This document shows, piece after piece, positions 1 through 64,000 of a stretch of DNA of 64,000 nucleotides. The translations under genes and the position numbers were made by a program. How positions within the stretch are numbered: position 1 is the first letter of the stretch; each line of letters opens with the position of its first letter. A model generated the notes under the pieces. The model was not told where the DNA came from, did not search any database, and worked only from the letters and a program-made list of their open reading frames with translations. The DNA comes from Streptomyces sp. CGMCC 4.7035 (lineage in GTDB: Bacteria > Actinomycetota > Actinomycetes > Streptomycetales > Streptomycetaceae): contig NZ_CP134053.1 in NCBI RefSeq assembly GCF_031583065.1, positions 7,605,001-7,669,000 on the forward strand, given 5' to 3'.

Positions 1-758
1 GGCGGACCGGCGAAGGCCTGGGCGATGTCGAGCCAGCGGTCGGCGTCGGGGCCGGTCGCCCGTACGGCGAGGTCGGCGCGGTGGGCGCGCTGTGTGACCA
101 GGAGGCAGAAGTCGAGGGCGGGGCCGGTGACGCGCTGGGGGGCGTCTTCGGGGCCGTAGGTCCACAGGTCGCCGGACGGAGTGGTGAGTTCGACGCGGAA
201 CTCACCGGCGGGGGCCGGCAGACCGTGCACACCGAAGGCGAAGTCACGCGCCCGCACCCCGATGCGGGCCACATGCCGCAGCCGGCCGGTAGGTGCGCGC
301 ACCACACCGAGCGCGTCCGCGACGTCCTGGCCGTGGGCCCAGGTCTCCATCAGTCGGCCGGTGGCCATGGAGGCGGCCGACATGGGCGGGCCGTACCAGG
401 GGAAGCGGACGCCGGGCGGAGCCGCACGCAGGGCCGTGGCGAGCGCGGCACGTCCGTCCCGCCATCGCGCCAGCAGTTCGTCGGGCGGGAGTCGGGCACC
501 TTCCTCCGCCCCTTCGTCCACGAAGGACGCGGGAGCGGCCAACGCCTTCTCGACGAGCCCGCGGAACGCGTCCGCATCGGTCACCGCCAGCAGGGCCGAG
601 CGGTCGGTCCAGGCGAGGTGCGCGATCTGGTGCGCGATGCTCCAAGCGGGGGCGGGGGTGGCGAGGGACCACTCCTCCGGGCTCAACTCGGCGACGAGCC
701 GGTCGAGTTCTTCGCTTTCCTCACGCAGGTCTTCGAACACGGGCGTCGGGTCGGCCAT
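1..758 (-). CDS. TIGR03084-like mycothiol-dependent maleylpyruvate isomerase-family protein, 3'-truncated by window edge
   Basis: The protein starts [19 protein letters not shown] at an ATG read from 758 and stays open to the window edge, so its C-terminus is missing. The N-terminal region has the DinB-like pattern of the maleylpyruvate isomerase superfamily ([25 protein letters not shown]), and later segments ([18 protein letters not shown]) carry the conserved histidines that bind metal in this group. The family includes mycothiol-dependent enzymes, but the substrate cannot be read from sequence. A 14-bp palindrome lies 32 bp upstream of the start and could be its operator. Family assignment is firm; function is not. 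Confidence 0.85.
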
Positions 759-789
759 GGGGCGAGGATGTCAGCGGGGGCAGAAACAA

Positions 790-803
790 GCAAGCGTGCT
801 TGC
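790..803. promoter_or_regulatory. Palindromic operator candidate
   Basis: GCAAGC-GT-GCTTGC is a perfect inverted repeat just upstream of the minus-strand gene starting at 758. Its size and symmetry suit a TetR-type dimer site. No regulator gene is adjacent, so the binding protein is unknown. Confidence 0.4.
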
Positions 804-1575
804 ATGGAAATTTCGGTATGGCCACGTGCCCGCGCGCACCACCCTGCGGGTCGATACGCCCGGGCCCCCAGACCGTCATGTCCGCCCGGCCCGTTCGTGG
901 GAGATCTCCACCGGCCGCATGACCCTCGGTCAGCTCCTCGCCTTCGCCGCCTTCCTCGGCTATCTGTACCCGCCCGTACGCGGCCTCGCCCAGCTCGGGC
1001 TCACGGTCACGGCGGCGACGGCGGGCGCCGAGCGGCTGATCGAGATTCTGGACGTGAAGCCCTCGGTGAGCGACCCGGGTCGCTCCTCCCAGGCTCCGGC
1101 CGGCCGGCCCGGCGGTGCCGTGGAGGTGCGGGATGTCTCCTTCCGCTACCCGGGCGCGGACAAGGCGGCGCTGGAGGGCCTGTCCTTCGCCGTCAGCCCC
1201 GGCGAGTTGGTGATCATCACCGGGCCGAGCGGCGCGGGCAAGTCCACGGTCTCCAAGATGCTGCTGCGCTTCTACGACCCCGACTCCGGCTCGGTCCATC
1301 TCGACGGCACCCCGATCGGCGACTTCCCGCTGGCCCGGCTGCGCGAGTGGCGAGCGACCAGGCGATCGTCGAGGCGGCGCAGGCGGCCGACGCGCACGAC
1401 TTCATCATGAAGCTGCCCGACGGCTACCGGGATTCATTCGCAGTGCACCGGCGTTCACGCCGGTGGTGAAGCGAATCTGGACGCGGCGACGCGGAGCGTC
1501 GCCGAATCGTTCCAGCGGAGCTGGATTCGGCTGATCCGTCCCGGGCTGTCGGTGACTGGTGTTAGCGTCCGGTTC

Positions 1576-2829
1576 ATGCAGCTTCGGTATGCCTTCCGTC
1601 TCGACCCGACGCCGGGTCAGCGCAGCGCGCTGGCGAGGGCGTTCGGGTGCGCGCGGGTGGTGTACAACGACGCGATCGCGGCGCGGGAGCGGGCGCGGGC
1701 GGCGGGGGAGGCGTTCCCCACGGCGGCGGTGCTGTCGAGGACGCTGGTCACCGAGGCGAAGAGGACCCGTGAGCGGCACTGGCTGGGCGAGGTGTCGGCG
1801 GTGGTGCTGCAGCAGTCGCTGCGGGATGCGGAGAGCGCCTACCGGCACTTCTTCGCCTCCCTGAAGGGAGCCCGGAAAGGAGCGCGGGTAGGGGTGCCCC
1901 GCTTCAAGTCCCGCAAGGACGAAAGGCAGGCGGTCCGGTTCACCGCGAACGCGCGCTGGAAGATCACCGAGGCCGGGAGGCTGTTGCTGCCGAAGATCGG
2001 CGAGGTGAAAGTGCGCTGGTCGCGCACGCTGCCCGCCATCCCCTCCAGCGTCACGGTGATCAAGGACGCGGCCGGGCGATACTTCGCCTCCTTCGTCATC
2101 GACACCGACCCGGAGCAGGACCGGACCCGCTTCAGCGAGCCGGACCCCGGCAGTGCCCTCGGTATCGACCTGGGCCTGACCCTCCCCCAGACTCCGTCCG
2201 GGGGGACCCCCATCGCCGTCCTGTCCGACGGCACGAAGATCGACTCCCCGCGGTTTTTGCGCCGCGCCGAGAAGAAACTGAAGAAGGCCCAGCGGGAGCT
2301 GTCCCGCAAGCAGAAGGGATCCAGGAACCGGGAAAAGGCCCGGCTGAAAGTCGCCCGCGCCCACGCGCAGGTAGCTGACGCGCGCCGCGAGTTCCACCAC
2401 CAGCTCTCCACCAGGCTGATCCGCGAGAGCCAAGCGGTCGCGGTGGAGGATCTGGCGGTCCAGGGATTGGCGCGCACCCGGTTGGCCAAGAGTGTGCATG
2501 ATGCGGGCTGGTCCCGGTTCGTGGGCATGCTGGAGTACAAGGCGAAGCGGTACGGCCGGACCTTCGTGAAGGTCGGCCGGTTCGAGCCCACCAGCCAGGT
2601 GTGCTCCACCTGCGGCCACCGCGATGGTCCCAAACACCTCGACGTGCGGGAATGGACCTGCACGGCCTGCGGCACCCTCCACGACCGGGACCACAACGCC
2701 GCGAAGAACATCAAGGCCGCCGGACTGGCGGTGACAGCCTGCGGAGCGCCGGTAAGACCAGAACCCGTTCTGGCACAGCGCGAAGAAACAGGAAGCCACG
2801 GAAGCCCGCCCGATGCCCGTGCCGCGTAG
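1576..2829 (+). CDS. tnpB: TnpB RNA-guided nuclease / IS200/IS605 accessory protein, copy 1
   Basis: TnpB proteins are RuvC-like nucleases guided by an RNA made from the element's right end. From MQLRYAFRLDPT the protein is 417 residues. The catalytic triad is visible as D198 (GIDLGLT), E291 (AVEDLAV) and D372 (DRDHNAAKNI), and a zinc ribbon as C343-C346 and C362-C365. All are intact. Compared with copy 2 this protein has nine extra residues directly after the first RuvC motif, from a palindromic repeat insertion at 2182-2211, which may disturb the active site. An upstream in-frame GTG at 1552 is possible, but the ATG at 1576 fits the family N-terminus better. Confidence 0.92.
   Translation: MQLRYAFRLDPTPGQRSALARAFGCARVVYNDAIAARERARAAGEAFPTAAVLSRTLVTEAKRTRERHWLGEVSAVVLQQSLRDAESAYRHFFASLKGARKGARVGVPRFKSRKDERQAVRFTANARWKITEAGRLLLPKIGEVKVRWSRTLPAIPSSVTVIKDAAGRYFASFVIDTDPEQDRTRFSEPDPGSALGIDLGLTLPQTPSGGTPIAVLSDGTKIDSPRFLRRAEKKLKKAQRELSRKQKGSRNREKARLKVARAHAQVADARREFHHQLSTRLIRESQAVAVEDLAVQGLARTRLAKSVHDAGWSRFVGMLEYKAKRYGRTFVKVGRFEPTSQVCSTCGHRDGPKHLDVREWTCTACGTLHDRDHNAAKNIKAAGLAVTACGAPVRPEPVLAQREETGSHGSPPDARAA
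2182..2211. repeat. 30-bp palindromic repeat inserted in frame in tnpB copy 1
   Basis: The segment starts CTCCCCCAGACT and ends GGGGGGACCCCC. It replaces two codons (CAC TTC) present in copy 2, giving a net gain of 27 bp without a frameshift. Similar C5-rich/G6-rich palindromes occur between genes near 36,702, 39,777 and 46,766. Confidence 0.7.
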
Positions 2830-2858
2830 CGGCACAGCACCGAGCGAGCAGGCCAGAG

Positions 2859-2880
2859 TCTCCCTCCTTCAGGAGGGAGA
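2859..2880 (+). ncRNA. Right-end hairpin and probable 3' part of the tnpB guide RNA
   Basis: TCTCCCTCC-TTCA-GGAGGGAGA is a perfect 9-bp stem ending 9 bp before the element end. In characterised TnpB systems the right end is transcribed as the guide RNA scaffold and the following 16-20 bases form the guide. Here they would begin GACACCCGGATCGACC, inside the broken ABC gene. Copy 2 has the same loop and stem length with different arm bases. Transcription is inferred. Confidence 0.45.
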
Positions 2881-3683
2881 GCAAGTCAAGACACCCGGAT
2901 CGACCCCAACTCGGCCCGGCTGTCCGGTGGCCAGATGCAGCGGCTGGCGATCGCCCGCGCCATCCTGCGCGACGCGCCGGTCCTCGTCCTGGACGAGCCG
3001 ACGACCGGCCTGGACGCGATGGCCGCGCGCCGGGTCGTCAGACCGCTGCGGCGCCTGACGACCGGCCGTACCACGATCATGATCACGCACGATCTGAACC
3101 TGGCGCCCGACGCCGACCGCATCCTCGTCGTGGACCAGGGCCACATCGTGGAGACGGGCCGCCACGACGAACTGCTGGCCAGGGGCGGGGCGTACTCCCG
3201 ACTGCACCGGTCACAGAACAACGCGATCATGGACACGGGAGAGCTGCGGCTGCCGCTGTTCGTCCAGACGGGCGCGGCGTCGGCGGGGGCCGTGGGTGCG
3301 GCACCCGTGGCGGTCCCGATGGAGTACGCGGGCGGGGTTCCGGCGGGACAGCAGCCCGTCGGCGGCGACCCCACGGGGTACGCGGCCGCCGCCCCCGGCG
3401 GTGTTCCCTCGGGCCACCAGGGCGGCTGGTTCCCCGACCCGTACGCGTCCTCGCATCCCCAGGACTTCCCGTTCGCGCACACGGCCGACGCATACACCGA
3501 CGTCGAGTACACGACCGACGGATACGCCGACGTCGAGTACACGACCGCCCCATATACCGACGCGTACAACGCCGTCCCCGACCACCTCCCCGACGGCCGC
3601 CCGCTCTTCCGCGACGAGAGTCCCTGGCACGGCGGCTGATCACACCCCGTCATCACCAGTACAGGCGCATCAAGGGTTCACAC

Positions 3684-3717
3684 ACCTGACTGAGTCCATT
3701 ACCCTGGACTGTCAGGT
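3684..3717. promoter_or_regulatory. 34-bp imperfect inverted repeat upstream of EamA gene
   Basis: Arms ACCTGACTGAGTCCA and TGGACTGTCAGGT flank TTACCC. It lies 25-45 bp upstream of the possible starts of the EamA transporter gene, the position expected for a repressor or activator site on its promoter. Confidence 0.45.
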
Positions 3718-3762
3718 ACACCATGCTGAACAAACGTTGAGTTGAGCCCCCTGGACGGCCCC

Positions 3763-4719
3763 GTGAACACCCCGAGCACCACCCCCTCCACCCCGGCCCC
3801 GGTCGCGTCCGCGCCGGACCCCGCGACCGCAGCGCCCGGCGGGGAGCGCCGCGGGGGTTCTCTCGGTCCCGTGGGACTGGTGCTCGCGGGAGGTGTCTCC
3901 GTGCAGTTCGGCGGGGCCCTCGCGGTGAGCCTGATGCCTCGGGCCGGCGCGCTCGGCGTGGTGACGCTGCGGCTCGTCGCGGCGGCCGTCGTCCTGCTCC
4001 TGGTCTGCCGTCCCCGGCTGCGCGGGCACTCGCGCGCCGACTGGGGCACGGTCGTCGCCTTCGGCATCACCATGGGCGCGATGAACGGCCTCTTCTACCA
4101 GGCCGTGGCCCGCATTCCGCTGGGCCCCGCGGTCACCCTGGAGGTCCTCGGCCCGCTGACCCTCTCCGTCCTCGCCTCCCGCCGCGCGGTGAACCTGATC
4201 TGGGCGGGCCTCGCCCTGGCCGGCGTCTTCCTGCTGGGCGGCGGAGGCTTCGGCGACCTGGACCCGGCGGGCGTCGCCTTCGCGCTGGGCGCGGGCGCGA
4301 TGTGGGCGGCGTACATCGTCTTCAGCGCCCGTACGGGACGGCGCTTCCCGCAGGCCGACGGGCTCGCGCTGGCGATGGCGGTCGCGGCGGTGCTGTTCGT
4401 GCCGCTGGGGATCGCCGAGTCGGGCACGAAGCTGCTCGTACCCACGACGGTCGGGCTGGGCGCGGCCGTGGCGATGCTCTCCTCGGTACTCCCCTACACC
4501 CTGGAACTCCTCGCCCTGCGCCGCCTGCCCGCCTCCACCTTCGCGATCCTGATGAGCCTGGAGCCGGCGATCGCCGGGACCGCGGGCTTCCTAATCCTCG
4601 GTCAGTCCCTGACTCCGCTCCAGGCGCTCGCGATCGCCCTGGTCATCGCCGCGAGCATGGGAGCGGTACGGACCCAGGTGGGGCAGGGCCGGGCGAGGGT
4701 GGCGGAGCCGGAGGGCTAG
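3763..4719 (+). CDS. EamA/DMT-superfamily transporter
   Basis: A membrane protein of about 318 residues with ten predicted hydrophobic segments in two EamA repeats (LGPVGLVLAGGVSVQFGGAL at the start, ALGAGAMWAAYIVFSARTGR opening the second half, AIALVIAASMGAVRT at the end). The family exports amino acids, metabolites or drugs; this member resembles the RhtA-like group, but its substrate is not readable. Start choice is uncertain: GTG 3763 gives MNTPSTTPSTPAP, while TTG 3742 adds seven residues. Neither has a strong ribosome-binding site. A palindrome at 3684-3717 may regulate it. Confidence 0.88.
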   Translation: MNTPSTTPSTPAPVASAPDPATAAPGGERRGGSLGPVGLVLAGGVSVQFGGALAVSLMPRAGALGVVTLRLVAAAVVLLLVCRPRLRGHSRADWGTVVAFGITMGAMNGLFYQAVARIPLGPAVTLEVLGPLTLSVLASRRAVNLIWAGLALAGVFLLGGGGFGDLDPAGVAFALGAGAMWAAYIVFSARTGRRFPQADGLALAMAVAAVLFVPLGIAESGTKLLVPTTVGLGAAVAMLSSVLPYTLELLALRRLPASTFAILMSLEPAIAGTAGFLILGQSLTPLQALAIALVIAASMGAVRTQVGQGRARVAEPEG

Positions 4720-4967
4720 CTGGGGTCACTGAAAATCTCGGTGCAGGGCGTCTGGCTGTCGGCCGGGCGCCCTTCCTTGCTCTGCGGCCGCCGTGGGCGA
4801 CGAGCAAGGCGATGACCCGTTCGGCCCGGGGTGCCGGCGGCGGTACTCGCCTTGCCGGCGGCAAGGCAGCCACCGGTCGCTGTTCTCCATCTCGGGGCTT
4901 GTGGTTTACCGTTCAACCAAATAGTTTATCGATCGATCCAGATCTGCCCCCTCGGAATGGACATCCC

Positions 4968-6056
4968 ATGACACACCCCACAGAACCGGCCGCTTCGAAA
5001 CGTCGCACCTTCCTCAAGCGCGCCGCGGTCGCCGCTGCGGTGCCTGCCACCGCCACGCTGCTGGGCAGCGGCCTCCCCGGCACCGCCTTCGCTGACGGGT
5101 CCCCAGTGCTCCCCGATTACGCGCCCATCCCCTCGGCATCGGTCGGGCCCGGGCTCAACGAGGACGGCTATTTCGTCGGCCAGATCAAGGGCAACCTCTA
5201 CTGGGTCACCGATTCCTACTACCAGGCCATGTTCCTGACCACGCAGGACGGCGTCGTGCTCGTCGACGCGCCGCCCACCATCGGGCACAACCTGCTGCGC
5301 GCCATCGACAAGGTGACCCAAGCCAATGGCATGCCCGGGAAGGTGACCCATCTGGTCTACTCCCACTCGCACGCCGACCACATCGGCGCCGCGTCCCTCT
5401 TCGGCAAGGACGTGGTACGCATCGGCCACAGCGAGACCCGTCGGCTGCTGCGCATCGACGCCGACCCCAACCGTCCGGCGCCCACCGAGACCTTCGACAA
5501 CCGCTATGTGCTGAAGGTGGGCGGTGAGCGTCTCGAGCTCGCCTACCACGGCCCGAACCACTCGCCGGACAACATCTTCATCTACGCCCCGGACTACGCG
5601 ACGCTGATGGTCGTGGACGTGCTCTACCCCGGCTGGGTGCCGTTCAAGAGCCTCGCGGTGTCGCAGGACATCCCGGCCTGGATCAAGGCCCATGACGTGG
5701 CCATGGACTACCCGTGGACCACCCTCGTCGGCGGTCACCTCGGGCGCCTGGGCGTCCGCGCCGACGGCCAAATCCAGAAGGAGTACATCGCAGACCTGGA
5801 GACCAGCACCCGCAAGGCCATGACATCGCTGGACCCCACGCCGTACTTCCAGAAGTACGGGCCTTCCGGAAACTCCTGGGCCATCTTCAAGACCTACCTC
5901 GACGCGGTTGCCGAAGAGGCGGCGCGCCCGGTCGTCGCCAAGTACACCGGCACCCTGGCCGCCGCTGATGTCTACACCGTGGACAACGCCTTCACCATGC
6001 TGGAGTCGCTGCGCATCGACGCCGGGATCCTTGGACCCTTCAGCATCCGTCCGTAA
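4968..6056 (+). CDS. Secreted metallo-beta-lactamase-fold hydrolase with Tat-like signal
   Basis: The 362-residue protein opens with KRRTFLKRAAVAAAVPATAT, a Tat-type signal followed by an Ala-rich stretch and an AFA cleavage region. The metal site is visible as HSHADH, with a further histidine in YHGPNHSPDN and a late GGHLGR. This is the metallo-beta-lactamase fold, but nothing marks it as a true beta-lactamase; lactonase- or quorum-quenching-like hydrolases share these motifs. The 248 bp upstream end in an unusually AT-rich pocket (4907-4940, GTTTACCG and GTTTATCG direct repeats), the likely promoter. A strong hairpin follows the gene. Confidence 0.88.
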   Translation: MTHPTEPAASKRRTFLKRAAVAAAVPATATLLGSGLPGTAFADGSPVLPDYAPIPSASVGPGLNEDGYFVGQIKGNLYWVTDSYYQAMFLTTQDGVVLVDAPPTIGHNLLRAIDKVTQANGMPGKVTHLVYSHSHADHIGAASLFGKDVVRIGHSETRRLLRIDADPNRPAPTETFDNRYVLKVGGERLELAYHGPNHSPDNIFIYAPDYATLMVVDVLYPGWVPFKSLAVSQDIPAWIKAHDVAMDYPWTTLVGGHLGRLGVRADGQIQKEYIADLETSTRKAMTSLDPTPYFQKYGPSGNSWAIFKTYLDAVAEEAARPVVAKYTGTLAAADVYTVDNAFTMLESLRIDAGILGPFSIRP

Positions 6057-6067
6057 CCACCACGACC

Positions 6068-6106
6068 CGGTGGGCCGGTCCGTCGCGAGGACGGACCGGC
6101 CCACCG
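6068..6106. terminator. Bidirectional terminator hairpin
   Basis: A perfect 17-bp stem (CGGTGGGCCGGTCCGTC with its complement) closes on a 5-base loop. It lies between two convergent genes and could stop both transcripts. Confidence 0.8.
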
Positions 6107-6168
6107 GCGCGCGGGCGGGGCCTCGAACCCGTCAAACGATGCGAGACGAGCCACTGGCTGGGCGACCC

Positions 6169-7293
6169 TCACCGGCGCGACATGTACAGCTCCAGTGCCT
6201 TGTGCAGCAGGCGGTTGAGCGGGAAGTCCCACTCTCCCAGGTACTCCACCGCGTGTCCGCCCGTGCCGACCTTGAAGCGGAGCAGGCCGAGGAGGTGATT
6301 GGTGTCCTCCAGGGTGTCGGTGATGCCGCGCAGGTCGTAGACGGCGGCGCCCATGGCGTGGGCGTCGGTCAGCATGCGCCACTGGATCGCGTTGTTCGGC
6401 TGGACCTCGCGTCTGCGGCCGGTGGAGGCGCCGTACGAGTACCAGACGTGCGTACCGACCGTCAGCATCGTCGCGGCGGCCAGGACCTCGCCGTCGTGGT
6501 GGGCGAGGTAGAGCCGCATGCGGTCCGGGTCCTCCGCCGTCAGCGCGGTCCACATCCGCTGGAAGTACGGCAGGGGGCGCGGGATGAAGCGGTCGCGTGC
6601 GGCGGTCTCCGTGTAAAGGGTGTAGAAGGCCGGGAGGTCGTCGTAGCCGCCCTGGACCACCTTCACGCCCGCCTTCTCGGCCTTCTTCACGTTGCGGCGC
6701 CACTGCTGGTTGAGACCGCGCTGGATGTCGTCCAGTGTCCGTCCCGCGAGCGGCACCTGGAAGACGTACCGGGGCTGACCGGCGGCGAAGCCGTCCTCGC
6801 CGCCCGGTTCGCTCTGCTGCCAGCCCATGCGGCGCAGCCGGTCCGCGATCCCGTCCGCGCCCGGCTCGTGCTCGGTCGCCGGGACGTCCCCCAGCCGCCG
6901 GGCTCCCGGGTCCGCGATCGCCGCCTTGACGGCGTCCGCGCTCCAGCGGCGTACGACCACGGGCGGGCCCATCTTCACCGAGAACGCGCCGCGGCTCTTG
7001 AGGTACGCGAGCAGCGGCGCCAGCCACCGGTCGAGGTCCGGCGCGTGCCAGTCGATCACCGGGCCCTCGGGCAGATACGCCAGATACCGCTTGAGCTTCG
7101 GCAGCGGACGGAACAGGACCAGTCCCACCCCGGCCGGCCGGTCTCCGCCCTCCTCGAACCAGCCCAGGCTCTCCGCCCGCCAGTCCGGCTTCACCTCGCC
7201 CCACGAGGGCACCTGCATATGGCTGGCCGACGGGCGCGACGCGATGAACGCCAGGTGTTCTTCCCGGGAGACCGGGCGGAGGCGGAGGGTCAT
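6169..7293 (-). CDS. femX: FemABX-family peptidoglycan bridge aminoacyltransferase (FemX-like)
   Basis: FemX-type enzymes add the first residue of the interpeptide bridge to lipid II from aminoacyl-tRNA; in Streptomyces that residue is glycine. The 374-residue protein shows two GNAT-like halves and family segments QWRRNVKKAEKAGVKV, WYSYGAS, and NNAIQWRMLTDAHAMGAAVYDLRGITD near the C-terminus (shown in parts: NNAIQWRML, YDLRGI). No signal peptide is seen, consistent with action at the cytoplasmic membrane face. The start MTLRLRPVSREEHL at 7293 was chosen because the upstream residues are Pro-rich and non-conserved. It converges on the metallo-hydrolase gene. Confidence 0.88.
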   Translation of the reverse strand: MTLRLRPVSREEHLAFIASRPSASHMQVPSWGEVKPDWRAESLGWFEEGGDRPAGVGLVLFRPLPKLKRYLAYLPEGPVIDWHAPDLDRWLAPLLAYLKSRGAFSVKMGPPVVVRRWSADAVKAAIADPGARRLGDVPATEHEPGADGIADRLRRMGWQQSEPGGEDGFAAGQPRYVFQVPLAGRTLDDIQRGLNQQWRRNVKKAEKAGVKVVQGGYDDLPAFYTLYTETAARDRFIPRPLPYFQRMWTALTAEDPDRMRLYLAHHDGEVLAAATMLTVGTHVWYSYGASTGRRREVQPNNAIQWRMLTDAHAMGAAVYDLRGITDTLEDTNHLLGLLRFKVGTGGHAVEYLGEWDFPLNRLLHKALELYMSRR

Positions 7294-7484
7294 GCGTGGG
7301 GCTCCCGGGGGTGTGGGTGGCACGTGGACGCTGGTACGGACGCCGGCCGGACCGGGATCGGCTCCCGGCGCCGGGATGTCGCGGTCACCGCCCAGGGCGA
7401 GGGCCCGATGGGCCCCGCCCCTTCATCCTTCCGAGGAGCTCCGGTGCCTCCACGTCGCCCGCGCGGAGTTCACCGCGTTGGTCG

Positions 7485-10349
7485 TCACTCCTTGGCCCTT
7501 TCCAGCCCTTCCGCCAGTACCTCCGCGAGGTGCCGCGCTCCGACGCCCGCCAGCTGCTCCAGCTGGGTGCGGCAGGAGAAGCCGTCCGCCAGGACGACCG
7601 CGTCCTCCGGCGCCGAACGCACCGCCGGGAGCAGCTGGTCCTCCGCGCATGCCCTCGACACCTCGTAGTGGCCCCTCTCGAAGCCGAAGTCGCCCGCGAG
7701 ACCGCAGCAGCCGCCGGTCAGTTCCCCGGTCAGGCCCGCCGCCGCGCGCAGCCGGCGGTCGGCCGCCTCACCCAGGACCGCGTGCTGGTGGCAGTGGGTC
7801 TGGCCGACCGCCGGGCGGTCCACCCGCGGCGGCGTCCAGTCCGGGGCGTGCCGCTCCAGGGCCTCCGCGAACGTCACCACCGCCGCCGCCAGGCGCCCGG
7901 CGCGCGGGTCGTCGTGCAGCAGCTCCGGCAGGTCCGTGCGGAGCGCGGCGGCGCAGCTCGGTTCCAGGACGACCACCGGGGCGCCTGCTTCCAGTACCGG
8001 TTCCATCAGGTCGAGCGTGCGGCGCATGACGGTGCGGGCGCGGTCCAGCTGGCCCGTGGAGACGTAGGTCAGGCCGCAGCAGACCCGGCCGCGAAGGGGT
8101 GCCTTCGGCCGTGCCGTCGGCGGCAGCACCACCGTCAGCCCCGCCGCCTCCAGCACCCTTACGGCAGCCTTTCCCACGGACGGCGACAGGTGCTCCGTGA
8201 AGGTGTCCGGCCAGAGGACGACCCGGGGGCCGCCACGGAGCCGCCGACCGGATTCCCTTCTCCACCACCTGCTGAACGTCTCCCCCGCCAGGCTCGGGAT
8301 CTCCCGCTCGGGCGCGATGCCGCCCAGCCGCTTGCCGAGCGCCGCCAGCGGCCCCACGGCGGCGAGCGCGTTGACCACCGGAGCCGTGCGGGTGCGTGCG
8401 ACAGCCCGCAGCCACACGGGCAGCCACCCCATCGTGTAGTGCGCGGCCGGTCTGCGCCGCCCCGCGTAGTGGTGGTGCAGGAACTCCGCCTTGTACGTGG
8501 CCATGTCGACGCCCACCGGGCAGTCCGTGCGGCAGCCCTTGCAGGACAGGCACAAATCCAGCGCGTCCCGTACCTCCGTCGAGCGCCAGCCGTCGGTGAC
8601 CACCTCGCCCGCCAGCATCTCGTGCAACAGCCGGGCCCGCCCGCGCGTGGAGTGCTCCTCCTCGCCGGTCGCCCGGAACGAGGGGCACATCACCGAGGAG
8701 CCGGACACCGTCGTCGTACGGCACTTGGCGACGCCCACGCACCGCCGCACCGCCGCCGAGAAGTCGCCGCCGTCCGCCGGGTAGCCGAAGGCGACGTCCA
8801 CCGGCTTGCGGGGCAGCACCGCGAACCGCAGGTTCTCGTCCAGCCGCGCCGGTCGTACCAGCATGCCGGGGTTGAGCAGGTCGTCCGGGTCCCAGACGTC
8901 CTTGACGCGCTCGAAGAGGGCGACCAGCTCCGGCCCGTACATCTTCGGCAGCAGTTCCGCCCGTGCCTGGCCGTCGCCGTGCTCCCCGGAGAGCGAGCCG
9001 CCGTGGGAGACGACCAGTTCCGCGAGCTCCCCGGAGAAGCGGCGGAAGCGGGCGATGCCCGCCTCGGTCAGCAGGTCGAAGTCGATGCGGACGTGGATGC
9101 AGCCGTCCCCGAAGTGGCCGTAGGGCGCACCCCGCAGGCCGTGGTCGGCCAGCAGGCGCCTGAAGTCCCGGAGGTAGTCGCCGAGTCGGGCGGGTGGCAC
9201 CGCGCAGTCCTCCCAGCCCGGCCAGGCCTCGGTCCCGTCCGGCATCCGGGTCGCCGTGCCGCTCGCGTCCTCACGCAGCCGCCACAGGGCCCGCTGTCCG
9301 GCCGGGTCGGTGACCACCGCGGCGTCCGTGACGTCCGCCGCCCGGACGATCGCCTCCGCACGCGCGCGTGCCTCCGCCTCGCTCGCGCCGCCCGCCTCCA
9401 CGAACAGCCAGGCGCCGCCGCGCGGCAGCCCCGCCGACGGCGGTACGAGGTCGGCGGCCATGCCCTCGACGGTCAGCGGCCCGTGCCGCAGCAGTCCGGC
9501 CGCCGCCTGGGCCGCCGCGGTCTCGTCCGCGTACGCCAGCACGGCGAGCGCACGCGCGCGGGGTGCCTCCACCAGGCGTACGACCGCCTCCGTCAGGACG
9601 CCCAGCGTGCCCTCGGAGCCGCAGAAGGAGCGGGCCACGTCGGCGCCCTTCTCCGGGAGCAGCGCGTCCAGCGCGTACCCGGAGATGCGGCGCGGCAGGA
9701 AGGGGAAGCCGGTGCGCAGGAGCGCCAACTCGCTCTCCACCAGGGCGTCCAGGCCCTCGGGAGCGCCCCGCCGGCCCCGGCCCAGGGTCAGCGCCTCGCC
9801 CCGCGCGGTGAGCACCGACAGCTCGCGCACGCTGTCCGCCGTCGTGCCCCAGGCCACCGAGTGGGAGCCGCACGCGTTGTTGCCGATCATGCCGCCCAGG
9901 GTGCAGCGGGCGTGCGTGGAGGGGTCCGGGCCGAAGCGCAGGCCGTGCGGGGCGGCGGCCTCCTGGAGGCGGTCCAGGACCAGACCCGGCTGGACCACGG
10001 CCGTGCGGGCCTCGGGGTCCAGGGACAGGATCCGGTTCATGTACCGGGTGAAGTCGAGCACCACGCCCGTGCCCGTCGCCTGCCCGGCAATTGACGTCCC
10101 GCCACCGCGGGCGACGACCGGCACCCCGTGCGCACGGCACACGCTCAACGCCGCCGCCACGTCGTCCGCGTCCCGCGGCGCCACCACGCCGAGCGGCACC
10201 CGCCGGTAGTTGGAGGCGTCCATGGTGTGCAGTGCCCGCGCCGTCGTACCGAAGTCGACCGTGCCGCGCACCGCCGCGCGCAGCCCCTCACGCAGGGCGC
10301 CGACGTCCGCGTCGGGCGCCCGCTGCCGCCGTTCCCCAAGGTCCGTCAT
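7485..10349 (-). CDS. Fused FAD-linked oxidase / Fe-S (CCG-domain) oxidoreductase, D-lactate or glycolate dehydrogenase-like
   Basis: The 954-residue protein joins a GlcD-type FAD-binding oxidase half (VVARGGGTSIAGQ for FAD diphosphate, GGMIGNNACGSHS) to a GlpC-type half with ferredoxin motif CLSCKGCRTDC and two CCG domains (CCGLTYVSTG and GGCCGLAGDFGFERG). Such fusions oxidise 2-hydroxy acids and pass electrons through Fe-S clusters to the membrane chain; D-lactate is the usual guess, not proven. Start ATG 10349 has GGGA six bases upstream; an ATG at 10373 is in frame but lacks this. It is divergent from the conservon. Confidence 0.9.
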   Translation of the reverse strand: MTDLGERRQRAPDADVGALREGLRAAVRGTVDFGTTARALHTMDASNYRRVPLGVVAPRDADDVAAALSVCRAHGVPVVARGGGTSIAGQATGTGVVLDFTRYMNRILSLDPEARTAVVQPGLVLDRLQEAAAPHGLRFGPDPSTHARCTLGGMIGNNACGSHSVAWGTTADSVRELSVLTARGEALTLGRGRRGAPEGLDALVESELALLRTGFPFLPRRISGYALDALLPEKGADVARSFCGSEGTLGVLTEAVVRLVEAPRARALAVLAYADETAAAQAAAGLLRHGPLTVEGMAADLVPPSAGLPRGGAWLFVEAGGASEAEARARAEAIVRAADVTDAAVVTDPAGQRALWRLREDASGTATRMPDGTEAWPGWEDCAVPPARLGDYLRDFRRLLADHGLRGAPYGHFGDGCIHVRIDFDLLTEAGIARFRRFSGELAELVVSHGGSLSGEHGDGQARAELLPKMYGPELVALFERVKDVWDPDDLLNPGMLVRPARLDENLRFAVLPRKPVDVAFGYPADGGDFSAAVRRCVGVAKCRTTTVSGSSVMCPSFRATGEEEHSTRGRARLLHEMLAGEVVTDGWRSTEVRDALDLCLSCKGCRTDCPVGVDMATYKAEFLHHHYAGRRRPAAHYTMGWLPVWLRAVARTRTAPVVNALAAVGPLAALGKRLGGIAPEREIPSLAGETFSRWWRRESGRRLRGGPRVVLWPDTFTEHLSPSVGKAAVRVLEAAGLTVVLPPTARPKAPLRGRVCCGLTYVSTGQLDRARTVMRRTLDLMEPVLEAGAPVVVLEPSCAAALRTDLPELLHDDPRAGRLAAAVVTFAEALERHAPDWTPPRVDRPAVGQTHCHQHAVLGEAADRRLRAAAGLTGELTGGCCGLAGDFGFERGHYEVSRACAEDQLLPAVRSAPEDAVVLADGFSCRTQLEQLAGVGARHLAEVLAEGLERAKE

Positions 10350-10483
10350 GTGTCCCAGGATGCATCCGGCCACTGAAGGTGACCGTCCCCGGGCACACCG
10401 GATCTTTCTCGTAGATCCTTTTCTTATGAGGGTGGGATGGTGAAGCGGAACCGGAACCTGTCTATTCCGATCACAGACTCTCC

Positions 10484-10489
10484 TATAGT
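10484..10489 (+). promoter_or_regulatory. Candidate -10 element for the conservon
   Basis: TATAGT sits in an AT-richer pocket about 100 bp upstream of cvnA, in the divergent region shared with the FAD oxidase gene. No convincing -35 at standard spacing was found. Confidence 0.3.
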
Positions 10490-10587
10490 TAGCCGCAATT
10501 GAACATCAAGGGGTCGCTGCTCGCCTTCCGGCCCTGCGCGCCGTACACGCACCTGGACATGACCAAGGCCGACCGAGGACACCACCC

Positions 10588-12501
10588 ATGACCGCCCCCA
10601 TACCGTCAGGCGAACGCCCGGCCCTTCGCGCCGTCGCACCCGTCACACTGGCCACCGCCGTGGTGGCGGGCCTCGCCGTCGCCGCCGCGGTCATGGCGGC
10701 ACCGGAGGGGATCCGCGTCCCCCTCGCCTGGGAGGGCGCCGCCGCGGCCCTGCTGCTGTGCGGGGCGGTCGCCCTCGCCGCCCACGGCATCCGGTCGGCG
10801 TCCCTGGCCCGCCGCCGCCTGGACGCCATGACGCAGGACGCGGGCCGGCTGGTCCAGGAACGCGCCCGGCTCGCCGAGGAGTTCAGCCAGGAGCGGGCAC
10901 GGCTGACGGACGGCTTCATCGAGGAACGCGTACGGCTGACCGAGGAGTTCGAGCGGGAGCGGGCCCGGCTCGCCAAGGAGTTCGCGCAGGAGCGCGTGCG
11001 CCTCTCGGACGAGTTCGACCAGGAACGGATCGCGCTCATCGAGGGGTTCGCCGGCGAACGCGACGTGCTCACCGGAGAACTCACCCGGCTCGCCGAGGAG
11101 ACGACCAGCCTCGCCCGGCGTCTGCGCCAGGCCTCGAACGCGCGGGACGCGGCCGTCTCCGTCACCGCCAACGTCGCCGGGCGCATGCAGGCCCTGGCCA
11201 CCGGCATGCTCGCCGACCTGCGCGCGATGGAGGACAAGCACGCGGACGAGGACGTCCTCGCCGACCTCCTCCACCTCGACCACCGCACCGCGCAGGCGGG
11301 CCGCCTCGCCGACTCCGTCGCCGTCCTCGCGGGCGCCCGCTCCGGCCGTCGCTGGGCGCGCCCCATCGTCATGGAGTCGATCCTGCGCGGCGCGATGGGC
11401 CGCGTCAGCGGCTACCAGCGCGTCCGCGTCCACTCCTCCAGCGAGGCCGCGGTCGCCGGGCACGCCGCCGAAGGCGTGATGCACGCGCTTGCCGAACTCC
11501 TCGACAACGCTGCCAACTTCTCCCCGCCCACCGCCGAGGTCCATGTCTACGTGGAGGAGGTGCCCTCCGGGGTCATCGTCTCCGTCGAGGACGCGGGTCT
11601 GGTCATGGGCGATGTGCAGCTGCGCCGCGCCGAGCGCGCGGTCTCCGGCGAGGTTGCCGAGATGGGCGGGCTCACCGGCACCCGGCTCGGCCTCGCGGTC
11701 GTCGGCCGGCTCGCCCGCAAGTACGGCCTGAAGGTGTCCTTCCGGCCGTCCGCGCGCGGCGGCACGGGCGTCCTGATGCTGATCCCGCAGGACATCCTGT
11801 CCCAGCCGACGCTGCCGCCGTCCGCCGAGCCCGTGACCCCGGACTCCGAGCCCACCCTGACCCTGACCGCCGTTGCGGCCCTGATCCCGTCCACCGAGAC
11901 CGCCCCGGCCCCGTCCACCGAGACCGCCCCGGCCCCGGCCCCGGCCGACGAGACCGCGTCGGCCGCCCCCGAGCACCGGCCCTCGTACGCCGCCGCCCGC
12001 GCCGCCGAGGACCTCGACCCCGATCCGGTCCCCACGCACGAGTTCCCGGTGTCCGGCACCCCCGGCACCGGCGGACTCCCCCGGCGCCGTCGCGGTCACG
12101 CACTGGAGGCCGCCGAGCGCAGCCGCGCCCGGGCGGCCGCCCGCGCCGAGCGCGAGCCGGACACCCCGGACGACACCAAGGCCCGGGCCGCCCGCTTCAG
12201 CAGCTTCCGCCAGGCGGTCCGCGGCACGGTGCCGGACCAGGCCACGGTCCAGGGCACGACGGCCGAACCCGAAGCCGTACGGGAGGACGCGGCGCGGACG
12301 GCGCCCGACAGCCCCGTACGGGACACCCCGGCCCGCGACACCGCGCACGAGCCCCTCGTACGACACGAGTCGCCCGTACGACAGGCGGCGGACGAGCCCG
12401 TCGTACGAGAAACACCCGCACCCCGGCCCGTACCGGACGACCCCACCGCACCCGAACCGGCCGTCACCCCCTCGCACCCGGAAGGCAACACCACTTCATG
12501 A
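10588..12501 (+). CDS. cvnA: CvnA: membrane sensor histidine-kinase-like protein of a conservon
   Basis: The 637-residue protein has two transmembrane segments (about 15-38 and 49-66), a long charged helix built of 11-residue repeats (91-167), a pseudo-dimerisation region (DLLHLDHRTAQAGRL), and a GHKL ATPase domain with N-box ELLDNAANFSPP (about 303-314) and TRLGLAVVGRLA. The G1 box reads DAGLVM instead of DXGXG, so ATP binding may be altered. Residues after about 405 are Pro/Thr/Glu-rich and probably disordered. Conservons assemble a membrane complex of CvnA with CvnB-D that resembles a G-protein-coupled receptor system. Its stop overlaps cvnB by four bases. Confidence 0.92.
   Translation: MTAPIPSGERPALRAVAPVTLATAVVAGLAVAAAVMAAPEGIRVPLAWEGAAAALLLCGAVALAAHGIRSASLARRRLDAMTQDAGRLVQERARLAEEFSQERARLTDGFIEERVRLTEEFERERARLAKEFAQERVRLSDEFDQERIALIEGFAGERDVLTGELTRLAEETTSLARRLRQASNARDAAVSVTANVAGRMQALATGMLADLRAMEDKHADEDVLADLLHLDHRTAQAGRLADSVAVLAGARSGRRWARPIVMESILRGAMGRVSGYQRVRVHSSSEAAVAGHAAEGVMHALAELLDNAANFSPPTAEVHVYVEEVPSGVIVSVEDAGLVMGDVQLRRAERAVSGEVAEMGGLTGTRLGLAVVGRLARKYGLKVSFRPSARGGTGVLMLIPQDILSQPTLPPSAEPVTPDSEPTLTLTAVAALIPSTETAPAPSTETAPAPAPADETASAAPEHRPSYAAARAAEDLDPDPVPTHEFPVSGTPGTGGLPRRRRGHALEAAERSRARAAARAEREPDTPDDTKARAARFSSFRQAVRGTVPDQATVQGTTAEPEAVREDAARTAPDSPVRDTPARDTAHEPLVRHESPVRQAADEPVVRETPAPRPVPDDPTAPEPAVTPSHPEGNTTS
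10858..11088 (+). repeat. Seven tandem 33-bp units encoding an 11-residue coiled-coil repeat
   Basis: Units such as ERARLAEEFSQ, ERARLTDGFIE, ERVRLTEEFER, ERARLAKEFAQ and ERVRLSDEFDQ follow without gaps from residue 91 to 167 of CvnA. The consensus is ERxRLxEEFxQ. An 11-residue period favours a straight, weakly right-handed coiled coil next to the membrane. Confidence 0.85.
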
Positions 12502-12905
12502 CCGGCATCACGACCGCCGACGAGAAGCTCACCTGGCTCATCGAGGGACTGCTGGAGCGCACCCCGGGTGCCCGGCACGCGCTCGTGCTGTCCCGGGACG
12601 GGCTGAAGCTGTGCCGTACTCCGGAGCTCTCCGTCGACCAGGCCGACCAGCTCGCCGCGATCGCCGCCGGCATCCAGTCGCTGTCCCACGGCGCCTCCGT
12701 GGAGTTCGGCGACGGCAGCGGGGGCGTGCGCTCGGCGATGGCCGAGTTCTACGGCGGGGTCCTGTTCATCGTGGAGGCCGGCGAGGGCGCGCACCTCGCC
12801 CTGGTCACCACCGAGGACGCAGACGCGGGGCTCGTCGGGCACAACATGAGCGAACTCGTCGAGCAGCTCGGCGAATACCTGACCGCGCAGCCGCGTACCT
12901 CATGA
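12498..12905 (+). CDS. cvnB: CvnB: roadblock/LC7-domain protein
   Basis: A 135-residue protein with one roadblock/LC7 domain, the fold of MglB-type regulators of small GTPases. Typical segments are RHALVLSRDGLKLC, GIQSLSHGASVEFG and GGVLFIVEAGEGAHLALV. In conservons it probably acts as a partner or activating factor for the CvnD GTPase. ATGA overlaps both the cvnA stop and the next gene, showing translational coupling. Confidence 0.93.
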   Translation: MTGITTADEKLTWLIEGLLERTPGARHALVLSRDGLKLCRTPELSVDQADQLAAIAAGIQSLSHGASVEFGDGSGGVRSAMAEFYGGVLFIVEAGEGAHLALVTTEDADAGLVGHNMSELVEQLGEYLTAQPRTS

Positions 12906-13249
12906 GCCGCCCCGGCAGGGACGACGCGCCGGACCGGCTGTACACCCTCACCGGAGGGCGCAGCCGGTCCGACTCGGCTGCCCGCTTCGACCTGGTGACG
13001 CTCGTGGTCGCCGAGTGCGACCCGGTGCCGGGAATGCAGTCGGAGCACGCCGCGATCCTGCGGATGTGCGACCACCCGACCGCGGTCGTGGAGATCGCCG
13101 CCGAGCTGCGGCTGCCGGTGAGCATCACACGCATCCTGCTCTCCGACCTCCTCGCGGCCGGCCGCGTCAGCGCCCGACACCCCCGCACCGCCGCACTTCC
13201 CGATCCCGACGTCCTGGAACAGGTGCTCGTTGGACTCCGCAACCTCTGA
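12902..13249 (+). CDS. cvnC: CvnC: DUF742 protein
   Basis: A 115-residue DUF742 protein. It begins with the family hallmark DDAPDRLYTLTGGRSRS, has a winged-helix-like middle (AILRMCDHPTAVVEIAAEL, LPVSITRILLSDLLAAG) and ends EQVLVGLRNL. CvnC proteins bridge CvnA and CvnD in the proposed complex. The start overlaps the cvnB stop by four bases, and its 3' end overlaps the start of cvnD by 20 bases. Confidence 0.93.
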   Translation: MSRPGRDDAPDRLYTLTGGRSRSDSAARFDLVTLVVAECDPVPGMQSEHAAILRMCDHPTAVVEIAAELRLPVSITRILLSDLLAAGRVSARHPRTAALPDPDVLEQVLVGLRNL

Positions 13250-13847
13250 CACCCGCACACCGCTGGGTGACCAGGCCGACAACGGCCTGAAGATCGTGGT
13301 CGTCGGCGGCTTCGGCGTCGGCAAGACGACCCTTGTCCGCTCGGTGAGCGAGATCCGCCCGCTCAACACCGAGGAGACCATGACCCAGGCCGGCGAGACG
13401 GTCGACGATGTGAGCGGGGTACGGGAGAAGTCCGCGACGACCGTCGCCTTCGACTTCGGCCGCATCACGCTGGACGCCCACAACGTGCTGTACCTGTTCG
13501 GCGCGCCGGGCCAGGAGCGGTTCTGGTTCCTGTGGGACCGGCTGTTCTCCGGCACGCTCGGCGCGGTCGTCCTCGTCGACACCCGGCGCATCGACGACTC
13601 CTGGTACGCCATCGACCGCCTGGAGCGCCACGGCACGCCGTTCATCGTCGCCTGCAACGACTTCGGCGGATCCCGGCACACCCCCGCCGAGGTCCGCGCC
13701 GCCCTCGACCTCGACCCGCACGTCCCGTTGATCGACTGCGACGCGCGCTCACGCGCATCCGGCAAGCAGGTCCTGATCACCCTGGTCGAACACATTCGGC
13801 ACCACTACGCCGCCCAGGCCCCCATATCCGAACAGGAGCTGGTGTGA
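13230..13847 (+). CDS. cvnD: CvnD: Ras-like GTP-binding protein of the conservon
   Basis: A 205-residue MglA-like small GTPase. Motifs in order: P-loop GGFGVGKTT (26-34), conserved threonines in LNTEETMTQAG, the switch II-like LFGAPGQERFWFLWD, and a base-recognition region (IVACNDF, where canonical Ras proteins read NKXD). It is the switch of the conservon signalling unit and probably cycles between GTP and GDP at the membrane under CvnA/B control. The TTG start lies inside the end of cvnC; its stop overlaps the P450 start as GTGA. Confidence 0.92.
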   Translation: MDSATSDTRTPLGDQADNGLKIVVVGGFGVGKTTLVRSVSEIRPLNTEETMTQAGETVDDVSGVREKSATTVAFDFGRITLDAHNVLYLFGAPGQERFWFLWDRLFSGTLGAVVLVDTRRIDDSWYAIDRLERHGTPFIVACNDFGGSRHTPAEVRAALDLDPHVPLIDCDARSRASGKQVLITLVEHIRHHYAAQAPISEQELV

Positions 13848-15063
13848 CCACCGCCCCCGTGCCCCTGAGCGGGCCCCGGTTCCAGACCGAACCCGCCGCG
13901 CTGTACCGGGAGATGCGGCGTGAGCACGGCGCCGTGGCCCCGGTCGTGCTCGACGGCGACGTACCGGCCTGGCTCGTGCTCGGCTACCGCGAGCTGCACC
14001 AGGTGACCGCCGATCCGGTGCTCTTCAGCCGCGACTCCGACCTGTGGAACCAGTGGGACAACATCCCCGACGACTGGCCGATGCTGCCGATGATCGGCCG
14101 CAAGCAGCCGTCGATCCTCTACACCGTCGGCGAGCGCCACCGCGAGCGCGCCGGGATGATCAGCGACGCGCTGGAAGCCGTCGACCCGTTCGAACTGCGC
14201 GGCCATGTCGAGCGGTTCGCGGACGAGCTGATCGACGCCGTGTGCACGAAGGGCGAGGCGGACCTCGTCGCGGACTACGCGATGCTGCTGCCCGTCCGCG
14301 TGCTGGCGATCCTCTACGGCTTCGCCGAGGAGCAGGGCCCCGGCCTGGTCACCGCCCTCAACGACATGATCGACGGGCGGGAGCGGGCGATCGCGGGCCA
14401 GACGCACCTGGCCACCTCCATGATCGAACTGTTGGCGAGCCGCAAGGCGCACCCGGCGGACGACGTCGTCTCGCGGATGCTCGCGAACAAGAGCGGCTTC
14501 ACCGACGAGGAGATCACCCAGGACCTCATGGTGATGATGGCCGCGGGCCACCAGCCGACCGCGGACTGGATCGGCAACTCGCTGCGGCTGATGCTGACCG
14601 ACCACCGCTTCGCGGCCTCCCTCTTCGGCGGACGCCACAGCGTCGCCGAGGCCATGAACGAGGTCCTGTGGGAGGACACCCCCACACAGAACGTGGCAGG
14701 CCGCTGGGCCTCCCGCGACACCCGCCTGGGCGGCCGCCACATCCGCGCCGGTGACCTGCTGCTGCTCGGCCTCCAGGGCGCCAACAGCGACCCGCAGGTA
14801 CGCACCGACGCCTGCGCGCACACCGGCGGCAACAACGCGCACTTCTCCTTCGGGCACGGCGAGCACCGCTGTCCGTTCCCGGCGCAGGAAGTGGCGGAGG
14901 TCGTCGCGCGGACGGCCATCGAGGTGGTCCTGGACCGGCTGCCGGACATCGACCTGTCCGTGCCCGCCGAGGAGTTGACGCGTCGTCCGTCCCCGTGGCT
15001 GCGGGGTCTGACGGCGCTGCCCGTGAGGTTCACCCCCACTCCGTCGATTGGAAGCGCACCCGC

Positions 15064-15067
<4 letters not shown>
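13844..15067 (+). CDS. CYP157-like cytochrome P450 lacking the EXXR motif
   Basis: A 407-residue P450 fold protein. The heme loop is clear (FSFGHGEHRCP, C343) and the I-helix reads AGHQPT (234-239). The K-helix position expected to be EXXR reads EVLW (273-276), so the normally invariant arginine is missing. CYP157 members of Streptomyces conservons are known for this loss. Whether the protein is catalytic or acts as a heme sensor is unresolved. Start GTG 13844 overlaps the cvnD stop and has AGGAG upstream. It is directly coupled to the second P450 gene. Confidence 0.92.
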
Positions 15068-17836
<2,769 letters not shown>

Positions 17837-17880
17837 TCGTCGAAGCTGTGGTCGTGAAGCTGTAGTCGTTCTCGTACGGC

Positions 17881-17910
17881 GGGGGCGCCCGGTGAGCACC
17901 GGACGCCCCC
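17881..17910. terminator. Terminator hairpin after serC
   Basis: GGGGGCG-C-CCGGTG pairs with CACCGG-A-CGCCCCC around a short loop. It separates serC from the convergent gene that ends at 17955. Confidence 0.75.
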
Positions 17911-17954
17911 TTCGCACGTACCGGCACAGGTACCAGCACACATACCGGCAACGG

Positions 17955-18965
17955 CTACCGCGGACCCCGACGCACCAGCCGTTTGATGCCGAGGACAAGG
18001 GCCAGGCCGACCGCCAGAACCAGCGCGCCGACCTTGTAGTCGGCGTTCAGGGGCGAGCCGCCGCCGGTCCCGGCCTCCGCGCTCCCCTTCTCGGAAGGCG
18101 ACTTGGAGTCGCCACCCCCCTTGTATCCGGGCACGCTTTCGGCCCGCACCGTGCTGTCGGTGCCCTCGCTCCCGTACAGGAGCTTCGACCCGTCGGCGGT
18201 GTAGGTGACCGACTCGCCCTGCCGCTGAAGGGGCACGTCCAGCCGGCCCTGCCGCTTGATCTTCCCGCCGTTCCAGTCGTACGCGATGCCGCCGAAGTAG
18301 CCACGCACGGCGAGTTGCTTGCCGTCGGGTGAGAAGGCTGCGTCGGTGGCCCACAGGTCGACGGCGGCGACGGGCTTGAAGACGTTCGTGCCGGAGGAGG
18401 ACAGCTCGGCCGGGCCCTCGTAGAGGTGTCCGCCGTCCTCCTTCTTGTCGATGATGTAGACACGCCCGGTCCTGGGGTGGACGACGAGGGACTCGGCGTC
18501 GCGGGGGCCGTCCGAGTACTTCACGACGTACTGGGTGGCGCGGATCGTCCGGTCCTTGAGCACCTTGGGCTCGGGCAGCTTGTAGATCCACACGTACGGC
18601 CACTTGCCGCCGAAGTTGTCGCCGATGTCCCCGACGTAGATCTCGTTCCCCGGGCCGATGGAGATGGCCTCCACGTCACGGGGCGAGCCGATGCCACGGA
18701 GGGTGACCGTGGCGACGGTCTTCCCGGTGCGGCTGTCCACGGCGTAGAGGTACGGGCCGTCGTCGCTGTCGTTGTGGGTCCAGTAGATCCCCGGGTGGAG
18801 ATGCGAGGCGGCGAGCCCGCTGGACTCGGTGATCCGTGGATCCTTGATGGTGAAGCCGCCATCGCCGTCGGCGGCGGACGCTGACACGGGCGCTGACGCT
18901 GACGCGGGCGCGGCGAGCACACCGATGAGAAGGGCCCCGGAAAGAAACGCGAGCGATCGACGCAT
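17955..18965 (-). CDS. Secreted, membrane-anchored beta-propeller-like protein
   Basis: The 336-residue protein has an N-terminal signal peptide (MRRSLAFLSGALLIGVLAAP, cut near ASA), a body with repeated blades (GIYWTHNDSDDGPYLYAVD, VYIIDKKEDGGHLYEG, AAFSPDGKQLAVRG, TYTADGSKLLYG), and a C-terminal transmembrane segment (YKVGALVLAVGLALVLGI) followed by arginines. This is a surface-anchored WD40/NHL-like propeller. No catalytic residues stand out and no function can be given. It converges on serC across a terminator. Confidence 0.8.
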   Translation of the reverse strand: MRRSLAFLSGALLIGVLAAPASASAPVSASAADGDGGFTIKDPRITESSGLAASHLHPGIYWTHNDSDDGPYLYAVDSRTGKTVATVTLRGIGSPRDVEAISIGPGNEIYVGDIGDNFGGKWPYVWIYKLPEPKVLKDRTIRATQYVVKYSDGPRDAESLVVHPRTGRVYIIDKKEDGGHLYEGPAELSSSGTNVFKPVAAVDLWATDAAFSPDGKQLAVRGYFGGIAYDWNGGKIKRQGRLDVPLQRQGESVTYTADGSKLLYGSEGTDSTVRAESVPGYKGGGDSKSPSEKGSAEAGTGGGSPLNADYKVGALVLAVGLALVLGIKRLVRRGPR

Positions 18966-19095
18966 GGTCCCAAGACTGCCATCCGCGGCCGTGATTCACG
19001 GTCCGGGTGATCCACAAGCGCGGCGCGGTGCGGGCGTGTCGATCCTCACACCGCCCCGCCCCATACGTCCCACGGTGATCGTCCATCATGAGCGG

Positions 19096-19779
19096 ATGCT
19101 CAGGTTCATGCCCGTAGGCGACTCCATGACGATCGGCAGCGCGGGCGAACACACGTGGCGCTACCGGCTGTGGCAGCACCTGTGCGCGACGCACGGCGGC
19201 CCGTTCGCGCTCGTCGGCCCGCGCGAGACGCTGTACGACAAGGCGACGGACGCGCCGACGTCGTACGCGTACGCCGACCCGGACTTCCCGCGCGCCCACC
19301 TGGCGGGCTGGGGCGAGGGCTGGCTGCACATGGCGCCGCTGATCGCCGGGGCCGTGCGGGAGACGCGCGCGGACGTACTGCTGGTCTCCTTGGGCCTGAT
19401 CGACCTGGGCTTCTACACGAACGCGGAGCAGACGGCGGAGAACGTACGGAAGTTCGTGACTGAGGCGCGGTCCGCGAACCCGCGCATCCGGATGGTCGTG
19501 CTCCCGGTGATCCCGAACATCCGTGCGGAGACGGAAGACTTGTTCGCGGCCGAGGTCACCCTCTTCAACGAACTCCTGGCGAAGGCGGTGGCGGACCTGG
19601 ACGAGCCCCGCTCCCCCCTCCTGCTGACGTCACCCCCGCCGTCGTACGACATCCACACGGACACGTACGACGGCACGCACCCGAACACGTGCGGTGAGCA
19701 CAAGATCGCGGAGGCGTTCGCGGGGGCGATGCATCAGGCGTGGGGATGGGGACAAACGTACGTGGCTGGAACAAGCTGA
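19096..19779 (+). CDS. SGNH/GDSL-family hydrolase
   Basis: A 227-residue esterase-like protein. The nucleophile block GDSMT is at residues 8-12, followed by a glycine-containing block (GWGEGW), a weak block III, and the catalytic Asp-His block DGTHPN near the C-terminus. No signal peptide is present, so it acts in the cytoplasm or is exported another way. SGNH enzymes cleave esters or acyl groups; the substrate is unknown. ATG 19096 was chosen because the GDS motif must be close to the N-terminus. Upstream in-frame codons run into the divergent promoter region. Confidence 0.85.
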   Translation: MLRFMPVGDSMTIGSAGEHTWRYRLWQHLCATHGGPFALVGPRETLYDKATDAPTSYAYADPDFPRAHLAGWGEGWLHMAPLIAGAVRETRADVLLVSLGLIDLGFYTNAEQTAENVRKFVTEARSANPRIRMVVLPVIPNIRAETEDLFAAEVTLFNELLAKAVADLDEPRSPLLLTSPPPSYDIHTDTYDGTHPNTCGEHKIAEAFAGAMHQAWGWGQTYVAGTS

Positions 19780-19867
19780 CCGAATACCGGCGTGCCTCGG
19801 TCACGGTGCGTATCGTTGTACCGCGCGGCTGCACCTGTCCGTGGGGCAGCCGGGGAGGAGCGCCACG

Positions 19868-20461
19868 ATGACCGTCCTTGAAGACAGGATCGAGATGGCC
19901 GACGCCGACGCCAACACCAAGCGTTTGGACGAGTGGTTCGAGCGCCTTGAGCGGATGCCCGTCCCCGAAGGATTCAGGGTCGAGATCGTCGGGGGCAACG
20001 TCCACATGACGCCGCAACGGGACACACACTGGGGAATCATCCGCCGCATCGCGCGGGCCTTGGAGGACAGGTTCGGGATGGACGTCAAGGTGTTCTCGGA
20101 CGTCCGCATCGACTTCCCCGGCCACGAGAACGGCTTCTGTCCGGACATCGCCCTGCTCAAGGACTCGGCGAAGAAGGACGACACGGGCCACTGGCGTTAC
20201 CAGGACATCGAGTTCGTCGCCGAGGTCATCTCCGAGGGCACGGCCCACAACGACTACGGCCCGAAGAAACTCGCGTACGCGGAAGCCGAGGTCCCCCTCT
20301 ATGTCATCGCCGATCCCTACCAGGGCCGGTGCTACGTCTACACCGACCCCAAGGACGGCGACTACGAGAACAGGACGCCGGTGGACTTCGGCACCGACAT
20401 CGACCTGACCGGCACGGTGGTCGACCTCGTCCTCAAGACCGACGGCTTCCCCCGCGACTGA
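19868..20461 (+). CDS. Uma2-family (DUF820) restriction-endonuclease-fold protein
   Basis: A 197-residue Uma2 protein. The PD-(D/E)XK-type core can be read as RVEIVGGNVHM, ENGFCPDIALL and FVAEVISEGTAHNDYGPKKLAYAEAEV (the acidic and lysine residues lie in CPD, EVISE and KKLAYA). Uma2 genes are numerous in Streptomyces. They have a nuclease fold, but their biological role is unknown. GGGGAGGAG lies nine bases before ATG 19868, a strong ribosome-binding site. Confidence 0.9.
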   Translation: MTVLEDRIEMADADANTKRLDEWFERLERMPVPEGFRVEIVGGNVHMTPQRDTHWGIIRRIARALEDRFGMDVKVFSDVRIDFPGHENGFCPDIALLKDSAKKDDTGHWRYQDIEFVAEVISEGTAHNDYGPKKLAYAEAEVPLYVIADPYQGRCYVYTDPKDGDYENRTPVDFGTDIDLTGTVVDLVLKTDGFPRD

Positions 20462-20493
20462 TCCGGCCACCCGACCACTCGGCCAACTGCCCT

Positions 20494-20527
20494 TGCCTAG
20501 AGCGCACTCCACGCCGTTGGCTAGGCA
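20494..20527 (+). promoter_or_regulatory. Candidate MerR-type promoter/operator of the aldo/keto reductase gene
   Basis: TTGCCTAG and CTAGGCA form an inverted repeat that includes -35-like and -10-like bases with wider than normal spacing, and GAGCGCACTC lies between them. MerR-family activators use such elongated spacers, but no merR gene is adjacent. Confidence 0.35.
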
Positions 20528-20530
20528 GTC

Positions 20531-21520
20531 ATGAAGTACACGCAGCTCGGACGCACAGGACTCAAGGTCAGCCGGCTCGTTCTCGGGACCATGAACTTCG
20601 GCCCCCAGACGGAAGAGGCCGACAGCCACGCGATCATGGACGCGGCCCTGGACTCGGGAATCAACTTCTTCGACACCGCCAACGTGTACGGCTGGGGCGA
20701 GAACAAGGGCCGTACCGAGAGGATCATCGGCGACTGGTTCGCCAAGGGCGGCGAGCGGCGCGACAAGGTCGTGCTCGCCACCAAGGTCTACGGCAACATG
20801 GGCGCGGACGGCGAGGCCTGGCCCAACCACGACAAGCTCTCCGCCCTCAACATCCGGCGGGCGGTCGACGCCAGCCTCAAGCGGCTGCAGACCGACTACA
20901 TCGACCTGTACCAGTTCCACCACATCGACCGCAGCACTCCTTTCGAGGAGATCTGGCAGGCCATGGACGTGCTGGTGCAGCAGGGGAAGATCCTGTACGT
21001 GGGGTCCAGCAACTTCCCCGGGTACAAGATCGCCCAGGCCAACGAGACCGCGGCCCGGCACGGCTCCTACGGGCTCGTCAGCGAGCAGTGCCTCTACAAC
21101 CTCTTCGAGCGGCGCGCCGAGATGGAGGTCATCCCGGCGGCGCAGGAGTACGGGCTCGGCGTCATCCCGTGGTCGCCGCTGCACGGCGGACTGCTGGGCG
21201 GTGTCATCAAGAAGGAGATCGAGGGCGGGCGCCGGGCGAGCGGCCGGACCGCCGACTCGCTCACCGACCCGGCCGTCCGCGCGCAGATCCAGTCCTACGA
21301 GGACCTGCTCGACAAGCACGGCCTCGAACCCGGCGAGGCCGCCCTCGCCTGGCTGCTGACCCGGCCCGGCGTCACCGGCCCCATCGTCGGCCCGCGCACC
21401 GCAGAACAGCTGGAATCGGCGCTCCGGGCCGCCGAACTGGAACTCCCGGAGGAGGTCCTGACCGGCCTGGAGGAGATCTTCCCTGGTCCGGGGCCGTCTC
21501 CGGAGGCCTTCGCCTGGTGA
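20531..21520 (+). CDS. Aldo/keto reductase
   Basis: A 329-residue AKR of the YajO/potassium-channel-beta-like type, reducing aldehydes or ketones with NADPH. Visible: MKYTQLGRTGLKVSRL at the start, catalytic FFDTANVYGWGENK (Asp and Tyr), the lysine in VVLATKVYG, QFHHID with histidine, and C-terminal cofactor residues GPRTAEQLESAL. The (beta/alpha)8 barrel length is normal. The last ten codons (GPSPEAFAW) lie inside a tandem repeat that continues past the stop. A palindromic promoter element precedes the gene. Confidence 0.93.
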   Translation: MKYTQLGRTGLKVSRLVLGTMNFGPQTEEADSHAIMDAALDSGINFFDTANVYGWGENKGRTERIIGDWFAKGGERRDKVVLATKVYGNMGADGEAWPNHDKLSALNIRRAVDASLKRLQTDYIDLYQFHHIDRSTPFEEIWQAMDVLVQQGKILYVGSSNFPGYKIAQANETAARHGSYGLVSEQCLYNLFERRAEMEVIPAAQEYGLGVIPWSPLHGGLLGGVIKKEIEGGRRASGRTADSLTDPAVRAQIQSYEDLLDKHGLEPGEAALAWLLTRPGVTGPIVGPRTAEQLESALRAAELELPEEVLTGLEEIFPGPGPSPEAFAW

Positions 21521-21685
21521 TCGACCGGGGGCCGAGGGACACCCCCCGGGACAGCACAGCCCGGGGCCGGGGCCGGGGCCCTCTCCGGAGACCTTCGCCC
21601 GCTGATCAGCCAGGAGGCGTCCGGGGGGCGGTCCACGGGACAGCACAGCCCTGGCCGAGGTCCCGTCCGGAGGCCTTCGCCCGGT
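21486..21685. repeat. Tandem repeat (about 83-bp unit, 2.3 copies) spanning the 3' end of the AKR gene
   Basis: TCCGGAGGCCTTCGCC recurs at 21499, 21584 and 21666 (the middle copy has GAGACC). CGGGACAGCACAGCCC is also repeated at 21547 and 21636. The first unit encodes the reductase C-terminus; the others are non-coding and diverged. Confidence 0.7.
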
Positions 21686-21713
21686 AGGGCGCTCACGTGT
21701 GGCGGTGGTCGGT

Positions 21714-21803
21714 CTACTTTCCGACCGCCGCCGCCAGCACCACCACCGCCAACATCAGCACAAGCACACCGGCCATGATCCGGTTACGGGTCTTCGGGTC
21801 CAC
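21714..21803 (-). CDS. 29-residue single-pass membrane peptide
   Basis: GTG 21803 opens a frame reading MDPKTRNRIMAGVLVLMLAV then VVLAAAVGK, stop at 21714. It has a basic N-terminus and one hydrophobic helix of about 19 residues, as in many small bacterial membrane proteins. TAGTCT ends six bases before the start with no ribosome-binding site, the same leaderless arrangement seen at other genes here. It lies just downstream of, and on the same strand as, the RNA phosphodiesterase gene. The function is unknown. Confidence 0.6.
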   Translation of the reverse strand: MDPKTRNRIMAGVLVLMLAVVVLAAAVGK

Positions 21804-21826
21804 GTATCGAGACTAACCGGCCCGCC

Positions 21827-22399
21827 TCACCCGCCCGCGCCGAGCCCCCACCGCTCCACCGTCTCGTACCGCGGCTGCTCCCCCGGCACCCCCGACCTGG
21901 GCAGGTTGCTGCGGACGAGGTGCAGCTCGCCGACCGTCCACCGGCGCCCCGCGAACGCCTCCAGCGCCGCGACATACGGCCGGAAGTCCGCCGGCCCCCG
22001 GCCGCTGCGGGCCAGCGTCAGATGGGCGCGGTAGTGGCGGTGCTCCCCCATCTCCACGCCCGCCTTCCGCCCCGCGGCCTCCGTCCGGTCCGCGAGCAGC
22101 CGCAGCTCCCCCACGTCCCCGGATGCGCCCACCCACAGCGTCCGGCCCCCGAAGCGCCCGCCCCCGTCCAAGGACAGGGAGAACGGCTCGGTGTGCCGGG
22201 CCGCCCGCGCCAGCCGCTCCGACAGGTCGGGGACGACGTCCTCGGCCACCTCGCCGTAGAACGCGAGCGTGTAGTGCCAGCCCGGCCGCCCGGTCCAGCG
22301 CAGCCCCTGCGCCCCGGGCAGCCCCTCCAACCCGCGCACCACCGAGGCGAGCTCGTGGAGCGCGTCCTCGGGCGGCACCACCGCGGCGAAGAGTCTCAT
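21827..22399 (-). CDS. thpR: RNA 2',3'-cyclic phosphodiesterase (2H family)
   Basis: A 190-residue 2H phosphoesterase, formerly called 2'-5' RNA ligase. Both HXTX signatures are present: HYTLAFYG (about residue 42) and HLTLARSG (about residue 125). The enzyme opens 2',3'-cyclic phosphate ends of RNA. MRLFAAVVPPEDALHEL is the standard N-terminus, so ATG 22399 is secure. It is followed closely by the small membrane peptide and preceded by a remnant of an acetyltransferase on the other strand. Confidence 0.92.
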   Translation of the reverse strand: MRLFAAVVPPEDALHELASVVRGLEGLPGAQGLRWTGRPGWHYTLAFYGEVAEDVVPDLSERLARAARHTEPFSLSLDGGGRFGGRTLWVGASGDVGELRLLADRTEAAGRKAGVEMGEHRHYRAHLTLARSGRGPADFRPYVAALEAFAGRRWTVGELHLVRSNLPRSGVPGEQPRYETVERWGLGAGG

Positions 22400-22437
22400 G
22401 TCCTTCAGCCTTCCAGGGAACGGATCGCCCAGCCACC

Positions 22438-22539
22438 GGCCATTTCGCCTACTACGAGTCGAACGGCTTCGCCCGGGCGCAGGCCCTCACGGTCGGGGAC
22501 GACCGGTGGCCCGGGCAGGTACTGGCGCGGCGCGTGTGA
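22438..22539 (+). pseudogene. C-terminal remnant of a GNAT acetyltransferase
   Basis: The frame reads HFAYYESNGFARAQALTV, GDDRWPGQVLARRV, stop. A YYE-x-NGF turn followed by WPGQVL and arginines is a common ending of GNAT N-acetyltransferases. Nothing upstream in any frame continues the domain, so this is a decayed 3' fragment of about 33 codons. Confidence 0.5.
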
Positions 22540-22573
22540 CACGGATGCGTCGAGGGGGCGCCCCCTCGACCGG

Positions 22574-24025
22574 TCACGCCGACGCCGTCGCCGGCTGCTC
22601 GCGCGGGACGAACCGCACCCGCGGATGCCCCTGGTGCCAGCCCATGGAGAGGCGCAGGCCGCCGGACTTCGCCAGGACCAGGCCGATGGTCACGGCCGCC
22701 GCGGCCGAGACCAGACCGCCCGCGGCGAAGCCCGCCCGGGCGCCGTACGCGTCCGTGAGCCAGCCGACCACGGGCGCCCCCACGGGCGTACCGCCCATGA
22801 AGACCATCATGAACAGGGCCATGACGCGGCCGCGCATCGCCGGGTCCGTCCCCATCTGGACGGCCGTGTTCGCGGTGACGTTCACCGTCAGGCCGAAGAT
22901 CCCTATCGGGATCATGAGGAGGGAGAACAGCCACAGGGACGGAACTCCGGCCGCCAAGATCTCCAGCGCGCCGAAGACGGCCGCCGCCGCGATCAGCACG
23001 CGCAGGCGGGCCGTGCCGCGGCGGGCTGCGAGCAGCGCGCCGGTCAGCGAGCCGAGCGCCATCAGCGTGTTGAAGAGGCTGTAGGCTCCGGCGCCCGCGT
23101 GGAAGACGTCGTCCGCGTACGCCGACAGCCAGACCGGGAAGTTGAAGCCGAAGGTGCCGATGAAACCGACCAGGACGATCGGCCAGATCAGTTCCGGGTG
23201 CCCGGCGACATAGCGCAGGCCCTCGCGGAGCTGGCCCTTGCCGCGCGGGGCGCGCTCGACGACGTGCAGCTCGCGGGCGCGCATCAGCAGCAGCGCTGCG
23301 ATGGGGGCGACGAAGGACACGCCGTTGAGCAGGAAGGCCCAGCCCGTCCCGACGCCGGTGATCAGGACGCCCGCCACCGCGGGGCCGACCAGACGCGCGG
23401 ACTGGAAGTTCGCCGAGTTCAGGCTGACCGCGTTCTGCAGCTGCCGGGAGCCGACCATCTCGGAGACGAACGACTGCCGGGCCGGGTTGTCCACGACCGT
23501 GGCGAGGCCGACCGCGAAGGCGGCGAGATAGACGTGCCAGACCTGGACGTGCCCGGAGAGGGTCAGGAAGGCGAGGACGAGGCCCGTGGCCCCCATCGCC
23601 GACTGCGTGACCAGCAGCGTCGGGCGCTTGGGGAGGCGGTCGACGAGAACGCCGCCGTACAGCCCGAAGAGCAGCATCGGCAGGAACTGAAGCGCCGTGG
23701 TCACACCGACGGCGGTGGACGAGCCGGTCAGGCTCAGCACCAGCCAGTCCTGGGCGATGCGCTGCATCCAGGTGCCGGTGTTGGAGACGACCTGACCGAG
23801 GAAGAAGAGCCGGTAGTTCCGGACGCGCAGCGAGCTGAACATCGAGGACTTGCGGGGCTCCGAGGACCTGGTCGGTCTGAAGGGTTCGGAGGGTTTGACG
23901 GGTTCGGAGGGTTCGGGGGTGTGGGGAGCCCCGTAGGTCTCGTGGGCGGACGAGGAGTCGTGGGTGGCTGGGGAGTCGTGGGTGGCTGGGACGGGGGCGG
24001 AAGCTGCTCCGGTTCCCGTACTCAA
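22574..24025 (-). CDS. MFS exporter
   Basis: A 483-residue major-facilitator protein with twelve hydrophobic segments and MFS loop motifs (GGVLVDRLPKRPTLL between helices 2 and 3, MRGRVMALFMMVFMGGTPVG in the second half). It resembles the EntS/TMR group of siderophore or drug exporters. The first 60 residues are a Ser/Pro/Glu-rich low-complexity tail with repeated SEP motifs. TTG 24025 was chosen because AAGGAGG lies eight bases upstream. The marR gene ends 27 bp before it on the same strand, so the two form an operon. Confidence 0.92.
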   Translation of the reverse strand: MSTGTGAASAPVPATHDSPATHDSSSAHETYGAPHTPEPSEPVKPSEPFRPTRSSEPRKSSMFSSLRVRNYRLFFLGQVVSNTGTWMQRIAQDWLVLSLTGSSTAVGVTTALQFLPMLLFGLYGGVLVDRLPKRPTLLVTQSAMGATGLVLAFLTLSGHVQVWHVYLAAFAVGLATVVDNPARQSFVSEMVGSRQLQNAVSLNSANFQSARLVGPAVAGVLITGVGTGWAFLLNGVSFVAPIAALLLMRARELHVVERAPRGKGQLREGLRYVAGHPELIWPIVLVGFIGTFGFNFPVWLSAYADDVFHAGAGAYSLFNTLMALGSLTGALLAARRGTARLRVLIAAAAVFGALEILAAGVPSLWLFSLLMIPIGIFGLTVNVTANTAVQMGTDPAMRGRVMALFMMVFMGGTPVGAPVVGWLTDAYGARAGFAAGGLVSAAAAVTIGLVLAKSGGLRLSMGWHQGHPRVRFVPREQPATASA

Positions 24026-24052
24026 AGGGGGTCGCCTCCTTGCGATGACGGT

Positions 24053-24490
24053 TTACAGATGCGCGAGCTTCTCCAGGACGGGGGCGGCGGCGCGGAGTTT
24101 CGCCCACTCGTCCTCGTCCAGGCCCTCGACCAGTCCGGCCAGCCATGCGTTCCGCTTGCGACGGCTCTCGTCGAGCATCGCCTCGGCCCGCTCGGTCTTG
24201 GTGACCACCTTCTGGCGCCGGTCCTCGGGGTGCGGCTCCAGGCTCACCAGGCCCTTGCTCTCCAGCAGCGCCACGATGCGGGTCATCGAGGGCGGCTGGA
24301 CATGTTCCTTGCGGGCGAGCTCGCCCGGTGTGGCGGAACCGCACAGGGACAGGGTGCCGAGCACCGACATCTCGGTCGGGCTCAGCGACTCGTCGACCCG
24401 CTGGTGCTTGAGTCGGCGCGACAGGCGCATCACTGCGGAGCGGAGGGCGTTCACGGCGGCAGCGTCGTCGCCATGGGTCAGGTCAGCCAT
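24053..24490 (-). CDS. MarR-family transcriptional regulator
   Basis: A 145-residue winged-helix repressor. MarR features are the recognition region LSPTEMSVLGTLSLCGSATP, ARKEHVQPPSMTRIVALLES, and the wing HPEDRRQKVVTKTE with the conserved DXR. It is first in an operon with an MFS exporter, the usual layout for a ligand-released repressor of an efflux pump. A 30-bp inverted repeat starts four bases upstream of its start codon, so it most likely represses its own operon. ATG 24490 gives MADLTHGDD; an upstream in-frame codon would run into the operator. Confidence 0.93.
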   Translation of the reverse strand: MADLTHGDDAAAVNALRSAVMRLSRRLKHQRVDESLSPTEMSVLGTLSLCGSATPGELARKEHVQPPSMTRIVALLESKGLVSLEPHPEDRRQKVVTKTERAEAMLDESRRKRNAWLAGLVEGLDEDEWAKLRAAAPVLEKLAHL

Positions 24491-24493
24491 GCT

Positions 24494-24523
24494 CTTTAGC
24501 ATAACTCATTACTTTCGCTAAAG
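24494..24523. promoter_or_regulatory. Operator of the marR-MFS operon
   Basis: CTTTAGC and GCTAAAG are separated by 16 AT-rich bases, immediately upstream of the marR start. The placement and low GC in a high-GC genome support an autoregulatory MarR site overlapping the promoter. Confidence 0.65.
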
Positions 24524-24608
24524 AACCGCGAGCGCGTCACCTCGTGGGTGACTCTGACCACTACAGGCCTGCGTCCACCGGCCCCGTCGCGAAACTCCCG
24601 AGCTGCAC

Positions 24609-24630
24609 GTATCACCCATATGAGTGATAC
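24609..24630. promoter_or_regulatory. Palindrome upstream of the ribbon-helix-helix gene
   Basis: GTATCAC-N8-GTGATAC is a perfect 7-bp inverted repeat with a CATATG centre, 52 bp before the start of the RHH protein, which may bind it. Confidence 0.5.
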
Positions 24631-24681
24631 GGCGGCGGAACGTGACACGCCACTCGCCTTCGTCCGGCAACCCTCGTACGC

Positions 24682-25035
24682 ATGGGGACCAGTGTGCTCA
24701 GCCTGCGGATAGACGGGGAGCTGCTCGACCGGCTCCGGCTTCATGCCGCCAAAAGAGGAATGAGCGTCCAGGACTATGTCGTCCGGACGCTCATCAGGGA
24801 TGACTTCGACGAGCGGTTCCAGGCCGCCGTCGAGGAGACGGAGAGGTTCTACGGGTCACCCGACCCGGCCGGGACGCTCTACGGGACCGACGGGGCCCCG
24901 GCGGAAACGCTCTACGGGACCGACCGAGCCCCGGCGGAGACGCCCTACGGGACCGACCGGGCCCCGACGGAGAAGTCCCGCGAGGCCGGCCGGGCCCCGG
25001 CGGATCAGGTCAGACCCAGCGCGGGCATCAGGTAG
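24682..25035 (+). CDS. Ribbon-helix-helix DNA-binding protein (CopG/FitA-like)
   Basis: The first 50 residues (MGTSVLSLRIDGELLDRLRL, then KRGMSVQDYVVRTLIRDDF) form a typical RHH fold, as in antitoxins and small repressors. The C-terminal half is a low-complexity tail with three 11-residue repeats (TLYGTDGAPAE, TLYGTDRAPAE, TPYGTDRAPTE). No toxin gene is adjacent. The 3' end overlaps the convergent permease gene by 31 bases, because the repeat expansion or a lost stop has lengthened the frame. A palindrome at 24609-24630 is a candidate autoregulatory site. Confidence 0.8.
   Translation: MGTSVLSLRIDGELLDRLRLHAAKRGMSVQDYVVRTLIRDDFDERFQAAVEETERFYGSPDPAGTLYGTDGAPAETLYGTDRAPAETPYGTDRAPTEKSREAGRAPADQVRPSAGIR
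24874..24972 (+). repeat. Three 33-bp tandem units in the RHH gene
   Basis: CTCTACGGGACCGAC recurs every 33 bp and encodes the TLYGTDxAPAE repeat of the C-terminal tail. Confidence 0.8.
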
Positions 25036-26453
25036 TAGAAACCGAAGACCGCCGCGACCACGTACATCGCGACCGGAACCTCACGGCCGCGCCCCGCGGC
25101 CAGACGCAGCACCACGAAGGTGATGAAGCCCATGCCGATGCCGTTCGTGATCGAGTAGGTGAACGGCATGATCAGCATCGTCACGAAGGCCGGGATCGCG
25201 ATCGTGTAGTCCGCCCAGTCGATCTCCTTGATGGAGTGGGACAGGATCAGGAAGCCGACCACGACCAGGGCGGGGGTGGCCGCCTGGGCCGGGACCATCG
25301 TGGCGACCGGGGTGAGGAACAGGGCCACCGCGAAGAGGGCGCCCGTGACGACGTTCGCGAAGCCCGTGCGCGCCCCCTCGCCGACACCCGCCGTGGACTC
25401 CACGAAGCAGGTGGTGGCCGAGGAGGAGCTGGCGCCGCCCGCCGCGACGGCGATGCCGTCCACGAAGAGGACCTTGTTGATGCCGGGCATGTTGCCCTCG
25501 GCGTCGGTCAGCTTGGCCTCGTCGCTGATGCCCATGATCGTGCCCATCGCGTCGAAGAAGCACGACAGCAGGACCGTGAAGACGAAGAGGATGCCGGTCA
25601 GCATGCCGACCTTGCCGAAGCCGCCGAACAGGCTGACCTTGCCGATCAGGCCGAAGTCGGGGCTGCCGACCGGGTTGCCGGGCCACTTCGGGACGGTCAG
25701 GCCCCAGGACGGGATCTTGGCGACCGAGTTGACGACCAGCGCGAGGACAGTCATGCCGACGATCGAGATCAGGATCGCGCCCGGCACCTTGCGGACGATC
25801 AGCGCGAAGGTGAGCAGCGTGCCCAGGACGAAGACCAGGACCGGCCAGCCGTTGAGGTGACCGTCGGCGCCGAGCTGGACCGGGACCGTGGTCTGGGCGA
25901 CGTCCGGGATGCGGGTGACGAAGCCGGAGTCGACGAGACCGATCAGCATGATGAACAGGCCGATACCGATCGCGATGCCCTTGCGCAGACCGAGCGGCAC
26001 GGCGTTCATCACGCGCTCGCGCAGACCGGTGGCGACCAGCAGCATCACGACGAAGCCCGCGAGGACGACCATGCCCATCGCGTCCGGCCAGGACATGCGC
26101 GGGGCGAGCTGGAGGGCGACGACCGTGTTCACGCCGAGGCCGGCCGCGAGGGCGATCGGCACGTTGCCGATGACGCCCATGAGCAGCGTGGTGAAGGCGG
26201 CGGTCACGGCGGTCGCGGTGACCAGCTGGCCGTGGTCGAGCTGGTGCCCGTACATGTCCTTCGCGCTGCCGAGGATGATCGGGTTCAGCACGATGATGTA
26301 GGCCATCGCGAAGAAGGTCGCGAAACCGCCGCGGATCTCGCGGGACAGCGTGCTGCCCCGCTCGGAGATCTTGAAGTAGCGGTCGAGGGCGCCGGACGGG
26401 GGTCGGGTGCCCAGCTGCTGGGCGGTGGCCTTGGCGGGGGCCGAGGTGGGCAT
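25005..26453 (-). CDS. NCS2/AzgA-family purine permease
   Basis: A 482-residue protein with 12-14 hydrophobic segments. AzgA-type motifs include AGLGVNTVVALQLAP, CFFDAMGTIMGISDEA and VESTAGVGEGARTGFANVVTG (key residues ESTAGV and EGARTG). AzgA relatives import adenine, guanine or hypoxanthine by proton symport; the exact base here is unknown. ATG 26453 (MPTSAPAKATAQQLG) is preferred to an upstream ATG because the intervening DNA contains two palindromes and is non-conserved. The gene converges on and slightly overlaps the RHH gene. Confidence 0.92.
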   Translation of the reverse strand: MPTSAPAKATAQQLGTRPPSGALDRYFKISERGSTLSREIRGGFATFFAMAYIIVLNPIILGSAKDMYGHQLDHGQLVTATAVTAAFTTLLMGVIGNVPIALAAGLGVNTVVALQLAPRMSWPDAMGMVVLAGFVVMLLVATGLRERVMNAVPLGLRKGIAIGIGLFIMLIGLVDSGFVTRIPDVAQTTVPVQLGADGHLNGWPVLVFVLGTLLTFALIVRKVPGAILISIVGMTVLALVVNSVAKIPSWGLTVPKWPGNPVGSPDFGLIGKVSLFGGFGKVGMLTGILFVFTVLLSCFFDAMGTIMGISDEAKLTDAEGNMPGINKVLFVDGIAVAAGGASSSSATTCFVESTAGVGEGARTGFANVVTGALFAVALFLTPVATMVPAQAATPALVVVGFLILSHSIKEIDWADYTIAIPAFVTMLIMPFTYSITNGIGMGFITFVVLRLAAGRGREVPVAMYVVAAVFGFYYLMPALGLT

Positions 26454-26489
26454 GCGGGACCTCAAGGATGCGGGGATGCTGGAACAAAC

Positions 26490-26518
26490 GTGATCGAGTC
26501 TCGCCATCGCTTGATCAC
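26490..26518. promoter_or_regulatory. Inverted repeat upstream of the purine permease
   Basis: GTGATCGAG-N11-CTTGATCAC, 37-65 bp before the permease start, in the leader or promoter. It could bind a GntR- or LacI-type dimer. Confidence 0.45.
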
Positions 26519-26549
26519 CAAACGGTTTCCCCCAAGTTCCCGTTGGTGT

Positions 26550-26594
26550 TTCATACGAACAGAAGCGGCCAGACTCGAACTGTTTCAGTATGAA
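26550..26594. promoter_or_regulatory. Second, longer inverted repeat upstream of the purine permease
   Basis: TTCATACGAACAG pairs imperfectly with CTGTTTCAGTATGAA across 17 bases. It lies in an AT-rich stretch that probably contains the permease promoter. It does not match the purine riboswitch consensus. Confidence 0.4.
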
Positions 26595-26707
26595 CATATA
26601 AGGCGTAGATCGCTATCTCCGCGCGTAGACCGTTGGTATACAAGGGCCGGCAGGATCGCCTCCAGGGTCGCCCCCGCATACGGATGGCGCCCTCGTAAGC
26701 TGTGCGC

Positions 26708-26974
26708 ATGGCGAAGTGGACCCCCAAGCACGAGGCGCCGGAGCCCCTTGAGGGCCCCGTGGTCGCCACCATCACCGGCGGCACGATCCTCTGGTTCGTC
26801 CTCTTCCTGGTCCAGCTCCCGTTCTACGGCTGGTTCGCCGACCACGGGCACACCTGGTGGCTGTGGACATGCCTGGCGGGCGGGGGGCTCGGCTGCATCG
26901 GCGTCTGGTTCGTACGGAGGCGGGACGCGGCAATCAAGCGGGCTGCTGCCGCGAAGGTTGCGGGGGTGGAATAG
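26708..26974 (+). CDS. DUF2530 membrane protein
   Basis: An 88-residue protein with two transmembrane helices (VVATITGGTILWFVLFLVQL and WLWTCLAGGGLGCIGVWFV) and a basic tail (RRRDAAIKRAAAAK). It matches DUF2530, a small actinobacterial family of unknown function often found near this permease. TAAGCT ends six bases before ATG 26708, without a ribosome-binding site, suggesting a leaderless mRNA. It is divergent from the permease gene. Confidence 0.85.
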   Translation: MAKWTPKHEAPEPLEGPVVATITGGTILWFVLFLVQLPFYGWFADHGHTWWLWTCLAGGGLGCIGVWFVRRRDAAIKRAAAAKVAGVE

Positions 26975-27024
26975 GGCGCCCGGTGGCGGAGTAGGCACCC
27001 GGTGGCTTGCGTGGACCCCCTGGG

Positions 27025-27095
27025 GGCTGCGCCCCCAGACCCCCGCTGTCGGCCTTGACGGCCTCGTCCTCAAACGCCGGACGGGCTGGTTTTCC
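27025..27095. repeat. Copy of the GC-rich interspersed repeat
   Basis: CCCCCTGGGGGCTGCGCCCC, then CAGACCCCCGCTGTCGGCCT, then CCTCAAACGCCGGACGGGCT. The same order of blocks is found at 36.65, 39.73, 46.47, 46.59 and 46.72 kb. The rest of the 307-bp gap up to the P-type ATPase shows only its promoter. Confidence 0.65.
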
Positions 27096-27281
27096 CTGGC
27101 CTCCGCTGTGAAGTGCGGGACAGCCTCGTCCTCGGACGCCGTACGGGCTGATAGTGCCCAGCCTGAGCTGCGGCGCGCGGCGGCTCCCCGTACTACCACC
27201 GCACGAGACCCGTCCTCCCCTGGTCGGAGATTTGGGACGCTCGGCAGGTGAACCCGCATATCCGCACGTACCGTCGAATGC

Positions 27282-29675
27282 ATGACGCACATCGACGCGG
27301 GCGCCGGACTGGATCCCGTGCACCCCGCGCCCATACCCGGGCGGACGCAAGGACTGTCCGCCGCCGAGGTGGCCGAGCGGGTCGCCCGTGGTGACGTCAA
27401 CGACGTTCCCGTCCGCAGCAGCCGCTCATTGGGCGAGATCGTCCGCGCGAACGTCTTCACCCGCTTCAACGCGATCATCGGCGTGCTCTGGCTGATCATG
27501 CTGTTCGTGGCGCCCTTCCAGGACAGCCTCTTCGGATACGTGATCATCGCCAACACGGGCATCGGCATCATCCAGGAGTGGCGCGCCAAGAAGACCCTGG
27601 ACTCCCTCGCGGTGATCGGCAAGGCACGGCCGACGGTGCGCCGGGACGGGGTCGCCGCCGAGATCGGCACGTCCGAGATCGTGCTGGACGACATCATCGA
27701 GATCGGGCCCGGCGACAAGATCGTGGTCGACGGCGCCTGCGTGGAGGCCGACGGGCTGGAGATCGACGAGTCACTGCTGACCGGTGAGGCCGACGCCGTC
27801 GTCAAACGCCCCGGGGACAAGGTCATGTCAGGCAGCTTCGTCGTCGCGGGCGGCGGCGCCTTCAAGGCGACCAAGGTGGGGCGCGAGGCCTACGCCGTCC
27901 AGCTCGCCGAGGAGGCGAGCCGTTTCACGCTCGTCCACTCCGAGCTGCGCAGCGGTATCTCCACGATCCTCAAGTACGTGACGTGGATGATGGTCCCGAC
28001 CGCGATCGGCCTGGTCATCAGCCAGCTCGTGGTCAAGCAGCACGGGTTCAAGGACTCCGTGGCCCGGACGGTCGGCGGCATCGTGCCGATGGTTCCGGAG
28101 GGACTCGTCCTGCTGACCTCCGTGGCCTTCGCCATCGGCGTCATACGGCTGGGCCGCAAACAGGTCCTCGTCCAGGAGCTGCCCGCCATCGAGGGGCTCG
28201 CCCGCGTCGACACCGTCTGCCTGGACAAGACGGGCACGCTCACCGAGGGCGGCATGGACGTCACCGAGCTGCGGCCGCTCCAGGGCGCCGACGAGACGTA
28301 CGTACGGAAGGTCCTCGGCGCCCTCGGCGAATCGGACCCACGCCCGAACGCCTCCCTCCAAGCGATCATCGACGCCTACCCGGACAGCGAGGACTGGCGC
28401 TGCACCGAGGCCCTGCCTTTTTCCTCGGCCCGGAAGTACAGCGGCGCGTCCTTCAGCGAGGGCAACGGCGAGTCCAGTTCGTGGCTCCTCGGCGCCCCGG
28501 ACGTCCTGCTGGACCCCGACGACCCGGCTCTGGCCGAAACCGAACGGCTCAACGAGCAGGGGCTGCGCGTGCTGCTGCTGGCCCGCGTCTCCCGGGACCT
28601 GGACGACCCCAAGGTCGGTGAGGGCGCCCGGCCCACCGCCCTCGTCGTCCTGGAGCAGCGGCTGCGCCCGGACGCCGCCGACACCCTGCGTTACTTCGCC
28701 GAGCAGAACGTCCACGCCAAGGTGATCTCCGGGGACAACGCCGTGTCCGTGGGCGCGGTGGCCGGAAAGCTGGGTATCGCGGGTGAGGTCCTGGACGCCC
28801 GGCGCCTTCCCGTCAATGCGGCGGAGATGGCGAAGTCGCTGGACAAGGGCACGGTGTTCGGGCGGGTCACGCCGCAGCAGAAGCGGGACATGGTGGGCGC
28901 CCTGCAGTCGCGGGGGCACACGGTCGCGATGACGGGCGACGGGGTGAACGACGTGCTCGCGCTCAAGGACGCGGACATCGGCGTCTCGATGGGCTCGGGG
29001 TCCGAGGCGACCCGGGCCGTGGCCCAGATCGTGCTGCTGAACAACAGCTTCGCGACGCTGCCGTCGGTGGTCGGCGAAGGCCGGCGGGTAATCGGGAACA
29101 TCACGCGGGTCGCCACGCTGTTCCTGGTGAAGACCGTGTACTCGGTGCTGCTGGCGGTGCTGGTGGTGTGCTGGCAGGTGGAGTACCCGTTCCTGCCCCG
29201 GCATCTGACGCTGCTGTCGACCCTGACGATCGGCGTCCCGGCCTTCTTCCTGGCGTTGGCCCCCAACAGCGAGCGGGCCCGGCCCCACTTCGTACGGCGG
29301 GTGATGCGCTACTCGATCCCGGGCGGGGTCGTGGCGGCGGTCGCCACCTTCGTGACGTATCTGATCGCCCGGCACTACTACACCGGCCCGGGCTCGCTGG
29401 ACGCGGAGACCAGCGCGGCGACCCTCACGCTCTTCCTGATCTCCATGTGGGTGCTGGCGATCATCGCGCGCCCCTACACCTGGTGGCGGATCGCCCTGGT
29501 GGCCGCGATGGGCGTGGCGTTCCTGGCCGTACTGATCGTTCCCTCGTTGCAGCACTTCTTCGCGCTGAAACTGGTCGGGGTGACGATCCCGTGGGTCGCG
29601 GTGGCCTCGGCGGTGGTGGCGGCGGCCGTCCTGGAGTTCCTGTGGAAGTGGGTCGACCGCCGTTTCCCGGCGTGA
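27282..29675 (+). CDS. P-type cation-transporting ATPase (CaxP/PacL-like)
   Basis: A 797-residue P-type ATPase. In order: actuator motif LLTGEAD, membrane motif GGIVPMVPEGLVLLTS (PEGL as in Ca/Mg-type pumps), phosphorylation site DKTGTLTEGG (Asp near residue 316), KVISGDNAVSV, and hinge TGDGVNDVLALKDADIGVSM. There are no N-terminal heavy-metal domains. The PMVPEGLVLLTS motif matches pneumococcal CaxP-type calcium exporters, so Ca2+ export is a reasonable inference, though unproven. TACCGT ends seven bases before ATG 27282, suggesting leaderless transcription. A terminator overlaps the stop. Confidence 0.92.
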   Translation: MTHIDAGAGLDPVHPAPIPGRTQGLSAAEVAERVARGDVNDVPVRSSRSLGEIVRANVFTRFNAIIGVLWLIMLFVAPFQDSLFGYVIIANTGIGIIQEWRAKKTLDSLAVIGKARPTVRRDGVAAEIGTSEIVLDDIIEIGPGDKIVVDGACVEADGLEIDESLLTGEADAVVKRPGDKVMSGSFVVAGGGAFKATKVGREAYAVQLAEEASRFTLVHSELRSGISTILKYVTWMMVPTAIGLVISQLVVKQHGFKDSVARTVGGIVPMVPEGLVLLTSVAFAIGVIRLGRKQVLVQELPAIEGLARVDTVCLDKTGTLTEGGMDVTELRPLQGADETYVRKVLGALGESDPRPNASLQAIIDAYPDSEDWRCTEALPFSSARKYSGASFSEGNGESSSWLLGAPDVLLDPDDPALAETERLNEQGLRVLLLARVSRDLDDPKVGEGARPTALVVLEQRLRPDAADTLRYFAEQNVHAKVISGDNAVSVGAVAGKLGIAGEVLDARRLPVNAAEMAKSLDKGTVFGRVTPQQKRDMVGALQSRGHTVAMTGDGVNDVLALKDADIGVSMGSGSEATRAVAQIVLLNNSFATLPSVVGEGRRVIGNITRVATLFLVKTVYSVLLAVLVVCWQVEYPFLPRHLTLLSTLTIGVPAFFLALAPNSERARPHFVRRVMRYSIPGGVVAAVATFVTYLIARHYYTGPGSLDAETSAATLTLFLISMWVLAIIARPYTWWRIALVAAMGVAFLAVLIVPSLQHFFALKLVGVTIPWVAVASAVVAAAVLEFLWKWVDRRFPA

Positions 29676-29701
29676 CGCGGTACCTGGCGGGTACCGCGTC
29701 A
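29673..29701. terminator. Terminator hairpin at the end of the P-type ATPase gene
   Basis: TGACGCGGTACC and GGTACCGCGTCA form a near-perfect stem that starts with the stop codon itself and serves the convergent gene pair. Confidence 0.75.
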
Positions 29702-29732
29702 CCTGCTGCCGCGAGGGTGCTGCCGCGAGGGC

Positions 29733-30668
29733 TTACTTCACGTCGACGTAGTCCGACGCGGCGTTCGCCGCCGGGGTCGTCGAGGTGCCCGCGAAGCTGA
29801 AGCGCCAGTAACCGTCGTAGTTCGCGATGGTGGTGGTCTTCAGGTTGCCGTACACGTCACCGGTGATCGTCTTGATCGTGGTCCAGGTGGTCGTGCCTGC
29901 CTTCATGAACTGCAGCTTGACCGCCTGCGAGCCGTAACCGGCGTACGCGTTGGTCTCCCAGTTGGCGCGGGTGAGCTTGCCGGTGGCGGTCAGGGTCTTG
30001 CCCTTGTAGACCGGCTCGGGGGAGGCGTTGACCGTCAGCTTGGAGTAGCGCTTGACCGAGGTGGTGGCGAGACCGCCCTGGTCGGCGTACCCGACCTTGC
30101 TCTCGTCGTACGTGGCGCTGTCCGGGTCCTGGCCGTTCCAGTCGATGGCCTCGGCGCCGGCGCTCCAGGAGCCCGCGTCGGCGTTCATGAGGTCGCCGTA
30201 CGCCGGGTAGACGTCGATGTTGCCCTTGCAGGTGGCGGTGGTCGACGTGCTCGGGGTGCAGGTGGCCGCGAGGTCGCCGAAGAGGATGTTGGTCGGGTCG
30301 TCGTAGGAGCCCTTGTAGATGTACGGGTCCGTCTCGAAGTCGGACGCGGTGATGTCGACGTCCGCGCCGTGCGTCAGCGTGTACGAGACCGGGATCGCGA
30401 CGTGGTTGCTGATGCCAACCGAGTACGACGAGCCGATCTTGAAGTTGGAGAAGGTGACGTCGATGGCGTAAGGGGTGCCCGCGGTCTCGGTGGCGGCGGT
30501 GAACGCGGCCTTGCCGGACGAGGAAGAAGTGGTGTGGGCAGCCTGCCAAACCTTCTCGGCTCCGTCACGGTGGGACGTGGCGGAGTCGGTGGCCTGCGCG
30601 GCCGGCACCGCGAAGGCGGAGAGAGCCAGGGCGCCGGAGACGGCGGCCACAGTGGCACGTATGCGCAT
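29733..30668 (-). CDS. Secreted protein, paralogue 1 of a three-gene family
   Basis: A 311-residue exported protein with signal MRIRATVAAVSGALALSAFA and a cleavage site after AQA. The N-terminal half (residues about 60-210) contains VSYTLTHGADVDI and CKGNIDVYP. The C-terminal 110 residues start at RYSKLTVNASPEPVYKGKTL and end DYVDVK, an Ig-like beta domain shared with the two next genes. Two cysteine pairs are likely (CTPSTSTTATC). Relatives are sometimes named calcium-binding, but no EF-hand is visible. The GGGGAA ribosome-binding site can pair with CCCC upstream. The role in the cell envelope is unknown. Confidence 0.82.
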   Translation of the reverse strand: MRIRATVAAVSGALALSAFAVPAAQATDSATSHRDGAEKVWQAAHTTSSSSGKAAFTAATETAGTPYAIDVTFSNFKIGSSYSVGISNHVAIPVSYTLTHGADVDITASDFETDPYIYKGSYDDPTNILFGDLAATCTPSTSTTATCKGNIDVYPAYGDLMNADAGSWSAGAEAIDWNGQDPDSATYDESKVGYADQGGLATTSVKRYSKLTVNASPEPVYKGKTLTATGKLTRANWETNAYAGYGSQAVKLQFMKAGTTTWTTIKTITGDVYGNLKTTTIANYDGYWRFSFAGTSTTPAANAASDYVDVK

Positions 30669-30815
30669 GCGTTCCCCAAGTGGAGAAAGGGGCCCACGGG
30701 TTGGCTTCACGTGGGGCCCGAGTTTCTGGCGAGTCTCTTGACTCGCGTGATCAGATCCACAAGGGAAGCGGATGGTTGTACGGACCCCGAATTTTTTTGC
30801 CACCGCAATCCGGCC
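30669..30815 (-). promoter_or_regulatory. Conserved structured leader of secreted paralogue 1
   Basis: On the minus strand: a CAAAAAAATTCG tract, a GTACAACC box, a GCGAGTC-N4-GACTCGC hairpin (30729-30746), and GGCCCC..TTGGGGAACG before the start, in which CCCC can sequester the GGGG of the ribosome-binding site. The same order of elements precedes the two paralogues. Confidence 0.5.
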
Positions 30816-30828
30816 ACCGGCCTCCAAG

Positions 30829-30882
30829 GTTCGGTGCCCGTGCCCCGGGCGGCGCGCGGGGCACGGGGCACGGGCACCGAAC
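30829..30882 (-). terminator. Terminator of secreted paralogue 2
   Basis: GTTCGGTGCCCGTGCCCC pairs perfectly with its complement over 18 bp, just after the stop at 30895. It is the strongest hairpin in the cluster. Confidence 0.8.
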
Positions 30883-30894
30883 GCTTACGTCATG

Positions 30895-31743
30895 TCACCG
30901 CACGTCGACGTAGTCGGCCGTCGCGGTTGCCGCCGAAGTGGCCGAGGTGCCCGCGAAGCTGTAGCGGAAGGAGCCGTCCGTGGACGCCTTGACCGTGGTG
31001 CTCAGGTTGCCGGTCGAGTTCGTCTTGATGGTCTTGACGGTGGTCCAGGTGCTCGTGCCCGCCTTCTTGAACTGCAGCTTGACGGGCTGGCTGCCGTAGC
31101 CCGCGTACTTGCCGCTCTCCCAGTTGGCGCGGGTCAGCTTGCCGGTGACGGTGATGGTGTTGCCCTTCTTCACCGGCTCGGGCGAGGCGTTGACGGTCAG
31201 CTTGGAGTAGCGCTGCACCGAGAAGCTCTTGGCGTTGTCCTTCTGGATGTAGTCGGCGTCCTTGGCCTGCGCGATCGCCCAGACCTTCCAGGTGCCAGCG
31301 TGCGCGTTGAGCAGGCGGCCGTCCACGCTCGCGTCGATCGTGAAGGTCCCCTTGCAGTTCGCGGCCGTGCTGCCGGCCGCGGTGCACTTGATCCGGTTCC
31401 CCTCGTTCGGCACGGCGCCGTTGTCGGAGTGGTCGATGTCGGTGCCGTGGTACAGCACCGCCGTCGCCCAGTCGATGCCGGAGTTGTCGGTGGCCGTGAA
31501 GGTGACCGCGAAGGTCCTCTTGGTGGTCGTGCCGAAGACGACCGCCTTGCCACCGTTGACGACAACGTTGGAGATCTTGGTGTCGCCGCTCGAGTCGTCG
31601 GCGGGCGACTTCCCCGCGATCTGCTGGACGCTCTGGGCGAGCGCGCCGACACCCGGGGCGTCGGCGGCCTGCGCGGCCGGGACGGCGAAGGCGGTCAAAG
31701 CCAGCGCGCCGGTCACGACGGCGACAGAGGCACGAATGCGCAT
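30895..31743 (-). CDS. Secreted protein, paralogue 2 of a three-gene family
   Basis: A 282-residue exported protein with signal MRIRASVAVVTGALALTAFA and an AQA cleavage region. The C-terminal domain (VQRYSKLTVNASPEPVKKGN to ADYVDVR) is close to those of its neighbours. The N-terminal domain is different: KISNVVVNGGKAVVFGTT, FTATDNSGIDWATAVLYHG and CKGTFTIDASVDG. The family therefore keeps a common C-terminal domain and leader but has swapped or diverged its N-terminal domain. The start is fixed by the signal peptide and a GGGGAA site. It has its own terminator and promoter region. Confidence 0.82.
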   Translation of the reverse strand: MRIRASVAVVTGALALTAFAVPAAQAADAPGVGALAQSVQQIAGKSPADDSSGDTKISNVVVNGGKAVVFGTTTKRTFAVTFTATDNSGIDWATAVLYHGTDIDHSDNGAVPNEGNRIKCTAAGSTAANCKGTFTIDASVDGRLLNAHAGTWKVWAIAQAKDADYIQKDNAKSFSVQRYSKLTVNASPEPVKKGNTITVTGKLTRANWESGKYAGYGSQPVKLQFKKAGTSTWTTVKTIKTNSTGNLSTTVKASTDGSFRYSFAGTSATSAATATADYVDVR

Positions 31744-31905
31744 GTGTGTTCCCCACGTACAAGGGGCACGCGGAGCGACTCTACGGCTTCCGCGATGCCC
31801 GGTCTGGTCGGTGGAGTCCGGGGACTCCACAAACCAGACCTGTGACGGAAGTGAAGGGTTGTGCGAATCGGTGAAGTTTTTTCGAATAAGCCTTTAGGGG
31901 GCGGC
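31744..31905 (-). promoter_or_regulatory. Conserved structured leader of secreted paralogue 2
   Basis: Minus strand order: TTCGAAAAAACTTC, CGCACAACCCTTCACTTCC, a hairpin with outer arms GGTCTGGT/ACCAGACC and inner arms GTGGAGTCC/GGACTCCAC (31801-31840), CGCGGAAGCCG, then GTGCCCCTTGTACGTGGGG directly before the start. It is nearly identical in plan to paralogue 3. Confidence 0.55.
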
Positions 31906-31968
31906 AGTTACCCTGTGCCGGTTCGATCGCGCACGGTCCGGTACGCGGGACACCCGCCTCACACGACA

Positions 31969-32012
31969 ACGTCGGCCTTCAGGACCACAATGCGGGTCTT
32001 GAAGGCCGACGT
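31969..32012 (-). terminator. Terminator of secreted paralogue 3
   Basis: ACGTCGGCCTTCA and TGAAGGCCGACGT pair across GGACC..GGTC and a short loop, 13 bp after the stop at 32025. Confidence 0.75.
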
Positions 32013-32024
32013 CGGTCGCGGGTC

Positions 32025-32948
32025 CTACTGGACGTCGACGAAGTCGGCCGTCGCGTTCACCGCGGGGGTGGTCGAGGTGCCCGCGAAGCTGTAGCGGAAG
32101 TAGCCGTCGGCGGACGCCTTGACGGTCGTCTTCAGGTTGCCGGTGGCGTCTGTCTGGATGGTCTTGAGGGTGGCCCAGGTGCTGGTGCCCTTCTTGCGGA
32201 ACTGCAGCTTGACCGGCTGGTTGCCGTAGCCCGCGTACTTGTTGGTCTCCCAGTTGGCCCGGGTCAGCTTGCCGGTGACCGTGATGGTCCTGCCCTTCTT
32301 CACCGGCTCCGGGGAGGCGTTGACGGTCAGCTTGGAGTAGCGCTGGATCAGCGTCTTGCCGAGACCGCCCTGCTCGGCGTAGCCGATCTTGGTGATGTCG
32401 GGGTTGGTCGCGTTCAGCTGGCCGTTCCACGCGATGGCCACGGCGCCCGCGTTCCACGAGCCCGCGTCCGAGTTGAGCAGCTCACCATCGGCCGGGTAGA
32501 TGTCGACGTTGCCCTTGCAGGTGGCGGTGGTCGACGAGGTGACGGTGCAGGAGGCAGGCTCCTCGCCCCCCAGGAAGTTGGCCGGGTCGCTGAGCGAACC
32601 CTTGTAGAGGATCGGGCCGGTCATGAAGTCGGCCGCGGCGATGTCCACGTCCGCGCCGTGCGTCAGCGTGTACGACACCGAGAAGGCGACGTGGTTGGTG
32701 GTGCCGACCTTGTACGCCTTGCCGATCTTGAGACCGGAGAAGGTGACGTTCAGGGGGTACGGCTTGGGATCGGCCGCAGTGGCGGCGCTGAACGCGGCCT
32801 TGCCCGACGTCGTGTGTGCGGCCTTGACGAACTTCGCGGCGGCGTCGCGGAAGGACGGGGCGGAGTCGGCGGCCTGTGCGGCCGGCACGACGAGAGCGGT
32901 CAGGGCCAGGGCGCCCGTCACGACGGCGACGGAGGCACGAATGCGCAT
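32025..32948 (-). CDS. Secreted protein, paralogue 3 of a three-gene family
   Basis: A 307-residue exported protein, signal MRIRASVAVVTGALALTALV with AQA cleavage. It aligns end to end with paralogue 1 (VSYTLTHGADVDIAAADF, CKGNVDIYPADGELLNSDA, KIGYAEQGGLGKTLIQRYS), and its C-terminal domain ends ADFVDVQ. Paralogues 1 and 3 share both domains, so paralogue 2 between them carries the divergent N-terminal domain. GGGGAA lies before ATG 32948. Each member has its own leader and terminator rather than forming an operon. Confidence 0.82.
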   Translation of the reverse strand: MRIRASVAVVTGALALTALVVPAAQAADSAPSFRDAAAKFVKAAHTTSGKAAFSAATAADPKPYPLNVTFSGLKIGKAYKVGTTNHVAFSVSYTLTHGADVDIAAADFMTGPILYKGSLSDPANFLGGEEPASCTVTSSTTATCKGNVDIYPADGELLNSDAGSWNAGAVAIAWNGQLNATNPDITKIGYAEQGGLGKTLIQRYSKLTVNASPEPVKKGRTITVTGKLTRANWETNKYAGYGNQPVKLQFRKKGTSTWATLKTIQTDATGNLKTTVKASADGYFRYSFAGTSTTPAVNATADFVDVQ

Positions 32949-33095
32949 GTGATTCCCCACGTTCACAAGGGGCACACGGGGCGGCTCGACGGCTTCCGCG
33001 GTGCCCGTTCTGCGGAGTCCAGCTGACTCCAGCAGAACAGACCCGAGGTGGAAGTGAAGGGTTGTGCGAGTGTGCGAAATTTATTCGAAAAATGG
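32949..33095 (-). promoter_or_regulatory. Conserved structured leader of secreted paralogue 3
   Basis: Minus strand: TTCGAATAAATTTCG, CGCACAACCCTTCACTTCC, hairpin GTTCTGC..GGAGTC/GACTCC..GCAGAAC (33007-33038), CGCGGAAGCCG, and GTGCCCCTTGTGAACGTGGG before the start. Stem bases differ from paralogue 2 while pairing is kept. Confidence 0.55.
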
Positions 33096-33171
33096 TTCGG
33101 TGAAGGGGACTTGAGGCAAGCCCGCCGCCACGCCCTCCAGAGGGACTGACCGGACTCTCCCCCGAACACGG

Positions 33172-33202
33172 CCGCCCCACCGGTCTCTCTCCGGTGGGGC
33201 GG
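33172..33202 (-). terminator. Terminator of the GHKL ATPase gene
   Basis: CCGCCCCACCGG and CCGGTGGGGCGG form a perfect 12-bp stem with a 7-base loop, ten bases past the stop at 33213. Confidence 0.8.
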
Positions 33203-33212
33203 TCGTTCGGGC

Positions 33213-36200
33213 TCAGTCGAACCAGCGGTCCCGCGCCAGTTCCTCCGTGCGGGACGGGTCCTCCAGCAGGGCCGCGACCTCGAAGCGGCGTGGCCACTGG
33301 CCCGCCGCCCAGGCGAGGCCCGCCGCCACGCCCTCCAGGGTCGCCGCGTGCAGCACGCCGTCCGTCGTGAGGCGCCAGTCGATCTCCACGTCGTCGACCA
33401 CGAGTTCCTCGTGTTCGACGTACGACGCCGGGGTCGCCGGGCCGAGCAGGATCCGGACCGACTCCGGTACGTCGTGCTCGGCGCCCTCCGACGTCACCTC
33501 GCCCGTCACCGACTCGCTCAGCCTCCGCACCTGGAACAGCTCGGCGAGGTCCGCGGCCCGCGTCGGACGGACCGGCAGCAGCGGGACGCTCTCGGTGAAG
33601 GGCAGCAGGTCCGGCGAGTCGACGACCACGGCGTCGGACGCGTCCACGACGGCCACCCGGCCGTCGACGACCGCGCGCAGCTCGTCCGGCAGGGTCACCT
33701 GTTCCGGGTCGAGGTCGGCCAAGGCGGTGTAGAGGGCGTGGAGTTGGGCGGCGGAGACGGGGCGGTCCGGGTCGGCGAGGCGGTCCAGCAGCTCGGCGGC
33801 ACCGCCGGGCTCTTCGAGGAGCGCGGCCACGGACGTCCGCACGCCGAGGGCCCGCAGCACCTGCTCGTCGTCGAAGCCGGTCGCGTCCGCCTCGTCGTAC
33901 AGGCCGTACAGGAGCGGGTCGCCGCCGGCGGCGCGCAGGCCGGCGGGGCGGCGGCCGTCGAGCACCGGGTGGCCGCGCAGCCACCAGGCCGTGTACGGCC
34001 GTACGACCTCATGGGTGCCGTCCGGCAGCAGGATCCGCACGGGCTGGGTGAGCGCGTCCCGCAGCGGGGGCTGCGAGAGCAGGGCGAGGGCCTGCGGCCA
34101 TTGGTCGTCGTCGACGAGGTCCAGGTCGCGCACGGCGACGATCTCGGTCGCCACCGGCGGTACGGGCGTGTCGGGCAGCCGGTCCAGGACGTCCTCGCAC
34201 CACACGTCGACGGCGTCGAGGAGTCCGACGTCGTCGGGTTCGGCGAAGTCCGAATCGCGCGGCTCCAGTTCGTCCGGGTCGAGGACGACGTCGGTGGCGC
34301 GGACGAGGGCGAAGTTCGCGAGCACGCCGCAGGCGGCCAGCGGCTGTTCGCCCCAGCGCTCGGCCAGCTCGGCGTCCACGAAGGCGAGTTCGCCCTCGCG
34401 CATGACGCGCGCGAAGTAGCTGCCGGGGAGGACGAGTTCACCGGCGGGCGCCAGTTCGCCGTCCTCGTCGGGCAGTGCGAGCGCGCCGAGCCAGGGCTCG
34501 TCACCGGGTTCGAGCCCGGCCTCGCGGACCAGGGCGAGCACGCTGTCGGCCAGCTCCTCCGCGTCCAGGCCCTCCTGGTCCCAGCCCGGACCCTCGTCGT
34601 CGAGGGAGGCGGCGACGGCGGCCCGCACCTGCGGGGTGGTCAGGACGGCACGCGGAGTGGCCGGCAGCGCGCCGAGCTTCTCCAGGAGGGAGTGGGCGGC
34701 GTCCGGGTGGGCGACCTTCAGGCCCAGCCGGGCCAGGACGTCGGGGGCCACCGGCGGCCCGTCGACGGTCGGCAGCAGGACCTGCCGGGGCCCGATGGTC
34801 GTCCGTGCTCCCCCGGTGCCGAACGCCTGGGAGGTGGCCCCGGCCAGCGGCACCGGCAGACCGGACAGCCGGTCCGGGTCGACCCCGGCCAGGCTGTCGT
34901 ACAGCCGCCACCACCACTCGGGTTCCTTCTCCAGACCCGCGAGCCGGTCGACCGCCTCGGTCAGCGGCACCCGGGCGACGCCCAAAGTCCGTAGCTCCAC
35001 GCGGCGTTCGAGGCCGGCCGGCAGCAGGCTGGGCAGCACCTCGGCGAGGACCCGTACGGTCTCGGCGCCGGCGCCCTCGACGATCTCGGCGTCACGGGGG
35101 CGCAGCGCCTCCGGCAGCTCGGAGTCGTCACCGGGGTCGTTCGCGGGCGGCAGGAACGCGGTGCGCGGCAGCCGGTCGAGGACGGCCCGGCGCAGGGCGC
35201 CGTCCAGCTCGCCCTTGCCGAGCGCGCCCGGGACCAGGTCGATGACGCCGGCCGTCACCGGGCGCCAGGCGGCGAGGAGCTCGGCGTACGCGTCGGCCGC
35301 GCGTTCCACCAGGAAGTCGGTGAGCGGACCGGGGGCGGCGTGCCGGCGGCTGGTGTCCAGCGGGAGAGAGGCGATCAGCAGGGCGGGCACGCCGAGCGCC
35401 TCGTCGCTGGGGGTGGGCGCGTGCACGACCGGCGCGGTGCGCGGCCGGGCCGGGGTGCCGTCGGCGTCCACGGGAACGGCCCAGGTGACGGACCAGTGGG
35501 CCCGCAGCCGCTCCTCGACCGGGCGGTCGGCGAGGAGGTCGGGGGTGAGGGGGCCGTGGTGGGAGACCGTACGCCAGCGGGTGGTGCCCTCGCGGGAATC
35601 CTCGACGACGGTGTCGGTGAGGACGGTGTCGGTGCCTTCGGTGCGGCGGCGCAGGGTGCGCGGCTCCTGTCCGCCAATCTCCACGACGACTTCCTGGAGA
35701 CCGGGGAGGGCGAGCAGGAGGGCGTCGTCGACCGCGCCGAGCAGCCGCTCGGCGAGATCCTCGGCGGCGGTGTCGCGCAGCGGGAGGATGACGACGGTGT
35801 CGTACGGGTCGGGGGCGGTGCCCTCGGCCGCGAACGGCAGCCGCAGCAGCGGTACGTGCCCGTCGCGGCGGCGGATCTCGTCGCCGAGGCCGGGGCTGTG
35901 CCGGGCGGTCTCGGTGGCCAGTTCGCGGGCCTCGGCCAGCGACCAGCGGACGCCGCCGTGCCGGCCGACGACGGCGGGTTCGTCGCTGACGGCGAGAACG
36001 GCCGCGAAGCCGACGCCGAAGCGGCCGACGGCGCCTTCGGGGACCTCGCGCTTGGCGGAGGCGCGCAGGGTCGACAGCGACTCGACGCCGGTCGCGTCGA
36101 GGGGGGCGCCGGTGTTGGCGGCGACGAGGACACCGTCGCGGAGGGTGAGCCGGAGCCGGCCGGGGACCTTCGCCCGGGCCGCCGCGTCGGCGGCGTTCTG

Positions 36201-36377
36201 CGCGAGCTCCACGACCAGCCGGTCGCGGTACCCGCCGAGGACGAGGTCCTCCTCGGCGTTGGCGTCCTCGCGGAACCGGGCAGGACTGGTGGCCCAGGCG
36301 TCCAGCACCCCGCGCCGCAGCCGGGCGGTGCCGAACGGGTCCGCACCCTCGGCTGCCGGCGTCACGAACTTGCTCAC
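33213..36377 (-). CDS. Very large GHKL (Hsp90-like) ATPase-domain protein
   Basis: A 1054-residue protein. Only the first 200 residues are recognisable: a GHKL ATP-binding fold with N-box VVELAQNAADAAARA, G1 NTGAPLD and G2 AVGRFGVGFAAVL, similar to sacsin- or HATPase_c_3-type domains. The remaining 850 residues are acidic, with no known motif and no membrane segments. Often annotated as a molecular chaperone, but it lacks Hsp90 middle and C-terminal signatures. ATG 36377 (MSKFVTPAAEGADPF) is preceded by GAGGATGAAGC-type purine-rich sequence. It is monocistronic with a strong terminator. Confidence 0.85.
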   Translation of the reverse strand: MSKFVTPAAEGADPFGTARLRRGVLDAWATSPARFREDANAEEDLVLGGYRDRLVVELAQNAADAAARAKVPGRLRLTLRDGVLVAANTGAPLDATGVESLSTLRASAKREVPEGAVGRFGVGFAAVLAVSDEPAVVGRHGGVRWSLAEARELATETARHSPGLGDEIRRRDGHVPLLRLPFAAEGTAPDPYDTVVILPLRDTAAEDLAERLLGAVDDALLLALPGLQEVVVEIGGQEPRTLRRRTEGTDTVLTDTVVEDSREGTTRWRTVSHHGPLTPDLLADRPVEERLRAHWSVTWAVPVDADGTPARPRTAPVVHAPTPSDEALGVPALLIASLPLDTSRRHAAPGPLTDFLVERAADAYAELLAAWRPVTAGVIDLVPGALGKGELDGALRRAVLDRLPRTAFLPPANDPGDDSELPEALRPRDAEIVEGAGAETVRVLAEVLPSLLPAGLERRVELRTLGVARVPLTEAVDRLAGLEKEPEWWWRLYDSLAGVDPDRLSGLPVPLAGATSQAFGTGGARTTIGPRQVLLPTVDGPPVAPDVLARLGLKVAHPDAAHSLLEKLGALPATPRAVLTTPQVRAAVAASLDDEGPGWDQEGLDAEELADSVLALVREAGLEPGDEPWLGALALPDEDGELAPAGELVLPGSYFARVMREGELAFVDAELAERWGEQPLAACGVLANFALVRATDVVLDPDELEPRDSDFAEPDDVGLLDAVDVWCEDVLDRLPDTPVPPVATEIVAVRDLDLVDDDQWPQALALLSQPPLRDALTQPVRILLPDGTHEVVRPYTAWWLRGHPVLDGRRPAGLRAAGGDPLLYGLYDEADATGFDDEQVLRALGVRTSVAALLEEPGGAAELLDRLADPDRPVSAAQLHALYTALADLDPEQVTLPDELRAVVDGRVAVVDASDAVVVDSPDLLPFTESVPLLPVRPTRAADLAELFQVRRLSESVTGEVTSEGAEHDVPESVRILLGPATPASYVEHEELVVDDVEIDWRLTTDGVLHAATLEGVAAGLAWAAGQWPRRFEVAALLEDPSRTEELARDRWFD

Positions 36378-36439
36378 GCTTCATCCTCCACGATTCCGCT
36401 TCGCTGGATGAAGGTACCGTGCGCGCGGGTGGGCTATTT

Positions 36440-36760
36440 CGCGGAAGGCACCGTTCGCCGGGGTGGCCGCCCATGGGGCTGCCGCCCGAGGCCTGACGAC
36501 GCAACCGTGCGCTCGGGTGCCCCCATACCGCGCAAGGCACCACTTGCCGGGTAGCCGCCAAGGGGCTGCCGCCCGAGGCTTGACGACGCAACCGTGCGCT
36601 CGGGTGCCCCCATACCGCCCAAGGCACCACTTGCCGGGTAGCCGCCAAGGGGCTGCCGCCCCCAGACCCCCGCCTCGGCCTGAACGGCCTCGTCCTCGAT
36701 CTCCCCCAAGCTCTTCGAGCAGGGGGCCCCAGACGGGCTGGTTGTGCCTGGACCGGGCTG
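36440..36760. repeat. 87-bp tandem repeats followed by an interspersed GC-rich repeat
   Basis: GACGACGCAACCGTGCGCTC recurs 87 bp apart (36495 and 36582), within about 2.5 copies of a unit that includes CACTTGCCGGGTAGCCGCCA and GGGGCTGCCGCCC. The last unit leads into CCCAGACCCCCGCCTCGGCC, a CTCCCCCAAGCTCTTCGAGC palindrome and CAGACGGGCTGG. The tract fills the gap between the GHKL and DUF3027 genes; no gene is seen. Confidence 0.75.
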
Positions 36761-36800
36761 AGAAGTGCCGGCTTCCCGGGGAGCGCGGCCGGCCTCCTGG

Positions 36801-37727
36801 TTACGAGTGCCCCAGCTCCGCCGACGACTCGTCCGCCATCGGCGGCACCGAACCCGAGTCCGGGGACGGCCGCAGCGGGAACGGTTCCACCTTCGTCTCG
36901 TCGACCACCGGCGGGGCCGGCCGCGGCGGCTTCGGCATGACCGCCGCCTCCGAGTGGGCCCCGCAGCCGTACGCCAGGGAGACCACGCGGCCGTCCGCCG
37001 GGGAGAACTCGTTGGCGCACACACCGAAGGCCTGCCCGAGCGAGCCCCCGATTGGTGCCAGGAATCCGCAGCTGACGCAGGAGGCCGGTGCCGCCTGTGC
37101 CATCGGCGTCTTGGGCCCGAACCCCTCCTCCCAGCGGTCGGCGGCGACATGCAGCCCGTAGCGGGACAGGACCCGGGCGCGGCGCATGCCCAGTTCCTCC
37201 GCCACCGCCGCGATCGAGCCCCGCGACGGCGCGAGCGGCAGGTTCGCCGGAGCCCCGGCGGTCACCTCCGCGTCCTCCGCCTCGACCAGCTCCGCCATCT
37301 CCCCGGAGACCGCGGCGTTCGGCACCGGCTCGTCCCCGCCCGAGAAACCGGGCTCCAGGCGCAGGTCCTCGGCGTCCGTCGGCAGCAGGTCGCCGGGACC
37401 CAGGTCACCGGGGCGCAGCCGCTCGCTCCACGGCACCCACTCCGGGGCGAGCAGCGCGTCGGAACCCGGCAGCAGCACCGTCTCGTCGAGCGTGACCACC
37501 TTGGCGCGGGACGCCCGCGCGACGGTCACGGCCCAGCGCCAGCCCCGGTACCCCAGTTCCTTGCACTCGAAGAAGTGCGTGACAACGCGGTCACCCTCGG
37601 ACACCATGCCGACGTGCTCGCCGACGACGCCGGGCGCGGCGACCTCCTCGGCGGCGGCGCGGGCGAGGTCGACGGCCTCGGCGCACAGGCGGTCGGGGGT
37701 GCGGCTTCGCGTTGTCGCTGCGCTCAC
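36801..37727 (-). CDS. DUF3027 protein
   Basis: A 308-residue actinobacterial DUF3027 protein. It has a conserved core (GDRVVTHFFECKELGYRGWR, WAVTVARASRAKVVTLDE, SERLRPGDLGPGDLLPT), a stretch RARVLSRYGLHVAADRW that could be helix-turn-helix-like, a CVSCGFLAPIGGSLGQAFGVC cysteine cluster (C-x2-C and a later C) and a Pro-rich C-terminus. The cysteines suggest a metal site. Start GTG 37727 (VSAATTRSRTPDRL) has GGAGAG upstream. It is divergent from the MFS gene across about 500 bp. Confidence 0.85.
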   Translation of the reverse strand: MSAATTRSRTPDRLCAEAVDLARAAAEEVAAPGVVGEHVGMVSEGDRVVTHFFECKELGYRGWRWAVTVARASRAKVVTLDETVLLPGSDALLAPEWVPWSERLRPGDLGPGDLLPTDAEDLRLEPGFSGGDEPVPNAAVSGEMAELVEAEDAEVTAGAPANLPLAPSRGSIAAVAEELGMRRARVLSRYGLHVAADRWEEGFGPKTPMAQAAPASCVSCGFLAPIGGSLGQAFGVCANEFSPADGRVVSLAYGCGAHSEAAVMPKPPRPAPPVVDETKVEPFPLRPSPDSGSVPPMADESSAELGHS

Positions 37728-38236
37728 AGGTATCGCTTCTCTCCTACGCCGTCTCACGGGTGCGCCCTTTCTCGGCTGGGGGTGCGGACGGAGCGGACCG
37801 GAGGGCCGCGTCGACGTCCGCGCCCGATCGCGCTCGGGCACACCTACACCATCCATTCTGCGGGATGGATGAGAGGCGCGCGGCCGAGAACAATCGCCAG
37901 GCGCGCTAGGCACGCTACCTTCTCCGAGCGCCTGGGCCCACACCGAGTCGCTGCACTGTCCCGGAGCGGGGTCCCGCAGCCACCCGCCGAATGCGGCGCC
38001 ACGGCGGTTTCCGGGCCTCCTGGCGCGATTGGCCGGATCCGCACTTCCCCCCGGACTTCCCTCCGGACTCCCCTCCGAGGGCTCCGCCCGTACCCGTCCG
38101 CACCCGTCCGTACCCGTCGTACGGGGCGACGCGCCCGGGCCGCTGGCGCCGCCCGCCTCCCTCATCGGCGACATCAGTCGACCCGATACGCGCGGCAACC
38201 GCACTACGTCCGCCCTTCTCGGGGCACTATGACGGG
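37728..38236. other. Divergent intergenic region, no gene supported
   Basis: Between DUF3027 and the MFS gene. It contains CCATCC-N8-GGATGG (37849-37868), short CCCGTCCGTAC-type direct repeats near 38090-38135, and a CACTAT hexamer ending six bases before the MFS start. Long open frames here lack coding character. Confidence 0.5.
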
Positions 38237-39664
38237 GTGGCAGCCGCAAGGTCGTCCCATGGAGCCGCCGGGGTCGGTGGGGTCAAGGGGAACAACCGGG
38301 GTGGCGGATCGGGCCGGTTCGGAGGGTCCGTCCGCGCGGTCGGCCGTGCCCTGCACTTCCCCGTCACCGGTGCCGCCCGCGGTATCCGCAAGGCCACCCA
38401 CGCGCACGGAGCCGGGGAGTCCGGCCTCGGCAAACTGATCGAACTCCACGCCGTCAACGGTGCCGGTGACGTCATGATCACCGTCGCCCTCGCCTCCACC
38501 GTCTTCTTCTCCGTGCCGACCGACGAGGCCCGCGGTCGTGTCGCCCTCTACCTCGCCATCACCATGGCGCCGTTCACGCTCCTCGCGCCCGTGATCGGCC
38601 CGCTCCTCGACCACCTTCCGCACGGCCGCCGCGCCGCGATGGCGGGCGCGATGTTCGCCCGTGCGCTGCTCGCGCTGATCATCTCGAGTGCGGTCGCCAG
38701 TGGGAGCCTGCAGCTGTATCCGGCCGCGCTCGGCGTCCTCGTCGCCTCCAAGGCGTACGGCGTCGTCCGCAGCGCCGTGGTGCCACGGCTCCTGCCGCCG
38801 CGCTTCTCCCTGGTGAAGGCCAACTCCCGGGTCACCCTCGGCGGACTGCTCGCCACCGGCGTGGCCGCCCCCATCGGCGCCGGGCTTCAGGCCGTCGGCC
38901 CGAGCTGGCCGCTGTACGGCGCCTTCGTGATCTTCGTCGCGGGTACGTTCCTGTCGTTCTCGCTGCCGCCGAAGGTCGACTCCGCCAAGGGCGAGGGCAC
39001 CGCGCTGCTCGCCGCGGACGCGCAGCATCTGCACGGGCCGCACCGCAGGACGGCCCTGCGCCGCCCCGGGCTGCGCACGGTCGGCCCGGCCGTCACCCAC
39101 GCCCTGGCGGCCAACGCCTCCCTGCGCTGTCTGTCCGGTTTCCTGATCTTCTTCCTCGCGTTCCTGCTGCGTGAGCACCCGCTGACCGGCGAGAGCGCGG
39201 CGGTGTCGCTGGGCATCGTGGGCGTCTCGGCGGGCGCGGGCAACGCGCTGGGCACGGCCGTCGGCGCCTGGCTGAAATCCCGCGCTCCGGAAGTGATCAT
39301 CGTGACGGTGGTGGCGATCGTGCTGGGTGCGGCGATCACCGCGGCAATCTTCTTCGGCGCGTTCCTGGTGGCATGCCTGGCGGCGATCGCCGGGTTCGCG
39401 CAGGCGCTGGCCAAGCTGTCGCTGGACGCGCTGATCCAGCGGGACGTGCCGGAGCTGGTCCGCACATCGGCGTTCGCCCGCTCCGAGACGCTGTTGCAGA
39501 TGGCGTGGGTGCTGGGCGGCGCGATCGGGATCGTGCTGCCGCTCAACGGAGTGCTGGGGCTCGCGGTGGGCGCCGCGATCGTCGCGACGGGCTGGCTGAC
39601 GACGGTACGGGGGCTGCTCACCTCGGCCCGCCGCGGGAGCACGACCCGGTCGCGGGTGGCCTGA
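38237..39664 (+). CDS. MFS-superfamily membrane protein
   Basis: A 475-residue membrane protein with a 75-residue basic, Gly-rich N-terminal extension, then about twelve hydrophobic helices (VMITVALASTVFFSVP, APFTLLAPVIGPLLDHLPHG, YGAFVIFVAGTFLSFSLP, GIVLPLNGVLGLAVGAAIVA). The loop GPLLDHLPHGRRAAM corresponds to MFS motif A. Substrate unknown. CACTAT ends six bases before GTG 38237 and no ribosome-binding site is seen, so translation may be leaderless; a downstream start is possible. Confidence 0.8.
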   Translation: MAAARSSHGAAGVGGVKGNNRGGGSGRFGGSVRAVGRALHFPVTGAARGIRKATHAHGAGESGLGKLIELHAVNGAGDVMITVALASTVFFSVPTDEARGRVALYLAITMAPFTLLAPVIGPLLDHLPHGRRAAMAGAMFARALLALIISSAVASGSLQLYPAALGVLVASKAYGVVRSAVVPRLLPPRFSLVKANSRVTLGGLLATGVAAPIGAGLQAVGPSWPLYGAFVIFVAGTFLSFSLPPKVDSAKGEGTALLAADAQHLHGPHRRTALRRPGLRTVGPAVTHALAANASLRCLSGFLIFFLAFLLREHPLTGESAAVSLGIVGVSAGAGNALGTAVGAWLKSRAPEVIIVTVVAIVLGAAITAAIFFGAFLVACLAAIAGFAQALAKLSLDALIQRDVPELVRTSAFARSETLLQMAWVLGGAIGIVLPLNGVLGLAVGAAIVATGWLTTVRGLLTSARRGSTTRSRVA

Positions 39665-39719
39665 CCGGCCGAGCGCTCCCCCGGGGAGGTCTCGCCCCCG
39701 CCGCCCCTACCCTTCCCGT

Positions 39720-40110
39720 CCCTGAGGGCTGCCGCCCCCAGACCCCCGCTGTCGGCCTTGCGGCCTCGTCCTCAAACTCCCCCAAGATCTTCGAGCAGGG
39801 GGGACCCCCAGACGGGCTGCCAAATCAGCCCGTCCGGCAAAAATCAGCCCCTCCGGCGTTTGAGGAGCGGAGTCCGGGGCGGAGCCCCGACGGGGTCCGG
39901 GGAGCGGAGCCCTGCAGGGGGTCCGGGGAGCGGAGCCCCGCAGAGGGTCCGGGGGGCGGAGCCCCGCAGAGGGTCCGGGGGCGGAGCCCCGACGGGGTGC
40001 AGGGGCGGAGCCCCGCAGAGGGTCCGGGGGCGGAGCCCCTGGCGGGGTCCGGGGGCGGAGCCCCGGCGGGGTCGAAGGGGCGGAGCCCCTGGGGAAGGGA
40101 CGGGTAGGGG
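39720..40110. repeat. Dense GC-rich repeat tract (minisatellite-like)
   Basis: Starts with one interspersed repeat copy (GGGCTGCCGCCCCCAGACCC, then CCTCGTCCTCAAACTCCCCC interrupted by a C5/G6 palindrome). It continues with about ten units of GGGTCCGGGGGCGGAGCCCC type, 25-28 bp each, to 40095. No gene is supported in 39665-40270. Confidence 0.8.
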
Positions 40111-40270
40111 CGGCGGGGGCGAAGAACCCTCGCGGGGGCTCCACGCGGCGGCGCGGCGGCGCATGGCCGAGAAGCCCACGGCAAGTGATCGGCACCTGAT
40201 CGCACGAGTGCGCGGCACGTCGCGCACCCCACGTGGGGAGTGCGCTGGACGTGCCCGATAGCCTTCGGCC

Positions 40271-40732
40271 ATGACCGCACTGCGTTCCCGACGCGCCGTA
40301 GCCGCCTTCGGCGCCGTTTCCGCCGGACTTCTCCTGTTGTCCGCCTGTAACAAGCCGACGCCGCTGGCGACCATCACGGTCGGCACGAACACGGTGAGCT
40401 CCCAGACCGACTGCTACAACGACGGCAATGCGGTGGCGACCGCGGAGCTGGCGAAGTGCCTCAAGTCGAAGGACATCAAGTCGATCAAGGTCGACCCCGA
40501 TGAGACGGTCCGCTTCGGCGTCGACCCGAGCATCGCGGACAAGGGCTGGACGATCCTGATGAACGGCCAGCCGCTGACCGACGCCAGCAACAAGACGTAC
40601 CGCACCATCCCGGGCAGCGTGTTCTTCAACTCCCAGTACGGGGCCAGCGGCAACTCCACGCTCGTCTCCATCAAGGAGGGCGAGAAGACGGTGACGGGCC
40701 TGTGGTCCTTCAAGCTCAAGAAGGACTCCTGA
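40271..40732 (+). CDS. DUF2771 lipoprotein
   Basis: A 153-residue lipoprotein. The N-terminus has a lipoprotein signal with lipobox LLSAC, so Cys is lipidated and the protein sits on the outer face of the membrane. The mature part matches DUF2771 (TVSSQTDCYNDGN-like region, VDPDETVRFGVDPSIADKGW, GKTVTGLWSFKL-like end). The function is unknown, but it is a regular neighbour of futalosine-pathway genes in Streptomyces. TAGCCT ends six bases before ATG 40271. Its stop lies inside the 5' end of mqnB. Confidence 0.87.
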   Translation: MTALRSRRAVAAFGAVSAGLLLLSACNKPTPLATITVGTNTVSSQTDCYNDGNAVATAELAKCLKSKDIKSIKVDPDETVRFGVDPSIADKGWTILMNGQPLTDASNKTYRTIPGSVFFNSQYGASGNSTLVSIKEGEKTVTGLWSFKLKKDS

Positions 40733-41442
40733 CCACGTCGCCGGTACGTGTCCTGGTGGCCACCGCGGTTCCCGTGGAACGGGATGCGGTGGCCCAGGCC
40801 TTCACATCCGCGGCCGTCGAGATGCCGCTCCCGGGGGCGACCCTGCACCGGACCGCCTCCCTCGACCTCCTCACCGCCGGCGTGGGTCCCGCCCGCGCCG
40901 CCTCCTCCACCGCCTCCGCGCTCACCGCCGCGGCGCTCCGAGGCGCCCCTTACGACCTCGTCGTCTCCACCGGTATCGCGGGCGGCTTCGCCCCCGACGC
41001 GCCCGTCGGCTCGCTCGTCGTCGCCGAGGACATCGTCGCCGCCGACCTCGGTGCCGAGACCCCGGACGGCTTCCTGCCCGTCACCGAACTCGGCTTCGGG
41101 ACCGTCAACCACCGGCCACCGCAGCCACTCGTACGAGACCTCGCCGCCGCAACCGGCGCGCTCGCGGGGACCGTACTCACCGTCTCGACCGTGACCGGAA
41201 GCGCCACTCGCGCCGCCGAGCTGCGCGCCCGGCACCCCCGCGCCCTCGCCGAGGCGATGGAAGGGTTCGGCGTCGCCGAGGCGGCCGCCGCGCACGGCAC
41301 GCCCGTAGTGGAGATCCGCGCCGTCTCCAACCCCGTCGGCCCGCGCGACCGCGCCACCTGGCGTATCGGCGACGCCCTCGCGGCCCTCACCGAGGCCTTC
41401 GGGAAGCTCGCGCCCGTATGGAAGAGTTGGACATCAGCATGA
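40702..41442 (+). CDS. mqnB: Futalosine hydrolase
   Basis: MqnB cleaves futalosine to dehypoxanthinyl futalosine and hypoxanthine in the menaquinone route used by Streptomyces. The protein has the nucleoside-phosphorylase-like fold: VRVLVATAVPVERDAV, VSTGIAGGFAPDAPVG, VSTVTGSATRAAEL, AMEGFGVAEAAAAHG and VEIRAVSNPVGPRD. The start is unclear: GTG 40702 overlaps the upstream gene by 31 bases; conservation begins only at about 40740; and a CTG at 40729 overlaps the upstream stop. It is coupled to mqnD by ATGA. Confidence 0.92.
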   Translation: MVLQAQEGLLTTSPVRVLVATAVPVERDAVAQAFTSAAVEMPLPGATLHRTASLDLLTAGVGPARAASSTASALTAAALRGAPYDLVVSTGIAGGFAPDAPVGSLVVAEDIVAADLGAETPDGFLPVTELGFGTVNHRPPQPLVRDLAAATGALAGTVLTVSTVTGSATRAAELRARHPRALAEAMEGFGVAEAAAAHGTPVVEIRAVSNPVGPRDRATWRIGDALAALTEAFGKLAPVWKSWTSA

Positions 41443-42308
41443 CCACCGCACCCAGTGAGCAGCCCCGGCAGCCCTTGCAGATCGCCTACTCCCCCTGCCC
41501 GAACGACACCTTCGTCTTCGAGGCCTGGGCCCATGGCCGCGTCCCAGGCGCACCCGCGCTCGACGTCACCTTCGCCGACATCGACATCACCAACGGAATG
41601 GCCGAGCGCGGCGAGTTCGACGTGCTGAAGGTGTCGTACGCCGTCCTGCCGTACGTCCTCGACGAGTACGCCCTGCTGCCGTGCGGCGGCGCGCTGGGCC
41701 GGGGCTGCGGTCCGCTGGTGCTCACCCGGGAGCCGGGCACCGACCTCACCGGCCGCACGGTCGCCGTGCCGAGCGAGCGGTCGACGGCCTATCTGCTCTT
41801 CCGCCTCTGGGCCGCCGACACCGTGCCCGGCGGGGTGGGCGAGATCGTCGTCATGCCGTTCCACGAGATCATGCCGGCCGTGCGGGACGGGAAGGTCGAC
41901 GCGGGGCTCGTCATCCACGAGGCACGCTTCACGTATCAGAACTACGGCCTGCACAAGCTCGCCGACATGGGCGAGCACTGGGAGCACACCACCGGCCTGC
42001 CGATTCCGCTGGGCGCGATCATCGCCAAGCGGTCGCTGGGCGCGGACACGCTGAACCTGCTCGCCGAGTCCGCCCGTACGTCCGTACGCGCGGCCTGGGA
42101 GGACCCCGAGGCGTCGCGCCCGTACGTCATGGAGCACGCGCAGGAGATGGACCCGGTGGTGGCGGACCAGCACATCGGGCTGTACGTCAACGAGTTCACG
42201 GCCGACCTGGGCGAGGACGGCTACGCCGCGGTTCGGGGACTGCTCACACGCGCAGCGGCCGAGGGGCTCGTACCGCCCCTCGGCCCGAACGCGCTCGACT
42301 TCCCCTGA
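41439..42308 (+). CDS. mqnD: 1,4-dihydroxy-6-naphthoate synthase
   Basis: MqnD converts cyclic dehypoxanthinyl futalosine to 1,4-dihydroxy-6-naphthoate in menaquinone synthesis. The 289-residue protein has a periplasmic-binding-protein-like fold. Family hallmarks are YSPCPNDTFVFEAWAHG, the DIDITNGMAERGEFDVLKVS stretch, GCGPLVL, VIHEARFTYQNYGL and the conserved His in FHEIMPAV. ATG 41439 overlaps the mqnB stop by four bases and is preferred to the ATG at 41418. It directly follows mqnB, so the two non-adjacent pathway steps are co-expressed. Confidence 0.95.
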   Translation: MTTAPSEQPRQPLQIAYSPCPNDTFVFEAWAHGRVPGAPALDVTFADIDITNGMAERGEFDVLKVSYAVLPYVLDEYALLPCGGALGRGCGPLVLTREPGTDLTGRTVAVPSERSTAYLLFRLWAADTVPGGVGEIVVMPFHEIMPAVRDGKVDAGLVIHEARFTYQNYGLHKLADMGEHWEHTTGLPIPLGAIIAKRSLGADTLNLLAESARTSVRAAWEDPEASRPYVMEHAQEMDPVVADQHIGLYVNEFTADLGEDGYAAVRGLLTRAAAEGLVPPLGPNALDFP

Positions 42309-42324
42309 CCGGGATCGACCCGGA

Positions 42325-42708
42325 TCAGACGTCCAACTGGTCGGCGACCGCGCGCAGCAGGCCCGCGATCTTCTTGCCGGATGCCTTGTCGGGGTAGCGG
42401 CCCTTCTCCAGCATCGGGGTGATGTTCTCCAGGAGGGTCGTCAGATCCTGGACGATGGACGCCAGTTCGTCCGGCTTCTTGCGCTGTGCGGCCGCCACCG
42501 AAGGGGTCGGGTCCAGAAGGATGACGGACAGCGCCTGGTCGCCGCGCTGGCCGGCGACGACTCCGAACTCCACCCGTTGTCCCGGCTTGAGGGAATCGAC
42601 TCCGGCGGGGAGAACCGAGGAGTGGACGAAGACGTCGCCGCCGTCGTCGCGGGAGAGAAAGCCGAAGCCCTTCTCGCTGTTGAACCACTTGACCTTGCCG
42701 GTAGGCAC
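42325..42708 (-). CDS. Cold-shock-domain protein with C-terminal extension
   Basis: A 127-residue protein. Residues 1-67 form a CspA-type OB fold with RNP1 KGFGFLSRD and RNP2 DVFVHSSVL, binding single-stranded nucleic acid. About 55 extra residues follow ([35 protein letters not shown]), predicted helical, typical of the long actinobacterial Csp variant. GTG 42708 has AGGA nine bases upstream; an in-frame ATG further up lacks this. It converges on mqnD. Confidence 0.92.
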
Positions 42709-42886
42709 GTCTGTCCTCGTCCTCGTACTCGTCGGAAACTGCGTCTGCAAAGTGTGTTACGGGAAAACTGCTCCGGAGAGCACTACAGCGGGCCGCGTGG
42801 ACCCGCCGGTACCAAGGCTAATGGTCCGGGGGCCGGTGACAAGACGTCGCCGAGTTGTTCCTCGCGGTGGGAACTACCCTGGTCCG

Positions 42887-43138
42887 GTGCGTGACAAAAC
42901 CCAAGCGAATTCCGCCGCGGCCGGCGATCGGCTGATCCGTGCCGGTGCCATCGTGTTCTTCGTCGGAGCGGTGGCCACTTTGGTCACGGTGGCCCCGCTG
43001 CTGCTCGACACGAAGCCTTTCCCGACGTACATGTTCGGTCTGAGCATGCTCATGGGCGTGGGCTTCCTGATCGCCGGGGCGGGTGTGCTCCAGTCGATCG
43101 CCGAGGGCCGCAGGCGGGCACGCGAGGCCCGTTCTTGA
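42887..43138 (+). CDS. Small two-helix membrane protein whose stop codon lies in a tnpB element end
   Basis: An 83-residue protein with two transmembrane segments (AGAIVFFVGAVATLVTVAPL and MFGLSMLMGVGFLIAGAGVL) and a basic tail (RRRAREARS). It is a conserved actinobacterial family of unknown function. TACCCT ends six bases before GTG 42887, suggesting a leaderless mRNA. Its last bases abut the second tnpB element: with the element removed the gene reads CGT TCG TAG, with it CGT TCT TGA, so the protein ends in Ser-stop either way. Confidence 0.8.
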   Translation: MRDKTQANSAAAGDRLIRAGAIVFFVGAVATLVTVAPLLLDTKPFPTYMFGLSMLMGVGFLIAGAGVLQSIAEGRRRAREARS

Positions 43139-43143
43139 CTTGC

Positions 43144-43165
43144 TCCTCGGGCTGAAGCCCGAGGA
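43144..43165 (-). ncRNA. Right-end hairpin of tnpB copy 2
   Basis: On the minus strand TCCTCGGGC-TTCA-GCCCGAGGA. It has the same 9-bp length, TTCA loop and distance to the element end as copy 1, but unrelated arm bases. The bases following the element, a possible guide, would begin GAACGGGCCTCGCGTG. Confidence 0.45.
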
Positions 43166-43194
43166 TTCTGGCCTTCCGGTCCGGTGCTGTGCCG

Positions 43195-44421
43195 CTACGC
43201 GGCACGGGCTCCGGACCGGATTCCATGGCTTCCTGCTTCACCGCGCGGTGCCGGAACATGTCCCGGTCTTACCCGCGCTCCACAGGCTGTCACCGCCAGT
43301 CCGGCAGCCTTGATGTTCTTCGCAGCGTTGTGGTCCCGGTCGTGGACCGTGCCACACGCAGGGCAGGTCCACTCCCGCACGTGCAGGGGCTTGGACCCGT
43401 CCTTGATCCCGCAGGCGGAGCACACCTGGCTGGTGGGCTCGAACCGGCCGACCTTCACGAAGGTCCGGCCGTACCGCTTCGCCTTGTACTCCAGCATGCC
43501 CACGAACCGGGACCAGCCCGCATCGTGCACGCTCTTGGCCAACCGGGTGCGCGCGAGTCCGTTCACTGCCAGGTCCTCCACGGCGACCGCTTGGTTCTCG
43601 CAGATCAGCCGGGTGGAGAGCTGGTGGTGGAACTCGCGGCGCGCGTCAGCTACCTGCGCGTGGGCGCGGGCGACCTTCAGCCGGGCCTTCTCACGGTTCT
43701 TCGATCCCTTCTGCTTGCGGGACAGCTCCCGCTGGGCCTTCTTCAGTTTCTTCTCGGCCCGGCGCAGGAACCGCGGGGAGTCGATCTTCGTGCCGTCGGA
43801 CAGGACCGCGAAGTGGGTCAGGCCCAGGTCGATGCCGAGGGTGCTGTCGGGGTCCGGCTCGCTGAAGCGGGTCCGGTCCTGCTCCGGGTCGGTGTCGATG
43901 ACGAAGGAGGCGAAGTATCGCCCGGCCGCGTCCTTGATCACCGTGACGCTGGAGGGGATCGAGGGAAGAGCCCGCGACCAGCGCACCCGCACCTCGCCGA
44001 TCTTCGGCAGCAACAGCCTCCCGGGCTCGTTGATCTTCCAGCGCGCGTTCGCGGTGAACCGGACCGCCTGCCGTTCGTCCTTGCGGGACTTGAAGCGGGG
44101 TGCCCCTACCCGCGCCCCATTGCGGGCTCCCTTCAGGGAGGCGAAGAAGTGCCGGTAGGCGCTCTCCGCATCCCGCAGCGACTGCTGCAGCACCACCGCC
44201 GACACCTCGCCCAGCCAGTGCCGCTCACGGGTCCTCTTCGCCTCGGTGACCAGCGTCCTCGACAGCACCGCCGCCGTGGGGAACGCCTCCCCCGCCGCCC
44301 GCGCCCGCTCCCGCGCCGCGATCGCGTCGTTGTACACCACCCGCGCGCACCCGAACGCCCTCGCCAGCGCGCTGCGCTGACCCGGTGTCGGGTCGAGACG
44401 GAAGGCATACCGAAGCTGCAC
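43195..44421 (-). CDS. tnpB: TnpB RNA-guided nuclease / IS200/IS605 accessory protein, copy 2
   Basis: A 408-residue protein nearly identical to copy 1 but without the nine inserted residues. It reads GIDLGLTHFAVLSDG, the usual form of the first RuvC motif. The triad is D198, E282, D363, and the zinc ribbon CSACGIK..CPACG has four cysteines. All are intact, so this copy is the better candidate for an active nuclease. Start GTG 44421 corresponds to ATG 1576 of copy 1. Confidence 0.92.
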   Translation of the reverse strand: MQLRYAFRLDPTPGQRSALARAFGCARVVYNDAIAARERARAAGEAFPTAAVLSRTLVTEAKRTRERHWLGEVSAVVLQQSLRDAESAYRHFFASLKGARNGARVGAPRFKSRKDERQAVRFTANARWKINEPGRLLLPKIGEVRVRWSRALPSIPSSVTVIKDAAGRYFASFVIDTDPEQDRTRFSEPDPDSTLGIDLGLTHFAVLSDGTKIDSPRFLRRAEKKLKKAQRELSRKQKGSKNREKARLKVARAHAQVADARREFHHQLSTRLICENQAVAVEDLAVNGLARTRLAKSVHDAGWSRFVGMLEYKAKRYGRTFVKVGRFEPTSQVCSACGIKDGSKPLHVREWTCPACGTVHDRDHNAAKNIKAAGLAVTACGARVRPGHVPAPRGEAGSHGIRSGARAA

Positions 44422-44628
44422 GATCCGGACGCTAACACCCGTCACTGACAGCCCGGGACGGATCAGCCGAATCCAGCTCCGCTGGAACGATTCGGCGACG
44501 CTCCGCGTCGCCGCGTCCAGATTCGCTTCACCACCGGCGTGAACGCCGGTGCACTGCGAATGAATCCCGGTAGCGGGTAGCGGGTAGCGGGTGGCTGGCT
44601 CGGGGCCGGCCGGACGACCGCCGGCGCC

Positions 44629-45246
44629 TTAGCTGGGTTCGTACGCCGTCAGCCAGGCGGGGAACTCGGTGAGGTCGGCGAGGACGACGTCCGCGCCCGC
44701 GGCCCGCAGCGTGTCGGCGTCGCAGGGGCCGGTGGCGACGGCGACGGAGTACGCGGCGGCGGTACGGGCGCCACGGACGTCACCGGTGTGGTCGCCGACG
44801 TAGACGGCCGCGCCGTGCTCGATCAGGGCCTCCGCCTTGCGCTCGGCCCACAGGTCGCCGATGACCGCGTCGGGCTCGATGCCGAGGTACTCCAGGTGCA
44901 GCTTGGCGTTGGGCTCGTACTTGGCGGTGACGACGATCGCCCGCCCGCCGGCCGCCCGCACGGCCTGGATCGCCTCGCGGGCGCCGAGCATCGCGAGCGT
45001 CGGGGCGATCGCGATGGTGGGGTACATCTCACGGTAGAGAACGGCCACCGCCTCGATCTGCTCCGCCGGGAACCAGTTGGCCAGCTCCTCCTCCAGCGGC
45101 GGCCCGAGTCGCGTGACGGCCAGATCGGCGTCTATGTAGGTTCCCGTACGCGCGGAAAGCTCCAGGTAGCAGGCGTGAATACCGGGGCGGGAGTCGATCA
45201 GCGTCATGTCGAGGTCAAAGCCGACGGTGAGGGCGCGAGACGTCAT
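44629..45246 (-). CDS. HAD-superfamily hydrolase
   Basis: A 205-residue phosphatase-like HAD protein. Motif I is FDLDMTLIDSRPG (nucleophile Asp and general acid Asp), motif II VVTAKYEPN, motif III lysine in ERKAEAL, and motif IV YVGDHTGDVRGA. The cap domain is the small helical type of phosphoglycolate-phosphatase-like enzymes. The substrate is unknown. ATG 45246 gives MTSRALTVGFDLDMT; an ATG three codons upstream is also possible. It lies downstream of a repeat-rich gap. Confidence 0.88.
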   Translation of the reverse strand: MTSRALTVGFDLDMTLIDSRPGIHACYLELSARTGTYIDADLAVTRLGPPLEEELANWFPAEQIEAVAVLYREMYPTIAIAPTLAMLGAREAIQAVRAAGGRAIVVTAKYEPNAKLHLEYLGIEPDAVIGDLWAERKAEALIEHGAAVYVGDHTGDVRGARTAAAYSVAVATGPCDADTLRAAGADVVLADLTEFPAWLTAYEPS

Positions 45247-45259
45247 ATCGGCCATTGTC

Positions 45260-45405
45260 CCAGTGGGCCATGGCGCCGGTGGGCCATGGCCCCGGTGGGC
45301 CCCGGTGGCCCCGGTGGGCCCGGTGGCCCCGATGAGTCATGACCCCGGTGAGCCACAGCCGTGAGCCATAGCCCGGTGGCCCGAGTGAGCCACAGCCGTG
45401 AGCCG
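45260..45405. repeat. Short-unit degenerate repeats
   Basis: CCGGTGGGCCATGGCCCCGG-like units, then shorter GGTGGCCCCGGTGGGCC and GTGAGCCACAGCC units, repeated with drift across about 145 bp between two minus-strand genes. No gene is seen. Confidence 0.65.
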
Positions 45406-45411
45406 GTCGCC

Positions 45412-46410
45412 TCACTTGGCTCGCTGTGAGCGCCACACCAGGTACAGGGCCGAGGCCAGGGCCGCTCCCCGTACGACCCACGGCCAGGTCTGGGCGACCG
45501 CGTCGTTCATATGGCCCTGGGCGATCGGGTCGCCCCAGCGGCCGTCGGTACGGCCCCAGAGCCAGACGACGCCGGCGGCCGCGGCCACGCCGGGCATGCC
45601 CATGACCGCCCACTTGGACTCGACGGGGCTCAGCCGGCGGGACGCCCAGGCGATGAGCCAGCCGAGACCGAGGGCGGGCCAGCTGCCGAGGACGGCGCCG
45701 ACGACGAGCAGCAGGGCCGCGACGAGCAGCAGGGGGTTGCGGCGGCCGGTGAGGCGGGGCAGGCGGCGGCGCGGGGCGGCGGTCTCCTCGGCGGCCGGGG
45801 CGGCTTCCACGGCGGCGGCCGGTTCCGGGGCCGGATTGTCGCGGCCGGCCTCCGGCTTCGGAGTGTCGCCCGGCGGCGGTTTCAGCAGCTCGGGGATCTC
45901 CACACCGCCGACGAACCCCGGGACGGCGTCACCGAGCCCGAACCCGCCGCCGGAGCCGCCCTCGACGCGCCACCAGTCGGGCCGGGTGGCGCTGTCGCCG
46001 AGTTCGTGCGCACCGGCCAGGTGGGGCGGGGAGGGTGCGTTCCGGGAGGTGTCGGCGGGGCCGGGCTCGGCGGAGCGGGGGCGGGGCACGACGCGGCGCA
46101 GACCTTTGGGCCGGGGCTCCGCGTCGTCCGCGCGCTGGACGGGAACAGCGGCGGGACGGCTCTCGGCGGTGCCGCCGGGGGCGTCGGCGGACGCGGCGGC
46201 GACGACCTCGTCGGGGGTGCCCAGGCGGGCCAGGATGCGGCGGACGGCGGCCGGGCTGTCGACCGGGGACTTCGCCCGGCTCCGGTCGATCTCACCCCGC
46301 AGCTCGGACACGAGCCGCATGCGCGTGGCCGACGGCAGCTGGTGTCGCTGGGCCAGGTCTCCGACCCGGCTCAGGTAGTCGAAGACCAGCTGATCACTTT
46401 CGATCCCCAC
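45412..46410 (-). CDS. Membrane protein with N-terminal helical (HAAS-like) region
   Basis: A 332-residue protein. Residues 1-75 are helical and resemble HAAS-type domains (DYLSRVGDLAQRHQLPSATR, LVSELRGEIDRSR, VRRILARLGTPDEVVAAA). A 130-residue Pro/Ala/Glu-rich linker and four transmembrane segments follow (RRNPLLLVAALLLVVGAVLG, ALGLGWLIAWASRR, GVAAAAGVVWLWG, WVVRGAALASALYLVWRS). HAAS domains often associate with PadR regulators or signalling, but none is adjacent. The function is unknown. Confidence 0.75.
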   Translation of the reverse strand: MGIESDQLVFDYLSRVGDLAQRHQLPSATRMRLVSELRGEIDRSRAKSPVDSPAAVRRILARLGTPDEVVAAASADAPGGTAESRPAAVPVQRADDAEPRPKGLRRVVPRPRSAEPGPADTSRNAPSPPHLAGAHELGDSATRPDWWRVEGGSGGGFGLGDAVPGFVGGVEIPELLKPPPGDTPKPEAGRDNPAPEPAAAVEAAPAAEETAAPRRRLPRLTGRRNPLLLVAALLLVVGAVLGSWPALGLGWLIAWASRRLSPVESKWAVMGMPGVAAAAGVVWLWGRTDGRWGDPIAQGHMNDAVAQTWPWVVRGAALASALYLVWRSQRAK

Positions 46411-46450
46411 GAAGCCCCTCCGGGGTGGGCCGCTTTGACACGTACCGTAT

Positions 46451-46820
46451 CCCGGGCGTGCCGTTCCTGAGGGCTTCGCCCCCAGACCCCCGTATCGGCC
46501 TTGACGGCCTCGCCCTCAAACGCCGGACGGGCCAATGACTCCTGGACCAGGCCGAAAAGCACTGCCCCCGAATCCCGGGCGTGCCGTCCCTGGAGGCTTC
46601 GCCCCCAGACCCCCGTATCGGCCTTGACGGCCTCGCCCTCAAACGCCGGACGGGCCAATGACTCCTGGACCAGGCCGAAAAGCACTGCACCCACATCCCG
46701 GGCACGCCGTCCCTGGATACTTCGCCCCCAAACCCCCGTACCGGCCTTGACGGCCTCGCCCCTCAAACTCCCCCAAGCTCTCCGAGCAGGGGACCCCCGG
46801 ACAGGCTCGTTGTGCGGAAC
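46451..46820. repeat. Three 123-bp direct repeats of the interspersed GC-rich family
   Basis: CCCGGGCGTGCCGT starts at 46451, 46574 and (as CCCGGGCACGCCGT) 46697, exact 123-bp spacing. Each unit has CCCCCAGACCCCCGTATCGG, CTTGACGGCCTCGCCCTCAA, and GACTCCTGGACCAGGCCGAA. The third unit is interrupted by a CTCCCCCAAGCTCTCCGAGC palindrome. No gene is supported in 46411-46908. Confidence 0.85.
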
Positions 46821-46908
46821 CAGGCCGAAAAGCACTGCCCCCACGCGCAAGGACACCACCCTGCCCGACCCCGACATCACCCGCGTCCCACCCGCTACCG
46901 TTGGCCGG

Positions 46909-49524
46909 ATGACCCCCGAGGAGCGCTCACGCAAGGAATCCCCGGCCGTCGGCTCCGCTACGACCGCCCCCCGCTCGCTGGCCGAGTCCCTGCGTGCGCG
47001 GGACGACGCCTCCCTGTCCGCCCTCCTTCGTGCCCGCCCGGACCTCATCACCCCCGTCCCCACCGACCTCACCCAGCTCGCCACCCGGGCCGGCACCCGC
47101 GCGAGCGTGGTCCGTGCGCTGGAGCGTCTCGACCGGTTCGCCCTGCAGACCGCGGAGGCCCTGGCCGTGGCTCCGGACCCGGCGTCGTACGAGGAACTCC
47201 TCGGTCTGATGGCCGGCGACGGCGGTGCGGAGGCCGACCCCGTGGTCGCCGACGTCCTCCCCCATGCCCTCGCCACCCTGCGCGAGCAGGCCCTCGTCTG
47301 GGGCACCGACGACCGGCTCCATCTCGTCCGCACCGCCCGGGAGCTGCTCGCCCCGTCCCCGCAGCACCCCTCCCCCACCGGCCTGGGCCCCACCGTCGCC
47401 GAGGCCACCGCCGGCATGTCCCCCGGCCGGATCCAGGAGATCCTGACCACCGCGGGGCTGCCGACCACCCACGACGCCGTGTCCGCCGTGGCCTCCCTCA
47501 CCGCCCTCTTCACCGACCGCGCCCGCATGGCCGTGCTGCTCGACGCGGCCCCGGCCGACTCGCTGGAGGTGCTGTCCCGCCTCGTGTGGGGCCCGCCCTA
47601 CGGCCAGGTCACCCCGGATCCCGCCGCGCACCTGCGCTGGCTCCTGGACCGGGGCCTGCTGCTCCCCACCGCACCCGGCACGGTCGTCCTCCCCCGCGAA
47701 GTGGCCCTGCATCTGCGCTCCGGCCGTGCCCACCGCCACACCGAGCCGCTCCCGCCCCCCGTCGAGGCCGCCGCGACATACCGTCCACAGGTTGTGGACG
47801 CGACGGCGGCCGGTCAGGCGTACACCGCGCTCGCGACCGTCGAGGAACTGCTCAAGGACTGGGACGAGGGCGGGCCGTCGGTGCTGCGGGCGGGCGGGCT
47901 CAGCGTGCGCGACCTCAAACGGACGGCCGTGGCGCTGGACGTTCCCGAGCCCGTGGCCGCCTTCTGGGTCGAGCTCGCCTACGCCGCGGGCCTGCTGGCC
48001 TCGGACGGCGAGGCCGACGAGCGGTACGCGGCGACCCCGGCGTACGACGAGTGGCTGGAGCTGCCCGCCTCCGAGCGGTGGAGCCGGCTGGCCGCGGCCT
48101 GGCTCACGGCGACCCGCACGCCGGGCCTGGTCGGCGGACGGGACACGAAGGACCGTACGCTCTCCGCCCTCGGCCCCGGCCTGGACCGCTCGGCCGCGCC
48201 GGAGGTCCGCCACCGCGTCCTGGCCCTGCTCGCCGGTCTGCCCCGGGGCACCTCCGCCGCCCCCGACGCGATCCTGTCCCGCCTGCGCTGGGAACGCGCC
48301 CTGCGCGGCGCCCAGCCGGCCGCCGACGACCTGCGCACCCGACTGGCCCGCTGGACGCTGTCCGAGGCGGAGCTGCTGGGCGTCACGGGCCGCGGTGCCC
48401 TGTCCGCGCACGGCCGCGCCCTGCTCGGCGAAGGCGAACACCCCGAGCAACTCGACCACCCCGAGCGCCCGGACCGCGCACCCGCCGCCGAACCGGCCGG
48501 CCCCGGCGACAAGCTCCCCGTCCACCATCAGCACCACCGGCCCGCGCCCCGTGAACCCCTCACCGCCGCCGAGCGGGCCACGGCCGCCGCCCACGCCGCG
48601 CGCCTGCTCGCCCCGCTGCTCCCCGAGCCCCTGGACCACGTCCTGCTCCAGGCTGACCTGACGGCGGTGGCCCCCGGCCCGCTGGAGCGCCCGCTGGCCG
48701 ACATGCTCGACGTGCTCGCGGACGTCGAGTCCAAGGGCGGCGCGACCGTCTACCGCTTCACGCCCGCCTCCGTACGCCGTGCCCTGGACGCGGGCCGTGC
48801 GGCATCCGACCTGCACGCGTTCCTCGCCGCGCACTCCCGCACCCCGGTTCCGCAGCCGCTGGCGTACCTGATCGACGACGTGGCCCGCAAGCACGGCCAT
48901 CTGCGCGTCGGGGTGGCCTCGGCGTACGTGCGCTGCGACGACGACGCCCTGCTGAACGAGATCCTGGCGGACAAGCGCTCGGCCTCCCTCCGCCTGCGCC
49001 GCCTGGCCCCGACGGTCCTGGCCGCCCAGACCGACCCGGCGACCCTCCTCGACGGCCTGCGGGCCATGGGCCTCGCCCCGGCCGCCGAGTCGGCGGAGGG
49101 CGACGTCCTGATCACCCGCGCCCACGCCCACCGCACCCCGCCGCGCACCGCGCCGGAGCCGGTCCCGGAAGGCCCCCCGACCCCCGACGCCACACTCCTG
49201 ACCGCGGCCCTGCGCGCCATCCGCGCGGGCGACCTGGCCTCCACGACACCCCGCAAGCCCACCGGGAACCCCACCGCCGACGGCGACCTCCCCCGCACCA
49301 GCTCCGCCGAGACCCTCGCCACCATGCAGGCCGCCGTCCTCACCGGCGGCTCCCTGTGGATCGGCTACGTCAACGCCGAGGGCACCGCCTCCCAGCGCGT
49401 CATCGCCCCGGTACGGGTGGAGGGCGGCTTCGTGACGGCGTACGACCACACGGCGGACGAGGTCCGGACGTATCCGCTGCACCGGATCACGGGGGTGGCG
49501 GAGCTGGCGGACGACCAGCCGTAG
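46909..49524 (+). CDS. Helicase-associated protein (XPB/Ssl2 N-terminal-like domain plus WYL-like C-terminus)
   Basis: An 871-residue protein without helicase motifs. The middle part matches the XPB/Ssl2 helicase N-terminal-like domain (PLDHVLLQADLTAVAPGPLE, VESKGGATVYRFTPASVRRA), and the C-terminus looks WYL-like (SLWIGYVNAEGTASQRVIAP, DHTADEVRTYPLHRITGV). In mycobacteria a similar protein (Rv0862c) is encoded next to the XPB helicase (Rv0861c). Here the XPB gene is 7.5 kb away, beyond the accessory island. TACCGT ends seven bases before ATG 46909. The stop runs straight into an 8-bp minisatellite. Confidence 0.85.
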   Translation: MTPEERSRKESPAVGSATTAPRSLAESLRARDDASLSALLRARPDLITPVPTDLTQLATRAGTRASVVRALERLDRFALQTAEALAVAPDPASYEELLGLMAGDGGAEADPVVADVLPHALATLREQALVWGTDDRLHLVRTARELLAPSPQHPSPTGLGPTVAEATAGMSPGRIQEILTTAGLPTTHDAVSAVASLTALFTDRARMAVLLDAAPADSLEVLSRLVWGPPYGQVTPDPAAHLRWLLDRGLLLPTAPGTVVLPREVALHLRSGRAHRHTEPLPPPVEAAATYRPQVVDATAAGQAYTALATVEELLKDWDEGGPSVLRAGGLSVRDLKRTAVALDVPEPVAAFWVELAYAAGLLASDGEADERYAATPAYDEWLELPASERWSRLAAAWLTATRTPGLVGGRDTKDRTLSALGPGLDRSAAPEVRHRVLALLAGLPRGTSAAPDAILSRLRWERALRGAQPAADDLRTRLARWTLSEAELLGVTGRGALSAHGRALLGEGEHPEQLDHPERPDRAPAAEPAGPGDKLPVHHQHHRPAPREPLTAAERATAAAHAARLLAPLLPEPLDHVLLQADLTAVAPGPLERPLADMLDVLADVESKGGATVYRFTPASVRRALDAGRAASDLHAFLAAHSRTPVPQPLAYLIDDVARKHGHLRVGVASAYVRCDDDALLNEILADKRSASLRLRRLAPTVLAAQTDPATLLDGLRAMGLAPAAESAEGDVLITRAHAHRTPPRTAPEPVPEGPPTPDATLLTAALRAIRAGDLASTTPRKPTGNPTADGDLPRTSSAETLATMQAAVLTGGSLWIGYVNAEGTASQRVIAPVRVEGGFVTAYDHTADEVRTYPLHRITGVAELADDQP

Positions 49525-49526
49525 CC

Positions 49527-49646
49527 GGATAGCCGGATAGCCGGACAGCTGGACAGCTGGACAGCTGGACAGCTGGACAGCTGGACAGCTGGACAGCTGG
49601 ACAGCTGGACAGCTGGACAGCTGGACAGCTGGACAGCTGGACAGCT
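49527..49646. repeat. 8-bp minisatellite, 15 units
   Basis: GGATAGCC twice, then GGACAGCT thirteen times without error, starting two bases after the stop of the preceding gene. Each unit junction is a CAGCTG site. The remaining gap to 49978 is described separately. Confidence 0.92.
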
Positions 49647-49787
49647 GGACATCACCGCGAGCTCCTCCCCCCGCCCGTGCGCGCCCTGCGCCGCTCCCGC
49701 CGGACGAGCAAGACACACGAGAGGGACAGCGGGCTGCTCCTGAGGTCTGCCCGGCGTCTCCGCGTCTCCCCCGTCCCAGAAGGTGTC

Positions 49788-49867
49788 CGGCGTCCCGTTC
49801 CGGACGCCGAATGCAGCCCGGACAAGCCGCTGACCAGGCCGGACAGTGGAGCCATGTCCCGGACATG
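49788..49867. promoter_or_regulatory. Hairpin and palindrome upstream of the CHAP gene
   Basis: CGGCGTCC-N6-GGACGCCG (49788-49809) and the 15-bp palindrome CATGTCC-C-GGACATG (49853-49867) lie 112-191 bp before the CHAP-domain gene. Either could be a regulatory site. No other gene is seen in 49647-49978. Confidence 0.35.
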
Positions 49868-49978
49868 TCCTGGACACCTCAACCTCTTGAGCACCCCGAA
49901 CACCCCCGGCCAGCCTTTCGGTCTGTCAGCCGGACCCGCCCTCGGGTCCGGTACGGATCAGACGGAAGGAAGCACGCA

Positions 49979-50737
49979 ATGTTCGCGAAGAACACGGCGA
50001 AGACCACGGCCGTCGCGGGGACGGCCCTGGCCATGTCACTGGGGAGCCTCGTCATGGCCGCCCCCGCCCAGGCGGCGACCTCGCCGGGGCCGGCGATCGC
50101 CAAGCAGGCTCTGGGCCAGTACACGAGCACCAACGCGGAGGTGCAGAAGCGGAAGTTCGAGGGCGACGCCAAGGACGGCGACACCGAGAAGAACAACTGC
50201 AACTTCTACACCGGCTTCTGGACGGCGAAGGCCAACCTCCGCTGGGACCGCACCAGTGCCCCCCGCACCGGCACGATCACCAACCACCAGGCGTGCGGAA
50301 CGAGCAAGGGCTACATGTACATCAAGGTCAACGGCGTCTGGAAGAAGACCTGGACCAGCGTCAAGTGGACCTCGCGCGCCTGGTGCGCGGACTTCGCCAA
50401 GTACACCTGGTACTGGGGCGAGGCGAAGATCACCGACCTGAACGCGTCGGCCGACTCCTTCCGCCTGTACGGCAAGAAGAACCACACCTGGCACACCAAG
50501 GCCGAGGTGAAGAGGCCGACGAACCCGTACAAGCCGAAGCCCGGTGACGTCGTGAGCTACGACAACAACGGTGACGGCAAGGCCGACCACGTGGGCGTGG
50601 TGACCTCGTACAACTCCGCCAGGAAGATGTACCACTCGGTGGAGGGCAACACCTCTCTCGAGCAGCTCACCTACAAGAAGGATCAGCGCGCCACTGCGGG
50701 CAGGGTCATCGGCTTCACCTCGCCGGTGGCGCGGTAG
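49979..50737 (+). CDS. Secreted CHAP-domain protein
   Basis: A 252-residue exported protein with signal MFAKNTAKTTAVAGTALAMS and cleavage after AQA. The C-terminal 120 residues form a CHAP domain: catalytic cysteine in SRAWCADFAKYTWYWG and histidine in GKADHVGVVTSY. CHAP enzymes are amidases or endopeptidases of peptidoglycan, so a cell-wall hydrolase is the likely role. Cysteines in NNCNFYTGFW and QACGTSKG may form a disulfide. GGAAGGAAG precedes ATG 49979. Confidence 0.88.
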   Translation: MFAKNTAKTTAVAGTALAMSLGSLVMAAPAQAATSPGPAIAKQALGQYTSTNAEVQKRKFEGDAKDGDTEKNNCNFYTGFWTAKANLRWDRTSAPRTGTITNHQACGTSKGYMYIKVNGVWKKTWTSVKWTSRAWCADFAKYTWYWGEAKITDLNASADSFRLYGKKNHTWHTKAEVKRPTNPYKPKPGDVVSYDNNGDGKADHVGVVTSYNSARKMYHSVEGNTSLEQLTYKKDQRATAGRVIGFTSPVAR

Positions 50738-50764
50738 CCGTCCGGTGATGTTGTCCTGAAAGCA

Positions 50765-50813
50765 CTTTGTCCCATGGCAGGCCCACGACAAGTATGGGCC
50801 CCATGGGACAAAG
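50765..50813. promoter_or_regulatory. Large perfect inverted repeat over the start of the XRE regulator gene
   Basis: CTTTGTCCCATGG (50765-50777) and CCATGGGACAAAG (50801-50813) are perfect 13-bp arms 23 bp apart. The possible start codons at 50794 and 50803 lie inside the spacer and right arm. An autorepression site is the simplest reading. Confidence 0.7.
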
Positions 50814-51765
50814 GTCGCTCGCGTTGCAGGAGTTACGGACCGCGGCTGAGCTGAACGCGGAGCTGCGCGAGCTGAAGGCGCGCTCCCGGCTGACGTACCG
50901 ACAGCTGGAGGAGCACGCCGCCCGGCAGGGTGAGCTGTTGCCGCGCAGCACGTTGGCCGACGTGCTGCGCAACGGCTCGCTGCCGCGGCCGGAGCTGCTG
51001 GCCGCGTTCGTCCGCGCGTGCGGGGAGGGCGAGGACGTGGATGAATGGCTGGCCGCCCGGCAGCGGGCCGCCGAGGCTCAGGAGCCGCCCCCGGACGGCG
51101 ACCCCGCGCCGGAGAAGGCCCCGGGTCCGGTCCGCTGGCTCATGGGCGCCCGGCGTACGCGCGTCGTGGCCGTGTCCGTCACCGCCGCCGTCGCGCTGAT
51201 CACGACCGCGTCCTGGGCCCTGCGTGACTCCGGCGACTCGGGGACGCCCGACGACCGGACCTCGGCCGAGCCGACGGCCGAGGCCGCGCAGCTGCCGCAC
51301 GATCCGGTCCTCATCCGGCCGCTCGGTTCCCCCGGCCTGTGTGTGACGGACGGAAAGGTTGCGGACGGGCGGTACGACTCCCTCGTCGCCGTGCAGCGCC
51401 CCTGCGACGAGACGGCGCCGCAGACCACGACCCTGGATCCGCTGGGCCAGGGCGCCCACCACATCTCCTGGTACCGCCCCGGCCAAGGGAAGGGCTGCCT
51501 GAAGGAGCTCACCTCCGGGCCCGGCAAGGGGCTGCTCGAACCGTGGGACAACTGCGACCCGACGACCGCCTTCCGCTTCGTGCCCACGAAGCCCGAGAAA
51601 CCGAAGAAAACCGGGAAGGCCGCTGTCCGGACCTATCTGATCCATGTGACCGACGAGAGGTGCGTAGGCATCAAGGACGCGAGCAGCGCCGCAGGCGCTG
51701 AGGCCGTCGTCGAACCCTGCACGGGCACGGACGCCCAGCTCTTCGTCGTCGAAGCCGCGCTTTGA
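50794..51765 (+). CDS. Membrane-tethered XRE-family regulator with extracytoplasmic domain
   Basis: A 323-residue protein. The N-terminus is an XRE-type helix-turn-helix (LRELKARSRLTYRQLEEHAA, RSTLADVLRNGSLPRPELLA), then a Pro-rich linker, one transmembrane helix (VVAVSVTAAVALITTASWAL) and an outside domain with four cysteines and a ricin-like CVTDG..VGIKDASS pattern. A DNA-binding domain joined to an outside sensor suggests one-component transmembrane signalling. Start 50794 (MGPMGQRSLALQ) or 50803 cannot be separated. Both fall in the large inverted repeat. Confidence 0.85.
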   Translation: MGPMGQRSLALQELRTAAELNAELRELKARSRLTYRQLEEHAARQGELLPRSTLADVLRNGSLPRPELLAAFVRACGEGEDVDEWLAARQRAAEAQEPPPDGDPAPEKAPGPVRWLMGARRTRVVAVSVTAAVALITTASWALRDSGDSGTPDDRTSAEPTAEAAQLPHDPVLIRPLGSPGLCVTDGKVADGRYDSLVAVQRPCDETAPQTTTLDPLGQGAHHISWYRPGQGKGCLKELTSGPGKGLLEPWDNCDPTTAFRFVPTKPEKPKKTGKAAVRTYLIHVTDERCVGIKDASSAAGAEAVVEPCTGTDAQLFVVEAAL

Positions 51766-51796
51766 TCGCCGGGGCGGATGCCGTGACCGGGCCGGG

Positions 51797-52291
51797 TCAT
51801 CGGGTCGGATCGGCCAGGTAACGCTCCAGAGCCTCGACACCATCGGGTACGAACGGCCACCGCCGAAGCGCGTCCCGCATCTCGCGTTCAGCGACCCACC
51901 CGTGCCAGGCGATCTCCGACGGATCAGGGGCGATGTCCTCGGTGATGACGGCTTCGTGGACGCCGAGCCAGTATGGGCTGATCACCCCGTGGCAGAGGAA
52001 CTTGAAGAGGAACCGAACCGGCGCCCGCACGCCCAGTTCCTCGGCGAGTTCGCGGGCCGCCGCCTGCTCGTACGACTCCCCGACGTCCGCGGCTCCGCCG
52101 ATCAACCAGTTGTACTGCCCCGGGAACCGGGACAGGTGCCGCTGTCTGCGATGCACCAGGATGCGGCCCTCCGGGTCCCGGCAGACGGTCGTCGCGACGC
52201 GGTGCAGCAGGCGGTTCGCGATGGCCTCGTCCCGGTCCACCACCCCGAGCACCCGGTCATGCTCGTCGACCCGTTCCACCAGTTCACCCAT
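51797..52291 (-). CDS. NUDIX hydrolase
   Basis: A 164-residue NUDIX protein. The full Nudix box GX5EX7REUXEEXGU is visible in GAADVGESYEQAAARELAEE followed by LGV. MGELVERVDEHDRVLGVVDR at the start and a WHGWVAEREMRDAL end resemble the YfcD/IPP-isomerase-like subgroup, which acts on nucleoside or prenyl diphosphates; substrate unknown. ATG 52291 is chosen over a GTG three codons upstream. It lies at the left side of the accessory island, so it may be core or island cargo. Confidence 0.88.
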   Translation of the reverse strand: MGELVERVDEHDRVLGVVDRDEAIANRLLHRVATTVCRDPEGRILVHRRQRHLSRFPGQYNWLIGGAADVGESYEQAAARELAEELGVRAPVRFLFKFLCHGVISPYWLGVHEAVITEDIAPDPSEIAWHGWVAEREMRDALRRWPFVPDGVEALERYLADPTR

Positions 52292-52500
52292 GGCACTCAC
52301 GATCGCAGAAGCGCATACCGGTGGCCGAGCTCACGAACGACCAGCGGTGGGGATCGGTGATCACTGACCAAGCCATCACCACGCTGTGCGGCCTGCCTGA
52401 GAGCCGGGAATCCGGCCATCGATCCAAGGCGACGGACAGCAGCGACCCCCGGCACGCCTTCCAGGGGGCGCCGCCAGTCTCAGAATCACCGCGCGGTTGG

Positions 52501-52625
52501 CAGCGTTCGAGCCTTCAACCTTCTGATCCGTAGGATCGGGCAGCCTCTTCTTCCGGGGCTTCGCCTTCCTTCTTCTGATCCGTAGGATCGGGCAGCCTCT
52601 TCTTCCGGGGCTTCGCCTTCCTTCG
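52501..52625. repeat. 52-bp direct duplication with a tRNA-Arg-like segment
   Basis: TTCTGATCCGTAGGATCGGG recurs at 52521 and 52573, in two copies of a 52-bp unit that ends CGGGGCTTCGCCTTCCTT. Read on the minus strand, 52534-52517 is CCTACGGATCAGAAGGTT, followed by GAAGGCTCGAACG, which resembles the anticodon arm, variable loop and T-loop of an actinobacterial tRNA-Arg. It may be the relic of a tRNA attachment site. No gene is supported in 52300-52756. Confidence 0.5.
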
Positions 52626-52756
52626 AGCTGATCGCCGACGGCTGTGCTCCTTGGCCTCTGTGTGCCGACGTTGCCGTCAGGGCTGCCGTTAGCTCCGAAC
52701 AGATGACACCGCTGCAGCGACGCTTTGGAGAGGGTTAGGACGCAGCGTGTGACGGC

Positions 52757-52957
52757 TCACGAGAGGACCCGCGTGAGCGCGCCCGTCGGAGCGGCGGCGA
52801 GAGTGAGAACTGCCGCGAAGGTGGCAGCGGCCCTCAACAACGCGGTCGGATAGGTGGCACCGTCGAGACGGGCGAGCTTCCCCGCGCCGGCGGCGGCCAG
52901 CAGCGCGACGAGGACCACCAGCGAGATGGCGAACAGAACGACGGTGAGGTGGGACAC
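52757..52957 (-). CDS. Small two-helix membrane protein
   Basis: A 66-residue protein with two hydrophobic helices (LTVVLFAISLVVLVALLAAA and ALLRAAATFAAVLTLAAAP) around GAGKLARLDGATYP. GTG 52957 has GGAG seven bases upstream. The function is unknown; such proteins are common in integrated elements of Streptomyces. It lies downstream of a truncated XRE gene on the same strand. Confidence 0.65.
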   Translation of the reverse strand: MSHLTVVLFAISLVVLVALLAAAGAGKLARLDGATYPTALLRAAATFAAVLTLAAAPTGALTRVLS

Positions 52958-53061
52958 GGCTGACTCCAAGTATCCGATGGGCGTTGACAATCCCGAAGTT
53001 CTCGGAAGGCGTGTCCGCTGTGGTACGACCGGACGAAGATGAACACCGGTGAACACTCAAC

Positions 53062-53166
53062 CAGTCGGAAGACTCGGGCGGAGTCCCGTACCCGACACGC
53101 GTCGATCATCTCGGGCTCGGTGAGCAGCCTGGCAGGCAGTTCCTGCGGCCCGTCGGCGTCGGGCAT
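53062..53166 (-). pseudogene. 5' fragment of an XRE-family regulator
   Basis: MPDADGPQELPARLLTEPEM then IDACRVRDSARVFRLVE matches the N-terminus of a large actinobacterial family of helix-turn-helix regulators found on accessory elements. GGGGAG lies upstream of ATG 53166, so translation signals remain. After about 35 codons the similarity stops and the frame continues into unrelated sequence. Only the 5' end survives. Confidence 0.6.
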
Positions 53167-53225
53167 TGAGTGGCTCCCCACTGCGAGGGCTACGCAACGT
53201 CGCTAGGTCTCTACTTGCCGCGATG

Positions 53226-53242
53226 TTACCCAAGTTGGGTAA
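53226..53242. promoter_or_regulatory. 17-bp perfect palindrome between divergent island genes
   Basis: TTACCCAA-G-TTGGGTAA lies between the XRE fragment (minus) and the small protein at 53291 (plus). Its AT-rich arms and central location fit an operator once bound by the truncated regulator. Confidence 0.6.
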
Positions 53243-53290
53243 TCAGTCTGACCTTTTGACGGCGGTCCCTGGATCGCGATGCTCCTGTGC

Positions 53291-53521
53291 ATGGCGAGCA
53301 ACCAGCAGACCAGACCAGGCATCGGTGAACTGGCGAAGGACAGTGCCAGTGGACGTATCGGCGTCGTCATGGGTGAGGTCGGCGGCCGTGTGCAGATAAG
53401 GCCGATCGGCGGCGGCACTGAGTGGGATGCCCTGCCGGACAGCGTGGTGGCGCGGAGTGCGCGGGAGGAACTGAGCGCACGCCTGGCCATCAGGAACGGC
53501 AACAGTCGGGACGGGCTGTGA
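53291..53521 (+). CDS. Small conserved accessory-element protein
   Basis: A 76-residue protein beginning MASNQQTRPGIGELAKDSAS with GRIGVVMGEVGGRVQIRPIG and GGTEWDALPDSVV. It is a small beta-rich protein type that recurs near XRE regulators in Streptomyces. The function is unknown. ATG 53291 is chosen over an ATG four codons upstream. Its stop overlaps the next start (ATGA), so the two are coupled. Confidence 0.7.
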   Translation: MASNQQTRPGIGELAKDSASGRIGVVMGEVGGRVQIRPIGGGTEWDALPDSVVARSAREELSARLAIRNGNSRDGL

Positions 53522-53619
53522 TGCGCGCCATCGGTCGGTACGCAGGAGTCCTGTTCATCATCATGATCAGCGGGTCGTGCGGCCTGGTGATCGGCATGGC
53601 TCTCGCCACCGGCCAGTAG
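53521..53619 (+). CDS. 32-residue membrane peptide
   Basis: MRAIGRYAGVLFIIMISGSC followed by GLVIGMALATGQ. There is one hydrophobic helix after a basic N-terminus. It overlaps the preceding stop (TGATG), consistent with translational coupling. The function is unknown. Confidence 0.6.
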   Translation: MRAIGRYAGVLFIIMISGSCGLVIGMALATGQ

Positions 53620-53627
53620 ACCGGCTG

Positions 53628-53674
53628 CCCCGGACGGGTGCCAGTTCCCCGGCTCCCCCTTTCCCCGTCCGGGG
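53628..53674 (+). terminator. Terminator after the small island genes
   Basis: CCCCGGACGGG and CCCGTCCGGGG pair across about 25 bases rich in C, nine bases after the stop at 53619. Confidence 0.55.
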
Positions 53675-53772
53675 GGCCCTCCAAGCCCGCCTCTTGGTCG
53701 TTCTCAGGCCAAGGCTCGGCGACCGATGCGGGCGGTAAGTGCCATGCACCGCCACACACAAGGAGTAGTCGC

Positions 53773-54404
53773 ATGACGGCAACGGCGAACGATCAGAGGA
53801 CCGGTCGCGCGCGTACGGCGAGTGGGAATGCGGGACGTGGAACTTCCAGCCGTGGCACGAAGGGCCGGACCTGTACCGACTGTGGGAGCCCTACCGTAGC
53901 CAAGCCTCGTCCATCGAACCGCACGCCAAGGTGGCGCTGGGTTGCGTGGAGGCGCTGGCTCAACTTCACGCCAAGGGTTGGGCCCACGGTGACGTACAGC
54001 CCGCCCACTTCATCATCGGGTCAGAGCGGACCCACCTCATCGACCTGGCCCTTGCTCGGGGCGGACACGTGCCCGAGGGGTACGACTTCCCGTTCCGTGG
54101 CTGCCTGGTCCACTACGAGGCACCGGAGATCGCGCGCAGCGTGCTCGCCACGGGGGAAGCCGAGCCGACGCAGGAAGCGGACATCTACGCCCTCGGTGCC
54201 TCCCTGCTCATCTGTGCCACAGGCTGGCGGGCGGTCGAGTACCCGGACGACGCTCCGCGCCCTGTCCAGAGAGAGGCCGTGGCGAACGGCAAGCGTCGCC
54301 CCGTGAAGGCGGCCGGTGAGCTGGGAGAACTGATCGACGCCATGCTCAGCCACGCTCCCGAGGACAGGCCCACCATCTACGAGGTGGGCAAGGCCCTGAG
54401 CTGA
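53773..54404 (+). pseudogene. Protein-kinase-like gene with a frameshift near its 5' end
   Basis: AAGGAG and ATG 53773 give a clear translation start (MTATANDQRTG), but the protein-like frame from about 53810 is a different one: YGEWECGTWNFQPWHEGPDL and on to HGDVQPAHFIIG (catalytic-loop position), LIDLALARG (DFG position), VHYEAPEIA (APE) and EADIYALGASLL. No start codon opens that frame before GTG 53931. The kinase N-lobe is absent, and HRD, its Asn and DFG are all degenerate, so even the intact ancestor was probably a pseudokinase. The alternative is a short protein of 157 residues from GTG 53931. Confidence 0.6.
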
Positions 54405-54530
54405 TCCCGAAGCGCCGATTCCTCCGGCGTCAATCGCACGGCCAAGACCGACAACGCAAAGACCGGACCACCCCTCAGCCTGGACAGCATTCCGGGTGGT
54501 TCGGTCACGGAATCCCTGATCAGGACCCCG

Positions 54531-55283
54531 GTGCCGATGGCACCGGGGCAGTTGGCGTGCTCGGATGCGGCTGCTGCTGCAACCCCGGTTTCATGTTGTC
54601 GAGTTGGAGAGGGTTTTGACCTGAGCCACCGAAAGTCAGCCACGACGATGGGTGCGCCGGCTGAGCGTCCGTCACGTGTGCTTCCAGCAACTCCGTACCG
54701 GCCTCAGCCACGCTTCTTCCATACATCACGGGCCGCACCTCGATCCGGCCTGGGCGTTGCCGCCGTGGCCCGGCAACTGGGCTCGGACTGCGGCTCTGCG
54801 GGCCATGCGGCTTTGAACGGTGGGCGGTTGGGTGGCGCGGTCGTGCTTGGCGGGGTCGCCGCGGCCATTCGGCGGCTTTTCGGTGAGCGGTCACCGATCC
54901 AATCCGGCGGCGCCTCCGACCACCTTGAAGCGCTGCCCCGGTCGAGCAGCCTGCCGGTCGTGATCTCCGGTCCTGAATCCGTCCGAGCGGGGTTGCTGAC
55001 GGCCGCGCCTCGCTATGACCCCAAGCCCATCGTTCGCGTCGCGTTCCGTCTCGCGGACGCTTACGACCTCGGCGGCTTCCGCCTCAGCTCCGCCTCGTGG
55101 GACCTCGCGGAATCCGTCCCGGCGCTGAGGTCCGCACTCGCGCACCCTCCCGGTGATGCTCTCTGCGAGCTCGCAGCAGGGACAGTTGAGTTCACCACCC
55201 GCGACGGTGCCACGCTGTCCTACTGCCGCCCCTCGATCAAGGTCGTCGGCCCCTGGCGCAAGAGTGACCAACACGCAGCCTGA
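54531..55283 (+). CDS. Unrecognised ORF; only the 3' half looks like protein
   Basis: I do not recognise this protein. Residues after about 140 (VVISGPESVRAGLLTAAPRY, PKPIVRVAFRLADAYDLGGF, LSSASWDLAESVPALRSALA, FTTRDGATLSYCRPSIKVVG) have normal composition and codon use. The first 130 codons are Ala/Arg/Ser-rich with poor coding character. It may be a 3' fragment of a larger island gene fused to non-coding sequence. A perfect terminator follows. The region 54405-54900 has no other convincing gene on either strand. Confidence 0.4.
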   Translation: MPMAPGQLACSDAAAAATPVSCCRVGEGFDLSHRKSATTMGAPAERPSRVLPATPYRPQPRFFHTSRAAPRSGLGVAAVARQLGSDCGSAGHAALNGGRLGGAVVLGGVAAAIRRLFGERSPIQSGGASDHLEALPRSSSLPVVISGPESVRAGLLTAAPRYDPKPIVRVAFRLADAYDLGGFRLSSASWDLAESVPALRSALAHPPGDALCELAAGTVEFTTRDGATLSYCRPSIKVVGPWRKSDQHAA

Positions 55284-55298
55284 CCCCGGCCGCATACA

Positions 55299-55332
55299 AG
55301 GGCGCCCCCACCTCGCCCGGTGGGGGCGCCCT
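55299..55332. terminator. Bidirectional terminator before the integrase gene
   Basis: AGGGCGCCCCCACC pairs perfectly with GGTGGGGGCGCCCT over 14 bp with a 6-base loop, between the convergent ORF and integrase gene. Confidence 0.85.
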
Positions 55333-55350
55333 CTCCTGTGTCCGGCGGCG

Positions 55351-56958
55351 TCAGCCTTCGTCTTCCTCGGCCGTCTCGACCTGCCCGACCTTCTTCTCCG
55401 CTGCCGTCCGCCGCATGTGCCCTTCCTCACCGAAGTGCACTGACAACCGCGATGTGTCCAGCTTCTTCCCGCCGCGCCGCGCGGGTGCCACCTCCACGTA
55501 GCCGCCCGCGTTCAACAACAGGTCTCGCTTACCGGTCACGTCCGAGCGCTTCCACTGCTCGGCGTGCGTCTCGCCGGTCGGCTCCGCCTTCACGCCGCCT
55601 GGCTTCGCCGTTCGCTGCTTATCTTTCAGGGACGCCAGGCGGTCCTCCAGCTTGGCGTACTGCTCCACGTACCGGATCGCACCGTCATCTCCCTTGAACA
55701 GACCTCGGTCGTACCGGTCTTTCTGCAGGTCGGCCAACGCTTCCTCGGCCTGCCGGATCTGGGGACGGAAGTCCTCGCCCACCTCCTGGACCATCCGCAT
55801 CACGGGGAGGTGCCCGTACTTCGCAAGAAACTGCTCAGTGACGTGCTCCTCAGTGGTCACCCCTGCCACGGTCGGCCCGTAGCACTTCTCGCCCGGCTTC
55901 TCCTCCCCCTTGGCCGCCCGCTGGCGGTACTTCAGCGGACCGATGCACCGGTACCGCAGCTGACCGTTGCGCCCGCTGAAGGTGTACATGCGCTCACCGC
56001 AGACTCCGCAGTGCATGATGCCGCGCAGTAGCGACGTCCCCTCCCGGCGCTTCTCACCGGGATTGGCCCGGCGCTTCAGCTCGTCCTGGAGTGCCTGCCA
56101 AGTGTCCGTGTCGAGAATCGGTGGACGGTTGACCAGGGGCAGCCCGTCCGTTCGCAGGATCGGCTTTCCGTCCTCGATGACCTGGCCGAGCAACTGCGGA
56201 TTGCTCAGCAGGCTGCGCAGAGTCGTCGTGTACCACTGCTTGGAGTCGCTGCGCTTGCCCGTGGTCTGGCGTGAGGTGTGGCCGGGCGACGGGACGCCCT
56301 CCTTGTTGAGGTCGTTGATGATCTGCATGAGCGAGTCCTTGGCAAGGACTTGCTCCACGATCCTCCTGATCGTCTTGGCCTCGTCCTCGTTGACCGCGAG
56401 AACCTTGCCCGCCCCGTTCGGGTTGGGAACAACCATGTACCCGTACGGGACCCGGCCCCCGGTGTAGCGGCCCTCGCGGCGCAGGTGCTCGTGCGCGCTG
56501 GACACCCGCATGCCGATGGTGTCGGACTCCAGCTCCGCGAAGACGGCGATCACCTTCGCCATGGCCCGGCCCATGGACGACGTGAGGTCGAGGGGCTCCG
56601 TCGCTGACGCGAGCGCGACGCTCTGATGCTCGGCAAGCCGCATGATCTCCGCGAAGTCGACCGTCGAGCGTGCGAGCCGGTCGATCTTGAAGAACACGAT
56701 CACGTCCAGCTCGGCGAGCCTGGTCAGGATGCGTTGCAGACCCGGCCGGTCGAGGCCCCGCGAGAAACCGGAGACATCGATGTCCTCCTCGACGAATATG
56801 ACGTCCCAGCCACGCGCCTCACACAGTGCCTCGCACGCCGCTCTCTGGCGCTCGGGAGAAGTCGTCTCGTCCGTTTCACGCGATAGGCGAACATAGATAG
56901 CGGCGCGCATCCCCGGCGCGTCGGCCGGTACGCCCTTCCGGCGCCGGGCACGGGGCAT
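55351..56958 (-). CDS. Large serine recombinase (phage-type integrase)
   Basis: A 535-residue serine integrase. The resolvase domain has the nucleophile in IYVRLSRETDE (S26), then RARRARL-type residues in FFKIDRLARSTVDF and the SSMGRAMAKVIAVFAELES helix E. A recombinase domain (GGRVPYGY, VEQVLAKDSLMQIINDLN, WYTTTLRSLLSNPQLLGQV), a zinc ribbon with MHCGVCGERM, and a coiled-coil tail (about 400-445) follow. The domain set is complete, so it could be active. It lies 62 bp from the XPB gene and reads away from it, placing the 5' end of XPB as its likely attachment site. ATG 56910 is an alternative start. Confidence 0.95.
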   Translation of the reverse strand: MPRARRRKGVPADAPGMRAAIYVRLSRETDETTSPERQRAACEALCEARGWDVIFVEEDIDVSGFSRGLDRPGLQRILTRLAELDVIVFFKIDRLARSTVDFAEIMRLAEHQSVALASATEPLDLTSSMGRAMAKVIAVFAELESDTIGMRVSSAHEHLRREGRYTGGRVPYGYMVVPNPNGAGKVLAVNEDEAKTIRRIVEQVLAKDSLMQIINDLNKEGVPSPGHTSRQTTGKRSDSKQWYTTTLRSLLSNPQLLGQVIEDGKPILRTDGLPLVNRPPILDTDTWQALQDELKRRANPGEKRREGTSLLRGIMHCGVCGERMYTFSGRNGQLRYRCIGPLKYRQRAAKGEEKPGEKCYGPTVAGVTTEEHVTEQFLAKYGHLPVMRMVQEVGEDFRPQIRQAEEALADLQKDRYDRGLFKGDDGAIRYVEQYAKLEDRLASLKDKQRTAKPGGVKAEPTGETHAEQWKRSDVTGKRDLLLNAGGYVEVAPARRGGKKLDTSRLSVHFGEEGHMRRTAAEKKVGQVETAEEDEG

Positions 56959-56974
56959 AGCCCGCGCCGCTGGC

Positions 56975-57065
56975 AGGTGTGGTGTCCGTCACGGTGACAA
57001 TCCTATCCGCGGAGGTATGCGTGTCCTGCCTAATCGTCCAGTCCGACAAGACGCTGCTCCTCGAA
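56975..57065. other. Candidate att junction between integrase element and XPB gene
   Basis: The XPB protein is typical from LIVQSDKTLLLEVDHEQAD on, but its first residues are MSC instead of the usual M-N-G-P-type start. GGAGG and GTG 57021 are therefore probably supplied by the element. The short integrase-XPB gap also contains GTCAC-G-GTGAC (56989-56999). The exact crossover is not known. Confidence 0.45.
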
Positions 57066-58664
57066 GTCGATCACGAGCAGGCCGACGCATGCCGTCGGGC
57101 CATCGCGCCGTTCGCCGAGCTGGAGCGGGCGCCCGAGCACATCCACACCTATCGGGTGACCCCGCTCGGACTCTGGAACGCGCGGGCCGCCGGTCACGAC
57201 GCCGAGCAGGTCGTGGACGCGCTCGTGCAGTACAGCCGGTATCCGGTGCCGCACGCGCTGCTCGTCGACATCGCCGAGACCATGGACCGGTACGGGCGGC
57301 TGACCCTCACCAAGCACCCGGCCCACGGACTGGTCCTGACGACCACCGACCGGCCCGTCCTCGAAGAGGTGCTGCGGTCGAAGCGGATCGCTCCGCTGGT
57401 CGGGGCCCGGATCGAGCCGGACATCGTCGCCGTCCATCCCTCCGAGCGCGGGCAGATCAAGCAGGTGCTGCTGAAGCTGGGCTGGCCCGCCGAGGATCTC
57501 GCGGGGTACGTGGACGGCGAGGCGCATCCGATCGAGCTGCACGAAGACGGGTGGACGCTGCGGCCCTACCAGAAGCAGGCCGTCGAGAACTTCTGGCACG
57601 GCGGCAGCGGAGTCGTCGTGCTGCCCTGCGGCGCCGGCAAGACCCTCGTCGGCGCCGGGTCCATGGCCCAGGCCAAGGCCACCACCCTCATCCTGGTCAC
57701 CAACACCGTCTCCGCCCGGCAGTGGAAGCACGAGCTGGTGAAGCGGACCTCGCTCACCGAGGACGAGATCGGGGAGTACTCCGGTACGCGCAAGGAGATC
57801 CGGCCCGTCACCATCGCGACGTACCAGGTGCTGACGACCAAGCGGAAGGGCGTCTATCCGCACCTGGAGCTGTTCGACTCCCGCGACTGGGGGCTCATCG
57901 TCTACGACGAGGTGCACCTGCTGCCCGCGCCCGTCTTCAAGTTCACGGCCGACCTCCAGGCGCGCCGGCGGCTCGGGCTGACGGCGACGCTGGTGCGGGA
58001 GGACGGCCGTGAGTCGGATGTCTTCTCCCTCATCGGGCCCAAGCGCTTCGACGCTCCCTGGAAGGAGATCGAGGCCCAGGGGTACATCGCGCCCGCCGAC
58101 TGTGTGGAGGTGCGGGTCAACCTCACCGAATCCGAGCGGCTCGCGTACGCCACCGCCGAGACCGAGGAGAAGTACCGCTTCTGTGCGACCACCGACACCA
58201 AGCGGAAGGTGACCGAGGCGCTGGTGCGGCGCTTCGCCGGGCAGCAGATCCTCGTCATCGGGCAGTACATCGACCAGCTGGACGAGCTGGGTGAGCATCT
58301 GGGCGCGCCCGTCATCAAGGGCGAGACCTCCAACGCCCAGCGCGAGAAGCTCTTCGACGCCTTCCGCGAGGGTGAGATCAGCGTGCTCGTCGTCTCCAAG
58401 GTCGCGAACTTCTCCATCGACCTGCCGGAGGCGACCGTCGCCATCCAGGTGTCGGGAACGTTCGGGTCGCGGCAGGAGGAGGCGCAGCGGCTGGGCCGGG
58501 TGCTGCGGCCGAAGGCCGACGGGCATCAGGCGCACTTCTACTCGGTCGTCGCCCGGGACACCATCGACCAGGACTTCGCCGCCCACCGCCAGCGCTTCCT
58601 GGCGGAACAGGGGTACGCCTACCGGATCATGGACGCGGACGAGCTGCTGGCCGAGGAGAGCTGA
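57021..58664 (+). CDS. XPB-type SF2 DNA helicase
   Basis: A 547-residue helicase like archaeal and mycobacterial XPB. Walker A PCGAGKT (about 201-207), DEVH box (VYDEVHLLPAP, about 295), motif III GLTATLVREDG, motif V VVSKVANFSIDLPEA and motif VI RQEEAQRLGRVLRP are complete, with an XPB damage-recognition-like N-terminal domain. It unwinds DNA, probably in repair. GGAGG lies five bases before GTG 57021. The extreme N-terminus looks replaced by the integrated element, yet the gene keeps a good ribosome-binding site and full domains. Confidence 0.93.
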   Translation: MSCLIVQSDKTLLLEVDHEQADACRRAIAPFAELERAPEHIHTYRVTPLGLWNARAAGHDAEQVVDALVQYSRYPVPHALLVDIAETMDRYGRLTLTKHPAHGLVLTTTDRPVLEEVLRSKRIAPLVGARIEPDIVAVHPSERGQIKQVLLKLGWPAEDLAGYVDGEAHPIELHEDGWTLRPYQKQAVENFWHGGSGVVVLPCGAGKTLVGAGSMAQAKATTLILVTNTVSARQWKHELVKRTSLTEDEIGEYSGTRKEIRPVTIATYQVLTTKRKGVYPHLELFDSRDWGLIVYDEVHLLPAPVFKFTADLQARRRLGLTATLVREDGRESDVFSLIGPKRFDAPWKEIEAQGYIAPADCVEVRVNLTESERLAYATAETEEKYRFCATTDTKRKVTEALVRRFAGQQILVIGQYIDQLDELGEHLGAPVIKGETSNAQREKLFDAFREGEISVLVVSKVANFSIDLPEATVAIQVSGTFGSRQEEAQRLGRVLRPKADGHQAHFYSVVARDTIDQDFAAHRQRFLAEQGYAYRIMDADELLAEES

Positions 58665-58671
58665 ACGACGA

Positions 58672-58705
58672 CGTCCGCAGTCGCCGCTACCGGCGGCTGC
58701 GGACG
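58672..58705. terminator. Terminator hairpin after XPB
   Basis: CGTCCGCAG-T-CGCCGC pairs with GGCGGC-TGCGGACG. It also contains the stop codon of the convergent 62-residue gene. Confidence 0.7.
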
Positions 58706-58875
58706 CCCGCCTCTTCGCCGTACTCGCCGAGGAGGATCACGTCTATCGCGGCGCCCACGAACACCCTGAGGGCACGCAGGGCGTCGCCGAGGCGATGGTG
58801 ATGGTGGTCACCGTCGAGAGCCGTCGCACCGGACGGCGGGCCGTGCCCGGCTGGTGTGAAGGTTGCTGCACTCAT
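58687..58875 (-). CDS. Small conserved actinobacterial protein
   Basis: A 62-residue protein MSAATFTPAGHGPPSGATAL, then DGDHHHHRLGDALRALRVFV, then GAAIDVILLGEYGEEAGVRS. A histidine run precedes a single amphipathic or membrane-like helix. The pattern HHHHRLGDALRAxRVFxGAA is one I know from other Streptomyces, without assigned function. ATG 58875 is the only plausible start. Confidence 0.65.
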   Translation of the reverse strand: MSAATFTPAGHGPPSGATALDGDHHHHRLGDALRALRVFVGAAIDVILLGEYGEEAGVRSRR

Positions 58876-59042
58876 GTCTCCATGGTGGAACCCCGTGCCC
58901 CGAATGGCGTCGGACCAGGGACGTAACCTGCGCGGCTCTCGTGTCCCCCTGGAGTCCCGCTCCCGTAGTACTCCGGAGGGACGCCGTCCCCTAGGGAACC
59001 CGGGGTGGCGACCCCGAGATGCCCGGCCGTCCGGTGGGCCCC

Positions 59043-59137
59043 GCGTCCGTGGATGCCGGGACGAGGGCGTGGGCTACCGCATCCGTGGATGGCGGGACGA
59101 GGGCGTGGGCTACCGCATCCGTGGATGGCGGGACGAC
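59043..59137. repeat. 36-bp minisatellite, about 2.6 units
   Basis: TCCGTGGATGGCGGGACGAG with GGCGTGGGCTACCGCA recurs at 59046, 59082 and 59118. It is non-coding, in the 467-bp gap upstream of the HelD-like gene; nothing else but a promoter is seen there. Confidence 0.85.
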
Positions 59138-59172
59138 CGATCGCCCCGCGTCCACAGCTGCCCGGAAATCCA

Positions 59173-59202
59173 TTGGCCCCGTATCCGCCCGTCACCTAGA
59201 AT
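59173..59202 (+). promoter_or_regulatory. Candidate promoter of the HelD-like gene
   Basis: TTGGCC and TAGAAT with an 18-bp spacer, about 140 bp upstream of the GTG start. No rifamycin-associated inverted element was recognised. Confidence 0.45.
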
Positions 59203-59342
59203 CCCCTCTCTTGCCCGCCTCCCTTCACGGAGAGCCACCGTCCGGACGGAAACCGGACGGCAGTACCGCCACCAGTCACCGCGACAGCGGCCGGTGTCCG
59301 CACCCCCGACCGGCCCCCGCCACGCCCCGGAGGCACCTTTCC

Positions 59343-61457
59343 GTGTCCACGCCGTCCACGCCGTCCACCCCCTCCACCCCGTCCGCGCCCGCCCCCGGCC
59401 CCGACCCGTCCGGCCCCGGCCCTCTCGCCCGCGAGCGCTCCCACCTCACCGCCTCCCGGGCGGCGCTGCGCGCGATGCGCGAGGACGTGGAGAACCTCGA
59501 CATCAGCGATGTCACCGCGAACTGGGTCAACGCCGAGGTGCTGGCCCGCCAGATCGACGAGCGCATCAAGGCCCTCGCCGACCTCAGCCACACCCCGCTC
59601 TTCTTCGGCCGGCTCGACTACCTTCACGCGCCCGGCGCCGACCAGGCCGAGGGCGCCGAGGGCGAGAGGTTCTACATCGGGCGCCGGCATGTGCACGACG
59701 CCGACGGCGACCCGATGGTGATCGACTGGCGCGCGCCCGTCTCGCAGCCGTTCTACCGGGCCTCGAAGAAGGACCCGATGGACGTCGGGCTGCGCCGCCG
59801 CTTCGGCTACACCGGCGGCGACCTCACCGCCTATGAGGACGAGCACCTCTCCGACCCCGCCGAGGCGGCCACCACCAGCAAACTGCTCCAGCAGGAGATC
59901 GAGCGCCCGCGCGTGGGCCCGATGCGCGACATCGTGGCCACCATCCAGCCCGAGCAGGACGAGATCGTGCGGTCCGGGCTGTCGGGGACCGTGTGCGTGC
60001 AGGGAGGCCCGGGGACGGGCAAGACCGCCGTCGGCCTCCACCGCGTCGCCTACCTCCTGTACGCGCACCGCGAGCGGCTGGCCCGCACCGGCACCCTCGT
60101 CATCGGGCCGAACAAGTCCTTCCTGCACTACATCGAGCAGGTGCTGCCCGCCCTCGGCGAGTTGGAGGTCAGGCAGGCGACGGTGGACGACCTCGTCGCG
60201 CATGTCGAGGTGCGCGGGACGGACACCGCGGCCGCCGCCGTCATCAAGGGCGACGCACGCATGGCGGAGGTCCTGCGCCGGGCCGTGCGCTCGCACGTGA
60301 CGATGCCGACCGAGCCGGTCGTGGTGGTGCGCGGCTCACGGCGCTGGCGCGTGCCCGCGTACGAACTGGAGGAGATCGTGCGGGAGTTGCTGGACCGGGA
60401 CATCCGGTACGGCGCCGCCCGCGAGGCCCTGCCGCAGCGGATCGCGCACGCCGTGCTGGTCCAGATGGAGCGGTCGGGGGAGGCACCGGACGACCGCGTA
60501 CAGGACGCCGTCGCCCGTAACGCCGCGGTGAAGGCGGCGGTCAAGGCGATCTGGCCGCCGGTCGATCCCGCCAAGCTGGTGCTGCGGCTGCTCACCGACG
60601 CCGACTTCCTCGCCGCGCACGCGGACGGGCTCCTCGACGAGGACGAGCGCAAGGAGATCCTCTGGGCGAAGCCGGTCCGGTCCGTGAAGTCCGCCAAGTG
60701 GTCCCCCGCGGACGCCGTGCTGATCGACGAGGCCACCGATCTGGTCCAGCGCACGCACTCGCTCGGGCACGTCGTGCTGGACGAGGCGCAGGACCTCTCG
60801 CCGATGCAGTACCGGGCGGTCGGGCGGCGCTGCACGACCGGTTCGGCGACCGTGCTCGGCGACCTCGCCCAGGGCACCACCCCCTGGGCGACGCGGAGCT
60901 GGCAGGAGGCGCTCGCCCACCTCGGGAAGTCCGAGGCGGTGGTCGAGGAGCTGACGGCCGGCTTCCGTGTGCCGACGGACGTGATCACGTACGCCTCCCG
61001 GCTGCTGCCGCACATCGCGCCGGGCCTCACGCCGGTCGCGTCGGTGCGTGAGAACCCCGGCTTCTTCGAGGTCCGCACGATCACGGACATCCGCGAAGTG
61101 GTGGCCGCCTGCGAGCAGTCGCTGCGCAACGAGGGCTCCACCGGTCTGATCGCCGCCGACGCCCGCGTCCCGGCGCTGGAGGAGGCGCTCACGGCGGCGG
61201 GGATCGCGTGTCTGTCCCCCGGTGCGGAGACGACGCAGGAGACCCGGCTGACCCTGGTCCCGGCCTCGCTCGCCAAGGGTCTGGAGTACGACTACGTGGT
61301 CCTCGACGAGCCCCGGGCCGTCGTGGACGGCGAACCGGACGAGCGCACGGGCCTGCGCCGCCTGTACGTGGCCCTGACCCGAGCGGTGTCGGGCCTGATC
61401 GTGACCCATGCGGCGCCACTGCCGACCCAACTGACCGAGGCTCCGCCGCTCCGGTAG
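59343..61457 (+). CDS. HelD-like SF1 (UvrD/Rep) helicase, RNA-polymerase-associated type
   Basis: A 704-residue protein. After a Ser/Thr/Pro repeat tail comes a coiled-coil arm (RAMREDVENLDIS, VLARQIDERIKALADL), Walker A GGPGTGKTAVGLHR (about 222-235), the DEAQD box (VVLDEAQDLSPMQYRAVG), and motifs LTAGFRVPTDVI and LYVALTRAV. This architecture is that of HelD/HelR proteins, which bind and recycle RNA polymerase, and in some Streptomyces protect it from rifampicin. That role is inferred. GGAGG lies ten bases before GTG 59343. It is co-directional with XPB but has its own promoter. Confidence 0.9.
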   Translation: MSTPSTPSTPSTPSAPAPGPDPSGPGPLARERSHLTASRAALRAMREDVENLDISDVTANWVNAEVLARQIDERIKALADLSHTPLFFGRLDYLHAPGADQAEGAEGERFYIGRRHVHDADGDPMVIDWRAPVSQPFYRASKKDPMDVGLRRRFGYTGGDLTAYEDEHLSDPAEAATTSKLLQQEIERPRVGPMRDIVATIQPEQDEIVRSGLSGTVCVQGGPGTGKTAVGLHRVAYLLYAHRERLARTGTLVIGPNKSFLHYIEQVLPALGELEVRQATVDDLVAHVEVRGTDTAAAAVIKGDARMAEVLRRAVRSHVTMPTEPVVVVRGSRRWRVPAYELEEIVRELLDRDIRYGAAREALPQRIAHAVLVQMERSGEAPDDRVQDAVARNAAVKAAVKAIWPPVDPAKLVLRLLTDADFLAAHADGLLDEDERKEILWAKPVRSVKSAKWSPADAVLIDEATDLVQRTHSLGHVVLDEAQDLSPMQYRAVGRRCTTGSATVLGDLAQGTTPWATRSWQEALAHLGKSEAVVEELTAGFRVPTDVITYASRLLPHIAPGLTPVASVRENPGFFEVRTITDIREVVAACEQSLRNEGSTGLIAADARVPALEEALTAAGIACLSPGAETTQETRLTLVPASLAKGLEYDYVVLDEPRAVVDGEPDERTGLRRLYVALTRAVSGLIVTHAAPLPTQLTEAPPLR

Positions 61458-61490
61458 GGGGGTCTTGGTGGCTGTCCGCAGCCTCGGCGG

Positions 61491-62180
61491 CTACCTGTCG
61501 ACGGCCGTACGCCACTCCCGTACCGCCTCCGCCGAGACCGGCGCGGTCCAGCCGTGCGGGCGGGCCGCGCCGCCGATGTGGAACGCGCCGACGCCGGCCG
61601 CGCGCAGCCGCGGGACGTGGTCGAGGCGGAGGCCGCCGCCGACGAGGAGCCGCTGGGTGTAGCCGGGCTCTCCGCGCCGGGTGGCCTCGGCGAGCAGGGT
61701 GGGCAGGCCGTCGTCCACGCCGTCCGGCGAGCCCGCCGTGAGATAGGCGTCCAGGCCCGGCAGATCGGCGAGCTGCTTGCGCAGGGCGTCGCGGTCGGCG
61801 CAGTGGTCGATGGCGCGGTGGAAAGTCCAGCGGCAGCCGTCCAGCTCCGCGAGCAGCCGCTCCACGACGGCGAGATCGGGGCCGCCGGCCTCGTCGAGGA
61901 ACCCGAGCACGAACTCGTCGGCGCCGGCCGCGCGCAGCTCGCGCGCGGCGCGTACGAGCGCCTCGACGTCACCGGCCGCGAACCCGTCCCGCAGCCGGAG
62001 CATCACGCGCAGCGAGATGCCGACGGCGGCGCGGATCGCGGCGAAGGTCTCCGCCGGCGGGGTGAGCCCGTCGGCGGCGATGTCGGTGACCAGTTCGAGG
62101 CGGTCCGCGCCTCCGGCCTGGGCGGCGACCGCGTCCTCGACGTCGAGGGCGATCACCTCCAGGACTGCACGCGTGCTCAT
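61491..62180 (-). CDS. cutC: CutC-family protein
   Basis: A 229-residue TIM-barrel CutC protein: LEVIALDVEDAVAAQAGGAD, RLELVTDIAADGLTPP, FVLGFLD, CRWTFHRAIDHCADRDAL and LLVGGGLRLDHVPRLRAAGV. CutC was named for copper homeostasis, but its biochemical role is debated. The length is normal and the start is fixed by the N-terminal strand at ATG 62180. It converges on the HelD-like gene with a 33-bp gap. Confidence 0.92.
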   Translation of the reverse strand: MSTRAVLEVIALDVEDAVAAQAGGADRLELVTDIAADGLTPPAETFAAIRAAVGISLRVMLRLRDGFAAGDVEALVRAARELRAAGADEFVLGFLDEAGGPDLAVVERLLAELDGCRWTFHRAIDHCADRDALRKQLADLPGLDAYLTAGSPDGVDDGLPTLLAEATRRGEPGYTQRLLVGGGLRLDHVPRLRAAGVGAFHIGGAARPHGWTAPVSAEAVREWRTAVDR

Positions 62181-62283
62181 AGGACCCCTTCCGTCGGTGC
62201 TCCCCAGGAGCGGCTACAGGTCTAGTCCAATCCAAGGGTACGACGGCGGGGTGCCGGGGGCGAGAAGATCGCCCGGGGGTGGA

Positions 62284-62732
62284 TCAGCCGAAGATGTTCA
62301 GGTCCGCCTCCTCCACCCCCGCCAGCTCGTACCCCGCCCCGCGCACCGGGCGTCCCGCGTACAGCCGCACGAGGGTGGCGGCGTCACCGATGTACCGCGC
62401 GGGCGTCCGCTGCGCGGACATGTCTCCGAGCCGCAGCGGCTCGTCCACGTCGTCGAGGTCCGCGTGCAGCGGCAGGTGGCCCTTCTCCCGCGTCACCCGG
62501 ACCAGCAGGGTCAGTGCGTCCGGCAGCCCCTCCCCGCGTACGCCCCCGGCTCGCCGAAGGTCTCCCGTACGTCACCGAGCACGTCCCGCACCGTCCACCA
62601 GGGACACGCGGCGGTCGGCAGCGAGAAGTCCGCGTCGGGCCGGGCCCGCAGCAGCGGTATCAGGGCGTCACGCTCGACGGCCGGCAGCCGCCCGGGCAGC
62701 TCGGGGTCCCGCTCCTCGTGTACGTCAGTCAT
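62284..62732 (-). pseudogene. Decayed maleylpyruvate isomerase-family gene
   Basis: It starts MTDVHEERDPELPGRLPAVE, PWWTVRDVLG, but then jumps to a part normally 60-70 residues later (DVRETFGEPGAYAG), so a central piece is deleted. A frameshift at the GGGGAGGGG run near 62,540 gives GRGCRTH-stop. The other frame continues LPDALTLLVRVTREKGHLPL to the end NIFG at 62284. Length (449 bp) is not a multiple of three. The gene is related to the partial one at 1-758. Confidence 0.85.
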
Positions 62733-62778
62733 GGGCTCCAAGGCAGGGGCCCCGGGTGCGGCGCGGGAGAATGACGCC

Positions 62779-63438
62779 ATGGCCGATCTCGACGCGCTGC
62801 GCACCCGCTGGACCCGTGCCCTGGAAGGAGTCCGGGGACCGGCCGGCGGCCCCGACCCGGCCCCGTACGCCGACAACCTGCTCGCCCGCTGGCAGGAGCC
62901 GCAACGCCGGTACCACACGCTCGCGCACCTCACCGCGGTCCTCGACCACGTCGACGTACTGGAGACGTACGCGGACGACCCCGACGTCGTCCGTCTGGCC
63001 GCCTGGTTCCATGACGCGGTCTACCTGCCCGACCGCTCGGAGAACGAGGAGCGCTCGGCCCGCCTCGCCGAACGCGCGCTCCCGGAGGCCGGGGTCCCGC
63101 CGCGGAAGACGGCCGAGGTCGCCCGCCTGGTCCGCCTCACCGTCACCCACGACCCGGCCGAGGGCGACCGCGACGGCCAGGTGCTGTGCGACGCCGACCT
63201 GGCGATCCTGGCGGCACCCCCGTCCGCGTACGCGGCCTACACCGCCGCCGTGCGCGAGGAGTACCACTTCGTCCCGAACGACGCCTTCCGCACGGGCCGC
63301 GCCGCGATCCTGGGCCAACTCCTGGACCTGCCCCGGCTGTTCCGCACGCCGTACGGGGCGGCGGAGTGGGAGGCGACGGCGCGGTACAACCTGCGGTCGG
63401 AGCTGGATCTGCTGACGTCACAGGCCCGGCCGGAGTAG
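62779..63438 (+). CDS. HD-domain metal-dependent phosphohydrolase-like protein
   Basis: A 219-residue protein. HD-type residues are RRYHTLAHLTAVLDHVD (first His), AAWFHDAVYLP (the HD doublet) and VTHDP, with a late Asp in VLCDADLAILAAPP. Family members of this length are predicted metal-dependent hydrolases without known substrate. ATG 62779 has GGGAGA upstream. It is divergent from the decayed isomerase gene. Confidence 0.87.
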   Translation: MADLDALRTRWTRALEGVRGPAGGPDPAPYADNLLARWQEPQRRYHTLAHLTAVLDHVDVLETYADDPDVVRLAAWFHDAVYLPDRSENEERSARLAERALPEAGVPPRKTAEVARLVRLTVTHDPAEGDRDGQVLCDADLAILAAPPSAYAAYTAAVREEYHFVPNDAFRTGRAAILGQLLDLPRLFRTPYGAAEWEATARYNLRSELDLLTSQARPE

Positions 63439-63511
63439 CGTGCATGGACGGGCGCTCCGGCGGTATGTCCCCAGAAGCCGGCCCCACCGCCGCACGAACA
63501 GTGTTGCCGGG

Positions 63512-64000
63512 CTAACAACGGGCCGGCGGGAGTGTTTCGTCGTCGCCCTTGATGATCACCGGCGCGCCTCCGTCGCCGCCCTCCACGTACGCGGCCGTGC
63601 ACACCACCTGACGCACCGCCATCTTCCCGAGCCGCCGCACCGCGAGCGGGAGATCGATCGTCACCGTGCCGGAGTTCGTCTCCACCTCCACGCGGCCCTT
63701 CAGCTCCGGCAGCTCCGTGCGGAGCCCGGCCGCTCGCTCGTCCGCCTGCGGGCCGGCGAACAGCGCGGAGATGCGCTTCGGGCCGGCCACCGGCTCGGCA
63801 TCGTCAGGAGGAACCCCGTCCGCTGCGACCTGCCGGACCACCGTCGTCAGGTGCTCCTCTTCGCCCTCTCCGACGACGAAGAAGAGGAGCACCTGCCCCT
63901 TGTAGTCGGGGGCCAAGAGGGTGGCCGGCCCGCCGACCTCGATGACGTCGGTCTCCTGCACTCCGCAGCCGGCGAGCAGGGCGGCCACCGTGGCACAGGC
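63512..64000 (-). CDS. Lipoprotein, 5' end outside the window
   Basis: The visible 163 residues begin ACATVAALLAGCGVQETDV, with lipobox LLAGC, so it is an exported, lipid-anchored protein. The mature part (VLLFFVVGEGEEEHLTTVVR, PKRISALFAGPQADERAAGL, VEVETNSGTVTIDLPLAVR) has the alternating strand pattern of a GerMN-like domain, a weak assignment. The start codon and first few residues are beyond 64000. Confidence 0.8.
   Translation of the reverse strand, partial: ACATVAALLAGCGVQETDVIEVGGPATLLAPDYKGQVLLFFVVGEGEEEHLTTVVRQVAADGVPPDDAEPVAGPKRISALFAGPQADERAAGLRTELPELKGRVEVETNSGTVTIDLPLAVRRLGKMAVRQVVCTAAYVEGGDGGAPVIIKGDDETLPPARC

Follow-up and report, generated by a model that had tools for sequence, protein, structure and literature searches.

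A putative ECF-type promoter with a predicted start-site hairpin before an exported-protein family in Streptomyces

Introduction

Many Streptomyces ECF factors have no known targets. The closest described promoters are those of the SigE/RpoE type, and the RpoE -10 element is TCTGA. Among transcripts, ompA and ermC are the type cases of 5'-terminal stabilising hairpins. According to excerpts of the respective papers, an AAC motif in the -35 element is a common mark of ECF promoters and CGT is their common -10 motif (PMC3933326), and the S. coelicolor SigE -35 is described as matching GGAACTT, the consensus of E. coli sigma-E (PMC10771440).

The leaders analyzed here resemble SigE/RpoE-type promoters in two respects: their -35 contains AAC, and a single spacing is preferred. 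However, their -35 is CGTACAACC with CAACC in place of the GGAAC of the S. coelicolor SigE (CseBC) regulon, their -10 is RTCTSA in contrast to CGT, and their targets are exported proteins. With the ompA and ermC hairpins they would share a stem at or near the 5' end, which is predicted here, whose pairing is kept while the sequence changes, but the hairpin here is locked to one promoter class. As in riboswitches and thermosensors that hide the ribosome-binding site, two covarying hairpins stand ahead of that site; however, there is no conserved SD pairing, no conserved core visible by eye in hairpin II and no Rfam match in the window, and 21 of 60 leaders fall below the length cut for hairpin II.

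Results

The three genes and their leaders

The window (the whole stretch of DNA analyzed, 64 kb) contains three tandem paralogous genes for exported proteins (Table 1). Paralogues 1 and 2 are 67% and 57% identical to paralogue 3, and the leaders persist while the proteins diverge, as the original prediction held. No match to the family proteins was obtained above the cut-off in Pfam, at E 0.01 in NCBIfam or at E 1 among PDB sequences (the paralogue 1 query in the Pfam and NCBIfam searches carried one extra leading residue), and PF18968 is carried by some of the 120 relatives listed. The AlphaFold2 model of paralogue 3 (mean pLDDT 79.7) matched Ig-like and transglutaminase folds in Foldseek with low TM-scores, and the protein is predicted to be built of beta-sandwich (Ig-like) domains.

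All three leaders display the same order of elements: A/T tract, (T/C)ACAACC, hairpin I, possible hairpin II, GGGGAA and ATG. Hairpin I has a common GAGTC/GACTC core and differing outer arms in each, again as originally described, and the leaders fold more stably than dinucleotide-shuffled sequences (z -2.54, -4.81 and -3.02). The order was found again in relatives across the genus, therefore the repeat is not due to chance.

Table 1. Positions of genes and leader elements in the window
Feature	Position	Strand	Basis
Paralogue 1 gene, exported protein, 311 aa counted from ATG	29733..30668	-	ORF call, identity
Paralogue 1, ribosome-binding site GGGGAA	30672..30677	-	sequence
Paralogue 1, possible hairpin II GGGCCCCACG...CGTGGGCCCC	30689..30719	-	sequence; family covariation
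Paralogue 1, hairpin I GAGTC-AAGA-GACTC	30731..30744	-	sequence
Paralogue 1, predicted transcription start	about 30743-30745	-	inferred
Paralogue 1, -10 box ATCTGA, spacer 17, exact consensus	30751..30756	-	sequence, pattern match
Paralogue 1, -35 box CGTACAACC, exact consensus	30774..30782	-	sequence, pattern match
Paralogue 2 gene, exported protein, most divergent of the three	30895..31743	-	ORF call, identity
Paralogue 2, ribosome-binding site GGGGAA	31749..31754	-	sequence
Paralogue 2, possible hairpin II GGGCATCGCGGA...TCCGCGTGCCC	31764..31800	-	sequence
Paralogue 2, hairpin I GTGGAGTC-CCCG-GACTCCAC	31811..31830	-	sequence
Paralogue 2, predicted transcription start	about 31826-31828	-	inferred
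Paralogue 2, -10 box GTCTGG, spacer 17	31834..31839	-	sequence, pattern match
Paralogue 2, -35 box CGCACAACC	31857..31865	-	sequence, pattern match
Paralogue 3 gene, exported protein, 307 aa	32025..32948	-	ORF call
Paralogue 3, ribosome-binding site GGGGAA	32953..32958	-	sequence
Paralogue 3, possible hairpin II GGGCAC...GTGCCC	32970..33006	-	sequence; family covariation
Paralogue 3, hairpin I inner stem GGAGTC-AGCTG-GACTCC	33014..33030	-	sequence
Paralogue 3, predicted transcription start	about 33029-33031	-	inferred
Paralogue 3, -10 box GTCTGT, 17 nt from -35	33037..33042	-	sequence, pattern match
Paralogue 3, -35 box CGCACAACC	33060..33068	-	sequence, pattern match

A putative promoter signature in the family leaders

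The family leaders share a block composed of the -35 consensus, 17 unconserved bases and (A/G)TCTGATC. Among 47 starts selected by protein, 38 were counted, and all 38 leaders with a -35-like box (35 distinct at 85% identity) displayed a spacer of exactly 17. The starts left out were one false internal start, two with ACAACC-17-ATCTG and weaker flanks, and six without the promoter. In a second set of 60 leaders (62 before near-identical ones were removed), the information content peaked at offsets -3..5 and 23-30 and was low between, and A-tracts were located at offsets -29/-28 and -18..-15 of the family leaders. This set required spacer 17 but not the stem; therefore, it was used for the stems only, and the spacer was judged on the starts selected by protein. 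Relatedness among the leaders (median nearest-neighbour identity 0.82) is not taken into account by the shuffle tests.

The CAACC of the -35 is nearly invariant and contains the AAC common in ECF promoters, and the -10 element sits at one spacing as in that class, though with its own letters. With a fixed and unconserved 17-nt spacer, ECF-like boxes and recurrence before unrelated exported-protein genes, the A/T tract, CACAACC box and left outer arm of hairpin I behave like promoter DNA. The leader repeat is real, but judged from these comparisons of sequence it is mostly a DNA signal, probably the promoter of an ECF-type sigma factor.

Covariation and position of the hairpins

The inner stem GAGUC/GACUC covaries in the 60 related leaders (0 of 2000 shuffles equal), and so does hairpin II in 35 of the 39 leaders above its length cut; over half the leaders of the family contain hairpin II ahead of the ribosome-binding site. 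The predicted covariation was thus recovered for these two stems but hardly for the outer arms of hairpin I. These share positions with the -10 box and were rejected as RNA because they covary little across the family. Some outer-arm pairing may exist, since all 60 leaders gave p 0.087 for summed pairs and p 0.034 for full matches. In the 18 leaders with a variant left arm, the right arm does not follow (p 0.21). The 100% inner-stem pairing in leader sets A2 and R1 is by construction, because both were selected on a 5-bp stem.

The predicted transcription start would lie at the base of the GAGUC/GACUC stem, on its left side. With the start set at offset 33-35, a stem lies at most 3 nt from the 5' end in 52-55 of the 60 leaders, compared with a near-terminal stem in 45-48 of 60 when it is set at offset 26-27 instead. 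In short windows, 17 of 60 family leaders beat shuffles at 5%. Among 17 rows of non-family regulon genes (including one spurious second site in L177), two did so when folded from the predicted start and eight when folded from inside the -10 box, four of the latter being one gene family. The start-site hairpin is therefore not general in the other regulon genes.

The proposed lock of the ribosome-binding site by CCCC/GGGG pairing was not upheld: the pairing is possible in 51 of 60 leaders, compared with 48.9 after letter shuffling (p 0.27), which does not exceed composition, and SD-pairing covariation in these leaders was not above chance (p 0.25). The view that no described motif matches is in agreement with our Rfam searches, which gave 0 matches in the window at gathering cut-offs and, in eight relatives at E up to 10, five chance-level matches (E 0.26 to 7.3), all under the gathering score. 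A riboswitch was likewise rejected, since no conserved core inside hairpin II could be recognized by eye and Rfam gave no match. GTGA occurs in 15 of 39 hairpin II loops (2.4 by shuffle), and a pseudoknot between GAUCAC and GUGA of loop II was dropped because many leaders are without the partner. The GATCAC after the hairpin I stem is conserved and is accounted for by no model presented here.

The same putative promoter before other genes

Outside the family, 48 genomes contained 42 pattern matches, compared with 2 for the reversed pattern. Their spacers were 12 in 21 cases, 17 in 17 cases and other lengths in four. Nearly all spacer-12 matches (20/21) represent one recurring site, while 5 of the 17 spacer-17 matches represent one recurring site before an RNase III gene; of the remaining 12, 11 are located before apparent signal-peptide genes. 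In 295 genomes, 67 matches were detected (reversed pattern, 5), 41 of them with spacer 17. Thirty of the 67 were inspected, including 23 of the 41, and an apparent signal-peptide gene followed at 21 of these 23, as called by a crude script that was also positive at four of seven loci with other spacers. Two of the latter (L282 and L301) appeared by eye to be genuine exported-protein genes.

The exported-protein genes with this promoter across the genus encode FG-GAP, PD40, FlgD_ig/FG-GAP, D-Ala-D-Ala carboxypeptidase and SapA-like proteins, the names FG-GAP, PD40, FlgD_ig, Peptidase_S11 and RNase III each deriving from family matches of one or two members. The gene at L178, without a family match in profile searches, we take to be SapA-like.

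In the genome of the window, a variable-gap pattern stayed at chance level (43 matches vs 37 reversed), and the 9-base -35 with at most two mismatches gave 37 matches vs 8 reversed. Thirty of these 37 loci were inspected, and beyond the promoters of the window two were judged to be clear exported-protein genes, encoding an FG-GAP protein (L184) and a D-Ala-D-Ala carboxypeptidase (L186), and another was the candidate sigma gene described below. The script also flagged L211 and L202, and the match at L202 lies inside an open frame. Text searches of the literature, including the letters of the -35, found no paper with this motif and no named sigma factor.

A candidate sigma factor

A SigE-family ECF factor gene (TIGR02983; G000:C1:309778-310350) is present in 60 of 61 genomes, and in 30 of 30 loci inspected it is preceded by the -35 consensus or a one-base variant, 17 nt and GTCCAAC. 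The same -35 and spacing, conserved before a sigma gene, make its product the candidate for the family promoter, which it may control. By coordinates, it is the only one of 52 Sigma70_r2 matches in the genome at most 1.5 kb from any of the 37 pattern matches, where about 0.04 such coincidences were estimated by chance, before counting conservation.

There is nevertheless close to an even chance that the same promoter is read by another ECF factor, such as SigE, SigU or an uncharacterised one, and that the candidate gene is simply a target. Its own -10, GTCCAA, is unlike RTCTSA, two mismatches were needed for the pattern match, the genome offers 52 sigma matches, and the excerpt of PMC6767563 describes, for SigE targets, overlap among ECF factors. 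However, the single close pair in the genome and the conservation of the site at every locus inspected both argue for the candidate.

Discussion

The leader repeat probably belongs to an uncharacterised regulon of an ECF factor, with a hairpin at the predicted start site and the SigE-family factor as candidate sigma. In this model, which builds on the observed motif, spacing, recurrence and covariation of two stems, the leader would open with an ECF-type promoter (A-tracts, -35 CGTACAACC, 17 bp and -10 (A/G)TCT(G/C)A(T)). RNA polymerase with one ECF sigma would initiate about 6-7 bp downstream of the -10, at the base of the left arm of a 5-bp hairpin, and the mRNA would thus be born with the hairpin at, or at most about three bases from, its 5' end. 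The promoter would give the amplified genes common control within a genus-wide exported-protein set, and the most likely role of the hairpins would be to protect the 5' end and prolong mRNA life. We propose only tentatively, as a rather doubtful extension, that promoter and transcript form one unit, in which a promoter-locked palindrome places the hairpin exactly at +1 and gives a protected 5' end throughout an uncharacterised genus-wide ECF regulon of exported proteins.

It is unlikely that the palindrome, which runs from the -10 to roughly +20, serves instead as the binding site on DNA for a dimeric regulator blocking or remodelling the promoter. The hairpin core does lie at a fixed distance from the -35 (29 nt after ACAACC) in most family members and, by letters read by eye, in the L139/L175 gene family, and in the TGATC/GATCA arms it is mainly the sequence that is conserved. 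However, the palindrome centre varies by compensatory changes, different gene families have no sequence in common there, and many regulon promoters are without the palindrome.

The original prediction of a cis-acting RNA controlling translation stood with respect to two covarying stems, but the tract, box and outer left arm are promoter-like and no lock is conserved; therefore, translation control is not the best reading, and shared transcription with a 5'-end hairpin reads better. A leader RNA starting upstream of CACAACC, with hairpin II or the CCCC/GGGG stem controlling access to the ribosome-binding site, could draw on the two covarying stems, on outer arms that pair well through the -10 region in paralogues 2 and 3, on full matches above shuffled, on at least one double change in three of five outer pairs in set A2 and on one other gene family whose hairpins begin at offset 27, inside the -10, but it is quite improbable given a strictly fixed, unconserved spacer that is hard to explain as RNA, right arms that do not follow variant left arms, SD pairing at the level of composition, leaders under the length cut for hairpin II, and the recurrence of the boxes ahead of unrelated genes, of which several show no clear hairpin.

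The ECF promoter reading can link a sharply defined promoter motif to a group of exported-protein targets and to a single candidate sigma factor of wide conservation. With the start-site hairpin, one could ask cleanly whether structure at the 5' end determines how long an mRNA lasts, in an organism used for protein secretion. If a promoter-locked hairpin at +1 holds true, one sigma factor would govern the synthesis of secretome mRNAs as well as how long they last.

Leader architecture and protein family

The original prediction of one repeated order of leader elements before the three tandem minus-strand genes held: the leaders aligned across promoter-like boxes and hairpins, folded better than shuffles, and had counterparts before homologues, where the block was much clearer than in the window. 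There it consists of CGTACAACC, 17 unconserved bases, ATCTGATC, four bases, the inner stem GAGTC-AACA-GACTC, CCAC and GATCAC. The GATCAC (offset 52-57 from the -35 box, after the first stem) was kept in family leaders even where the -10 varied. The covariance-model search first proposed (model R1 of the leader) gave matches at E <= 1e-5 in 93 of the 197 genomes sampled from the order, confined to one of six genera sampled. At E <= 1, 117/121 genomes of this genus had a match, many weak ones resembling chance hairpins.

The products of the three genes are exported proteins that have a C-terminal domain in common, and relatives were present, frequently in tandem, in 102/150 same-genus genomes. 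The named loci were from Streptomyces, as were nearly all named proteins (one Actinacidiphila). For these proteins no Pfam family matched above the cut-off; AlphaFold2 predicted beta-sandwich domains, and Foldseek matched the model to Ig-like folds with low TM. Several homologous loci in other genomes were flanked by sequences like the ends of the window's P-type ATPase-like and large neighbour genes. Tandem members at five loci (L020:2481, L031:2490, L007:279, L008:334 and L009:318, locus:position) lacked the promoter and first hairpin and kept the RBS, as if co-transcribed with the upstream gene. The family gene at locus L024:374 had the first stem and second hairpin, a terminator-like repeat in front, and had lost the -35/-10 block.

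Features in the window and elsewhere in the 8.09 Mb single-contig genome
Feature	Coordinates	Remarks
Paralogue	29733-30668 (window)	minus strand
Paralogue	30895-31743 (window)	minus strand
Paralogue	32025-32948 (window)	minus strand
P-type ATPase-like gene and large gene of unknown kind	27282-29675 and 33213-36377 (window)	family neighbours; names by eye
Fourth relative of family C-terminal part (L004)	G000:C1:145007-145624	within longer open frame, opposite chromosome end
Sigma70_r2 match in candidate sigma gene	309892-310086	TIGR02983 SigE family

Covariation of the stems

Against shuffles that ignore the considerable relatedness of the leaders (median nearest-neighbour identity 0.82), the inner stem covaried in 60 leaders chosen by promoter alone (0/2000; GAGTC/GACTC, GAGCC/GGCTC, GGGTC/GACCC, GAACC/GGTTC), and so did hairpin II, the second hairpin before the RBS (35 leaders, 0/2000; 21/60 fell below its length cut). 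The latter is predicted in over half of the family's leaders. The outer arms TGATC/GATCA, however, covaried little: p was 0.21 among the 18 leaders whose left arm varies, and across the full 60 it was 0.087 when pairs were summed and 0.034 when full matches were counted. The expected covariation applied to two stems. The proposed RBS lock was not upheld, SD pairing in the 60 leaders being no higher than the composition level. Cis-acting RNA control of translation, as originally suggested, is favored by the two covarying stems, but the box block is promoter-like and the lock was not supported, and we consider this explanation unlikely.

Promoter pattern

The leader block was instead read as a promoter because of its fixed 17-nt spacing, information profile, A-tracts and recurrence before exported-protein genes. 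Among 47 family gene starts picked by protein sequence, 38 had a -35-like box, followed in 38/38 by TCT(G/C) exactly 17 nt later. Information content was high at both boxes and low in between, with upstream A-tracts spaced about one helical turn.

A search of 48 family-free genomes, with spacers of 12-22 allowed, gave 42 matches versus 2 for the reversed pattern. The spacer was 12 in 21 (20 being one recurring site), 17 in 17 and another length in 4. Five spacer-17 matches came from a single recurring site that, in the one copy read, lay ahead of an RNase III gene, and apparent signal-peptide genes followed 11 of the remaining 12. With the -10 set as GTCTCA, 295 genomes yielded 67 matches versus 5 reversed (spacer 17 in 41, next spacer 12 in 8). 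Of 23 spacer-17 loci read, 18 had a signal-peptide gene downstream according to a script that is lenient (4/7 loci with other spacers were also positive), and three more did by eye; two had none. This leniency and the outer-arm statistics of the full 60-leader set make the promoter slightly less, and the leader RNA slightly more, probable. Gene classes included FG-GAP, PD40, FlgD_ig with weak FG-GAP, and D-Ala-D-Ala carboxypeptidase (1-2 members checked each). Apparent exported-protein genes also followed the off-spacer matches at loci L282 (spacer 20) and L301 (spacer 16). The promoter also occurred close to position 1501 of loci L286 and L300, where no exported-protein gene is evident in the roughly 100 nt that follow; this stretch ends with an inverted repeat and may be a small RNA.

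Predicted start site

An ECF-type start, some 11 nt downstream of the first T in the -10, would fall on the first base of the inner stem. With the start assumed at offset 33-35, the 5' end was no more than 3 nt from a stem in 52-55 of the 60 leaders, compared with 45-48 at offsets 26-27, 31-33 at 28-32 and 5-10 at 38-39. Among 17 non-family rows, shuffles were beaten by two from the predicted start and by eight from inside the -10, which counts against a regulon-wide start-site hairpin and suggests that some palindromes are DNA features or that the start is further upstream there. At L139, L142, L174 and L175, which belong to another, unrelated family of exported proteins (FlgD_ig with weak FG-GAP), hairpins of different sequence start inside the -10 box and show a compensatory change, GATC/GATC to GACC/GGTC.

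Candidate sigma factor

The window's own genome had 37 pattern matches with up to two mismatches, versus 8 reversed. One sits just upstream of an ECF gene, the sole pair less than 1.5 kb apart among these 37 and 52 sigma matches. Orthologues were found in 60/61 genomes, and 30/30 sigma loci read had CGTACAACC or a one-base variant, 17 nt, and GTCCAAC; the -35 and spacing are those of the family promoter, but the -10 differs. These patterns are good reason, though not proof, for testing the candidate as the sigma factor of this promoter. It presumably resembles S. coelicolor SCO3613. SCO3613 is called a sigma factor in passages of two papers, as differentially expressed in co-culture (PMC12175524) and in a protein-abundance context (PMC9739823), passages that do not address its targets.

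Judged from sequence, the leader is probably an ECF-type promoter shared by a set of exported-protein genes found across the genus, and a covarying hairpin lies at its predicted start.
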